Origin: Monosporascus cannonballus | Taxonomy: Eukaryota; Ascomycota; Sordariomycetes; Xylariales | Direction: 5' to 3' | Assembly (NCBI GenBank): GCA_004154925.1 | Contig: QJNS01000084.1 | Span: forward strand, 186,001 to 250,000 | Length of the DNA stretch: 64,000 bases | Shown: in pieces, positions 1 to 64,000 of the stretch | How positions within the stretch are numbered: the first letter of the stretch is position 1 | Layout: every line of letters starts with the position of its first letter | Notes under the pieces: generated by a model | What the model saw: the letters and a program-made list of their open reading frames with translations, nothing else | Databases searched by the model: none | What the model was told of the DNA's origin: nothing | Position numbers and translations under genes: made by a program

Positions 1-399
1 TCTTATTAATGAAAATTTCTTTATCCGGCTTCCTAATTTTTAAAAACTTTTCATAATAGATTTAAATTAATTAACCGTATTTTCCGTTAAATATATTCCC
101 ATTATTAGGATTATATCCGCTGGATTATTAAAATTTAAAAAACGAAAGTAAATTCGTATCTAAATTAAAAAAATTTAAAGGTTATTTTTTTTATCGTAAG
201 ATTCCGGTTTTTTAGGTTTTATACGGGCGAAAAAGGCTTGGGTAAATAACGTAACTCTAAGTTGTCGAACTTTTTTTTTTAATTTCCGAATTCGAACTTA
301 AAATTGCTAAATAAAGGTTTCCTAAATATTAGTCGATATTTTAATAATATTGAATATTGCTTAAAGTTTAACGATATTATTAAACAAAAGCTTATAACA
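1..399 (-). pseudogene. Chromovirus E0, gag 5' end and leader (RIP-degraded)
   Basis: This is the start of gag plus the untranslated leader of a Ty3/gypsy element on the minus strand. It aligns by eye with the same interval of element C (about 25770-26158), including the leader that ends just before the LTR. All frames are interrupted by RIP-type stops. The rest of the element lies left of the window. The assignment rests on similarity to the better-preserved copies here; no domain is readable in this piece alone. Confidence 0.7.
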
Positions 400-774
400 T
401 ATAACGGCTATACGGTTTAACTAATTATTAAACCTTAAGTTGACGGGTTTATATTAGCAGAAATATCGTAAAAATCTAAGTAATAAATATAATAACGTAT
501 TACGTTTCGTAATATCAAAAATGCCTTAGGTAACTATATTATATTGCAAATTAAAGCTATTTAAATTATAGAAATAATAAACGCATATATTTTTTTCTTT
601 TTCGGCTTAATTACTCGTAATTACGCCGTTGGTAGTAATTACGATCACTTGGGATCACCTTTAATTATTAATAATTACTGACTTGGTAATGATTACCGCC
701 ACGTAACCCGGAAGGTGGCTCGTATATTCCCTGCCTGACCGTTTCTTAAAATCGAAGCTTGTCGAGTCGTAATA
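400..774 (-). repeat. 5' LTR of chromovirus E0
   Basis: This 375-bp LTR reads TGTTACGAC-type start to GTCACA-type end on the minus strand, with RIP changes at both ends (TATAACGG on the left, CGTAATA on the right in plus orientation). The element leader abuts its left side, so it is the 5' LTR. The expected 5-bp duplication is TTATT at 775-779; its partner lies outside the window. The U3 part (about 600-720) carries repeated GTAATTAC-like dyads shared with E and F. Confidence 0.85.
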
Positions 775-2058
775 TTATTAAACTAGTCTTTTAGCTTTTT
801 GTATTTTTTATTAGATTTCTTATTATAATAACTTTTATTATATTTTTTGTTATAAGGAACCTGGCATATATTTAAGCTGAATTATATTAACAGATTTATT
901 CTCGTATTTCTAATTTTTTCTAGATTATTTTTTCTGTATTAATTTTCAATCGTTTTAACGGGGCTTTTTAAATGCTTTATATTATATTACTTTATATCTT
1001 ATCTTATCATAATTATAATATTTAATTTAATAATAATCCTTTTTATAAATACCTTTTAATTTTATAAATCCTAGGTTTATATCGTAAAAAGTATTATTAT
1101 ATTGAAAAACGTTAATATTAGCCGTATATCGAGATTTGTTATTATTTTTTCCTTTAATACTTTTAATACGCTATACTTATTATCGATTCTTAATCTTAAT
1201 TACTATAACGATATAATCCGATAAATAATTAAGCCGATTAAATTTAAACATTTTTTCTTATATTTCTTTTTTTAAGCTGTTAAAAAACTTAATTATTAGT
1301 AATTTCTATTTTTAATTTAACTTAATTATTAACTAAATTAGCGTAATACTGTAATTGGATATTTATCTTTTATAATATAATTATTACATTTATATTTCGG
1401 CTTCTATTTTTTCGTTTATTATTTCGAAGGGTTTCGTTAATATTTATTCGAATTATTCGTAATCGTTATAAATTCGTATTATTTTTAGGTTTCGCTTTTT
1501 AATTAATAGGATAACGTACTTTCTTATTACAGGCTTAAACTCAATAACCGTATTTTTAGTAAATCGTTCGATTACAAATTTTATGCGTATAATAAACGTA
1601 ATTAATCGAATAAAAAAATATCTGGAATATATTCGGCATTAAGTTTAAAATAAGTATAATTTAGTTAAAGTTCCGTCGAAAAACTCTGGTTTAGGAAATT
1701 TTAAAACTTATTTTTGGTTTTTTAGTAAAATATAGCTAAATAATCTAACTTATTTTAAAAAATTTCTTAATTTCGAAAATTTTTTTTTCCTTAAATTTCT
1801 TATAGGCGGCTTAAAAAAACGTCCTAAATTTATTATTATTTTTTTCAAGCTGGAAAATACGTTCATTTATAATATCTAGGCGTCGAAAAATTTCTTTACG
1901 AAAAAGGCCAAATTTTTCTTTTTCTTTTTCGGATTTTATTTTAATGTCCGAATAATTAGAGATCTGATAAGTAAGTTATTCGAGTTGCTTACTAATAAAT
2001 ATAATGTCGGCGATATTGCTTAAAGTTTAACAGTATTATTAAATAACAAGTTATAACG
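775..2058 (-). pseudogene. Chromovirus E, gag region and leader (RIP-degraded)
   Basis: Minus-strand gag remnant of a gypsy chromovirus. A degraded CCHC zinc-knuckle stretch lies near 1000-1030, at the place where F and C keep theirs, and the leader at 1985-2058 runs into the LTR at 2059. E0 interrupts it at 775, within gag, so the rest of E lies beyond the left edge. No frame stays open over a useful length. Confidence 0.7.
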
Positions 2059-2433
2059 TATAACGGCTAAAATATTTAATTAATTATTAAACCCTAGTTA
2101 TACAGGTTTATATTAATAAAAATATCGTAGAAATCTAAATAATAAATATAGTAACGTATTATATTTCGTAATTCTAAAAATGTTTTAAATAACGATATTA
2201 TATTATAAACTAAAGTTATTTAAGTTATAAAAATACTAAGCGTATATATTCTCCTTTTTCTTGGCTTAATTATTTATGATTACGTAATCGGTAATAATTA
2301 GAATTACTTAGGATTATCTTTAATTACTGATAATCACTGGTTTAGCAGTGATTATCGTTACGTAACTCGGGAAATGGTCTGTATGATCTTTGTTTAGCTA
2401 TTTCTTAAGGTCGAAGCTTGTTGGGTCGTAACA
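2059..2433 (-). repeat. 5' LTR of chromovirus E
   Basis: A 375-bp LTR, close in length and sequence to the E0 LTR and to those of F. The leader lies at its left side, and its right end (GTCGTAACA) abuts pol sequence of element D, so E inserted into D. The predicted target duplication is CTTGA at 2434-2438; the left partner is outside the window. Confidence 0.85.
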
Positions 2434-5400
2434 CTTGATAATTTTGTATGGACCTATATATTTAAAATCGAAAATTTTTGCTAGGCCGTTTTGTTTAAAT
2501 GTTTTTGATAACGAAAAAAACCATTTCCCTCTTTTCGCAAGTTGATCCCTTTAACTTTTTTTTGATTATAGTATTTTCTTATTTGATTTCGTGCGAATTC
2601 CAGTTCTATTTTTATTTCCTGGTATAATTATCGTAATTATTCTAACCTAAAGATTATTTTAACGTTAATTAGGCCGTTATTACGTATTTTTCAATAAATT
2701 TCTAAAATATAACCAAAATTTGCATTTGCTAGTATTATTTTGATTTTTTCGTAATAACTGATATTATAATTTAATTATAGAATTCGTAATTTGTTAACCC
2801 AGTTATTTTATTTATAATTAATAGAATATCGTAAATATGTTTTTAAGGTTTGATTGATTTGTTTTATTTATTTATTCGTTTATAATCTAAATATATTAAA
2901 TACTTTATAATTTAAGCAAATTTATAATATAAGGCTTTGCTAAAATTTAAATACAAATATTAATCCTTTATTTAAAATAGCTTTTATTAATAATTCGTAT
3001 ATATTGAAAATATATCTAAAAGCATATATATTATTTGTTCGCCATTTATATTTTCGTAATATAATAAAAAATAAGAAAACTTCGTAAATCGGTTAACGAT
3101 TACGCAAATAATATCATAATATGTTTTAAAAACTGGATCTTTTAACAGAAGTAATTTAATAATAAAATCAAATATAATTACATATCATAATTATTTTGTA
3201 ATTGGTAATAGCTATAATTCTCTACATGGCTTACGTTATCGAGCTTCCGTTTTGGCGCAAATATCGCATTACCGTATAACTTTTTATATCGTTAATTTTA
3301 TTCTAGAAAAAGAATATGTATATCGAAATTGTTTTAGAGTTTTATAAATCTCTGGATATCCGTATAACTAATATTCCTATATATTTTGTATTAGACTTTT
3401 CTAATATTTCTCTAGGACTTGTATTTTATTTATTTTTTTAATTTTCTAAGTAACCGTCGTTATACTGCTAAATTTTCTAATACATATTTAAAGATACTCC
3501 CCGAATTATCGCAATTTGTTACGGGCGTAAATAGTCTTTTATAATAATATCCAAAATTATATGGTTAATTTTAACTAATTTCTTTTCGAAGTTTAATTAT
3601 TTGCTTATAGTATTTGCTTTGTTATTTTCTGATTTTCTTTTTAAATAATAATAAAATCGAAGTTCGCCAATTTTTCTGTATAATAAAGTTATTATTCTGC
3701 AAGTTTTTTAATCGTAATAAATCGGGTAAAATTTCAATAATTCGTATAAACTTTAATCTGATATAAGTTTCTCTTTAGAAAATGTCTAAACTCTTTAAAT
3801 ACTATAATAATAACCATAAATTCCTTATTTAAAATTCCGTAATTAAATTGGATTTCTTTTAGTTTATATAAAAAAATAATAAGGTACAAGTTTTCTTAAT
3901 TATCTCGTTATTCGATTACTATATTTAATACGTAATTCGAAATATCGGTTTTTAGCTTAACAGAACGGTTTAAATCGTACATAATTAACATTAGTTTGCT
4001 AGTAATCCTATTTTTAATGTCTTAAAATACCTTTTTCGTATTCAATATCTATTTGAATTTTTTCGTTCTTTTCGTAAAATTCGTTAAAGTTATAATTGTT
4101 TTGCTAAAACTTCGAATAAACTTCTTATAATAATTGGCAAAAAAAATAAAAAATACTTATATCTTCTTAACCGTCGCTAACGTTTGTTATTCTGTAATTA
4201 TAGCGATTTGTTTAGGATTCATTCTGATATATTATAAAGTAATAATATATTTTAGATATTTTACTTCTTATTTGTAAAATTATTTTTTTTAGGTTAATAA
4301 ATAATTTTACGTTTTATAAAGCTTGAAAAACTTTATAAACATATTCTATATATGCTTTTTCTCTTTTTTAAAAAAATAAAGATATCGTCGAAGTAGCAAA
4401 CGACGAAAACATTAAGGTATTTTCGTAATACGTAATTAATTATCCATTAGAAAATTATTAGTACGTTCGGAAATCCTCTTAATATAACCAAATACTTAAA
4501 TAATCTATATTTCGTTTTAAAAGTTATTTTCTATTTATATTCTTTTTAAATTCTAATTAAGTTAAAATTTATTTTTAAAATCAAATGCTTATAATTATTT
4601 GGTTTTATGAAATTAATTTTGTTTTTCTGTAATTAAGGGTAATAATATTCGATTCTTAATAATAATATTATTTAATTGTTAATAATTAACCATAAGTTGT
4701 AATTTTCTATTTTTTAAGTACAAGAAATATAAAGTATTTTATTAGTAACTTCGAAAATCGAATCCATCTTTTTTATAACCGATTTTTCAGATATTTTCTA
4801 AAAGTCCTAAACTCGTTTTTATTAAAGTTATAAATAAGGTAAAATTTCGTCAAAAATCCTTTTTTAATGATTATCTCATAATTTTATTTGCTATATTCCG
4901 GTAATTTCGTAGCGAATTCTTTTCTAAAAAATTACTTATATCTGTAATATTATAATAATATAGTAATTAAATTTTCTAATTCTTTGGACTGCTATTTTAA
5001 ATCGTTATTTAATTGCTTTAATTTCGCTTTAATAGTAATAACGATACGTCGTATTTTTCTTTAATATCTATTTCTTTTTATGTTTTGTTTTTTTAGATAG
5101 TAAAATTTCTGTGATATCCTTATACTTGTATTCGTCGCTATTATCGATTAAATATTAAGATCTTAATTTTTTTCCTTATTTATTAATAAGATATAAGACG
5201 GACTTTATTTAGCTAATTTTCTTTTTAATCAAAACTTCGTACTAGCGTATTTATAGTAATTCTAAGATTATATCATAATTCTTAAATAGAACGAAATTAA
5301 AATCGATTATCTGGTATCGTTCTTATATAAAAATCTCGAAGTAATTAATTTTGCGCGTAATTTTTGCGTCATTATAAAGGAATTCCTAACTTTCGATATT

Positions 5401-5938
5401 CGTCGCTATATAAGGTTTTAACTTATATCTCCATAATAATTTAAATTTATTAACCATATTTGGTACTATACAATTCCGGTTTAAAGCTCTGCAGTTTATT
5501 ATTACGATATATTAATATGTTTTTATTCGTATATCCAAAATAACAAGATTATTACCGGATTTTATTATCGCGTTTAAAACCTTTTTTGGAAATTCCCGTT
5601 AAATTTTGTTTAAATCTCGTTATTCCGTGGTTTTTTTATAGGTAACCTTTTTTTTTAACTTTTATTCGAATTTGTCGAACAGAATTTATGTTTTTTCGTT
5701 TAACGCGTCAAATTGTTATATTTGTCGTTATTACCGGCGTATTATTCTTAATTCTGTTTCAATTTCTTTTCTTATCGAATAAATTGTTTCCTTATATTTA
5801 TAACTATATCGTATTATACGTTAATTTAATTGTCGTTTTAAAAAAAGTTATAAATTAATATTTTAATTGGTTTTTTGAAGTAAAAATATATAATAAATAT
5901 CAAATAAAAATGGAGATTTATAATAACTTTCTAACAGT
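2434..5938 (-). pseudogene. Chromovirus D, pol region (integrase, RT/RNase H) in fragments
   Basis: This is the distal part of pol of element D on the minus strand. It is collinear with F from about 54070 to 57590, so it runs from integrase (left) through RNase H and reverse transcriptase towards protease (right). The RT catalytic box is still readable as Y-F-D-D at 4384-4395, preceded by V-V-C. Stops and Tyr/Asn replacements of the RIP type break every frame. Element C interrupts it at 5939; the first five bases of the C target duplication (ACAGT) are 5934-5938, and D resumes after 26559. Confidence 0.8.
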
Positions 5939-6319
5939 TATAACGAACTTGGGGTTTAATCAACTATTAAACCTTAATCGTACGGGTTTATGTTAACAAA
6001 AATATCGTAGGAATCTAAGTAATAGATATAATAACGTATTACGTCTCGTAATACCAAAAGTACCTTAAGTAACGAATTATTATTATAAGCTGGTACTATT
6101 TAAACTATGAAAATAATAAGCGTATATATCTTAGTTCTGGCTTAAGGTGCTTAAGCGGCTTAAACTCTTAAGCCCGTTAAGCCTTTTGAACTTCTTTGTC
6201 AGCTTAAAGAGCTTAAGGTACTTGGCGCCTTAAAACCTTTAAGCCGGTTATGTATTTTTTTGGCGGTGGTCGGGGCTTATTTTTTTCGTAAGCCCGACCA
6301 AAATCGTTAAGTTATAACA
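5939..6319 (-). repeat. 3' LTR of chromovirus C
   Basis: A 381-bp LTR running TATAACG to TTATAACA in plus orientation. Its U3 half (about 6130-6310) is rich in repeats of GGCTTAA/TTAAGCC and resembles A and B, unlike the U3 of E, D and F. The inner side meets the opposite-strand frame of the element. Confidence 0.88.
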
Positions 6320-6411
6320 TGATTTTTTCTTTTCTAAAATCTTTGTCCCTAAGCATCAAATTATTCGTTTATTATTTCTGGTACGTAACTTTTCTTTTTT
6401 TATCTTTTGTT

Positions 6412-6955
6412 ATGTCGAATTATATAAAAAAATTTCGGTTTCGTAAACGTATTAACGTTTTTATTTTTTCAAAAGGTATTAAGCATTTTAGTTTTAAGAT
6501 ATCTTTTTGTTTTCGTTATAAAAAAAGGGTGCAAAATATAAAGTTATTCGGGGTTCTTTAAAGTATGCGCGTTATATCCATTATAGCGACCCTTATAATA
6601 TTTTTGGGTTTTTAAAAATTAAATATTAAAAACTTTTGGACGAAAAAGATCGTTTAAAACGTAAAAAAAAACAGATTTACAAAATGTTACAAACGGCTGC
6701 TAATAAGCTGGATCGTTTACAAAAACAAAGACGGCTGTTCCGTCGTTATGGTATGGAAATACTTCGTCGCGGTATTAAAGGTACGAAAACCATAAAAGAA
6801 TTCGAACGTTTCGAAAAAAAATAAGAACAATTAAAGGCTGCCGTTATAGTTACTATATTAACGCAGGTTACGGCCGACTGGCACGATATCTCGGCTATTA
6901 ACTGGTTAACTGTTAACTAAAACGCGTTTATCGTTATTAATAAAATTTTTAGCGA
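6412..6955 (+). pseudogene. Opposite-strand accessory ORF of chromovirus C
   Basis: A reading frame on the strand opposite gag-pol, between the chromodomain end and the 3' LTR. It begins M-S-N-Y-I-K-K-F and shares the following F-R-F/C-F-R-K box and the S-K-G/R-I box with the A and B copies. After a frame change near 6530, a Tyr-rich stretch (Y-x2-Y-x6-Y, probably former cysteines) leads into a Lys/Arg/Gln-rich, coiled-coil-like segment at 6636-6824. It ends with a tail containing T-A-D-W-x-D-I. One to two frame breaks and several RIP stops make it a pseudogene. The function is unknown; a small zinc-binding nucleic-acid protein is an inference. Confidence 0.6.
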
Positions 6956-7948
6956 GATTTTAAATATTTTCGAAATTCGAGTACTTTTTCCATTTGATCA
7001 GGTATTAAATAAGTCCGTTTTGTTTTCGTATATCGAAAATGTTTTTCATTTCGTATATTTATTCGTCTTTTATTTCCATATCGTTTTGTACCGTATATAT
7101 TTAAATTATATCCGCTACTAATTCGAAAAAAAGAATATAAAAAATTGAATAAAATTTAATTTTTTATAAAAATTTCAATTAATAGTTATTTTCTGAAACG
7201 ATTTTGGCGATTTTGTATAAACCGATATATTTAAAATCGCATTTTTTGTTAAATCGTTTTATTTAAATGTTTTTAGTAACAAAGAAAACCATTTTCCTTT
7301 TTTCGAAAATTAATCTTTTTAACTTTTTTTGATTATAATATTTATTTATTTAATTTTGTAAGAATTCCAGTCCTCTTTTTATTTTTTTATGTAATTATCG
7401 TAATTATTTTAATATAAAAATTTGGTTAATATTAATTAAACCGTCGTTTTGTATTCTTTTTATAAACTTTTAGCGTAAAACTCAAATATATATTCGTTAA
7501 TATTATTTTAATATTTTTGTAATAACTGGTATTATAAGTTAATGATGTAATTAGCAATTTCTTAATTTAATTATTTTGTTTGTAAATAATATAATACCGT
7601 AAGTAAAGTTTCAAAGTTTAATTTATTCGTTTTATTTATTTATCCGTTTAGATTTAAATGCGTTAAATAATTTATAATTTAAATCGATTTATATTTCCAG
7701 ATTTGGCCAAATTTTTGACGTAAATATTACTTCTTTATTTAAAATAATTTTCATTAATAATCTGTATATATTAAAAATAAATTTAAAAAAATATCCGCTA
7801 TTTGTTCGGCGTTTATATTCTTATAATATAGTAAAAAATAAGAAAATTTCGTAAATCGGTCGACAATTACGAAAATGTTATCGTAATATATTTTCGTAAC
7901 TGGGTTGTCTAATATAGAAAGTTTAATAATAAAATCGAATATAACTAA
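6956..7948 (-). pseudogene. Chromovirus C, chromodomain and integrase C-terminus remnant
   Basis: Minus-strand end of pol of element C. It is collinear with F (about 53850-54810) and D (from 2434). The stretch near 6950-6990 corresponds to the chromodomain motif that is clearer in B and N. Element A interrupts it; the left copy of A's target duplication is 7949-7953. Confidence 0.7.
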
Positions 7949-7953
7949 ATACT

Positions 7954-8399
7954 TGTTATGACCTAACGGTCTTGGCCTTTCTTGAGACGGTCGGCACCGT
8001 TAAGAAAATATTTCCGACCCAAGCCAAGAAATTACGTAACGGGCTTAAAAGGCTTAACAAATCTTATTGGCTTAATGGCTTTAAGCTAGGTAAGCCCTTA
8101 AAAAAGGCTTAAGGGGGCTTAGGAAGTCTTAATTAGCGGAACGGCGTTAAGCTAGGGAAAATACCTTAAGCTAAAATAAAAATATATACGTTCGTTATTT
8201 TTATAGCCCGGATAATTTTAATTTATAATACTTATTAATATTAAATATTTGCAATATAATAATTTATTGTTTAAAATGTTTTTGGTATTACGAAATATAA
8301 TACGTTATTATATTTATTATTTAAAATCCTATAATATTTTTACTAATATAAACCCGTTAACTTAAATTTAATAATTAATTAATTAATTTACCCGTTATA
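7954..8399 (+). repeat. 5' LTR of chromovirus A
   Basis: A 446-bp LTR. U3 (about 7990-8160) holds at least six GGCTTAA-type repeats, followed by a TATA-like ATATATACG and the conserved R-U5 block also found in all other type-1 LTRs here. The leader starts at 8400 (CGTTATAA). Confidence 0.9.
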
Positions 8400-11300
8400 C
8401 GTTATAAGTTTTTATTTAGTAATATTATTAAACTTTAAGTAATACTGCTAACATTATATTTATTAGCAAGTAACCCGAAAAGCTTATTTACCAGGTCTTT
8501 AAAAACCTTAATACCGGAATAGAATTTAAGAAAAAGGAGTAACTTTGCTTTTTTCGAAAAGAAATTTTTCGACGCCTGGATATTATAAATAAACGTATTA
8601 TTTAATTTAAGCAAAATAAAAATAATCTTATTACGTTTTTTTAAGTTGCCTATAAGAAATTTAAGGAAAAAAAAAAAAGGTTCCCGAAATTGGGAAATTT
8701 TTTTTAATTAAATTAAATTATTTAGTTGAATTTTATTAAAAAATTAAGAAAAATCCTTAAACCTTTTAAATTAAAACTTTTTAACGGAATTTTAATTAAA
8801 TTACAATTATTTTTAATTTAATACCGAATATATTTTAGGTATTTTCTTATTCGATTCGTTATATTTATTTTATAAGTTAAATTTGCGGTTAAATAACTTA
8901 CCGGAAACGCAGTTATTTGGTTTAAGCCTATTATAAGAAAATACGTTATTTTACCAATTAAAAAACGAAACCCGGAAATAATATAAGTTTATAATAATTA
9001 CAAATAATTCGAATAAATATTAATAAAGGTATTCGGAATAATAAACGAAAAAATAAAGGCCGAAATGTAAATTTAATAATTACGATAAAAAGGATTTGTA
9101 TTTAAATATGGTAACGTATTAGTTTAACTAGTATTTAAATTAAACTGGGGATAAAAAATATTAATAATTAAGTTTTTCGACGGCCTAAAAAAGAAAATAT
9201 AAAAAAAACTTTTTAAACTTAATCGGCCTAATTATTTGTTAAATTATATCATTATAATAATTAAGATTAATAATCGATAATACGCTTAACGTATTAAAAG
9301 AATTAAAGGAAAAAATAATAATAAATTTTGACATACAGTTAATATTAATACGTTTTAACGTAATAATACTTCTTATGGTATTAAACTAAGCCTAATAAAA
9401 CTAAGAATTACTTATAAAAAAAACTAAAGCCAAATTAAATATTATAATTACGAAAAATTAGGACATAAAGTTTATAAATATTATTCGCCTAAGAAATTAC
9501 GATAAAATAATTAAAATATTATATTTAAAAAATAATCCAAGGAAAATTAAAAAAACGAAAGTAAACCTATTAATATAATTTAACTAAAATGTAGGCCAGG
9601 CCCGCCGTAATAAAAAATATAATAAGGAATATAAAAAACCAGGAATTTGGCTTAATAAATAAATAAAAAATAATAAAGTATTTTTAGGGGATAATTAAAG
9701 GAATATTAAGGTTAAATAGAAAAAATTGATCTTAAAACTTTTAATTATTATGGCAGAAAATATATTATTTATTATTAACGCCGAAATTGCCCTAATTATA
9801 AGGAATAAAAAAAATATATCCATAATAAAATTACCTAAATATATTATAAAGAATTTAATTTTTTTAACTAAACGGGAAAAAACAAAAACGATAAATAATA
9901 ATATTAATACTTTTGATCTATAACCTTTAAAAACGATTTTTTTTAACTGGCGGCAATAGAAAACTGGCTTAAAAAAATGGTATTTACAGGAAAACCCTTT
10001 TTATTATTATAAGTAATATAATTATTAAACGGAAAAGGAATTAATTTAGCATACCGTAAAAAAATATTATTAAAAAGTTATTACGGATTTTTATTTTTAA
10101 TTAACATTTATTATAAATCACGATAAGTAATAAGCTTTAAAAAAAATTTAATAATTTATACAAAATTTTTAATAAAAAAGTAATAAGACTTAATAAGAAA
10201 TTATATATCATATTAAGAAATAATTTATCCGGTAAGGGAAAAAATTACAATAAAACTAAAAATAATTAATACGGTTTAAAAAAATAATATATTAATAAAA
10301 ACAATAAATATAATAATTTAACGCATTATATAAAAAATCATAAATAAAATTTAATAAATTCGAATAAAAATTAAAAGAAAAAGGTCGCCTGTAAAAAAAC
10401 TGCAAAATAACAAAACCCAGAAAAATTAAAAAATATTCCCAAAAAAAGTTTTAAATACGACGATAAAAGTTATTAATAATTTTATTATTTTAGATATATA
10501 AATTAAAACGTATTGGTATATGATAATAATAAATTGCAAAGTTATATACGGAAATTATATTATATTAAATATAATTAATATATTTAAATTACCATAAAAA
10601 TATAAATTAAAACCTTATATAATAACGAACGCCAAAAATTAAGATTTCGCTTACGATAATAAAAAGATTTTACGCAAAATTAATTATTTCAAAATTTTTA
10701 CCTAAAAATAATATTAAATAATTAATTTCGATATCGTTTTATTTAAAAATTATAATATAATTTTAGGATTATTATAAATACGTTAATACGGAATCGTAAT
10801 TAATGGAAAAATTAGCCAGGTAAAATTTTTTTTATTTTCCGTTAATAAATAAAAAAAAAATCTTAATACTTAATCGAAAATAACGACGAATATAAGCATA
10901 AAAATACGATAAATATTTTATTACTTAAAGGAATAAAATATAAAAAAGAAATAGGTATTAGAGAAAAATATAACGTATTATTATTATTATTAAAGCGAAA
11001 TTATGGTAATTAAATAACGATTTAAAATAATAATTTTAAAAATTAAAAAATTTAATTAATATATTATTGTAATATTATAAATATAAATAACTTTTTAGAA
11101 AAAAACTTAATACGAAATTATTAAAATATAGCAAATAAAATCATAAAATTATCTTTAAAAAAAGATTTTCGACGAAGTTTTACTTTATTTATAATTTTAA
11201 TAAAAATGAATTATGTACTTTTAAAAAATATTTAAAAAATTAACTATAAAAAAGATAAATTCGACCTTTAAAATTATTAATAAAATACCTAATATTTTTT

Positions 11301-12019
11301 ATATTAAAAAAAAAGGGAAATTACGATTTATAATTAATTATCGATAATTAAATAATATTATTATTAAAAATTAAATATTATTATTTTTAATTACGGAAAT
11401 AAAAAATTAATTTTATGGAACCAAATAATTTATAACATTCGATTTTAAAAATATATATAATCTTATTAAAATTAAAAAAAATACAAATAAAAAATAATTT
11501 TCAAAACGAAATACGGATTATTTAAATACTTAATTACGTTAATAAGATTTATAAACGTATAAATAATTTTTTAACGAATAATAAATTATGTATTACGAAA
11601 ATACCTTAATATTTTCGTTATATATTACTTTGACGATATCCTTATTTATTCGGGAACAAAAAAAATATATACAGGATACGTTCATAAAGTCCTTTAAGCT
11701 TTACAGGACGCCAAATTGTTAATTAATATAGAAAAAAATCAGTTCCATAAGCAAAAAATGGAATATCTGAGACATATTATCACCCTAAAACATATCAAAA
11801 TAAACCCAAAGAAAATCGTTGCAGTGACGGAATAATAGATACCAACAATAATTAAGGAAATACAAATATTCCTTAGATTCGTTAATTACTATAGGAAATT
11901 TATTCGAAACTTTAGCAAAATTATTATACCCCTAACCAACCTTACCAAAAAAAAGAAAAAATTCAAATGGACGCCAAAAACAAAAAGGGCGTTCTAGGAA
12001 ATCAAAAATGTAATTATTA
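8400..12019 (+). pseudogene. Chromovirus A, gag-protease-RT (RIP-degraded)
   Basis: Plus-strand gag and the first part of pol. A degraded CCHC knuckle (Y-Y-N-Y-E-K-L-G-H-K-V-Y-K-Y, with Tyr for Cys as RIP would give) is at about 9438-9480. A 65-codon open piece at 9726-9923 corresponds to the gag-protease linker also seen in C at 24740-24955. RT keeps Y-F-D-D at 11626-11637 followed by I-L-I-Y-S. The frame is otherwise closed by stops. B interrupts it at 12025, at the RNase H boundary, with GTAAA at 12020-12024. Confidence 0.85.
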
Positions 12020-12024
12020 GTAAA

Positions 12025-12470
12025 TGTTATGACCTAACGGTCTTGGCCTTTCTTGAGACGGTCGGCACCGTCAAGAAAATGTTTCCGACCTAAGCCAAAA
12101 AGTTACGTAACGGGCTTAAAAGGCTTAACAGATCTTATTGGCTTAATAATTTTAAGCCAGGTAAGCCCTTAAAAAAGGCTTAAAAAAATTTAGGAGGTTT
12201 TAATTAACAAAACGGTATTCAGTTAAGGAAAATATTTTGAACCAAAATAAGGATATATACGTTCGTTATTTCCATAACCTAAATAATTTTAGCTTATAAT
12301 ACTTATTAATACCAAATATTTGTAATATAACAATTTATTATTTAAAACGTTTTTGGTATTACAAAACGTAATATGTTATTATATTTATTACTTAAAATTC
12401 CATAATATTTCTGTTAACATAAACCCATTAATTTAAGTTTAATAATTAATTAATTAACTTAGCCGTTATA
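12025..12470 (+). repeat. 5' LTR of chromovirus B
   Basis: A 446-bp LTR starting TGTTATGACC and ending GCCGTTATA, nearly identical in layout to the A LTR, including the GGCTTAA-rich U3 at about 12100-12220. Confidence 0.92.
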
Positions 12471-15400
12471 CGTTATAAATTTTTATTTAATAATATTATT
12501 AAATTTTAAGTAATGCCGCCAATATTATATTTATTAATAAGTAACCCGAAAAGCCTATTTCCCAAGTCCTTAAAAACCTTAATACTGGAATAAAATCCGA
12601 AAAAAAAAGCAATTTTGCTTTTTTCGAAAAGAAGTTTTTTAAAGTCTGGATATTATAAACGAACGTATTATTTAGCTTAAATAAAACAAAAATAATCTTA
12701 TTACGTTTTTTTAAGCTATTTATAAGAAATTTAAGGAAAAAAAAATTTCCGAAATTGGGAAACCTTTTTGGTCGGATTAGATTATTTAGTTAAATTTTAC
12801 CAAAAAATTAAGAAAAATCCTTAAACCTTTTAAGCCAGAATTTTTTAACGGAATTTTAATTAAATTATAATTATTTTTAACTTAATGCCGAATATACTTT
12901 AGATATTTTCTTATTTAATTCGTTACGTTTATTTCATAAATTAAGTTTACGGTCGGACGATTTACCAAAAACATAATTATTTAATTCGAACCTATTATAA
13001 AAAAATACGTTATTTTATTAATCGAAAAACAAAACCCGGAAATAATACAAATTTATAATAATTACGAACAATTCGAATAAATTTTAATAAAAATATTTAA
13101 AATAATAAATAAAAAAATAAAAACCAAAATACAAATTTAATAATTACGACAAAAAGGATTTATATCTAAATATAGTAACGTATTAATTCAGTTGGTATTT
13201 AAATTAAATTAAAAATAAAAAGTATTAATAATTAAATTTTTTAACGGCTTAAAAAAAAATATAAAAATTTTTTTTTAAGTTTAATCGGCCTAATTATTTA
13301 TCGGATTATATCGTTATAATAATGAAAATTAATAATTAATAATACGTTTAACGTATTAAAAAAATTAAAAGAAAAAATAATAATAAATTCCGATATACGG
13401 CTAATACCAATACGCTTTAACGTAATAATATTTTTTATGGTATTAAATTAAGCCTAATAAAACTAAAAGTTATTTATAAAAAAAATTAAAACCAAATTAA
13501 ATGTTATAATTACGGAAAATTAATATATAAAATTTACAAATATTATTTACCTAAAAAATTATAATAAAATAATTAAAAGCCTATATCCGAAAAATAATTT
13601 AAAGAAAATTAAAAAAACGAAAGCAAACCTATTAATATAACTTAACTAAAATATAAGCCAGACCTGCCGTAACAAAAAATATAATAAAAAATATAAAAAA
13701 CCAAAAATTTGGCTTAATAAACGAATAAAGGATAACAAAGTATTTTTAAGGAATAATTAAAGGAATATTAGGGTTAAATAAAAAAAAATTTATCTTAAAA
13801 CTTTTAATTATTATGGCAAAAAACATATTATTTATTATTAACGCCGGAATTACCCTAATTATAAAAAATAAAAACGACATATTTATAATAAAATTACCCG
13901 AATATATTATAAAGGATTTAACTTTTTTAACCGAACGGAAAAAATAAAAACAATAAATAATAATATCGGCACCTTTAATTTATAGCCTTTAAAAACGATT
14001 TTTTTTAGCTAACGGTAGCGGAAAACTGGCCCAAAGAAAAATAATATCTGCAAAAAAACCCTTTTTGTTATTATAAATATTATAATTACTAAACGGAAAA
14101 AAAATTAATTTAATATACCGTAGAAAAATATTGCCAAAAGGTTATTACGGACTTTTATTTTTAATTAATATTTATTATAAATCCCGATAAACGATAAGCC
14201 TTAAAAAAGGAAATTTAATAATTTATATGAAACCTTTAATAAAAAAGCAATAAAGCTTAATAAAAAGCCATATACCATATTAAAAAATAATTTACCCAAT
14301 AAAGAAAAAACTATAATAAAACTAAAAATAATTAATACGGTTCGAAGAAATAATACGCCGACAAAAATAATAAATATAATAACTTAATACGTTATATAAA
14401 AAATCATAAATAAAGTTTAACGAATTCGAATAAAAATTAAAAGAAAAAGGTCGCCTATAAAAAAGCTGCAAAACGACGAAATTTAAAAAAAATTAGGAAA
14501 TATTCCCAAAAAAAGGTTTTAAACGTAATAATAAAAGCCGTTAATAACTTTATCATTTTGGACATATAAATCGGAACGTATTAATATATTGTAATAATAA
14601 ATTGCAAAATTATATACGGAAATTATATTATATCGGATATAATTAACGTATTTAAATTATCATAAAGATATAAATTAAGATCTTATATAACAACGAACGC
14701 CAAAAGTTAGGATTTTGTCTACGATAATAAAAGGATTTTACGTAAAATTAATTATTTCGAAATTTTTATTTAAAAATAATATTAAATAATTAATTTCGAT
14801 ATCGTTTTATTTAAAAATTACGATATAATCTTAAGATTATCATAAATACGTTAATACGGAATTATAATTAATAAAAAAATTAATTAAGTAAAATTTTTTA
14901 TATTTTTTATTAATAAATAAAAAAAAAGAAAATTTTAATATTTAATCGAAAATGGTAACGAATATAAGCATAAAGATACGATAAATATTTTATTACTTAA
15001 AGGAATAAAATATTAAAAAAAAATAAATATTAAAGGAAAATACGACGTATCGTTATTATTATTAAAATAAAATTATGGTAACTAAATAATAATTTAAAAT
15101 AATAACCCTAAAAATTAAAAGATTTAATAAATATATTATTATAATATTATAAATATAAACAGTTTTTCAAAAAAAAACTTAATACGAAATTATTAAAATA
15201 TAACGAATAAAATTATAAAATTATTTTTAAAAAAGAATTTTCGACAAAGTTTTACCTTATTTATAACTTTAATAAAAACGAATTACGTATTTTTAAAAAA
15301 TATTTGGAAAATCGGCTATAAAAAAGATAAATTCGATTTTTAAAATTATTAATAAAATACCTAATATTTTTCGTATCAAAAAAAAACGGGAAATTACGAT

Positions 15401-16203
15401 TTATAGTTAATTATCGATAATTAAACGATATTATTATTAAAAATTAAATATTATTACCTTTAATTACGGAAATAAAAAATCGATTTTATAAAACCAAATA
15501 ATTCATAATATTCGATCTTAAAGATAAATATAACCTTATTAAAATTAAAAAAGGATACAAATAAAAAATAACTTTTAAAACGAAATACGGATTATTTAAA
15601 TATTTGGTTATGCTAATAGGATTTACGAACGTATTAATAATTTTCTAATAAATAATAAATTATGTATTACGAAAGTACTTCGATATTTTCGTTATATATT
15701 ACCTTAACGATATCCTTATTTATTCGGGGATAAAAAAAATATATATAAGATACGTTTATAAAGTCCTTTAAGTTCTATAAGACGCCAAACTGTTAGTCAA
15801 TGTAAAAAAAAGCTAGTTCCATAAGTAAAAAATGGAATATCTGGGACATATCATCACCCCAGGATATATCAAAATGGACCTAAAAAAAATCGCTGCAGTG
15901 ACGGAATAGCAGATACCAATAACGGTCAAGGAGATACAGGCATTCCTTGGATTCGCCAATTATTACAGGAAGTTTATTCGAAACTTTAGCAGAATTGCCA
16001 TACCCCTAACTAACCTTACCAAAAAAAAGAAGGAATTCAAATAGACGCCAGAAACAAAAAGGGCATTCCAGGAAATCAAGAATGCGATTACTAATAAATT
16101 AATATTAATTATGTACGATTTAGTACGCCCCGTTAAACTAGAAACCGATTTTTCGGATTACGCGTTAAGCGTAATAATCGGATAGCAGGATAATTAAGGT
16201 AAA
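12471..16203 (+). pseudogene. Chromovirus B, gag-protease-RT (RIP-degraded)
   Basis: Plus-strand gag and early pol, collinear with 8400-12019 of A. The RT active-site box reads Y-L-N-D at about 15708-15720, the first Asp changed to Asn by a RIP-type G-to-A, followed by I-L-I-Y-S. Downstream the connection to RNase H is well preserved (about 15830-16200). The strong collinearity with A and the lack of any long frame show degraded gag-pol rather than separate genes. Confidence 0.85.
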
Positions 16204-16500
16204 TTGCACCCTATTGTATTCTTTTTATACAAATTAAAAGGAACCAAGCTTAATTACGGCATTCCAAATAAAAAATTTATGGCCATTATTATGGCGTTTC
16301 GAAAATTCAGGTATTTCCTAAAAGGAAATTTACACCAGGTCAAAGTTTATACGGATTATCAAAACTTTACCCGGTTTACTACGACCCGGAAACTTACAAA
16401 ACGGCAATTTCGCTATACGGAAAAACTAATGAATTTCGACTTCGTTATTATCCATAAAAAAGGCTTAAAAAACGGCAAAACGGACGCCTTAAGCAAATAA
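16204..16500 (+). pseudogene. RNase H domain of chromovirus B pol (open piece)
   Basis: A 98-codon open stretch of pol with clear similarity to the RNase H domain of gypsy reverse transcriptases. It has the H-P-I-V-F opening, L-N-Y-G-I-x-N-K-K-F-M-A-I, F-R-Y-F-L-K-G, the V-Y-T-D-Y-Q-N catalytic Asp region, F-T-T-T-R-K-L-T-K-R-Q, F-D-F-V-I-I-H-K-K-G and the terminal K-N-G-K-T-D-A-L-S-K. The same domain in A (19051-19452) is more mutated. It is only a piece of pol, not a gene by itself; the ATG is an internal codon. Confidence 0.9.
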
Positions 16501-17940
16501 CCAAACTTCGAAAAAAAATTAGTTAAAATTAGCTATATAATTTTCGATATTACCATAAAAAAATAGTTACGTTTACGACAAATTATAACAATTCGGACAA
16601 TACCTTTAGATATATATTAGAAAATTTAATAATATAACGATAATTTCTTAAAAAACCAAAAAACAAATAAAATATAAATTCCAAAAAAATATTAAATGGA
16701 TTTAATACGAAATATATACGAATATTAATTACATAAATACCTAAGGATTTATAAAATCCTGAAACGATTTTAACGTATATATTTTTTTCTTAAAATAAAA
16801 ATAATAATTTAAAAAGTACGACGATAATATAACCTTTATAATAAAATTAAGGCATAACGATATAAATTTTATAGAAAATTATAACCATTACCAATTTTAA
16901 AAAGATTATAAGATTTAATTATTATAAATTTTATTATTAAATTTCTTTTATCTGAAAATCCAGAAATAAAAATATATTAAGATAATATTTTCGTTATCGT
17001 CGATCGATTTACGAAATTTTCTTATTTTTTATTATATTATAAAAATATTAATATAAAACAAATAATATATATCTTTTTTAAAAATATCTTTAATATATAC
17101 GGATTATTAATAAAAATTATTTTAAATAAAGGATTAATTTTTGCATTTAAATTTTAATAAAACCTTATAACATAAATCGGCTTAAATTATAAATTATTTA
17201 ACATATTTAAACCTTAAATAAATAAATAAATAAAACGGTTAAATTAAATATTAAAAATATATTTACGATATTATATTAATTACGAACAAAATAATTAAGT
17301 TAAAAAGTTATTTATGATTTAATTAATTTATAACATTAATTATTATAAAAATATTAAAATAATACTAATTAACGCAAATTTCGGTTTTATTTCAAAAATT
17401 TATAAAAAAATACGTAATAATAATTTAATTAATATCAAAATAATGCTTACGTCGAAATAACTTAAATAATTATATTAGGAAATAAAGATAAAATTAAAAT
17501 TCGTACGAAAATAAATAAATAAATATTATAACGAAAAAAAGTTAAAAAAATTAATTTTTTAAAAAAAAATAATTTACCTTATTATTAAAAACATTTAAAT
17601 AAAAAAACTTAATAAAAAATTCGATTTTAAATATATCGGTTTATATAAAATCGTTAAGAAAATGTTAAAAAGTAATTATTAATTAATATTTTTATTAAAA
17701 ATTAAATTTTACTTAATTTTTTACGTTTTTTTATTTAAATTAATAATAAATATAATTAAAGTATAAACGGTATAAAGTAATATGGAAATAAAAAATAAAT
17801 AAAAATATAAAATAAAAAAAATCCTTAATATAAAAAAATAAAACGGATTTATTTAATATTTAATTAAATAAAAAAATTACCCGGATTCCGAAAATTCCTA
17901 AAAACCCGCCAAAAATCTTATTAATATTTAATATTTATTA
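16501..17940 (+). pseudogene. Chromovirus B, integrase and chromodomain (RIP-degraded)
   Basis: Distal pol. The integrase core is recognisable near 16980-17110 (I-V-D-R-F-T-K-F type, with RIP changes) and the GPY-like stretch near 17625-17720 (Y-I-G-L/P-Y-K-I-V). A chromodomain follows at about 17806-17926, reading K-I-K-K-I-L, then Y-L-I-K, then Y-P-D-S-E-N-S-stop-K-P-A-K-N-L, where the stop replaces the usual Trp (TGG to TAG). This places B among the chromoviruses. Confidence 0.82.
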
Positions 17941-17984
17941 AAAAACTTTTATTAATAATAATAAATACGTTTTAATTAAAAATT

Positions 17985-18535
17985 AATTAATTAATAACCG
18001 AAATATCGGGTTAATTAACCGTAACTTATATTAACATAATAATTATAACGGCAATTTCCAATTATTTTTATTCCTTTTTTAAACGTTCGAATTTCTTTAT
18101 AATTTTTATACCTTAAACGCCATAACGAAATATTTTAATATTACGGGTACGAAAATTTTTTTTTATTTTCGCAAGTAACTTAAGTAATTAAATAATTCGT
18201 TTAAATATTACTAAACCTTAAGTAATTCTTTTTCTACTATACGTTTTTTTAATTTTAAATAATTTTTTTTGTAATAAATTTTTAATATTTTAATTCGGAA
18301 AAATTAAATAAGTTATAGGAATCGCCGTATTCGGTATAACGTACATATTTTCCCGAATTATAATAAACCTTATATATTTTATTTTCCGTTTTATAAGGAA
18401 ATATAAAAAATTTAACGATATGGTAAAACCAAAATAATTAATACGTTTTGAAAAAATTAAAATATTAATACGTTTCCGAAAACGATATTTTTCGATATAA
18501 CCCGATATAATAAATATAAAAAAACGAAAATTACT
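17985..18535 (-). pseudogene. Opposite-strand accessory ORF of chromovirus B
   Basis: Minus-strand frame lying tail-to-tail with pol and ending next to the chromodomain. Residues match the A copy almost one to one: the F-S-K-R-I-N-Y-F box, Y-K-T-E-N-K-I-Y-K-V-Y-Y-N-S-G-K-Y, R-Y-T-E-Y-G, and a tail with T-A-N-W-P-D-I-type residues in A. Several stops are of the CAA-to-TAA or TGG-to-TAG kind. The Tyr-rich block is read as a RIP-altered Cys cluster, since TGY becomes TAY. Function not known. Confidence 0.55.
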
Positions 18536-18599
18536 TATTAAAATTAATAAATAAATAATTTAATTTTTAAAAATAAAAATCCTGGAAAAAAAGAAATCA

Positions 18600-19045
18600 T
18601 ATTATAACTTAACAGTTTTGGCCTTTTTTAAAACGGTCGGCATTATTAAAAAAATATTTTTAACCTAAGCCAAAAAATTACGTAACAGATTTAAAAAATT
18701 TAATAAATCTTATTAGCTTAATAATTTTAAACCAGGTAAACCTTTAAAAAAGGCTTAAAAGGGTTTAAGAAATCTTAATTAACGAAATAGCATTAAATTA
18801 AAAAAAATAACTTAAGCCAAAATAAAAATATATATATTCGTTATTTCCATAATCCGGATAATTTTAACTTATAATATTTATTAATATTAAATATTTATAA
18901 TATAATAATTCGTTATTTAAAACGTTTTTGGTATTACGAAACGTAATACGTTATTATATTTATTACTTAAAATCCCACAATATTCCTGTTAACATAAACC
19001 CGTTAACTTAGGTTTAATAATTAGTTAATTAGCCTAGCCGTCATA
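18600..19045 (+). repeat. 3' LTR of chromovirus B
   Basis: A 446-bp LTR, from TATTATAAC (RIP form of TGTTATAAC) to GCCGTCATA, followed by the duplication GTAAA at 19046-19050. It is equal in length to the 5' copy and differs from it mainly by C/T and G/A changes. Confidence 0.92.
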
Positions 19046-19050
19046 GTAAA

Positions 19051-20770
19051 CCAATATTAATCATATACAATTTAGCACGCCCCGTTAAACTAAAAACCGA
19101 TTTTTCGAATTACGCATTAAGCGCAATAATCGGACAGCAAAATAATTAAAGCAAACTGCATTTTATCGCATTCTTTTCATATAAATTAAAAAAAACCAAG
19201 CTTAATTACGGTATTCCAAATAAGGAATTTATGGCCATTATTATGGCGTTTTAAAAATTCAGGTATTTCCTAAAAGGAAATTTATATCAGGTCAAAATTT
19301 ATACGGATTATTAAAATTTTATCCGGTTTACTATAACCCGGAAATTTACAAAACGGCAATTTCGCTATACGGAAAAACTGGCGAACTTCGACTTCGTTAT
19401 TATTTATAAAAAAAACTTAAAAAACGATAAAATGGACGTTTTAAATAAATAACCAAATTTCGAAAAAAAATTAATTAAAATTAATTACATAATTTTCGAT
19501 ATTACTATAAAAAAATATTTACGCTTATAATAAATTATAACGGTTCGGGCAATACCTTTGGACATATATCAAAAAATCCAGCAATATAATAATAATTTTC
19601 TAAAAAATTAAAAAACGGACAAAATATAAATTTTAAAAAAATATTAAATAAATTTAATACGAAATATATATAAATATCAGTTATATAAATACTTAAAGAT
19701 TTATAAAACCCTAAAACGATTTTAACGTATATATTTTTTTTAAAATAAAAATAATAATTTAAAAAATATAATAATAATATAACTTTTATAACAAAATTAA
19801 GGCATAATAATATAAGCCCTATAAAAAATTATAACTATTATTAATTTTAAAAAAACCATAAAATTCAATTATTATAAATTTTATTATTAAACTTTCTTTA
19901 TCCGAAAATCTAATAATAAAAATATATTATAATAATATTTTTGTTATCGTTAATCGATTTACGAAATTTCTTTATTTTTTACTATATCATAAAGATATTA
20001 ATACGGAACAAATAATATATATTTTCTTTAAAAATATTTTCAATATATATAGATTATTAATAAAAATTATTTTAAATAAAAAATTAACTTTCGCGTTCAA
20101 ATTTTAATAAAACTTTATAATATAAATCGGCTTAAATTATAAATTATTTAACATATTTAAACCCTAAATAAATAAATAAACGGAACGGTTAAATTAAACG
20201 TTAAAAATATACTTATAATAATATATTAATTACGAACAAAATAATTAAGTTAAAAAATTATTTATTACTTAATTAATTTATAATACTAATTATTATAAAA
20301 ACATTAAAATTATACTAATTAACGTAAATTTCGGTTTTATTTTAAAAATTTACAACAAAATACGTAACGACGGTCCAATTAATATTAAAATAATTTTTAT
20401 ATCGGAATAACTTAAATAATTATATTAAAAAATAAAAACAAAATTAAAATTTGTACGAAAATAAATAAATAAATATTATAACCAAAAAGAATTAAAAAAA
20501 TTAACTTTTAAAAAAAGGAAATAATTTATCTTATTATTAAAAATATTTAAATAAAAAAACTTAACAAAAAACTTAATTTTAAATATATCGGTCCATATAA
20601 AATCGTTAAAAAAATCTTAAAAAATAATTATCGGTTAGAACTTTTACCAAAAATTAAATTCTATTTAATTTTTTATATTTTTTTATTTAAATTAATAATA
20701 AATATAATTAAAATACAAATAATATAAAACGATATAAAAATAAAAAACAAATAAATATATAAAATAAAAA
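19051..20770 (+). pseudogene. Chromovirus A, RNase H and integrase; chromodomain deleted
   Basis: Continuation of A pol after B. RNase H (19051-19452) parallels 16081-16500 of B, including L-N-Y-G-I-P-N-K-E-F-M-A-I and the final K-N-D-K-M-D-V-L-N-K. The integrase follows to about 20700. At about 20770 the sequence jumps directly to the spacer that in B follows the chromodomain, so roughly 127 bp holding the chromodomain is absent. Confidence 0.8.
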
Positions 20771-21337
20771 GTTTTTATTAATAATAATAAATACGTTTTA
20801 ATTAAAAATTAATTAATTAATAACCGGGATATCGGGCTAATTGGCCGTAACTTATATTAATATAATAATTATAATAATAACTTTTAATTATTTTTTATTT
20901 CTTTTTTAAACGTTCGAACTTTTTTATAATTTCCATACTTTAAACGCCATGATAAAACATTTTAATATTACGGGTACGAAAAAGTTTTTTTTGTTTTCGC
21001 AGGTAATTTAAGTAATTAAATAATTCGTTTAAATATTATTAAACTTTAAATAATTCCTTTTCCGCTATATGTTCTTTTAATTTTAAACGATTTTTTTTAT
21101 AATAAATTTTCGGTATTTTAATTCGGAAAAATTAAATAAATTATAGGGACCGCCGTATTCGGTATAACGTATATATTTTCTCGAATTATAATAAATTTTA
21201 TATATTTTATTTTCTGTTTTATAACGGAAATATAAAAAGTTTAACGATATAATAAAACTAAAATAATTAATACGTTTTGAAAAAATTAAAACGTTAATAT
21301 ATTTCCGAAAACAATATTTTTCGATATAATCCGACAT
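20771..21337 (-). pseudogene. Opposite-strand accessory ORF of chromovirus A
   Basis: Best open copy of the opposite-strand frame: 84 codons are uninterrupted (21083-21337) from M-S-D-Y-I-E-K-Y, then the frame continues with stops to about 20830. It holds the S-K-R-I-N-Y-F box, a block with Tyr at Y-x2-Y, Y-x2-Y-x6-Y and a further Tyr after nine residues, then K/R-rich sequence and a tail with V-T-A-N-W-P-D-I-P-V-I. It is shared with B, C and F, so it is a property of the element family rather than chance. No known function is claimed. Confidence 0.62.
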
Positions 21338-21427
21338 AATAAGTATAAAAAAAAGAAAATTATTTACTAAAATTAATAAATAAATAATTTAATTTTTAAA
21401 AACAAAAATCTTAAAAAAAAGAAATTA

Positions 21428-21873
21428 TATTATAACTTAACGGTTTTAACCTTTTTTAAAATGGTTAGTACCGTTAAGAAAATATTTCCAACCTAAGTTA
21501 AAAAATTATGTAACGGGCTTAAAAAACTTAACAGATCTTATTAACTTAATAATTTTACGCCAGGTAAGCCTTTAAAAAAAGCTTAAAGGGGCTTAGAAAA
21601 TTTTAATTAACGAAATAGCGTTAAGTTAAGGAAAATACCTTAAGCCAAAACAAAAATATATACGTTTATTATTTCTATAATCCGGATAATTTTAATTTGT
21701 AATATTTATTAATACCAAATATTTATAATATAATAATTCGTTACCTAAAACGCCTTTGGTATTATAAAACGTAATACGTTACTATATTTATTGCTTAGAA
21801 TCCCACGATACTTCTGTTAACATAAACCCGTCAACTTAGGTTTAATAATTGGTTAATTAGCTTAGCCGTCATA
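21428..21873 (+). repeat. 3' LTR of chromovirus A
   Basis: A 446-bp LTR followed by the target duplication ATACT at 21874-21878, after which element C resumes in the same frame position as the interrupted integrase region. Confidence 0.92.
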
Positions 21874-21878
21874 ATACT

Positions 21879-24800
21879 ATAGTTGCTTTACGATTAATAA
21901 TAACTGTAATTTTTCGTATTACTTTTATCGTCGAACTTTTACTTTAATGCAAATATCGTATTATCATATAATTCTTTATATCGTTAATTTCATTTTAAAA
22001 AAGGAATATATACTTTAGAACCGTTTTAAGGTTTTATGGATTCCTAAATATTCGTATAACTAATATTCATATATTTTTCGTATTAAATATTTTTAATATT
22101 TTTCTAGCACTTATATCTTATTCGTTTTTTAGTGTTTTCGGAAATTATTATTATACTTCTAAATCTTTTAGTACATATTAAAAGGTATTGCCCGAATTAT
22201 CGTAATTTATCGTAAGCGTAAATATCTTTTTATAATTATATCGAAAATTATATAGCTAATTTTAATTAATTTCTTTCGAGATTTAATCGCCTGTTTAAAG
22301 TATTTGCTGTATTATTTTCTGAGCTTTTTTTATAGATAATAACGAAATCGAAATTCGCCAATTCTTTCGCGTATCTTAATTATTATTCTGTAAATTTTCT
22401 GGTCGTAATAATTCGAGTAAAATTTTGATAATCCGTATAAACCTTAACTTGGTACAAAATTTTCTTTTAAAAAATGCCTAAACTTTCGAAATACTATAAT
22501 AATAACTATAAATTCTTTATTTGAAATACCGTAATTTAACTTAGTTTCTTTTAATTTATATGAAAAAAATGTAATAAGATGTAATTTGCCTTACTTATTT
22601 CGTTATTTAATTATTGTATTTAATGCGTAATCCGAAGTATCGGTTTTTAGTTTAACGGGGCGATTTAAATTGTACATAATTAATATTAATTCGTTAGTAA
22701 TCGTATTCTTAATATTTTGAAATACTTTTTCCGTATTTAACGTCCATTTGATTTTTTTTTCGTAAGGTTTATTAGAGGTATAATTATATTGCTAAAGTTT
22801 CGAATAAATTTCTTATAATAATTGGCGAATCCGAAAAATGCTTATACCTCCTTAATTATTATTAACGTTTATTATTTCGTAATTGTAACGATTTTTATAA
22901 GGTTTATTCTAATATGACCTAGAGTAATACTATATCTCAGATATTTTACTTTTTATTTATAAAACTAATTTCTTTTCTGCAATAACTAATAATTTGACAT
23001 ATTATAAAACTTAAAGAACCTTATAAACGTATTTTACGTATGCTTTTTCCGTCTTTAAAAAAATAAGGATATTATCGAGATAATAAACGACGAAAATATC
23101 GAAATATTCTCGTAAATATATAATTTACTATCCGTTTAAAACTTGCTGGTACGTTCGTAAATCTTATTGGTATAACTAAATACTTAAATAATTCGTATTT
23201 CGTTCTGAAGGCTATCTTTTATTCGTATGTTTTGGATTTTAATAAGGTTATATTTATTTTTAAGATCGAATATTATTAACTATTTCGTTTCGTAAAATCG
23301 GTTTTTTGTTTCCGTAATCAGAGTTAATAATATTCGATCTTTAATAATAATATCGTTCAGTTATCGATAATTAATCATAAGTTGTAATTTTTCATTTTTT
23401 TAGGTACAAAGAATATTAGATAGCTTACGAGTAATTTTAAATGTCGAATCCATCCTTTCTGTAATCGATTTTCCAGGTATTTTTTAAAAGTACGTAATTC
23501 GTTTCCGCTAAGGTTATAAATAGGGTAAAACTTCGTTTAGGATCCTTTTTTAAGAATTATTTTATAATTTTATTCGTTATATTCTAATAATTTCGTATCG
23601 AGTTTTTTTCTGAAAAGTTATTTGTATTTATAATACTATAATAACATATTAATCAAATTTTCTAACTTTTTATGTTATTGTTCTTCTTATTTTAAATCGT
23701 TATTTAGTTACTTTAATCTCGTTCTGATAGTAATAATAATACGTCGTATTTTTTTTAAAATATCCGTTTTTTTAATATTTTGTCCCTTTACATGATAAAG
23801 TTTTTATCGTATTTTTATGCCTGCATTTATTACTATTATCGATCGAATATGAAGATCTTAATATTTTTATCTATTAATAAGATATAAGGCGAACTTTATC
23901 TAGCTAGTTTCGCTATTAATTAAGATTCCGTATTAACGTATCCATGGTAATCTTAAGATTATATCGTAATTCCCAAATAGAACGATATCGAAATTAACTG
24001 TTTAGTATTATCCTTAAATAAAAATCTTAAGGTAATTAATTTCGCGTATAATTTTCTCGTTATCGTAAGCAAATTCTTAAATTTCGATAATCGTCGCTAT
24101 ATAAGATTTTAATTTATATCTTTATAACAATCTGAACTTATTAAATATATTTGATATAATGTAATTCTCGTCCAAAGCTCCGTAATCCATTATTACGATA
24201 TACTAATACGTTCCGATTCGTATATCCAAAATAATAAAATTATTAACGTTTCCTATCGTCGCGTTTAAAGCCTTTTTCGGAAATTCTCTTTAATTCTTTT
24301 AAGATTTATTATCCTGCAGCTTTTTTATAGATAATCTTTTTTTAACTTCTATTCGAATTTATCGAACTTTGTTTGTATTTTTTCGTTCAGCGCGTTAAGT
24401 TGCTATATTTATTATTATTGCCGATGTACTGTTCTTTTAAACTATATTAATTATTCTTAGTTTTGCTATAATTTTTCTATTTATTAAATAAAATATTCTC
24501 TTATATTTGTTACTGTATCTTATTATACGTGGTTTTAACTGTCATTCCAAAAATCTTCTATAAATTAACGTACTTTTTCCTTAATAACTTTTTTTATAAA
24601 GATTTGTAATAAATATTAACTGAAAATAAAGATCTGTAATAACTTTTTAGTAATACTTTTTTACCGTACGTTAAATTAACTTTTTTTCTATTTGATAGTT
24701 ATATTATTTATAATCACAAAAGAGGTTTTTCTACGGGTATTACTTTTTTCGAACTAGCTTTTTACTTCGACTAGCTGCTGGATATTTCCTAGGGCTATGG

Positions 24801-26158
24801 TTTAAAAAATCAGTATTATTATTTATTGTTTTTGTTATTTCCGGTACAATTTGGAAAATCAAATCCCTTATAATATATACGGCTAATTCGTACGTAAATA
24901 TATTATTTTTATTTTTCGTAATCAGGATATTTTCGTCGTCGACAATATATGGCATATATTTTGTCGTATCGATGAAGTATTTTAAGATAAACCTTTTTTA
25001 TTTAATTTTGGTATTCGCGTAATTATCTTTATAATGTTTTTTGTTATATTCGCAATATTTATTAAGCTAGTTTCCTGGTTTTTTATATTCCGCGTCGAAT
25101 TTCTTATCGTGATAGTTTTTATTAGACCTTTTGCCATAGGCCTAATACGTACTTAGCTTGAATTATGTTAATAACCTTGCTATCGTTTCCTTAATTATTC
25201 CTGAATTATCTCGCCGATATAGGTATTTAATTATCCTGTCGTAACCTTTTGGGTTTTTTGTATTTGTAATCTTTATATTCCATTTTGCCATAATTGAAGC
25301 ATTTAATCTAGCTCCAGTTTTATTTATGGGTAACGCCGAATTCTATAAGTTCTAATGCCGTTCCGTAAAAAATAAACGGCGTATCTCCTTTTTTCCTTAG
25401 TTGGATTTGTTATACCCCGATTATAAGGCATGTTATTCTTTTTTTATCGTTTTTCAAACTGTCGGTTATTAATCTTAATTACCTTTATAATATACCGGTT
25501 TAGGGCAACTAGTTATTTAATTCGAATAATCTTATTTTTTATATTATTTTTTAACTTTATATAAAACATAGTAATAACGGTATTAATTTCGTTATCTCCC
25601 TATCCGACCTTGGTCGCAAGGCTTTTAAGGATTATAATATATTTAAACGCGGGTTTTTTTGTTAAAGTTATAAAAGTTGCTGGGCTATAAATTATTTTTT
25701 ATCTGGATTACCGAAACTGTCGCGCATTCTATTTTGGAAATTGGTATAAAATAAAACGATTTTATTAATAAAATTCTTTTTTTCCGATTTTCTTATTTCC
25801 AGGAAATTCTTTATAATAAGTTTAAACTAATTAACCGTATCTCCCGTTAAATATATTCTTATTATTAAAATCCTATCCGCTAAATCATTAAGATTTAAAA
25901 AACGAAAATAAATTCGTATCTAAGTTAAAAAAATTAAAGGTTACCCTTTTTATTATAAAGCTCCGGTTTTTTGGGCTTTATGTGTACAAAAGCGGTTTAG
26001 ACAAATGGCATAACCTTAATTTGTCGAATTTCTTTTTCCAGTTCCCAAATTCGAACCTAAAATTATTAAATAAATATTTCTTAAACGTTGGTCGATATTT
26101 TAATAATATTAAATATTATTTAAAATTTAACAATATTACTAAACAAAAGCTTATAACG
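21879..26158 (-). pseudogene. Chromovirus C, gag-protease-RT-RNase H-integrase (RIP-degraded)
   Basis: Main coding part of C on the minus strand. From right to left: leader (to 26158), gag with CCHC knuckle C-F-N-Y-G-K-M-E-Y-K-D-Y-K-Y at about 25259-25306, a 71-codon open piece of the gag-protease linker at 24740-24955 (I-V-D-D-E-N-I-L-I-T-K, then S-R-K/S-K-K basic tail), RT with Y-L-D-N (last Asp changed) near 23075-23090, then RNase H and integrase. Every domain is interrupted by RIP stops. It is collinear with F. Confidence 0.85.
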
Positions 26159-26554
26159 TATAACGAACTTAAAATTTAACTAATTATTAAATCTTAGTTA
26201 TACGGGTTTATATTAGCAAAAATATCGTAAAAATCTAAATAATAAATATAGTAACATATTACATTTTAGAATATTAAAGATGCTTTAGGTAGCAAATTAT
26301 TATTGCAAACTGGTATTATTTAAATTATAGAAATAATAAGCATATATATCCTAGTTCTGGCTCAAAATGTTCAAATAGCTTAAACTCTTAAGCCCGTTAA
26401 GCCCTTTAAGCTCCTTTATCGGCTTAAGGGATTTAAGATGCTTGGCGCCTTGAGATCTTTAAGCCGGTTACGTAACTTCTTGGCGGTGATCGGGGCTTAT
26501 TTTCTTCATGGGCTCGACCGTCCGCAAGAAAGCCAAGACCGTTAGGTTATAACA
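26159..26554 (-). repeat. 5' LTR of chromovirus C
   Basis: A 396-bp LTR, slightly longer than the left copy because its outer end keeps the block GGCTCGACCGTCCGCAAG that is shortened there. It is followed by ACAGT (26555-26559). The U3 resembles R and A/B. Confidence 0.9.
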
Positions 26555-27246
26555 ACAGTGTGTTTTTATACGTTAAATTAATTTTTTTCTTTTAATAATT
26601 ATATTATTAAAAATAACAAAAAGGGGTTTTTTTACAAGTACTGTTTTTTTTTCGGACTAACTTTTTATTTCGGCTAGTTATTAAATGTTTTCTAAGGTTA
26701 TAAATTAATAGTATCGATATTATTATTTAATATTTTTATTATTTCAGGTTCGGTTTGGAAAATGGAATCCTTTATAATATATACGAGTAATTTATTCGTA
26801 AATATGTTATATTCAATTTTCGTAATCGGGATATTTTCGTCGTCGACAATATATAGTATGTATTTTGTCGTATTAATTAGAGATTTTGGAATAAACCTTT
26901 TTTGTCTAATTCTGGTATTCGTATAATTATTTTTATAATGCTTTTTATTATGTTCGCAACATTTGTTAAGCCAGTTTTTTGGCTTTTCGTATTTTTCGTC
27001 GAATGTCTTGTCGTAATAGCCCTTGTTATATTTTTTGCCATAATGGACCTAGTATATATTTAGGCTAAATCATAGTAATGGATTTGATTCCGTTTTTCTG
27101 ATTTTCTCTGAATTATCCTTTAAATACTGGTTTCAAATCATTTTAACGGGGCGTTTTGGGTGCTTTATACTATACTGCTTTATGTCCCATCCTATTACAG
27201 TTATAGTATTTGGTCTAGTTCTAGTTTTTCCTATACGTAGCTTTTA

Positions 27247-27670
27247 TGTTATGATCCAACCAAGAGAGGGGTCTCGAAAACGGTTATTTGGTGACCGAAA
27301 AAGGACTCAAGTGGGTCGAAATCACGTGACATGGATGCAGAGTGATCTAAGGGATCCAACGAGATCTATGCAGTTATTCAATATGGATCCGAAATAATCC
27401 AAGGGATCCAACGAGATCCATATAGTTATTTAATATGGATCCGGAATAATCCAAGGGATTTAACGAGATCCATGAAAAATATATACGTTCATTATTTCCA
27501 TAGTTCAGATAGCTTTAGTTTGCAATATAACATCGTTACTTAAGGCACTCTTGGAATTACGAGACGTAATACGATTATTGTATTTATTGCTCAGATTCCC
27601 ACGATACTTCTGCCAACATAAACCCGTACGACTAAGGTTTAATAGTTGGTTAAACCCCCTAGCCTTTACA
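27247..27670 (+). mobile_element. Solo LTR, 424 bp, hardly RIP-mutated
   Basis: It starts TGTTATGATCC and ends CCTTTACA with intact TG...CA termini and a perfect 5-bp duplication TTTTA (27242-27246 and 27671-27675), so it is a genuine solo LTR in D gag. The U3 (27247-27470) is unrelated to the other LTRs and contains 52-bp repeats, while the R-U5 half from the TATATACG box (about 27480) onward is the common family block. CpA and TpG are largely retained, unlike the surrounding sequence. Confidence 0.92.
27349..27475 (+). repeat. 52-bp direct repeats in solo LTR U3
   Basis: About 2.4 tandem copies of a 52-bp unit beginning AAGGGATCCAACGAGATC at 27349, 27401 and 27453 (third copy GGATTTAACGAG). 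They lie directly upstream of the TATA-like box, the usual place of enhancer repeats in U3; that role is inferred. Confidence 0.85.
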
Positions 27671-28660
27671 TTTTAATTTTATAAGTTCTGGTTTTATGCC
27701 GTAAAAAGTGTTGCTGCGTCGAAAAATATTGGTATTGGCTATATATCGGGGTTTGTTATTATTTTTTCCTTTAATACCTTTAATACGCCAGGTGTATTGT
27801 TGATCGTTAATCTTAACTGCTATAATGATATAATCCGACAGGTAATTAGGCCAGTCGAACTTAAAAAAAAAATTTTTTTTTAGGTCGTCAAAAAACTTAA
27901 CTATTAATGCTTTTTATTTTTAATTCAGCTTAACTGCTAATTAAATTAACGTATTGCCGTAATTAGATATAAATTATTGTGATTATAATTATTAAATTTA
28001 TATTTCGGCTTGTATTGTTTCGTTTATTATTCCGAAAACTTTCGTTAATGCTTATTTGAATTATTCGTAATTGCTGTAAATTCGCATTATTTTTGGGTCT
28101 CGCTTTTTAATTAATAAAATAACGTATTTTTTATGGCAGATTCGAACCAAATAACCGTATTTCTGGTAAATCGTTTAATTACGAATTTAATTCGTATAAT
28201 TAACGTAATAAATCGAATAAAAATATATTGAATATATTTAGCATTAACTTAAAAATTATTTTAACTTAATTAACGTTTTTCAAACTATTCTGGTTTAAAA
28301 GATTTGAAAAAACTTAATTTTTTAGTAAAATTTAGCTAAATAACTTAATTCGTTCGAAAAGGTTTTCCGGTTTCGACAACTTTTTCTTTTTCCTTAAGTT
28401 TTTTATAAGCGGCTTAAAAGGATATTATAAGATTATTATTATTATTTTTAATTTGAAAGATGCGTTCGTTTATAGTATTTAATCGTTAAAAAAAATTTTG
28501 CGAAAAAGACAAGCTTTCTCTTTTTTCTTTTCGAATTCAATTTTAATATACGAGTAATCAAGGATTTGGTAAATAAGCTGTTCGGGTTATTTATTAATAA
28601 ACATAATATCAGCAATATTGCTCAAAATCTAACGATATTATTACCTAAAAGTTTATAATA

Positions 28661-29012
28661 TATAACGGCTAAAAGGTTTAATCAATTATTAAATTTTAAT
28701 TATATAAATTTATATTAATAGAAATATCGTAAAAATTTAAAACATAAATTTAATAATATATTATATTTTAAAATATTAAAAATATTTTAAGGAGCAATAT
28801 TTTATTATACGCTGTAATTATTCAAATTATAAAAATAATAAACATATATATTTCAATTCGGTTTATTAACTTATTATCAGTAACTTAGTAATCCTGCTCA
28901 CTGGCTTATTATCAGTGAGCTGGTGATCTATTACATAACCTGCCTTACCGCGTACTTGTGGTTGGATCGTAACAGACCGTTTCTAGAGACCGTGGTTCGT
29001 TGGGTCATGACA
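28661..29012 (-). repeat. 5' LTR of chromovirus D
   Basis: A 352-bp LTR from TATAACGGCT to GGTCATGACA. Its U3 is of a different subtype again, with TTATTATCAGT repeats at about 28870-28920 and two GTAACAGACC/GGTC-like blocks at its outer end. The right flank starts GTAAT (29013-29017), the predicted target duplication in element H. Confidence 0.85.
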
Positions 29013-29717
29013 GTAATATAATTACTAAACGTTTGCAATAAAAACGTCTATATAACCTATAGCTTATTAAATATAAATAAAGGCATTTCGCCCTGGGTTT
29101 TCGGCGTAAGTTTCTATAATAGCTTTTATTTAATTTTTTTTTTAATTAATACGCGTTCGAAAAACTTCGAGCAATTATAACGCGGTATTCGTTTATCGCC
29201 CTTAGACTTTTGCGATAATATTGCAATTAATTTATAAAGCTTTACTTATTCAACTTATGCTATTATTTATTATTTAGCTAATTGTCAAAATAATTCCGAA
29301 TATTATTCGTTTTAGTAACAAATAATTTCTAAAATCTAGTTATTATTAAGGGGTTTAATTTTTCTTTATTTTAAATTCCGAGACGCAGTTGTTATATTAC
29401 GCTCGTTTTCCGACCGTTTAATTAACTGTTATCGAGATATATTCTTATTATATGTATAAAAGGATTTAGAATTTTAGGAACCATGGTTTTTTACTCGCTG
29501 AAGCTTTATTATAAATTTTTTAACCTATTTTTTATATCGTAATCGATTGTTCGTCGGTTAGGTTCCGATTAGCGGTTTTTTCGATTAGTAACTTAGGTTC
29601 GTTTTGCAATCGGCGAATTCTGCTTTTAATAATTATTACCTTACTTTTTATAACAAAGATAAAAGAGTATAAAATAATAAATAGCTATAAACTAAAGTAA
29701 GATAATTTTCGACCAGT
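29013..29717 (-). pseudogene. Gypsy element H, gag 5' part and leader
   Basis: Minus-strand start of a third gypsy family. The first ~90 bp (29027-29110) match the right-hand end of the window (63915-64000), which belongs to element G, so H and G are the same family. A gag-like frame starts near 29640. D interrupts H at 29012, and the rest of H is outside the window on the left. Confidence 0.6.
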
Positions 29718-29874
29718 TGTAAAGCAGATTCTAAGAAGTAAGTATATTAGGTTATTTCTATCTGGCGTTTCTCACTAGCTGCCAGATAGTGCATTTATAT
29801 TAGTAAGTGGGTCGGTAGCTGATCGATGGCTGGTCAGATATCAGCCTTATTCTCATAGGGGCTGTATTCTCACA
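29718..29874 (-). repeat. Probable 5' LTR of element H
   Basis: On the minus strand it starts TGTGAGAATACAGCCCC and plausibly ends CTTTACA about 157 bp later, followed by a TGGTCG-like primer-binding site at 29701-29716. Its base composition is nearly normal, as expected of a short sequence less touched by RIP. The outer flank at 29875 begins TTTGA. The inner boundary is uncertain without a second copy in the window. Confidence 0.55.
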
Positions 29875-32170
29875 TTTGATTACCTATAGAAGGATCTTAT
29901 TTTGGTTTTTTAGGAGTTTTAAAAGATGTCGAAACGCTATAATTAATATATTCTGCTTTCGGTTTTTAAGATAAATATCCTAAATAAAATCTAAGTATTT
30001 ATTGATGGCAAACATAACGTATTTATATTTTTCAAAGTTTTTTTTCAAATTTATAAAATCGATAGCGATTTTTTGTTCTAATCCGGATACTCTTTTTTTT
30101 TAGTTTGCGGCGTATTAGCCTTTTACCTTTCGCCTTATTACATATTTGATATTCGATTGTTATAAAACCTTTTAAGCGGACTCTTTTTATATGAGATTAT
30201 AATTAAACGATTATTTCGGGACTTAAATAGCTTAATTTTAAATACTATATAATATCGTTACCGGTTTATATTAATTTCGTTATTTTTAGATTAACGTTTT
30301 GTTTATAAATAACTAAAATTATATAAGATATTATTACGTTAATATTTTCGATAATAAATTGATTAAATTTATTTATTAACGTTATAATTACTTAATTATA
30401 TTTATTTCGAATATCATTATTCATTCCTTTATTATTTTATTAATATCTTTTTTTCAGAATTATTAGAATAATATTAAATTGTATGCGAAATTTTCGTAAT
30501 AGGCCATATCGTACAAACGTAATGTTTTCGTATTGCTAGAGTTTTACAGGATTATATTAATTTTTTCGTACCTCTTAATCGGAACGAAATTGCTATTTGT
30601 ATGTGCCTCGTTATTTTGTACAGTAAGTCTAAAGTTCAGAAATTAGTTAATTAAATTAAAGATATATATCGTGAATCCTAAATCTAAAATAGTTGAATTT
30701 TTTAAAAGGTAAAATGAGGTATTTATGGCGTTACGTTAATTAATAATTAAAAAGTATGCCAGTATTTATCGTATCTTTTTTAAAAGTTAATCTGTTTTTT
30801 ATATAATAGTTTTTCCATAATTTTCGATAAGCGGTCGATATTTTCTTTTAAAGATTAATCGGCGGAAATTCGTTCTTAGATATATGTTATCATTTTATTA
30901 TTAAAACGAAAATTTTCTAAAGTTTTTTTAAGGAATATATAATAGTAATTAAATAATGTATAGTAATTAATTAGGTACGTTTTATAACGACTACTTTATG
31001 CGTTTAATTTCTAACGTTTTTATTTATTACCGTTTCGATTCGTATAAAAATCTTTACGGTTATTTCGTTTCGGCTTACGGCTTAAGGTTTTTTTTGCAAT
31101 TAAAGGTTAGTATTTTTGAGATTTTTCTAATTAAGATCGTTTTAATTAAGAGAATTTGCAGGTATCTTATAAAACGTTAAAAAGGTTATTTTAATATTTT
31201 GTTAACGATTATTATAAATTCGTTATAATTTAATAATTTACTAAGATTATTATTACTTTTTGATACATAATCGTGCTATTATTAATTTTGGCTTTTTTTA
31301 TTATTTGAAAAATAATCGTTTAAATTTCGATAATAAAAGCTAGTACTATATATAAATTATTAAATTATACGATCGTTATTTTCGTTTTCGAAATATTATG
31401 TCGTTATCTTTAAGCTATAATATTTTATTATTTTACGTTTTATTCGTTTACTTTTTTTTATTAATTTCCAAATTTGCTTTAACCGTTTGCGATATTCTCG
31501 TTAGGTATTGATTAGGAGTTTGTTATCGTATATTTTGCCGGATTCGCCTAAGTTAATATATTACTTTCGTAAATTGTTTTCTAAAAAAAGTTTGTTTTTT
31601 TAATTATTGAAAATACCGACTTTAGGATTTATTTCGTAAGGTCGTTAATATTTGTGCGGAAATATTATATTTTCGATTTTTATAAGTACATGCCGTAAAA
31701 ACTTAATTATAAGTTTATTTACTTTCGGTCGTTATTTTAACAGTATTTGTTAAGTAATTAGTATAATCTATTTTTTTGTTAATCTTTTCCAAAAAATGTA
31801 AATATAAACGAAAAACCGCTTAAAATATTAATTCGTATCGTATAACGGATTCGTTTTTTTAAATAAAAGGCTATATTAAGTTTTATAAGTTTAATATGCC
31901 ATTAAAGATTTGAATAAAGATCGATATAATTCCAAATATCAAACGCGTATATTTTATATTAGAAATTGGTTTTGAAATAATCCCAATTTTTAGGTTCTTT
32001 GTAAATAACGAAGGACGTTAATAATACGGTCGTTATTATTATTATTAACGTATTTTGATAATTATAATTAAAATACAGTTTATATCGTTTTAATAGCAAT
32101 TAATTAATTAATATATATTCTAATTAAGCGAATAAGACTTTTAATTGTCAGATATAAGGGATATCAGTTG
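29875..32170 (-). pseudogene. Copia-like element K, gag to integrase fragment
   Basis: RIP-degraded minus-strand retroelement that is not of the gypsy type. About 30126-30151 encodes Y-Q-I-C-N-K-A-K-G-K-R-L, resembling the gag-preintegrase C-x2-C motif of fungal Ty1/copia elements. Next comes I-A-I-D-F-I-N-L (30046-30073) and K-Y-V-M-F-A-I-N-K-Y, a plausible start of the integrase core. Upstream, near 31700-32010, a gag-like W-D-Y-F-K and W-N-Y-I-D stretch can be read. RT would lie beyond the H insertion, outside the window. Neither LTR was identified. Copia is the best guess. Confidence 0.5.
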
Positions 32171-33396
32171 TATATGTATTAATAACTAGTTGCAGGTGCC
32201 TGAAAACGCGCACTGCATTTTAAGGTAATCTAGTCCCGGAATATATATGTTCCGATCAGAGGGAATCTTCCGTATATGGGGTGCTAGAGCACCCCCTGCT
32301 AGCTGACAGTTCTTCCACCGTACGAACATGACTAGGAACTTCTTTCGGGCTAGGTGGCGACGCCTTGACGGACTCACTCAAGCCTCTGAGGCTTACGTAG
32401 CCAAGTCCCGATTACTATATACTCGATTGTCGGACCCCCACCAACAAGCGGAGCTGAACAAGTACTTTCCGACCACAGCCCCATGGATTATCTCACCGTC
32501 CGCTCAAGGTTCCAGCTATAACTTTCATGATATGTATGAGCATGCTATCACCGAGCCGACGAGAACCGTCGGCTAGATTACTGAAGCAAGTCGGTCTCTA
32601 TAACCAATTCTCGGCTCCTTTACTACGTGTTTTACATTGCACTAATGGCGGTTTCCGTATAATAATAAAGACCAATCGGTTCATACTGTCAGGGTTGCTG
32701 TGCAGGAACTCACTTTCCCCTGGACCGCCGTCGTCTATTCTCCGCTCGTACTTGACGGAAGACCTCGTTATCACCACTCTTGTTGCTTTCGAGAAAGTTC
32801 CCGCGACTCCCTGGAATTGGACCAATAACAGGCTGAATCCTGGGGTTGTAATTAATGTCCCCTCATGGGGACCGCTGGTTTCCGCCAGTTTTACATGAGC
32901 TGTTTGGGATTGATATCTTTTGCAGTTTAACTAACCCTCCTCATTGCTTCGGAATACACATTTATATTCTCAGATACCCAGCATGCTCCCTTCATGATTG
33001 TTGGGACTTGTGTAGAATGATATCGGCAGAAGTATGGCCTAAGCAGTCCCTCCTGCCATGCAAACCGATAGTCTGGCAGAGATCTCTCTCCTTATTGACA
33101 TCTTGCAAAGCATTGCTTTACCGGAAGTCAATAGAACGCTTTGGGGTCCGCGTGGGGAATCGATGGAAAAGGGTGCCGAGCGCCAAGCCTTCTATGATGA
33201 CTTGTATGACCGGAGAATATGCAACTCTTTAGTTCCATTACTTCTCCCCGGTATCTTGAGGGGTATACAGAACTGTTCTTGTGCGTTCTTTCACCTCTAG
33301 ACACCACTCAGCCAAATGCATGGTCATAATGCAGGAGCTCTTCGATGACATTCAAATCGACCAGGCCTTACGACACAACAAGTCACGATCACTCCT
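32171..33396. other. Island segment, no recognisable gene
   Basis: Base composition changes sharply to near 50% G+C and CpA becomes normal, so this stretch escaped RIP. Several frames of 60-125 codons occur on both strands, but none carries a motif I recognise. The most protein-like are 32328-32576 (plus) and 33058-33300 (plus). It may be the decayed remains of a gene downstream of the transporter. Confidence 0.5.
33058..33300 (+). CDS. Unrecognised ORF or remnant, 80 codons
   Basis: Plus-strand frame starting M-Q-T-D-S-L-A-E-I-S-L-L with a regular amphipathic look, then L-P-E-V-N-R-T-L-W-G-P-R-G and a charged stretch E-K-G-A-E-R-Q-A-F-Y-D-D-L-Y-D-R. Composition is protein-like, but I do not recognise the family. 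The frame continues upstream with stops at 32899 and 32914, so it could be the end of a longer broken gene. It ends 97 bp before the transporter pseudogene's end on the other strand (convergent). Confidence 0.3.
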   Translation: MQTDSLAEISLLIDILQSIALPEVNRTLWGPRGESMEKGAERQAFYDDLYDRRICNSLVPLLLPGILRGIQNCSCAFFHL

Positions 33397-35423
33397 TTAG
33401 CTAGGTACGCCTGCATTCTCTGGACGGCGATTTTGTCCTCCCCTTGAGACGCGGGGATGGCCTTTCTCGTTGCTACTGTCGCTGTCAGGGGGAGCGCCGC
33501 CGAGACCCTTGTCGGTGCCGCTCTCGGTGCCGGGGTCTCTCTTCATGTTGGTGCAGCCGGTGTTGATGACGAACTCTTCCTGGCCGATCTGCCGGAGGGT
33601 GGACTAGAAGATGGTGCGTGACGGCGCCCGCGATGGTGGGGCCCGCGAAAGCCTGGACGAGTTAGGGGTCGCGGATGGCGGGAGCGGTAGCAAGGCCGAC
33701 GGCGGTCGAGATGGCGTTCATGAAGGGGCTGGGGGGAGGGGGGCGACGAACCCCTTCACGGTCTTGTGTGACCGCGGGTACGCGATGCCGTACGCCGCCG
33801 CGTTGACGAAGATCTCCGAGATGGCCGTGACGATCATGGGGATAGTGTACCACGAGTACGACACCCGCGACAGCATGAACGCCCCCTGGGGCAGGATCTC
33901 GGCGCGCCCCGTCGCGTTGTAGCCGCACGGCGACGTCTTGTACACCTAGTGCTGTAAGACAGCGTACCTGGTCGAGCCGATGATGCCGAGCACGTAGCCA
34001 AACGCCGTAAGAGAGATGGGGCCCCACTTGATGCCGAAGCGACGCAGCAGTGGGTAGACGTGGTCCATGGCGAGGACCACAGAGAAGAAGAAGACATATT
34101 TCAGCTTTTGCTTGACGCTCTTTTGATTCTGGGGTTTTGCCGGTAGTTGGAGGTCGAGTAAGTCAACAACTGATGACGATACCGACGGAGTTAAGGTTGC
34201 TGAGCATATCGTTGGGGAGACCGTTAGCGTCCATGCCGGTGGTAAGAGCGTTAGCAGCAGCACCGAGGGCGCCGTCGTTGATCTGCTAGATGGGCTGGAA
34301 TAGGAAGATACTGTAGGTCTGGGAGGTGCGACGCACGTGGTTCACAAACTCGTCGTCGTAGCCGTACTCGGTTGCGCTCCCGGCAGCCTTGCGGACGCTG
34401 GGTTTGCCGATGCCCCAGAAGCCCTTGCGCCCGATGCGCTTGAGGCCGCCGTGCGCGAAGATGGCGCCGAGACCAGGCCGGAGCATCTTGGCGGCTGCTT
34501 GACAAGCATGTAGTTCAGATACCACAACAGGGGGGCAGCATGAGATACAAGATAGCGGGGATCAGGTAGGCGGCTCAGTAACCGACGTTGCTGGGCCGGA
34601 TCTGTGGTAGGAATACCGAAGCAGGCGCCGATGTTGATGAGCAGGTTATACCACAGCATGACGCTGCTGATGGACTGCTTGGGGTCGACGATGACCTTCT
34701 CGCCAGTCTTCTGTCGGTGAGAATGTGGGCGATCTTGTGCGGGCTATGGTCTATGACAGTGGGCGAGATGTTGAGCTTGAACTGCGCGGCGGCGATGGAC
34801 AGCATGTAGAGCGGCGGGGCGGAGGAGCCGATGGCCTTGCTGGACCTGAGCATGGGCGGCAGCGCCGAGATGATCATGATGACGTGGGCAACACCGCAGA
34901 TGGCGACGTCCCAGCAGACATCTTGAATCGGCCGTACCTGGTGTCGGCGAGCCAGCCGAAGATCATGGGCAGCGCGTACAACAGGAACTTGAAGGCCCCA
35001 TGCATGGCAATAGAGGTGATGGAGCCCCGGACCAGCGCGCCGGCCGTGCACTGTGAGCCCTTGCAGCTGGCGCCCGTGGTGCTGCCCCGGCAGCAAGCGG
35101 AGCGCGGATGAAGTTCTACACCTGGAACATCCGTGGTAGGAGGCACGCTCGGCGAACTCAACGGCGCACAGATAGTAACAACTTGCGGGCCTCTTCTCGG
35201 CTACGCAGCGCAGCGTCGATACTTCCTTCTTGGTCGGGATGACGAGACCTTGCCAGGTCCCACGCTCCTCGTCGTTCACGGAGTCTCTCACCGTGGCGGT
35301 CTTGTGAAGTGCATCTTCATCCACTGAGTTCTCCACGGCAGTCACGGACTCGGCGACCGTGGAGATTGTCGTGGCTGTATCCACTGATGGATGTTTAGTA
35401 CAATGAATGACTGACCAAACCAC
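33397..35423 (-). pseudogene. POT/PTR2-family peptide transporter, broken
   Basis: Proton-coupled oligopeptide transporter of the fungal PTR2 type (plasma-membrane, 12-helix family). The 2.03-kb span fits the usual ~600 residues. In order: N-terminus with L-R-C-V-A-E-K and A-V-E-F-A-E-R-A-S-Y-H-G; F-K-F-L-L-Y-A-L-P-M-I-F-G-W-L-A-D-T-R-Y-G-R-F-K; I-S-P-T-V-I-D; L-L-I-N-I-G-A-C-F-G; Y-D-D-E-F-V; I-F-L-F-Q-P-I-stop-Q-I-N-D-G; G-L-P-N-D-M-L-S-N-L-N; V-Y-P-L-L-R-R-F-G-I-K-W-G-P-I; V-Y-K-T-S-P-C-G-Y; S-E-I-F-V-N; a hydrophilic C-tail ending at 33397. The pieces lie in changing frames (at least six switches), with in-frame stops at 34286 and about 33946. There is no RIP pattern overall. Some switches could be introns (34095-34180) or assembly errors. 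Confidence 0.85.
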
Positions 35424-36128
35424 AACAGGGAGGACACTACTCCAAACGTGCCCATGGTTTAATTTCTGCGCCCGTTGAGACAGGAATTCGGAGGGATAGA
35501 AGCCTGGTCCCTTAGGTCTCTTTCCAGCTAAGCATGGAGAAAGCGGGTTTGAAAGGCCTACAAGAAAAGAGAAGAGTTGCTACTGGTGATGTGTAAGGTA
35601 AAGGCTTGTTATATACTCGGCGCTACCCAGCCAAGGCGAGATTGACGGGGATACTCATGAGCGGAATCCTTGCAGCTAGGCCCTACCATATCACGCGAGA
35701 GTGAAGGCTCTCGTCCTTACCCGACCTCTCGGGCGAAACGATTTTTACGGCCACAAGCATTGTAGCACTATCAATTAGCAAACTACCTAGCTCGGTAGGT
35801 CTGGTAAACTCTTCCCCCTTCCCCCCCTTTACCCCCAAGTCGTTACCTGTGGATCATGTCTTAGAAGTCGAACAAGATGAGGTCCCGGTCAGCCGGCTGC
35901 AAGGTGAGCCCTCGTTATCTCTTGCGCAATTGGCGGTCTCAGCGTTGCGATATTAAATCCTTATGCCTGCCCCAGACCCAACGCCCGGCCCTTACTTCCG
36001 GGACCCCGCCCTGTAAAGTGAAAACCTTCGTTCCCTTCAAGGAGGAGCTTGTTGATACTGTCGACACCACCCTCACCAGCGAATGATAGTGGGGGATTCC
36101 AAATCCTGTCAACTGCGATGCGATGACA
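35424..36128. other. Intergenic region upstream of the transporter
   Basis: About 700 bp of normal composition between the transporter start and the next unassigned block. It would contain the transporter promoter on the minus strand; a pyrimidine tract in plus orientation lies at 35809-35830. A 69-codon plus-strand frame (35877-36086) shows no recognisable motif and is not called. Confidence 0.4.
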
Positions 36129-36843
36129 TCAACCTCTCGATAGTTCTACCACCATCGCTGTTACATCTTCAGGTTGGCAATTCAAAAACACCCAGGTCTG
36201 GCGACAGGGTCTGATTAGAGCTCGGATAACGACTTGAAGGATCTGGTTCCCGACTTTGCAACCAAACCAGTCGACAATAATCTGTACCACCCATGCCGCA
36301 TGCGTATATGCTTGCACTAATCGACGTGGGATCTTGGGTGGCGTACGGGAGGATACATGCGAGCCTCGTGTATCTCTCACAATACTAACTGCCGAGATAC
36401 ATTGCCTATGCTCCTTTACGAATCCTGCGAGGCGGTCTATGGTTATATCAGTGGGAGCCGGTCTCTAAGTTAGACAGACATCTGGGTATGTCGGAGACAA
36501 ACGCTGAGGAAGAAGGCGAGTCGGCATCCGCGCTGTCTCGTCCTTCCCGGAAGATTACCTTGTCACCCCCTGCCAGGCACGCCTTCCTAATTCAGGCGAC
36601 CGCCGAGTTTACTGGCATTTCGTGTTTCGCCTGTGGCTATCTTGTCGCGAATGCTTGTGGCATCCTCGGCGTACAATTCGAGCAATCCTGCAGCCGTCGT
36701 ACACAGCCTCCTAAAATGGTGAAGCAAATATTGGGGTCCATAAACCACGGTATCTGGTCAATATGTAGGGTAGGGCACAAATAATGCATTATCCGCAAAA
36801 CAATCTCGGGCTCGGAAAAGATCATATTGCAATAGTGGCCCAC
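36129..36843. other. Island segment with unassigned frames on both strands
   Basis: Frames of 68-98 codons overlap here: 36129-36380 and 36637-36843 on the minus strand and 36488-36784 on the plus strand. The plus frame starts M-S-E-T-N-A-E-E-E-G-E and has an acidic, Ser-rich N-terminus. None resembles a family I know, and their overlap means at most one strand can be real. Possibly decayed coding sequence. Confidence 0.35.
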
Positions 36844-36943
36844 AGGATCCCTTGAAGTACTCTTCAGGAAATTCGCTGCCTAAGGCCCAGCGCAACGGTT
36901 GGCAATGCTAAGTACACGCATATGGATTTGGAATTGCAAAAGC

Positions 36944-37390
36944 CTATTTCGAGAGCTTGAATGGTCCCAAACCTGCGACTTGGAAGAATCCTCCTGGGTC
37001 ATATTTGGCGCTGACAGTCCGCAAATGCTCCTTGCTCTCAGGCCCATATGAAGTGATAGGATCCTGGTAAGTGAACATATAGTTCATATATCGATAGGAC
37101 GCGGATACATTCTTGCTCCGTGCCTCGTCGTCAATGTTTTGAAGGGCCTCCTTGTTGACATCGAATACCCTCTTGTCATCACTGGCACTTTCCCAAGAAG
37201 TGTAGAACAGCACCACAATAAGAGGACCATCCGACGGCTTGAGCCCCGGAGAGTTTCCGCCGCGAGCAATAGACTGCTCAATCATGGATACAGGTAATGG
37301 CTCGAAAGTGATCGAAAAAAAGAGCTGTAAGCACCAGGATGATTGCCACAATTGCGATTAATTCCACCGATCTTTTGCCCTGTGTAAGGG
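36944..37390 (-). pseudogene. FAD-linked oxidase (berberine-bridge type), C-terminal fragment
   Basis: The C-terminal end of a secreted-type FAD-binding oxidoreductase of the BBE/6-hydroxy-nicotine oxidase family. Readable are F-S-I-T-F-E-P-L-P, an A-R-G-G-N-S-P-G-L turn, S-Y-R-Y-M-N-Y-M, Q-D-P-I-T-S-Y-G and the family end-signature K-Y-D-P-G-G-F-F-Q. The stop is at 36944. There is no ATG: upstream a splice-acceptor-like CTTACACAG precedes about 37383, and no further coding sequence follows, so the FAD-binding N-terminal ~400 residues are missing, replaced by AT-rich sequence. Such enzymes often belong to secondary-metabolite clusters, but none is visible here. Confidence 0.82.
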
Positions 37391-37693
37391 AATAGATATG
37401 TAAGCGAGGTGATGGCCGAGTAATCGCAGACTATTCCAAGAAGTAAATGTATTAACAGACTTCTATCTAGGTTATATATGTATTCGCCCGGGTATGGGAT
37501 TTTGTGATTATCTTAAGTAGGTGAGTCGGTAAATAGTTACCGATATTTAACTATATTTCCCGTATTTTTTTTTATTTTCTTATGTTAATTTTTTTAAAAA
37601 TTAATTCATAATAATTATTATTAGTCGTATATTGCGTTATAATTAATACGGCATTAAATTATATAGTATAGTCGGGGTGTAAAAATCTCCGCT
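37391..37693. other. Island-to-AT-rich transition
   Basis: About 300 bp in which composition turns A+T-rich at about 37540. No gene or known repeat was seen; it ends at the TA target of the DNA transposon. Confidence 0.5.
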
Positions 37694-37695
37694 TA

Positions 37696-39632
37696 AGCCA
37701 AACACCCGGCCAACGCACCACCTCCTCAACGCCCCACCCCCAATTTGAGGCTATCGCCAAGCTATCTACATACTTCAAAAATCAATAACTTAACAACCAA
37801 TTAAGTAACCCATATCGGGTTTTTAACAAAATCGCACTATTATATAATCGGGATTATCAGTATAATATTCGCTTTCTTTATCTCCTTCGTCTTGGGCTTC
37901 GTTTTGCGAAATGACAGCGGAAGGTCCTTACGCGTTACTCTTTAATCCGGCCTTTACTTGCTTAACGTTCTTTAGCCGTACGAATTTTTCATTAAGGTCA
38001 GCTTTTACCTTCCTTAATTTCTTTAGGCGTATCTTTTTAAAGGCTAAAATTAATTGGCTATTATGATTTTTGAAAGCGGTTAATTCGTTATTAAATATAT
38101 TAAGTATTTTACTAATTTTGCAAAAAAAAAAGCCGAACGGTAATTTTCCTGAAAACTGGGTCGACCTTAATCAAAGCTTTTTTAAAAATCCTTATATCCC
38201 TTGAAAATTTAAATATATTAAAGCTTATTAAAGCAAATGGCGAAAAAAAATCGGGTTGTTATAAAAAAATAAGCCATTCGGCAACCGGTCGATTTTCCGT
38301 ACCTTCGTTCTTTTTTATATATTTATTTTTTAAAACCTTATCCCGATTAATAGGCCATATTCCTATCGCCTTAAAGCCATTTATTATATATCGTAAGACC
38401 TTTATAATCTTTTTTCCGGCCTTGGCGAACGTCTATAGGAAATCCGTTTTATCTATTGCTTCCGAAACCCTTTCGTAACAGCGCTCCTAGAATTAATAAC
38501 GGAACCTGCGCTTTAAAACGGAAAAAACATTTACATTAAGCGGCTGCCATACGTGCAATAAATATAAGAACAAAAAGATGATATAAATTTTGTTAATTAA
38601 GCTAGTCCATATAAATTCTTTAATAATATAACTGTTATAGCCGTCGATAATAAGGAACTTCTATTTTCGCAAGTTGGCAGGCTTGATATAAGGGATAAAT
38701 ACTTTTCGTAACCATTTTAACCTAATATCTGTATTAATCCAGCTATTTAAAAATATCGTAAAATACCAGTTTTTATATAGTTGGTTTTCCGTATCGGGAA
38801 ACTATTATTATTATACGTTAACGCCGTTAAATATAATTAACGAAAAAAGACTGCGTTTATTTACGTTAATACAGATTATAACAGATATTTAGGCGCGTTT
38901 AAAAATATCCTTTAAAAAATAAGTTTCTTAAAGGTTTTATTAAATATGAAAACATTTTCTCCTATACTTTCCATTATTCCAAATTTATCCGCATTATATC
39001 TATTCCGGGAATATATCTTCCGTATTTTCGGCAGAGCTAGGCGATCGAACAATACGGTATATACGATTACGATAACCCCGTTTAAGCGCTAATAATTAAT
39101 AACCCGACTCTTAAAAGTTTTAATTTCATAATGTCATTAAAAAAAATCGCGTTACATATTTCTTTTTTAGCCGTTTACGGCTGCCGGAATTAATAAAGAA
39201 GCATTACGCGTACGTATAAAATCGGGAATAAGAAGGAACGTATCCAAACTGGCCTTGGATTACGACCCATTTCGTTAAATAGTTTTCCAAAACCTTAGGT
39301 ACTTTTTAACGGTTTTCGTTACGCTTTTCCCGGGTCCGTATGCCGTTAATTTTGCGACGAAAATAAATACGTTCGACCTGGTATAACTTGGAGGCCGCTC
39401 GGATGGACCTCCTATTTGCAACCTCGTTAATCGCCTTCGCAGCACGTAATTAAACAACAAATCCCATATCGTTAAAATCGCTTAATTCTGAAAATTAAAA
39501 AGGTATCATTCTTTTTCCAATAAGACGTTATTTGATAAAGATATATATAATTGAAGTTTAGGTCAGTACGTTGGGTGTCTCGAAAATTCGGTGGGGCGTT
39601 GAGGGGGTGGTGCGTTAACCGAGTGTTTGACT
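37696..39632 (-). mobile_element. Fot1/pogo-like DNA transposon, 1937 bp
   Basis: Ends are ~54-bp imperfect terminal inverted repeats: AGCCAAACACCCGG... at 37696 and its complement AGTCAAACACTCGG... ending at 39632. Both share the core ACGCACCACC-CTCAACGCCCCACC. A TA dinucleotide flanks each side (37694-37695 and 39633-39634), the target of Tc1/mariner-pogo elements. Length matches fungal Fot1/Pot2 elements (about 1.9 kb). The inner part is RIP-mutated, the inverted repeats much less. Confidence 0.9.
37900..39530 (-). pseudogene. Pogo/Fot1-type transposase, RIP-degraded
   Basis: Minus-strand remnant of a DDD/DDE transposase with N-terminal helix-turn-helix DNA-binding domain. Near 39275-39460 one reads N-E-V-A-N-R-R-S-I-R-A-A-S-K-L-Y-Q-V (with one stop and a shift), typical of the pogo HTH. 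The first catalytic region is Y-N-A-D-K-F-G-I-M (38968-38999). The second is L-I-I-D-G-Y-N-S with its Asp codon at 38643-38645. The third, near 38527-38560, reads H-V-W-Q-P-L-N-V-N-V-F, with Asn where the family has Asp. Many TAA/TAG stops make it nonfunctional. Confidence 0.8.
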
Positions 39633-39634
39633 TA

Positions 39635-39943
39635 GTCTCCACGCTCTATATTTCCAATTCTTATCTTCACAACTTTACTTATACGTTTTTCTACTAACCC
39701 TTAATAAAATTACTAGCGATTTTAATTACTTATAAATAAATAGATTACTTATACGATAACTTACTTTAATATTTCGTATACCAGCTCTAAGCTGCAATTA
39801 CAATCTTAATTTGCCTTAATATATTATTTATTAAATTATTTAATATGCCTTTTACGAACTTTTCTTATACAGCAATTATAATAGCAGTAAGTAAATTCAA
39901 TGCTTTCTGCGTATTACCGAATAACTTAAGCTTCGGTTCCTTT
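39635..39943. other. AT-rich spacer between transposon and LTR
   Basis: About 310 bp, A+T-rich, without recognisable gene or repeat. It contains the left target site (TTTTA at 39944-39948) of the LTR that follows. Confidence 0.5.
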
Positions 39944-39948
39944 TTTTA

Positions 39949-40282
39949 TATGACGGCTAGGGGGTTTAACCAATTATTAAACCTTAGTCGTACGGGTTTA
40001 TGTTGGCAGGAGTATCGTAGGAATTTGAGCAATAAATACAGTAACGTATTACGTTTCGTAATTCCAAAGGTGTTTTAGGTAACGATATTATATTGCAAGT
40101 TAAAGTTATCTAAATTATAGAAATAATAAGCATATTGTATTTGTTTTTTTCGATCTTATCGAGCCTGGCTTTATCGGCTTTACGATAAATCTTGTTGAGC
40201 TATTACGTAATTTATCCTATATAGCTTAGTTATCTTTTTGTTACGACCGTTTTCCGAGGCCGCAGCCTGTTAGACCATAATA
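39949..40282 (-). repeat. 3' LTR of chromovirus N
   Basis: A 334-bp LTR from TATGACGGC (RIP form of TGTGACGGC) to GACCATAATA. The R-U5 half is well preserved and matches F and the 27247 solo LTR. The U3 half is of another subtype (GAGGCCGCAGCCTGTTAG near the outer end). The left flank is TTTTA. Confidence 0.85.
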
Positions 40283-40352
40283 CGATCCTCTCTTTCTATA
40301 ATTTTCGTCTCGAAGATTTCTTTTTTTTTTTGGTAAATTTTTTGGGGTTTTT

Positions 40353-40923
40353 ATGTCGGGTCGTATTAAAACTTAATTAACAGAAAAACGAAAAAAAATA
40401 ACTTACTTAAGTTTATTATTTTTCGAATTATAAATATATTTATATATTCGTATTATATTCGTTATAGTTCAATATGTTATCGTATTTTTTGTCGGATTTT
40501 TTTCGGTACAAAATATGTATAACGCGGAATTAAGGCTTTTGCGACGTTAACGGCCTTTTTATTTTTCAGCTTAAAAAGTTTATTTCCAATTAGCTTAAAG
40601 TTAAAACGAAACTTTAGAAAGTTAAAAAAGGCGAAACAGGTATAAACCAAAGTTCGCCGGCTTCGAAAACAAAAGAAATTATGGGCCGATCGTATAATAC
40701 GTATATTATCTCGCAGATTTCGGTTTCTAGAGGAGTTGGATAAATTGGAACGTTAAAAAAAATAGACCGAACTGGAGGCCGCATTAACAAAGGCCGCATT
40801 TCCTCTCGACTGGTCCAACCTGAAGTTTACCGATTGATTATCTATTAATTGGAGAACTTTTAATCTTATTAACCTTAGCATTGCTGGTAAAAGTTTTTCA
40901 ACAGGCGTTGGGCGCCAATAAGA
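40353..40923 (+). pseudogene. Region equivalent to the opposite-strand ORF in N
   Basis: It lies between the 3' LTR and the chromodomain, as in the other copies. It starts M-S-G-R-I near 40353 and ends in the same G-R-Q/A-P-I neighbourhood next to the chromodomain. The middle is strongly diverged from A/C/F, although a coiled, charged part and a W-S-N-L-type tail (about 40800-40860) can be read. Homology is by position and partial residues only. Confidence 0.4.
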
Positions 40924-41558
40924 TTTTTGGCGGGTTCCTAGGTGTTTTCGGAATCCGGGTATTTTTTCTATTTAATTAGGCACTAAGTAAATCCGTTTTG
41001 TTTTTGTATATTAAGAATTTTTTTTATTTCGGATATTTATTTATTTTTTATTTTTATATTATTTTATATTATATATATTTTAATTATATATATTATTAAC
41101 TTAAATAGAAAAACGTAAAAAGTAAATAAAATTTAATTTTTAATAAAAGTTCTAATTAATAATTATTTTGAAGCTTTTTTAATAATTCTATATAGATCGA
41201 TATATTTAAAATCGAAATTCTTATTTAATTCTGTTATTTAAATATTTTTAGTAATAAGAAAAATTATTTTCCCTTTTTCAAAAATTAATCCTTTTAACCT
41301 TTTTTAATTATAATATTTACTTATTTAATTACGTATAAATCTTAAGTCTGGTTTTATTTCTTAATATATTTATGTTAATTATTTTAATGTAAAAATCGTT
41401 TTAATATTAATTAAATTATTATTACGTATTTTTTGATAAATCTTTAAAATAAAATCAAAATTTATATTTGCTAATATTATTTTAGTATTTTTGTAATAAT
41501 TAATATTATAAGTTAATTGTGTAATTCGCAGTTTTTTAACTTAATTATTTTATTCGTA
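40924..41558 (-). pseudogene. Chromovirus N, chromodomain and integrase tail
   Basis: Minus-strand end of pol. The chromodomain motif Y-P-D-S-E-N-T-stop-E-P-A-K-N-L (Trp changed to stop) is at about 40925-40975. The sequence is collinear with F to about 54440, where element P abuts. The remaining upstream pol of N is not found on the other side of P. Confidence 0.75.
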
Positions 41559-41727
41559 ATTGTGATAGGGCTGTATGGAGCCTTATTATGGAGCACCGGA
41601 TAAATGCCGGTACCAAGTAGTACTAGCGCAACGTCTTATATGCGAACATATATAACTGTATTTTTATTTTCCCTTTTTTTTTCTTTTTAGCTAGAAAATA
41701 AATTTTTATTAGCAATTAATTGCAGAT
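41559..41727 (+). repeat. Probable 5' LTR of chromovirus P (right end uncertain)
   Basis: It begins TGTGATAGGGCTGTATGG after GTAAT and has near-normal composition with a dyad CACCGG/CCGGTA. A TG...CA end could be at 41727 (AATTGCA), but no second copy was found in the window to confirm it. Confidence 0.5.
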
Positions 41728-44700
41728 CGTTTAGGTAAAGCCTTTTATATATTTTCTAGCTTACTATTTAGCAGAGTAGGAGATATTTGGGATTAGATGT
41801 TAAGATTTTCGCACGTTCTTTAAGGGGCCTAATAAGTGGCCTTTATCGATCCAGAGTTATAAAAGGTATTTAGCGTTATAACGGAAATTTTAATAAGTTT
41901 AATAATAGTTATAAAATAACGTATAAGTTATTAACTTAAAAAAATAAAAAAAAGTAATTTAATTCTGTAAGCATATAAAAGCGTAATATAAAGCAAATAA
42001 GAAGTTAATATAAACGGTCGAATAGTTTAAAAACGGCTTATTACTTAATAAAAACTTATTATTTAATTATAAATTCTGAATATAATAGCCTTTATTAATA
42101 CCGATTTTTTTTCGATTTAATAACAATCGGAAGCATAATTATGTTATTTTATAAAAATAGTTCGAACGACCGAATTAATAACAGGAATTAAGCAGAAGCC
42201 GTTATTTTGGCCGAAGAAATTCGACGAAATAAAAAAAGAGTTCCCCAGATAATACGTATTTATAACTTATAAGCTCGAAATAAACGTTATTTTCGTAAAA
42301 AGACTTTATAAGTAATTTTATATTATATATAAAAAAATGTGAAATTAATATATAACGTACGGTTATTATTTATTATATTACCGAAAGTTTAAATAATATT
42401 TATAATTTTATCGGGTTTTTTAAATATTATATAAATAATATAATAATAGGCATAAAAATGGAAAAATAACCGAATATTTTCGGAATTTAATTTAAATCGA
42501 TAATATGAAATTTTTATAAATTTATTTTTTATTCGAAAAAATATTAACAAATATAAAAAGGATTATTTGGCTAACAGAAACGAAATTCACGTTTTTAAAG
42601 GAAATATTAAATAAAAAATTTACTTAAGTTTTAATTTTAATGAATTTTTATAAAAATTATAATACATAGGTAAATAAGGTAATAAAAATTGCCGGACGCC
42701 TTAAAAAAATAATATAGCAAAAAAGAACGAATGATTTTCTAATAACTTAATCGGGCGATAATAACTAAATAAGAAATAACTTAAATAACGATATAAACAT
42801 AACGAGTATTTCGGTAATAAAATAACAAAAATAAAAACTTTAAATTTTACCCTTAATACTAAAGTAATATATATAATAAATAATTTAACAAAAGCGAAAC
42901 GCTTATAAAACAAAAGACTTTTACTTATATTATAAGCGTTTTAATTATAAGGCAAACCGCTGCCCGTTTTTATTAATAAAAAACTGCAAAAAAGGATTAA
43001 TTCGTTAAAAAGTATAAAAACGAAAAATCGGAATTTAAAAACAAAAAAGAAAAAAGTAATTTTTAAATATTCACGTATTTAAAAACGAAAAACGATTTAG
43101 GCTCCAATAAAAATTGCGAAGCAAAATATAGACGCTATTTTATTCATTATCGATATATATATTAATTAAGAAAAATTTGTGAAAACTTTTGTTAATTAAG
43201 AATATAAATATTTTATCGTAATAAGCAAAACGTTTGTAAAATACTTATAGTTATTACATATTTTAATAAACTTATGCGGATTAAAAAAGGTTTAAAAAAT
43301 TAATAACGGTAAGGAAAAATTAAGGAAATAATATATATGGAGATAAATATCGACGGTTTTAATGTTAAGATATTCGTATATATTATTAATGGCCTTTATT
43401 TTTTTTCGGTTTTAAAAAAGTTTTAAATAAAATGTTATAACGTTATATACGTAATATAAAAATATTTTTTAACGGTAAATATATTAAGTTATATAAAGGT
43501 TTACGAAAAAAACACGAAACTTAAAAAAATAATATATAAATAATGCGTAAAGCGAAAAAAATTTTAATTGCCATTTTTAATGCGAAATTTTGAATGATTA
43601 AAAAAATTAAAATGATTAAATAAAAACTTTAATTAGTTTTAATTATTTTAGCCGATATTAATAAGATATTAACGTTTAAAAAAAGTAAATATTAACGAAA
43701 GATTTATATTTAAATTAAAACTGTTTCGAAAATTATTCGATAAAAAATTCAATAATGTTTTATTTTTATCCTGCTCCGGAATAAATTATATAATTGTATT
43801 AAATAGAAACGAAATAAAAAGAGAAATATTAATATTATAAGGGCCCTTATATAATATAATTAAGGATAAATTATTAGTTTTAAGGAAAACGCTAAGAAAG
43901 TTTTTAAACAAAAAATATATCCGTATAAACATTTTACCTATAAGGGTTCCGGTTTTATTTGTAAAAAAACCCGGAAGAAAATTGCGTTTTTGCTACAATT
44001 ATTAGGCGTTAAATATAATAACCGAAAAAAACCGTTATTGTTTACCATTTATTTCGAAAGTTTTAAGCTTATTTTTTTATATTAAATAATTTACGAAAGT
44101 AAATATTCAAATAACGTTTTATAAGATTAAAATTAAAAAAAGAAATAAATGAAAAACAATATTCCGAATACGTTTCGGCTTATACGAATAACTGGTAATA
44201 CCGTTCGGTTTTTACGGGGTTTCTATAATTTTTTAATAATACGTTAACAGGATCTTAAAAAAAATACGTTAACGTTTTTTGCTTAACGTATATATATAAT
44301 ATTTTTATTTTTTTCGAATTTAAGGAAAATTATATGTAAAAAATAAAAAAGGTTTTAAGCTGGTTAAAAAACGAGTTTAAATTTAGATATTTTTAATTGC
44401 AAATTTGCCGTAAAAATAACAAAATATTTTGGATTTATTATAAACGCCGGAAAGAGAATACGAATAAACCTCGAGAAATTACGTATAATTAAAAAATAAG
44501 AAATTTCCAAAACGTTTAAAGGAATCAGAAGTTTTTTAGGGTTCGCAAATTTTTACCGTAATTTCATAATTTATTATGCGGATATATCGGTACCGTTAAT
44601 AGATTTAATCCGGAGAAAAACCTTATTCCGTTAAGAAAAAAAAAGTAATATTTAAATATTTTGAAAATGGTTTTATAACGGAACTCATTTTGGGGTAATA

Positions 44701-46720
44701 AAAGCCTGCAAAACTTATAATATTAAAAGCAAATTATTTATCCTAAGTTAATAAATTAAAAGTATTATATCCGGTTATTTATTGTTTTCAAAAACCAAAC
44801 CCCGTTAAAATTAATTACGAATATATAATAAGACATTTATAATAGTAATAAATTATTTGAAAACGTAAAATATGGAATTACGTAACGTAATAACCTTATT
44901 TAAGATTATGACCGAATATAAAAATTTAAAATATTTTAAAATTATTAAAAACTTAAACGAACGTTAAATAAGGTAACTAAAGAAATTATTTTATTTTAAT
45001 TTGTATTTCGAATTCCGTATGAACCGTTTGAATATTAAGGTCGATATATTTTCGCATAAAAAATAAAATATATTTAAAAAAAGCGATAATTGAAAAACTA
45101 TTTAAAAATTTTAATTAATAAAAATAAATAATTATTTATAATACTTATAAAACTATAAAAATATACCAAAAATACGATAATATTTAATAATATTAAAATT
45201 AAAAATAACAGGTTATTTCGAAAAACATAAATATTTTAATATTACGAAAATTTTCAAAAATTTTAAAACGGAATATTAGAACATAATAGAAATTACGATT
45301 ATATTATTAAAGTTATTATAGAAAAAGTAATATTTTTACAAAATTAAAGTTATTAATATTAATTACGGAATATACTTTAAAAATTAAAAACTTTTTTTAA
45401 TTTCAAAAACGTTTTTAAATCTTAAATTAAAAACCGTTTAAAATAGCCTTAATATAAAATATTTACGATTTTTATATAATAGGTTATTTAAGTAAAAAGG
45501 TTACGATAACGGTATTTTTGAAAAGCTTTTTCTGGCCGAATATATATTGTACAATAAGGCAGTTTTATAAGACTTATAATGTATACGGTTATAAAAACGT
45601 ATAAAAAAATAAAAAGAATTATTAAAATTATTTTCGATATTTAAATAATTCTATAACAAATTATTCATTAATTTTATAACCGATTTATTAACTGTTTTTA
45701 AATATAACTTATATTTTTTAATAATTATAATAAACCGATTATTTATAATAATAATCCTAAAAATAATACGTACGATAAACGTAAAAACCTATATGAAAAT
45801 ATTTGTAAAAATGTATTAAAATGTTATACTTTCTTTAAAGGTATTATAAATAATAAAGAAATTTATTAAATAAAGAAATTTTAAACCAGGTTTTACAAAT
45901 TAATAAGGATAAAATAACACTTTTTTATCGTATATTACTTAAAAATTAATTATATTACGAAAAAAGTTAATTAAAAAATATTAACTAATTTACGAATTTT
46001 CGTAACGTATTTGTAATAAAAATAAAATAAGTTTTTTCCGAGGGCGATATTCGTAATTAATAACCGAAATATAATTTTAATAAAATGAATTTCTTTTTAT
46101 TTTATAAATATTACGTTAATTTAATTCCCTAAATAAAAAAAATTCGGTAATTAAGAAAATTCTATATATAAAAAAGAAAGATTTCGTCAGAAAATTACGA
46201 AAAGGTACGAAATTCGCCTAAGCCGCAATAACGGCGGCCTAGCAAACTTAAAAGAAAATAACGAATAAACGTTATTTTCCTGCCGAAAAACACGAAATTA
46301 ACAATAACCTTTAATTATCCTTAAAAAATAATACCTTTTTTTGACCGTCGAAAAAGTTAAGATAATTTTAAATTAAATATTAAGTAATTAAAATAATTAA
46401 TTTTTATATTATTAAATTAAGTTTATTTAAAAATATTTATAATTACTTTTACGTTAATTTATTAAAACGTATATATTATAACTTTTTATTATTTCAAATT
46501 AAAATAAATATATATAATATTTTATTACGTTTTAAAAAAATGATAAAGCAGAATTTAAAATCGAAAATATTTTCCAAGCCCGAACTAAAAAAATAAAAAA
46601 AAGCTTAATATATTAAATTTAGATAAAATAATTAAATTCCGTAAAATTAACTTAAAAACCGTGTAAAGAATTTATAAATATGGCGGTTTTATAATCATTT
46701 AAAAAAGAATACTGTAATAT
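41728..46720 (+). pseudogene. Chromovirus P, gag-pol (second family, RIP-degraded)
   Basis: Plus-strand gypsy element distinct from the A-F family. RT is clear at 43900-44600: P-V-L-F-V-K-K-P-G-R-K-L-R-F-C, A-L-N-I-I-T-E-K-N-R-Y-C-L-P-F, then F-R-I-R-F-G-L-Y-E and later F-R-N-Q-K/F-F-R-V-type residues. Integrase core residues (N-F-I-T-D-L, I-I-I-N-R-L) are near 45660-45760. A chromodomain-like stretch with V-E-N-I-F-Q-A-R-T-K lies at about 46551-46700. gag should occupy about 42100-42960. RIP stops occur throughout. Confidence 0.75.
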
Positions 46721-47664
46721 AACTATTAATAACAGCTTTTAAATTTAACGTATTATTCGAAAGCGGACAAATAAAAACCCAGCTTAAAAATACCGGCCGA
46801 ACGGCATATGAAGTATAAAAAACTTAAGGAAACCGTTTAAAAATAACTTCATATAATTTGAAAATAAATATTAAAATAACGTTTTTGTTATTTACCAATA
46901 AAATATATTAAAAAGAACTTGAAAATTATAAAAATAATACATTAATTACAAAATTATTTAATTATTTTTAAAAACTTATAAATTTAACTATTTACCTTAC
47001 GAATTCGTAACGTTAATATTACGTAAAAATTACGTATTTAAGGCACGCGATTATTCGGCCTTATTTATATTAAATTTTAATAAAACCGAAATTTTCATTT
47101 TAATCGTTTAAATTATCATTCCAAAATTTTTGAAAACGATAATAATATAATTATTAATAATTATTAATTTAATTTATAACGTAAATTAATAAATAATATA
47201 AAAAACGCGCAAATATCTCAAAAAACCTTATATAATAAAATCTATCATTTTTATATTTAATATATCTTTTATTATATAAAACCGAGAAATTAACAAAACC
47301 GATAATTTAATTTACATATAAATAACGTATAAATTAGGGATTAAAGGTATAAATTTACTTTAAAATAAATAATATCTTAAAATTTAAAACGTAAATGTAA
47401 AATTTTAATACCTGCTTTTTTTTACATAGGGATAGCGGTTAAATTAAGGTTAACAGCAAAAAAGAACTATAAATAATACGTAAAAGAAATAAATTTATTA
47501 AAACTTCGATAATCCTAATTAAAAATAACTTTATAAAACGTATCGATTATTTAACGAAATTCGAAAATATCCGTATATTACGTAAATATTATATTAAAAA
47601 AATATATTCATAAAAATAACAAAAATATTTATTTCAGGATCTTTATAATTATAATTAAGGTAAT
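46721..47664. other. Unresolved AT-rich sequence after P
   Basis: Strongly RIP-affected, probably the untranslated 3' region of P or another insertion. I could not find a second copy of the 41559 LTR here, so the end of P is undetermined. No domain was recognised. Confidence 0.4.
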
Positions 47665-48841
47665 TTTAATAACGGATTACTTTTTTATATTAATAATTTT
47701 GCTTCGCTTTTTTTGGTTTTTTCTGGATTATCCTTTAAATATATGTTTTCAGTTATTTTAATGTGGTTTTTTAAATGCCTTATATTACGTTATTTTATAT
47801 CCTATTTTGTTACAATTAAAACATTTAATCTGGCTTTAATTCTTTTTGTAAATAGCTCCTAGTTTTATAGGCCCTGGTTTCGTATCGTAAAAAGTGTTAC
47901 TACGTTAAAAAACGTTAATATTAACTGTGTATCGAGGTTTGTTGTTATTTTTTCCATTAATACCTTTAATACGCTATGCATATTATCGGTCGTCGATCTT
48001 AATTATTATAACGATATCATTCGATAAATATTTAGGGCGATTAAATTTAAAAAGGTTTTTTTATATTTCTTTTTTCGGCCGTTAAAGAATTTAGATATTA
48101 ATACTTTTTATCCTTAATTTAGCTTAGCGGCTAATTAAATTAATATATTACCGTAATTAGATATTATCTTTTTCTGTCGTAATTACTAAATTTGTATTTC
48201 GGCTTTTATATTTTCGTTTATTATTCCGAAAGTTTTCGTTAATATTTGCTTAAATTATTTATAATTATTATAAATTCGTATTATTTTCGGATTTCGATTT
48301 TCGATTAACAGGGTAATATATTCCTTTATAACGAGCTCGAATTAAATAACTACGTTTCTGGTAAATCGTCAGAATTCAAATTTAATTCGTAGAGTAAATG
48401 TAATTAGACGAATAAGAAAATACCAGAAATATATTCGGTATTAAGTTAAAAATAGTTATAATTTAATCGAGGTTCTATTAAAAAATTCTGGTTTGAAAGG
48501 TTTAAGGACCCTTTTTAATTCTTTGATAATATTCAGCTAAATAACTTAGTTTGTTCGAAAAGGCTTCCCGGTTTTAAGAGCTTTTTTTTCTCTTAAATTT
48601 CTTATAAGCAGCTTAAAAAGACGTCGTAAAACCGTTATTATTTTTCTTTAGCTAAATAATGCGTTTATTTATAATATCTAGACGTCGAAAAACTTTTTCG
48701 CAAAAAAAGAAATTCGAATTTTATTTTAATTTTTTAATTATTAAGGGCCTGGTAAATAGGTTGTTCGGGTTATTTGCTAATAAATATAATATCGGCAATA
48801 TTACTTAGAATTTAATAATATTATTAAAAACGTTTACAATA
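47665..48841 (-). pseudogene. Chromovirus R, gag region and leader
   Basis: Minus-strand gag remnant collinear with F (about 58130-59100), E (880-2058) and D (27120-28660), with the leader abutting the LTR at 48842. The upstream boundary is abrupt and no pol follows. R could be the 5' end of the same insertion as N with about 3.7 kb of pol lost, but the flanks (TTTTA and TATAA) do not match, so they are kept apart. Confidence 0.7.
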
Positions 48842-49189
48842 TATAACGGATTAATAATTTAATTAATTTTTAAATCTTAATTATATATATTTATATTAAT
48901 ATAAATGTTATAAGAAATTAAATAATAAATATAATAATATATTATATTTTATAATATTAAAAATACTTTAAATAACGAATTCAAATTCTAAATTAACATT
49001 ATTTAAATTATAAAAATAATAAATATATATTTTTTTATTTTAATTTAAAATGCTTAAACAGTTTAAACCCTTAAGCCCGTTAAGCCTTTTGAACCTTTTC
49101 GGCGGTTTAAGGGGCTTAAGGTGTTTGGCATTTTGAAACCTTTGAGCTAATTACGTAACATCTTGGCATTGGTTTGCCTTATTAAAATC

Positions 49190-49312
49190 AGGCCCTATTT
49201 TGAAGGTTGTAGCTGCGCCGTAGGCGCAGCTGTGGCTAAATAGCTTTTAATACCAGGCTAACCTAATTTGGAAAATCCCATAAAAAATAACAAATCGTTC
49301 AAAATAAGGCCT
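49190..49312. mobile_element. 123-bp MITE-like unit inside Q
   Basis: It is bounded by a 15-bp inverted repeat: AGGCCCTATTTTGAA at 49190 and TTCAAAATAAGGCCT ending at 49312, one mismatch. Next to the left repeat is a 9-bp perfect hairpin, AGCTGCGCC and GGCGCAGCT, at 49211-49231. No clean target duplication is seen. It may be a separate MITE or a subterminal domain of Q. Confidence 0.6.
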
Positions 49313-49682
49313 AATAATAAGTTGTGATTTTTTAGCTCCGTTCGGTACGTTCTTATATAAAGTTTTTAAAATTTATTTTAAAAACTTATAAATATAATAA
49401 TAATAAAAAATATTTAGAAAATAATAAAAATTAATTTTATATAAAATTATAAAAACGTTTTTAAACCATAAATATAATTTTTAAATCGGGGTTAAATTAA
49501 TAAAGATATTAAAAAGAAATAAAGATTTTAGATTAATACATACTTTTTAACCGGAACGCCCGTACGGCCGCGATAACGCGATTATCGTATATAATATTTT
49601 GTTATAGGCTTTTTAAGGGTAATTCAATATGGGAAAAGCCCGTTTGGTTATGCTTTTGTCCGTATGGGTTATGGTTGTTACG

Positions 49683-50370
49683 TTATAGCCATAAGGGCGT
49701 TCCGGATTTAATTGCTCTTAACCTTTTTATGGTTACGACGTAATAACCATAATCCGTACGGGTAAAAAAATTGTTAAACGGGTTTTTCCCATATTAAATA
49801 TATTAGGGAAACCCGGCACATAATAATACGACCGGTAATTATGCTATCGCAACTATAAAGGTACTACGGTTACTTATTTCCAGATTTAAACTTAACCGTA
49901 TCGGCCATAATTTTAACCTATAAAAATTAAAAAAAATTCCTATATATATAATAACTTATATTCGATAAATTTATTAAGTATTAAATTTATCGGATTTAAA
50001 TTAATTATATTATAACCATAAAGATATTCCGGATTTGGTTACCCATAACCTTTTTATGGCTGCAACGTAATAACGATAATTCGTACGGGAAAATGCATAA
50101 CTGGACGGACTTTTCCTATATTGGATACCTTTAGAAAGCCCATAGCAAAATGCTGCATACGATAATTATGTTATTACAGCCATAAGGGCGTTCCGGACTT
50201 GGCTACCCCCAACCTTCTTATAGCTACGACGCAACAACGACAGCCCGTACGGGCAAAAACATAGCTGGACGGGCTTTCCCATGTTAAATTACCCTTGGAC
50301 GGCCCATACCAAAATAATGTACGCGGTATTTACGCTGTCGTAACCATAAAAACGTTACGGTCGGTAAATT
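49683..50370. repeat. ~163-bp periodic repeats with internal dyads
   Basis: A motif ATAGCCATAAGGGCGTTCCG followed ~30 bp later by TATGGYTRC-ACG-AA-AAC and CCGTACGGG recurs at about 49683, 50010, 50173 and in diverged or partial form at about 49846 and 50337, a constant spacing of 162-165 bp. Left of 49683 the same sequence appears inverted (about 49560-49682), so 49560-49870 can fold into a long imperfect hairpin. Confidence 0.7.
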
Positions 50371-50766
50371 TCCAAAATTTTAACTTAATTATATTGGCCC
50401 TAATCTTTATCGAAAAAATTTGAAAAGATTCCTATACGCGTAAAAGCTTTTATTTAACGTATATTAAAAAAATAAAAATTATTCGATTTAAATTGGTTAC
50501 AAAAATTAAAAAAATCAGTTATTTTATAAAAAAAAGTACAAACGAAAACGTTTTTATGTAATTCCAATTTAGGCCTTGTTAGCTCGTTACGGGGATACGT
50601 TATTTGATTAGTTAATTTTAGCGCCTTAGCGTAATACATAAAAATATATTCAAAATAGAAACAAGCCAGCAGAGGTCTAAGCCAGCTGAGGTAAGCATTA
50701 GTCGAGGTTTGTCTTTTTCGTAGGCCCGACCGTCCGCAAGGAAGCCAAGACCGTTAGATCATAATA

Positions 50767-52768
50767 TATAACGTATTTCGCAGATTTGATTGCGTATATT
50801 TGCCGACAATTCCCCGTTGTATTATGTTATAAGTAATTACTATAATAATTAATACGTATTATATTGTAAAATTAATTATACTCCACTTTACTTTTTATTA
50901 TTATCCATTTTTTAACTTTATTTTATTTATTTATTTTTTCTTTTTGCGCCCATATTTCTATTTTTTCTAAGTGCGCGTTTCGTCTAGTTTTTATTTTTTT
51001 TATTTTTTTGTATTTTTATTTCGCCTTTTTCGTTTATTTTGCGTATAATTTCTGTTTGCTATGGTTTTTTTATAAGAAGTTTTAAAAGAAATGGTGTTTT
51101 GATATTAATAACAATTAAGATTTCCTTTAGCGCTATTTTTCGATATCGACGAGAAGATAAATATTAATTATATTACGGATAGCACTAAACCGCATTATAT
51201 TTACGTTATATAACGTTATTTCGATTATCGTACGGTTTGAGTTTAAATTCCGGGCGCCTTAAATTATATCGTAACCAGTTATTATTATTAAACGTTTTGT
51301 ATAATAAACAATTTTTTAATATTATTATTATCGTTATTTGATTTTCGTTTAAATTTCGATCGTTTTTAAAGGTGTTACCTAAACGGTTTTTCAATTTGGT
51401 ATCGATAATTAGGAGTTAATCGATAAGCTCGAAAAGGTTCGTATTGCGGTTATCTAGTACGAACGTTTTGACGTAATTGCGATTAGTCGTTAATTCGATA
51501 TCTTTTGCGAGACCGAATTCGTCCTTGATATAATTATTATTAAGGAATATCGTTTTTTTAATAAATTAAACGTTAATTTTTAATTATCCGTTATAGTTAC
51601 GGAGGTCTCATTTTAACGTTATTTTATAGGTTTGTAAATTTAGATTTTTTTATTAGTATTACGATTTTTTTCTTATTATTCCGCAATTGATTTCTGATTA
51701 GGCGTAATTTTCAGGTATTTTTACAAGTAAGGCGATTTTCCAAAGCCGTTATGCCGTTACGCTTTTTGCTTACGAATATTTTTCGCCCGTTTTCTGACGT
51801 TTCGACGAAACTTTGATATTTATTGATAATTATAATTAAAAAACGGCTTTATCCGGTAAAGCTATTACCAAACCTAAGTATATAAAGCGTTATAAAGACG
51901 GTACCTTGTTTTCGATTAATAATAAATTATATTCCTATTATTTGGGCTTTGTCTTTCGTAAAAAATAAAACGTTTTTAAGTTTTTTTCCGAATCTTACGC
52001 TTAATAAGTTTAATAAGCGTATTTATTTTTTGCTGTCGTATATTTTCCGATTGTTTTCCGGTATTCCTGCGTTAATTTCCTTAATTCATTTATTTAGCGT
52101 TAATTAACGCAAAATTTAACAATTAAACGCGGAATTTTATTTTTCGAAATAACGGTTCGATTTTTTTTACATTACCTTTTAGTTTCCAACCGGTATACGA
52201 TAAGGTAGCTAATCGTTAAAAACTTAAAAATAATTTTGTAATTAAATAATATTTTAACGTTAATATTTTATTTATGCTTAAAACTTTTTTGGTAATTTTT
52301 ATAATTATTAAACAATTAATTTCCGATCAAATTATTATTTTCTTACGGTTTTTGAGTTGTTTTGTTTCCTATATACGCAATTAACCTTTTTTTCGTAGCG
52401 CTATAATATTTTAAGCACGTATTCGAAATGCTTTCGGGGCTTTTACGTATTATATTCGACGGGCGAGCTTTTTATTTAATTAGATATTTGCGCTGCTCTC
52501 GATTATCTTGGTAGCGAACGATATTTTTAATTATTTATTTTTATTATTCCTTTATTAAATTAGATAATATTATCTAAACGTCGCTCGGTTTTCGATTATG
52601 TTACGGTTTTAATAAGGATATTAGAAATATATTATATATTTATTGGTATTTAATAAAAAACATTATTTTATACGTTTAAAAACTTATTTATTCCTTAATT
52701 ATAATCCGAATATAAATAAGTACAAAAGTTTTATTTTTGGATTCAAAGTTTTTAATCAATAAATTTAC
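50767..52768. other. Unclassified AT-rich, RIP-affected sequence
   Basis: About 2 kb between R and F. G+C varies, with CpG-rich, CpA-poor stretches at 51200-52500 typical of RIP, so it was probably once repetitive. Minus-strand translation gives K/R-rich segments, but I recognise no domain. It could be the 3' part of the gypsy element G (F lies between them) or another element. Confidence 0.4.
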
Positions 52769-52773
52769 TTATT

Positions 52774-53146
52774 TGTGACGAGCTATGAGGTTTAACCAAC
52801 TATTAAACCTTAAGTCGACGGGTTTATGTTGGCAGGAGTATCGTGGGAATCTGAGTAATAGATATAGTAACGTGTTACGTTTCGTAATGCCAAGGGTGCT
52901 TTAGGTAACGATGTTGTATTATAAGTTGAAGTTATTTAAATTATGGAAATAATAAGCGTATATATATATATATTTTTTTTAGCTTAATTATTTGTAATTA
53001 CGCCGTTGGTGGTAATTACGATTATTTGGGATTACCTTTAATTATTAATGATTATTGGCTTGGTAATGATTACCGTTACGTAACCCGGGAGGTGACCCGT
53101 ATGCTTTTGATTATTTCTTAAGACCGGAGCCTGTTGGGTTATAACA
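52774..53146 (-). repeat. 3' LTR of chromovirus F
   Basis: A 373-bp LTR, one of the better preserved copies. U3 carries the GTAATTAC/TGGTAATGATTACC dyad series at about 52990-53085. The R-U5 block with GTTACGTTTCGTAATGCC is shared by all LTRs of this superfamily. Confidence 0.92.
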
Positions 53147-53226
53147 CGATTTTCCCCTTCCTTAAATTTTGCCCTTAAGATTTTTTTTTTTCGTTTGGTA
53201 AGTATTCTTTTTTTTTGTTTTTAATT

Positions 53227-53848
53227 ATGTCGTTTCGTATTTCCAAAATTCGTCGTATTCTCCGTTTTTTTATCGTTTATCGTACTGACCTCGTAAAAGC
53301 TTTTGACGAATTTAGTTACGAAATTATGCCTTGTTTTTATTGTTTTTCAAAAAACATAAGGTGTAAAATGATGGAAAACGTTTTAAGGTATAAGGAATAT
53401 GTTTATCGAGGTTAATTTTGTAATAGTACCGGCGTATCTATTTTTTCCTTATAAAATATTCGTTATAAGTATTAACGCTTAAAACGCGAAAAAGCGTTTG
53501 CCGAAAAGCGATTATTAAAGTTTTAACGGCTTTATTTTAAGACTTAACGTAAATATTAGAAAAAAATAAATAAAACTTTTTTTCGTTTTATTCGTTTATA
53601 TAAGTAAAAGGTATTAATTTATTCGAAAAGCGTTATTATGGTATAATATAGGCTTTAATTATTGAACGAACTAAAGGAACAAAAGCGTCGGGAATAAGAA
53701 TAATTGGAGGTTGCCGTTATGGTTGTTACGTTAGCGTATGTTGCGGCCGATTAGCCCGATATCCCGGCTACCGATTGGTCGGCCGTTAATTAGGACGTGT
53801 CCGTTATTATTAGTAAAAGTTTTTTAATAAGTACTAGGCGCCAATAAG
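53227..53848 (+). pseudogene. Opposite-strand accessory ORF of F with Zn2Cys6-like spacing
   Basis: Plus-strand frame, opposite to gag-pol, starting M-S-F-R-I-S-K-I-R-R at 53227 and open to 53415. It contains C-x2-C-x6-C-x8-Y-x2-Y-x6-C: if the two Tyr (TAT) are RIP-altered Cys (TGT), this is exactly the spacing of a fungal Zn2Cys6 binuclear cluster. The final Cys lies just beyond a TAA that could have been CAA. A Lys/Arg-rich, coiled-coil-like part follows, then E-Q-K-R-R-E, E-V-A-V-M-V-V-T, and a tail P-D-I-P-A-T-D-W-S-A-V ending near 53848, next to the pol chromodomain. At least one frameshift separates the two halves. Confidence 0.62.
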
Positions 53849-56800
53849 GTTTTTGGCAGGTTTCCAGATATTTTCGGAGTTTGGATGTTTTTTCCATTTA
53901 ATTAGATATTAAGTAAATTTATTTTGTTTTCGTATATCAAGGATTTTCTTCATTTCGTATATTTATTCGTTTTTCATTTTTATGTCGTTTTATATTATAT
54001 GTATTTTAATTGTATTTGTTATTAACTTTAGTAAAAGTTTTAATTAATAATTATTTTTTAAGATTTTCTTGGCGATTTTGTATAGACCGATATATTTGAA
54101 ATCGAGTTTTTTGTTAGGTCGTTTTGTTTGAATATTTTTTGTGGCGAGGAAAATTATTTTTCCCTTTTCGAAAATTAATTTCTTTAACCTTTTTTGGTTA
54201 TAGTATTTATTTATTTAATTCCGTACGAATTCCAGTTTTATTTTTATTTTTTGGTGTAGCTGTCGTCGCTATTTTAACGTAAGGATTGTTTTGATATTAA
54301 TTAGACTGTTATTACGTATTTTTCTATAAATTTTTGGAATAAAACCAAAATTTGTATTTATAGATATTATCTTAATATTTTTATGATAATTAATATTATA
54401 AGTTATTTATACGATTCGTAACTTTTAAATTTAATTATTTTGTTTATAAGTAATATAATATTGTAAATATATTTTTAAGGTTTAATTCGTTTGTTTTATT
54501 TATTTATCTGTTTAAGATTTAAATGTGCTAAATAATTTATGATTTAAGCTGATTTATGTTATTAGGCCTTATTAAAATTTTGATATAATTGTTAATTTTT
54601 TGTTTGATATAATTTTTATTAGTAATCCGTATATGTTGAAAATATGTTTAAAGAAAATATATGCCAGTTATTCGGCGTTTATATTCTTAAAATATGGTAG
54701 TAAATAAAAGAATTTCGTAAATTGATCGACGATTACGAAAATGCTATCGTAATATATTTCCGTAATTGGATTTTCTGATATAGGAAGTTTAGTAATAAAG
54801 TTAAATATGATTAAATATTATAGTCGCTTTGTAATTGGTAATGGCTGTAATTTTCCGTATAGCTTATGTTATCGAGCATTTATTTTGGCGCAAATATTGC
54901 ATTGCCGTATGATTTTTTATACCGTTAATTTTATTCTAAAAAAAGAATATGTTTATTAAAGTCGTTTTACAGTTTTATGAATTCTTAAATATTTATATAA
55001 TTAATATTCGTATATTTTTCGTATTAAATCCTTTTGATATTTTTCTGGTATTTATATCTTGTTTATTCTTTAGTTTTCTGGGAGCCTATTATTATATTAT
55101 TGGATTTTCTGATATATGTTGCTGGGTATTACTCGAATTATCGCAATTTGTCGTAAGTATAAATATCTTTTTGTAATATTATCAAAAATTATATAGTTAA
55201 TTTTAACCAATTCTTTTTAAAATTTAATTACCTGTTTAAAGTATTTGCTTTGCTATTTTTTGATTTTTTTTTTATGGATAATAACGAAATCGAAGTTCGC
55301 CAATTTTTTTTACATATTTTAATTATTATTTTATAAATTCCCTAGTTGTAATAAATCGGGTAAGATTTTAATAATCCATATAAATCTTAATCTGGTATAA
55401 GTTTCCTTTTAAAAAGTGCCTAAATTCTCGAAATGTCATAATAATAGCCATAAACTTTTTATTTAAAATGTCGTAATTAAATTCGGCTTTTTTTAATTTG
55501 TACAAAAAGAATATAATAGGGTATAATTTGCCTTAATTATTTCGTTATTCGATTATTACGCTTAACACATAATCCGAAATATTGGTTTTTAATTTAACTG
55601 GTCGGTTTGGATTATATATAATTAATATTGGTTTGCTGGTAATCGTATTCTTAATATTTTGAAATATTTTTTCCGTATTTGGCGTTTATTTAAACTTTTT
55701 TTTTCGTAAGGTTCGTTAGGGGTATAGTTATTTTGCTAAAGTTTTAAATAAATGTCTTGTAATAGTTGGCGAATTCAAGGAATATCTGTACCTTTTTGAT
55801 TATTATTAGCGTTTGTTATTTTATAATTACAGTAATTTTCTTAGAGTTTATTCTAATATGTTTTGGGGTAATAATATGTCCTAAATATTCCATTTCTTAT
55901 GTATGGAACTGATTTTTTTTACGTTAATAAGTAACTTTACGTTTTGTAAAGTTTGAAAAACCTTATGAACGTATTTTACGTATGTTTTTTCTGTTTTCGA
56001 AAAGATAAAAATATCGTCAAGATAGCAAACGACGAAAATATCGAGGTATTTTCGTAATATATTGTTTATTATCCGTTAAAAGGTTGCTAATATGTTTGTA
56101 AGTTTTATTAGTATAATTAAATATTTAAATAATCCGTATTTTGTTCTGAAAGTTATTTTTTATTCGTATCTTTTTTTGATTTTAATAAAGTTATATTTAT
56201 TTTTAAGATCGAATATTGTAAATTATTTGATTCCGTAAAATCGGTTTTTTATTTCCGTAATTAAGGGTAATAATATTCGATTCTTAATAGTAATATTATT
56301 TAGTTGTCGATAATTAACTATAGGTCGTAATTTTCCGTTTTTTTTAAGTATGAAAAATGTCGGATATTTTATTAGTAATTTCGAAGGTTAAATTTATTTT
56401 TTTTGTAACCGATTTTCCAGGTATTTTTTGAGAATACGTAATTCGTTTCCGTTAAGATTATAAATGGGGTAAAACTTTGTCGAAAACCTTTATTTAAAAA
56501 TTATTTCGTAATTTTATTTGTTATATTTTGGTAATTTTATATTAAGTTTTTTTTGAAAAGTTATTTATATTTGTAATATTATGGTAATATATTGGTTAAA
56601 TTTTCTAATTTTTGAGGCTATTGTTTTTATTATTTTAAATCGTTATTCAGTTGCTTTAGTTTCGCTTTAATGGTAGTAATAATATATCGTATTTTTCTTT
56701 GATGCTCATTTTTCTTTATATTTTGTTCCTTTAAGTAATAAGGTATTTGTTATATTTTTATGCCTGTATTCGTCGTTATTATCAATTAAATATTAAAATC

Positions 56801-59101
56801 TTAATTTTTTTTATTTATTAATAGGGTATAAAGCGAACCTTATTTAGCTAGTCCCGTTATTAATCAAAATTCCGTATTGGCGTATCTATGGTAATCCTAA
56901 GATTATATCGTAATTTCCGAATGAAACGATATTGAAATTAACCGTTTGGTATTGTCCTTAAATAAAAATCTCGAAATAATTAATTTCGCGTATGATTTTT
57001 TCGTTATCGTAAGCAAATTCCTGATTTTCGACATTTGTTGTTATATAGGGTTTTAACTTATATCTCTATAGCAATTTAAGCTTATTAATCATATTCGGTA
57101 TAATATAATTTCCGCCTAGAGTTTCGTAATTTATTATTGCAATATATTAATACGTTTCAATTCGTATTTCTAAAGTAATAAGATTATTAAAGTTTTTTAT
57201 CGTTACGTTTAAAGCTTTTTTTAGAAGTTCTTTTTAATTTTTCTGAGTTTCGTTATTTTGTAGCTTTTTTATAAATAATTTTTTTTAATTCTTATTTGAA
57301 TTTATTAAACCTTATTTATGTTTTTTCGTTTAACGTATTAAGTTGTTATATTTGTTGTTATTGTTAGCGTATTGTTCCTTTTAGCCATATTAATTATTCT
57401 TAATTCTTTTATAATTCCTTTCCTTATTAAGTAAATTGTTTTTTTATGTTTACGATTATATCCTATTATGCATTATCCTAATTATCGTTTTAAAACTTTT
57501 TATAAATTAACGTATTTTTTTGATAATTTTTTTTAAAGATTTATAATAAATATTAATTAAAAATAAAGGTCCATAATAACTTCCTGATAATATTTTTTAA
57601 TCGTACGCTAGATTAATTCTTTTTTCGTTTGGTAGTTATATTATCCATAATAACAAAAAGGGTTTTTTTACGGGTATTATTTTTTTTTAGGCCAATTTTT
57701 TATTTTAGCTAATTATTAAATATTTTCTGGGGTTATGATTCGAAATTATCGATATTATTGCTTATTATTTTTGTTATTTCCGATACGATTTAAAAAGTTA
57801 AGTCCCTTATAATATATGCGGATAATCTATTTATAAATATGTTATTTTTATTTTTCGTAATCGGGATATTTTCGTCGTCGACAGTATATGGCGTATATTT
57901 TGCTATATCGATCAGGGGTTCCGGGATAAACTTCTTTTGTTTAATTCTGGTATTTGTATAATTATCCCTATAACGTTTCTTATTATATTCGTAATACCTA
58001 TTAAGCTAGTTCTCTAACTTTTCGCATCCCTTATTAAATCTTTTATTATGATAGTCCTTATTGGACCTTTGGCTATAAGCTTGTTATATATTTGGTTTGG
58101 ATTATGTTAATAACTTTGTTATTATTTTTTTAGTTATTTCTGGATTATTCTTCTAGTATAAAGGTCCAGTTATTTTATTATAGTTTTTTAAGCTTTTTGT
58201 ATTTATAAGCCTTATGTCCCATTTTGCCATAATTAAAACATTTAATTTGGCTTTAATTTTATCTGTAGATAATACCGAGTTTCATAGGTTCTAACGCCGT
58301 TTTATAAAAAGTAAAGGGCGCATTTCGTTTTTTCCTCTCGTTAAATCTATATCTCGAACGTAAAGCATATTGTTTTTTCTTTTTTTATCGTTTTTCAAAC
58401 TGTCGATTATCAATTTTAATTACCTTTGCAATATATCGGTCCAGGGTAATTAATCGTTCGATCCGAATAATTTTATTTTTTATATTATTTTTTAACTTTT
58501 TATAAAATATATCGATAAAGATATCGGCTTCGTTATTTTCTTATCCGGCCTTAGCCGTAAAACTTTTAAAAATTACGGCGTATTTAAACGCATATCCTTT
58601 TTATCGAAATTATAAGAATTATTAAGCTGTTAATTAGTTTTTATCCGGATTGCAGAAATTATTGCGTACTTTATTTTCGAAATTGGTATAAAATAAAAAA
58701 AATCTCGTTAATAAAATCCTTCTTATTTAACTTTCTTATATCTAAAAAATTTCTTATAATAAGTTCAAACCAATTAGCCGCATTTTTTATTAAGCATATT
58801 TTTATTGCTAAGATTATATCCGCTAAGTTATTAAGATTTAAAAAGCGAAAATAAATTCGTACTTAAATTAAAAAGGTTTAAGAGTTACCTTTTTATCGTA
58901 AGGTTTTGGCTTTTTGGGCTTTATGCGGACAAAAAAAGTTTGGGCAAATAATATAACCTTAAGTTATCGGACTTTTTTCTTTAACTTTCAAATTCGAGCC
59001 TAAAATTATTAAATAAAGATTTTCTAAATATTAATTAATATTTTAATAATGTTAAATATTATTTAGAGTTTAACGGTATTATTAAATAAAAACTTATAAT
59101 A
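53849..59101 (-). pseudogene. Chromovirus F gag-pol (RIP-degraded)
   Basis: Minus-strand coding part. From right to left: leader (59000-59101), gag with CCHC knuckle C-F-N-Y-G-K-M-G-H-K-A-Y-K-Y at about 58199-58240, protease region, RT with intact Y-L-D-D at 56013-56024 flanked by V-V-C and I-F-I-F-S, RNase H, integrase (about 54700-55300) and chromodomain near 53850-53895. Stops are mainly CAA/CAG-to-TAA/TAG and TGG-to-TAG. It is nonfunctional as it stands. Confidence 0.88.
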
Positions 59102-59472
59102 TATAATAAATTATAAAGTTTAACTAATTATTAAACTTTAAGTTAATAGGTTTATATTAATAAAAGTATTATAAAAATCTAAGCAATAAATATAGTAACG
59201 TATTACGTTTTATAATGCCAAAAGTACTTTAGGTAACGATATTATATTGCAAACTGAAATTATTTAAATTATAGAAATAATAAACGTATATATTTTTCTC
59301 TTTTTTGGCTTAATTATTCGTGATTACGCCGTTGGTGGTAATTACGATCACTTGGGATCACCTTTGATCACTAATAATCACTGGCTTAGCAGTGATCACC
59401 GTCACGTAACCCGGGAGGTGGCCCGTGTACTCCTGACCGTTTCTTGAGACCGGAGCCTGTCGGGTCGTAACA
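59102..59472 (-). repeat. 5' LTR of chromovirus F
   Basis: A 371-bp LTR. The outer half (59310-59472) is less mutated than the left copy, with a perfect TGATCAC...GTGATCA dyad near 59375-59400 and CGGAGCCTGTCGGGTCGTAACA at the end, while its inner half is heavily RIP-altered. Confidence 0.92.
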
Positions 59473-59639
59473 TTATTACCCTAATTTGAATTTTATAAAC
59501 GTATAGTATTAATTATAATTTTTTAAGCTGCCGTTATTTTTTCTTAATATTTATATATTATTTAACAAATAACTGCCATTTTTTCGAGGCGCTTTTTAAT
59601 GTCTTATATTTATTCTTTAAACCTTTATAAAAGATATTC

Positions 59640-60130
59640 CATTATTTTTAAATAATATTTATATAAGGTTTCGAAGGTAAAGCAGCCGGTAAATACGTTT
59701 CGCATATTATTATATATAAATTTCGTATTTTGTAATAATTTTATTCAATTATTTTAATACTTATTAACGTAATTGCGGAAGTAATATTTTAGAATTTAAT
59801 AAATGCATTTTATTTACCTTTTGGTTTACGGATAATAAGTAATTAATATTTGTTATTCTATTTTTTACTTTTTATAAAATTCCGCCTAAAATTAATTCGT
59901 TAATAGTTTTTTTTATTGTTAATAATTTTAGCCGGCGTACAAAATTTGCATTTTATTTTATCGTAAAGTAATCGAATTAATTCGGCTGCGGTTAAGGTTT
60001 TATCCGTAAGGATAAATAATTTTAATTTCGTAAAGCGGTCGATAATTACTAGGATTACGTCGTACTTTAACCCGTTTAAACCTAGGCTTTGGGAAATTCC
60101 GTAATAAAATTTAACGAGATTTTTTAACAA
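59640..60130 (-). pseudogene. Integrase core of element G
   Basis: A 76-codon open piece (59900-60130) reads G-L-N-G-L-K-Y-D-V-I-L-V-I-I-D-R-F-T-K, the typical start of the gypsy integrase catalytic core with its first Asp. Then come L-L-Y-D-K-I-K-C-K-F-C-T-P-A-K-I-I and, after stops, residues matching the P-Q-T-x-G-Q region and the A-E-F-x-Y-N stretch to about 59640. The usual D of the S-D-R box is changed to N-N. Confidence 0.85.
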
Positions 60131-61400
60131 AGTTATTTAAGTAATAGCAAAGGCTGTAACTATTTATATAATTTATAACGTAGCTTTATTATGTCCTAAT
60201 AATACGAATATTATTCAATATATTTTCGGATATCGTTCGCTATATTTTTTCAATAAAAGATTTTGGTTATTAATTTTAACGTACGAATATATTTTATATA
60301 TTCTGCTTTTAAATTTTTATGATATTAATTAATTAATTATTTTCGTAAAGCGTTTTACCACAGAATTATAAATTTATCCCGATAATATAAAGCCTTATTT
60401 AAGTTCAGGAAATATTCTCCTTTTATTCCGGCTTAATATTTAGTTATTCGTATTAGCTTTATGATATTTAAGTCTTTAATTTATAACTTTCGAACCTAAT
60501 AATAATATTATTAAGAAATTTTCGAATTTAATACCGTTTCGTTTTTGGCCACTTTTTTCGTAAAGGAACGTAAAATATATTAATTATAAATAATAATCTT
60601 AATATTAGTTTTGTTTTTCCTAGTTTTCTTAGAATCTGATTATAATACGGTTATAATTTGCGGTTATTATTATTTAATTATTAATCGTATTATTACTGCA
60701 ATTTGCGTTTATATTGTTATTCGCAAATAATAAGTTCGATAAATATATAATTTCTTATTTTTCTTTTTTTCGAAAGCTTTTTACGATTATATAACGAAAC
60801 CTTTCTGTTTTTTATGCGGATAATAATTACCTAAATTTTTATTATCTGAAATCTATTTAGAAATTTTACCGCAAACGAATTTTGCGCTACTTTTATAAGG
60901 TTTTTTGCCTTTTTATAATGCTTTATATCGCGTTATATATTTGCGATTATTTTTCGTACGTTTTTCGATATATTATTTGTAAGTTCGAATTGTTTGGATA
61001 ACGTGGAAATTCCGTTTTTATACGTAATTTCCCTTAATATGTAATCCGGGCGTTTAAATAGCCCATTTGCCGGGTTGGCGGCATCCGGTCGGTATTAGAT
61101 TTTAAAATCAAATTACATAAGACGGTAAACTTATCGAGCCAACTTTCTCTTAAGGTTACGTGCCGGCGCCTTTACTATGTTTTTTAGCGTTATGTGATTA
61201 ATAAGTATTAGAAAACTTTTTTTCGTACCCTTAAGATATTGTCGCCAATGTTTTAGGCTTTTTATAATCGCTAATAGTTTTTATTGCTTTATAACTTATC
61301 GTTTTTCAGTTAGACTTAGTTTTTGCGATTAATATGCAATTAGGCGTTAATGCTTTCCGGATTTCTATAAAAATATTCCTAATATAGCTTTTACCGAGGC

Positions 61401-61549
61401 TGTCACGGCGCTGTACGTCTCTGAGTTTCTAGAAGATATTCTGTTGTTGCACGAGGAAGAAAGAAGAGAGCTATCTAGCAATCGCGCAGCGCTTGTATAT
61501 ATATAACGAAACGGCGGCTTAAATACGCCGCTTTGCTAGTGCCGTAACA
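61401..61549 (-). mobile_element. Solo LTR or TRIM-like unit, 149 bp, unmutated
   Basis: It starts TGTCACGGCGCTG and ends AGTGCCGTAACA, with 12-bp imperfect inverted ends and a perfect 5-bp duplication GAGGC (61396-61400 and 61550-61554). It interrupts the RNase H/RT part of G. It holds a hairpin GGCGGCTTAAATACGCC at about 61513-61530. CpA is normal, so it escaped RIP. It resembles short copia-type LTRs; the orientation is arbitrary. Confidence 0.85.
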
Positions 61550-61979
61550 GAGGCGTTTATTTTAACCCTAATATTTTTAATATTATCCCAATATCGAAAA
61601 ATGGTTGCCGATTAAAAGGTATTTTTTAAGTTTTGGAACGCCTTTTTAACCTTTTCGAGCTACCGAAATTCTGTTACTTTATTTTTGCCTTACGCCCTTT
61701 TTAGAAACCTAATAATAGATTTGATAATACGCGAATAATAGGCGAAAAATTTCCGATAAAATTTTGCGAATCCCAGAAATATTTAAATATTTTAAATTAA
61801 TTTTGGTTTTAGCTATATTTCGATAACATCGACCCGTTGGCGGTTTATCTCTAAGCTGTCGATATTAATTACAAATCTTAGAAACTTTATCCTTTTTTTA
61901 AAAAATTCGCATTTAAATATTTTAACAAATAATTAATACTGTAATAATCGTTCGTAAACTAATTAAAAATATTTTATAT

Positions 61980-62453
61980 GCTTTTTTTCGTTATTCGAAC
62001 AAATAATTATATTATTTAGATATATTACGTATATATAATTAACGAATCGAGTTAATACATTATATATATAGACCTAAAACGTAGCTAACGCGTTAATAAT
62101 ATCAAATAATATAACCGTATATTTAAATTAGCCCTAACGCGTTCGCAAAAGATTTTCTATTAATTATTTTATTTAATTTTAATACGGTAATACGTATTTT
62201 TAAAATTAATTTTCGAAAATACCTTAGTTAATTTTAAGCGATCCATTACTCTTAAAATTAAGAGTAAAAGGTATTGGTTTTTTATTGTTACCCGATGTAA
62301 CCCCTTATAATCGACGTATAATCGGAAACTGTCGTTCTTTTTAAGTACGAATAATATTAGTACCTTTGCGTCCGTTTTCAAATAACGTATTTGGTCTGCT
62401 TTTAGGTTTTTTTCGGATATATTTTTTGAATATTTTTTAGGCCTCCGAAACAA
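61980..62453 (-). pseudogene. Reverse transcriptase of element G
   Basis: A 94-codon open piece (62169-62453) has the gypsy RT signature: V-L-K-K-N-D-S-F-R-L-Y-V-D-Y-K-G-L-H, V-T-I-K-N-Q-Y, L-R-V-M-D-R-L and the F-S-K-I-N-F-K-N-T-Y-Y-R-I box (usual Asp and Cys/His positions changed). Further on, the active-site box Y-L-N-N at 62011-62022 stands for Y-L-D-D after two G-to-A changes. This is pol, in fragments. Confidence 0.9.
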
Positions 62454-62699
62454 AGTAAATTAGGTCGAATAAAGGCGTTTTCTTTGGGATTAAATTTATT
62501 GCATATTTTGCCCCTAATAATTAAGGTATTTTTTTCGCTGCTTTTTCGAAATACATTTGCCGGAAATTCTTTAAGTATATAAGGAAGTCGGTTATCTCCT
62601 ATTTTTGTTATTTCTCAAATTTCGAGATATTTAATTTTTCGGCTAGGCCTATTAGATTAACGGTATAAACTTGCTTATCGGAAAACGTTAGATTTGCGA

Positions 62700-64000
62700 T
62701 TTTTCGCCCGTCGATATCTTACAGTACTCCATATAATTATAATATATAGTTATATTTAATAAAACGCTTAATTTATTTATTTTTAGTCTGAATAATAAAA
62801 AATCGAGCGCTTTTCGGTTGCGGCATATTGCAAAATAAATTTGCTTAAATTTTCGTTCGTTTTTATTATTATTTATTATGTTAACAGAAATTTCGTAAAT
62901 TTTATAATATTTGATATACGCGTCGTTAACATCGATAAGGCCCGGAATATTTACAGAAATTAATTAGAAATTAAATTTCTTCGTTAACCTTTTACTTATA
63001 ATTTTTTACTTATATTCTGATATTCATATCCACTTATACTATTACATCCCTCATATTTCTTTTAATAAATGCTTTTCCTTTAAAAAACAACTTTATTTCG
63101 ACAATTCTACAGTTATTAGCCGAAATAAACTAGACGTATACGTCTATTTCGGCTTCTTTTTTGGGTTTACGTTTAAAGATTAATCTAATTTATCGTTATA
63201 TATTATGACGTTTTATACGGCCTTCGGAAATCGGTTTTCTTATAACCGGGATAATAGGGTTTTCGTATTCTTTTTAGGTTTGCAATTTACGTTTTTGTAA
63301 CATGGTTTTCCATAATTATAATATTTAGGTAAGCCCTTATAAAAATTAAAGTTGTTAAGTCGTCCGAACCTATTCCGATTGGAATTAAATCGGCAATTGT
63401 TTGCCTTTCGAATATAAAAACGCCCGCGGTCCTTATTATTCTCATGCGGCGCCTTTAATTTATTCTGAGAATCTTTTTTTCGAAAGCATTAAAATAGGAT
63501 TATTTATCCTTATTAATACTTTTAGCGAAAGATAATCGATTTTTCTTCGCCTTTTTCTAGGCGTCCTAGTAGCGCTTTACCTTATTTGCCACGTTATTAG
63601 TTCGTTTCAGCTTAACGTCTTTTCGTAATAAGGTATTTCGTAATTCTAATATTAATTAGTAAAAGTAATTAAAAGCAAAACGTTTATTATTCAGATCGTT
63701 TTCCAGGTTAAAGGCGTTTATAAACTTTGTTTTATAAGCTAGGAACTTTTATTTAGCGTAAAAGTCTAACGGCGATTAATCGAATCGCTATCGTAATTCT
63801 ATAAACTGTTCTCTATATTCCTTATCGAAAAGATTGAGATTTACGTGGCCTTTCCTAATAAAAGTTTATAAGTTTTCTATTTTCAGTTCTTTTTCGTAAT
63901 TAAAATAATTAAATATAACGCGGTATGATCGCCAAACGTTCGCAATAAAAACGTCCATATGGCTCATGGCCCATTGGATGTAAATAAAGGTATTTTGCCC
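62700..64000 (-). pseudogene. gag and protease region of element G
   Basis: Upstream part of G on the minus strand. A degraded CCHC zinc knuckle, Y-Y-N-Y-G-K-P-C-Y-K-N-V-N-C with Tyr where Cys/His are expected, lies at 63282-63323, placing gag at about 63280-64000 and protease between it and the RT. The last ~85 bases match element H. RIP stops throughout. Confidence 0.7.

What the first reader, a model, noticed from the sequence alone, without database searches (positions are those of the whole stretch)
53227..53848. Opposite-strand gene in a chromovirus with Zn2Cys6-like cysteine spacing
Between the chromodomain and the 3' LTR of F, on the strand opposite gag-pol, a frame shows C-x2-C-x6-C-x8-Y-x2-Y-x6-C. 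RIP turns TGY (Cys) into TAY (Tyr), so the pre-RIP protein plausibly had C-x2-C-x6-C-x8-C-x2-C-x6-C, the spacing of Gal4-type binuclear zinc clusters. A retrotransposon carrying its own transcription-factor-like DNA-binding protein, expressed convergently with pol, would be notable for self-regulation or silencing. The pattern and position are seen; the Cys restoration and function are inferred.
Basis: partly seen in the sequence, partly recalled or inferred. Interest (0 to 1): 0.78.

Follow-up and report, generated by a model that had tools for sequence, protein, structure and literature searches.

The report
Antisense zinc-cluster gene in fungal retrotransposons
A mutation-riddled fungal jumping gene carries, on its opposite strand, the remains of a gene for a small protein built like the Gal4 family of fungal gene switches, and unmutated relatives of that protein occur in other fungi.

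Summary
On the + strand at 53227-53847, opposite gag-pol, a frame broken by stops holds C-x2-C-x6-C-x8-Y-x2-Y-x6-C. In 40 copies of this genome 236 of 240 codons at the six sites are Cys or Tyr; the two Tyr sites still read Cys in 3 and 5 of 40. Of 20 relatives that span the region (Thyridium, Corynascus, Verticillium, Apiospora, Cryphonectria, unnamed sources) 19 have all six Cys at this spacing, so Tyr is derived. The protein, about 200 aa, has a Zn2Cys6-like cluster, a long helix and usually an acidic tail. A single-sequence model of one relative draws only Gal4-class and kinetochore (CBF3-type) chains from the PDB (27 of 27, weak E-values); the alignment-based model does not (0 of 5), and Pfam Zn_clus stays below cut-off (18.1 against 21 bits). 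The gene starts 64-98 bp inside an LTR in 60 of 62 places and runs tail-to-tail into the chromodomain. An antisense gene at this position is known in Boty (brtn); my searches found no zinc-cluster assignment. Regulation of the element's own LTR is inferred, not shown.

The parts
53227..53847 (+). antisense frame (206 codons plus stop), relic of a zinc-cluster-like plus long-helix protein
   Evidence: translation; 40 copies aligned; relatives P0001-P0022
53332..53421 (+). six-Cys region (codons 36, 39, 46, 55, 58, 65; two read Tyr here)
53440..53709 (+). region that corresponds to the long helix of relatives (approximate edges, placed by inference)
   Evidence: P0004 helix 70-159 and the alignment of relatives
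52784..53146 (-). 3' LTR; 80 bases lie between it and the ATG of the antisense frame
59112..59472 (-). 5' LTR
53813..53959 (-). end of pol with chromodomain remains, overlapping the end of the antisense frame by about 35 bp
   Evidence: by eye; the same piece of sister copy L089 scores 49.9 bits against Pfam Chromo
54047..54214 (-). integrase C-terminal SH3-like piece (SH3_Tf2-1, 25.9 bits, below cut-off 30)
55371..55532 (-). RNase H piece (37.2 bits)
55884..56075 (-). reverse transcriptase piece (RVT_1, 39.2 bits)

Best explanation
This family of fungal chromoviruses carries an accessory gene on the antisense strand between pol and the 3' LTR. It encodes a Gal4-like DNA-binding protein: weakly basic N-terminus, Zn2Cys6-type cluster, long (coiled-coil) helix and usually an acidic tail with a conserved DVIDW-like motif. 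Most likely (inferred) the gene is transcribed from an antisense start in or next to the 3' LTR, and the protein, as a dimer, binds the element's LTRs in the nucleus and sets their transcription, probably as an activator. In this window the gene is a dead relic broken by repeat-induced point mutation (RIP). Shown: gene, position, ancestral six Cys, coding constraint among this genome's families. Predicted: the fold. Inferred: dimerisation, DNA target, sign of regulation, antisense transcription.
Against: Pfam Zn_clus below its cut-off in every relative (15 of 22 match at E 1 or less, best 18.1 bits against 21; P0004, P0012 and P0020 do not match; P0001 matches half of the profile). The alignment-based model finds no zinc-cluster chain in Foldseek (0 of 5) and 3 of 5 rows in the second look, all weak; pTM of the two models is 0.36 and 0.41. 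Profile search of PDB sequences finds no zinc-cluster protein. First loop not basic in 4 of 19. No conserved CGG/CCG pair stood out in 40 LTRs. No transcript data. That the relatives in other fungi lie in retrotransposons was not tested.
Confidence: 0.5

Rival explanations
1. Same protein, other job: a DNA-binding and nuclear adaptor that carries the pre-integration complex into the nucleus or to chosen chromosomal DNA, beside the chromodomain, and does not regulate transcription.
For: N-terminus net basic in 17 of 19 and basic second loop, long helix for protein contacts; the plant antisense-ORF review raises nuclear roles.
Against: The chromodomain is itself a chromatin-targeting module (general knowledge); an acidic tail with a DVIDW-like motif fits an activation region better, but this is only resemblance.
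Confidence: 0.22
2. The antisense RNA, not the protein, is the working product: it pairs with gag-pol RNA and feeds RNA silencing or limits expression.
For: The review passages discuss this for plant elements; the gene converges on pol with overlapping ends.
Against: Transversions concentrate at third codon positions, and proteins of 186-222 aa are conserved between fungal genera, so the protein was selected.
Confidence: 0.1
3. A host transcription-factor-like gene family, picked up by one element lineage in this genome; relatives elsewhere are host genes.
For: Some relatives are annotated on long contigs (P0005, P0010, P0013) and their surroundings were not seen.
Against: In this genome 60 of 62 places have the LTR next to the gene; three of four Thyridium entries lie on contigs under 750 bases, as collapsed repeats may.
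Confidence: 0.1
4. Chance frame in AT-rich sequence.
For: 14 stops in the window's frame, no fewer than in the other frames (12-17).
Against: Relatives in other fungi (E 3.9e-22 from this genome's sister copy), codon-position bias, 1 of 300 shuffles.
Confidence: 0.01

Closest known systems
brtn, the antisense gene of Boty-like retrotransposons of Botrytis cinerea (Zhao et al. 2011, Virology; only the title and passages in citing papers seen)
   Same: Gag-pol with chromodomain plus brtn (passage); listed by the plant review among antisense ORFs between pol and 3' LTR, also in Sclerotinia (passage); a Monilinia transcript resembles truncated Pol and BRTN (passage).
   Different: I could not read the paper or get the BRTN sequence, so homology is untested; no zinc cluster is mentioned in the passages that I saw.
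Antisense ORFs between pol and 3' LTR of plant elements (Grande gene23, RIRE2, Retand, PvRetro13)
   Same: Position and orientation; role undetermined; some products nuclear (passages).
   Different: The review reports no clear similarity to known proteins, though an SMC domain for PvRetro13 and a transposase_28 domain for Retand; no zinc cluster is mentioned there. Retand is a non-chromovirus lineage (abstract).
Fungal Zn2Cys6 transcription factors (Gal4, Put3, Leu3, Hap1; Pfam PF00172)
   Same: Six-Cys spacing, long helix after it, fold of one model.
   Different: Below the Pfam cut-off; encoded antisense in a retrotransposon; about 200 aa, and no fungal-TF middle domain among the Pfam rows shown (only 25 of 55 families listed).
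HBZ, antisense gene of HTLV-1 (recalled; the review passage mentions the antisense promoter in the HTLV 3' LTR)
   Same: Working analogy only: antisense gene started at the 3' LTR, dimeric DNA-binding-type protein.
   Different: bZIP, not zinc cluster (recalled); no relation by descent is claimed.

Membership tests
Zn2Cys6 binuclear cluster (Pfam PF00172) | C-x2-C-x6-C-x5-12-C-x2-C-x6-8-C (definition recalled) | tested here: met
   19 of 20 relatives that span the region; the window copy has Tyr at sites 4 and 5
Zn2Cys6 binuclear cluster (Pfam PF00172) | score above Pfam's gathering cut-off (21 bits) | tested here: not met
   15 of 22 match at E 1 or less; best E 0.0028, which is P0009 with 18.1 bits (scores seen for 8 members)
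Zn2Cys6 binuclear cluster (Pfam PF00172) | two-helix cluster fold | tested here: inconclusive
   single-sequence model: 27 of 27 Foldseek matches and 13 of 13 rows, all weak; alignment-based model 0 of 5 and 3 of 5
Zn2Cys6 binuclear cluster (Pfam PF00172) | basic loop after the first Cys pair | tested here: inconclusive
   net positive in 15 of 19; not in the three Thyridium members or P0020
Zn2Cys6 binuclear cluster (Pfam PF00172) | binds two zinc ions and CGG-type DNA | not testable with these tools
   needs a bench test
Chromovirus (Ty3/gypsy with chromodomain) | chromodomain at the end of pol | tested here: met
   sister element piece L089:1416-1544 scores 49.9 bits, cut-off 25.1; the window piece was seen by eye, not scored
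Chromovirus (Ty3/gypsy with chromodomain) | RT and RNase H pieces between two LTRs | tested here: met
   order of all pol domains not mapped
brtn of Boty | antisense gene between pol and 3' LTR | tested here: met
brtn of Boty | sequence homology to BRTN | not testable with these tools
   paper not held; no Botrytis name among the 22 relatives

The most novel reading that the evidence does not exclude
Chromoviruses of filamentous ascomycetes commonly encode, antisense to gag-pol, their own Gal4-type transcription factor (zinc cluster, coiled coil, acidic activation tail) that drives or gates their LTR promoters: an element-owned gene switch using the fungal kingdom's characteristic DNA-binding domain, which the antisense strand lets keep an intron.
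Probability: 0.33. Interest if true: 0.85.

Novelty: new variant of a known kind. Interest (0 to 1): 0.62.

Why it matters
Antisense genes between pol and the 3' LTR are known in plants and in Boty, but their roles are undetermined according to the review passages that I saw. A zinc-cluster-like reading gives one such gene family a concrete and testable biochemical role, and suggests that some fungal retroelements own a DNA-binding regulator. It also suggests that some 'hypothetical proteins' in fungal annotation (in Verticillium, Apiospora, Corynascus, Cryphonectria, Thyridium) are element genes, which was not tested here.

Tried and rejected
Pfam on the window's own RIP-changed piece: nothing. 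PDB sequence search with that piece, with P0001 and with profile A2: no zinc-cluster protein. Protein search with three RIP-changed copies: 1209 candidates, none at E 0.01 or below; relatives were found from the less mutated sister copy. Viral contigs scanned with A2: 9 pattern matches, no relative. NCBIfam on the 22 members of A2: 18 families listed, none of zinc-cluster type. A CGG/CCG target in the LTR: CGG at 52819 kept in 33 of 40 LTRs, CGG at 53125 in 30 and CCG at 53097 in 29, no clear pair. Stop density does not show the coding frame: mean stops in the six frames are 13.7-17.1, with 14.0 in the coding frame. Dropped: the Cys-per-30-mer tally, which also counts Cys outside the six sites and keeps only patterns of Cys or Tyr. 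Replaced: the LTR distances, which for L101 and L110 measured another copy in the flank and for L097 and L106 a second LTR match; one search measures the central copy of all 68 loci. The count of distinct places (59) is replaced by the contig ranges (62). Literature: searches showed no paper that links a zinc cluster to an antisense retrotransposon gene; of long lists only 20 were shown, and most of these were seen as listings. Zhao 2011 could not be read, so it may say so. PMC8365987 was seen as outline and passages; PMC7264820, PMC4227169, PMC5987419, PMC3441728, PMC2864245, PMC10787394 and PMC3248453 as found passages; the rest as search listings.

Full report
What is in the window. Element F is an LTR retrotransposon on the - strand, with LTRs at 52784-53146 (3') and 59112-59472 (5'), 79.9% identical. 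Pieces of its minus strand match reverse transcriptase and RNase H above Pfam's cut-offs, and the integrase SH3 domain below its cut-off. The antisense frame starts at 53227, 80 bases from the 3' LTR, runs on the + strand and stops at 53845-53847. Its end overlaps the remains of the chromodomain by about 35 bp (by eye). In the less mutated sister copy L089 the chromodomain piece scores 49.9 bits and likewise overlaps the end of the antisense frame.

The observation. C-x2-C-x6-C-x8-Y-x2-Y-x6-C is present as stated, in a frame with 14 stops. In 300 Markov shuffles of the window the general Cys-or-Tyr pattern came up 0.057 times on average, and in 1 shuffle with four or more Cys. In the window it came up twice, and only this one has any Cys.

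RIP and the two Tyr. The genome search scored 40 of 962 candidates, 81-86% identical to the query apart from the window itself, so these are the nearest copies, not all. All 40 are AT-rich, with TA/AT 1.14-1.44. At the six sites Cys codons are seen in 21, 15, 18, 3, 5 and 14 of 40 copies, and Tyr codons in all the rest but 4 of 240 cells. Stops are 448 TAA, 101 TAG and 8 TGA, the end stop included, as expected if RIP acts on CAA, CAG and TGG. Protein searches of this genome show sister copies at 46-57% identity, some of them less mutated. L084 (GC 0.45, 5 stops) has Cys at sites 2 to 6 and Tyr at site 1. One divergent copy, at C132, is open for 220 aa; its 111 bases that I read show Tyr at sites 1 and 2, Cys at 3 to 6, and a last spacing of 7 in place of 6.

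Relatives in other fungi. L084 led to two Thyridium proteins (E 3.9e-22 and 2.8e-13). The first of these led to 22 proteins among 40 candidates, itself included: Thyridium, Corynascus similis, Verticillium dahliae, Apiospora rasikravindrae, Cryphonectria parasitica, and entries without organism name (sources lgn, ena, jgi). Of the 22, P0002 and P0022 lack the first half of the region; of the 20 others, 19 have all six Cys at the same spacing, and P0013 (Cryphonectria) has Tyr at site 1. P0008 and P0021 share their N-terminus and are not independent.

Coding. RIP makes only transitions (general knowledge), so transversions are a cleaner record. Window against L084: 19, 13 and 49 at codon positions 1, 2 and 3. 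Summed over three family copies against ten sister copies: 573, 389 and 1172; these pairs are not independent. This is what selection on this frame gives.

An element gene. All 68 loci that the genome searches cut out were measured. Six of them repeat a place, which leaves 62 distinct places. The LTR lies 64-98 bp before the frame in 60 of 62; L054 and L069 are the exceptions. These loci are the best matches of capped lists, not a random sample.

How it may work. Zinc cluster, coiled coil and acidic tail in this order are the layout of Gal4-class activators (general knowledge). The simplest model is a dimer that binds the element's own LTRs and sets their transcription, made from an antisense start near the 3' LTR. 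Binding, target, sign and antisense transcription were not shown. No obvious paired CGG site is conserved in 40 LTR copies.

A likely intron. Relatives P0011, P0016, P0020 and P0022, all without organism name, carry an unconserved insertion just after the GVPVSS stretch, and P0021 equals P0008 up to that point and then ends. The simplest reading is an intron that some gene callers did not splice. An intron on the antisense strand would survive replication through the sense RNA. The DNA was not seen.

What is known. Boty-like elements carry the antisense gene brtn (Zhao 2011, known to me only through citing papers). The plant review places Boty among elements with antisense ORFs between pol and the 3' LTR. 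My searches showed no paper that names a zinc cluster in such a gene. I therefore rate it a new variant of a known kind.

The recount changed the LTR figure (60 of 62, formerly 57 of 59), the distances, the C132 spacing and the wording on the Foldseek list; none of this called for other odds.

Noticed in passing
proteins P0011, P0016, P0020, P0022, P0021 against P0008: Unconserved insertion or early end right after the GVPVSS stretch, which looks like an unspliced intron in the antisense gene of relatives; the window copy has no such insertion.
   Followed up: partly
window 52789-52827 and 53076-53083: Short stretches of the LTR that are nearly unchanged in 40 RIP-mutated copies, including palindrome-like GGTTTAACC and TTACGTAA; they may be regulatory or LTR-end sites.
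   Followed up: no
G000:C132:112115-112612 (-): A divergent copy of the antisense gene with no stop in 220 codons in this RIP-ridden genome; only 111 bases were read.
   Followed up: partly
window 32001-38000: GC-rich island (up to 0.59) inside AT-rich sequence, probably host genes.
   Followed up: no
window 49678-50352: Three direct repeats of 184 nt, 67-70% alike, start spacing 327 and 164.
   Followed up: no
window 48851-49045: Third, more diverged stretch like the LTR of F (63%), probably an older LTR remnant.
   Followed up: no
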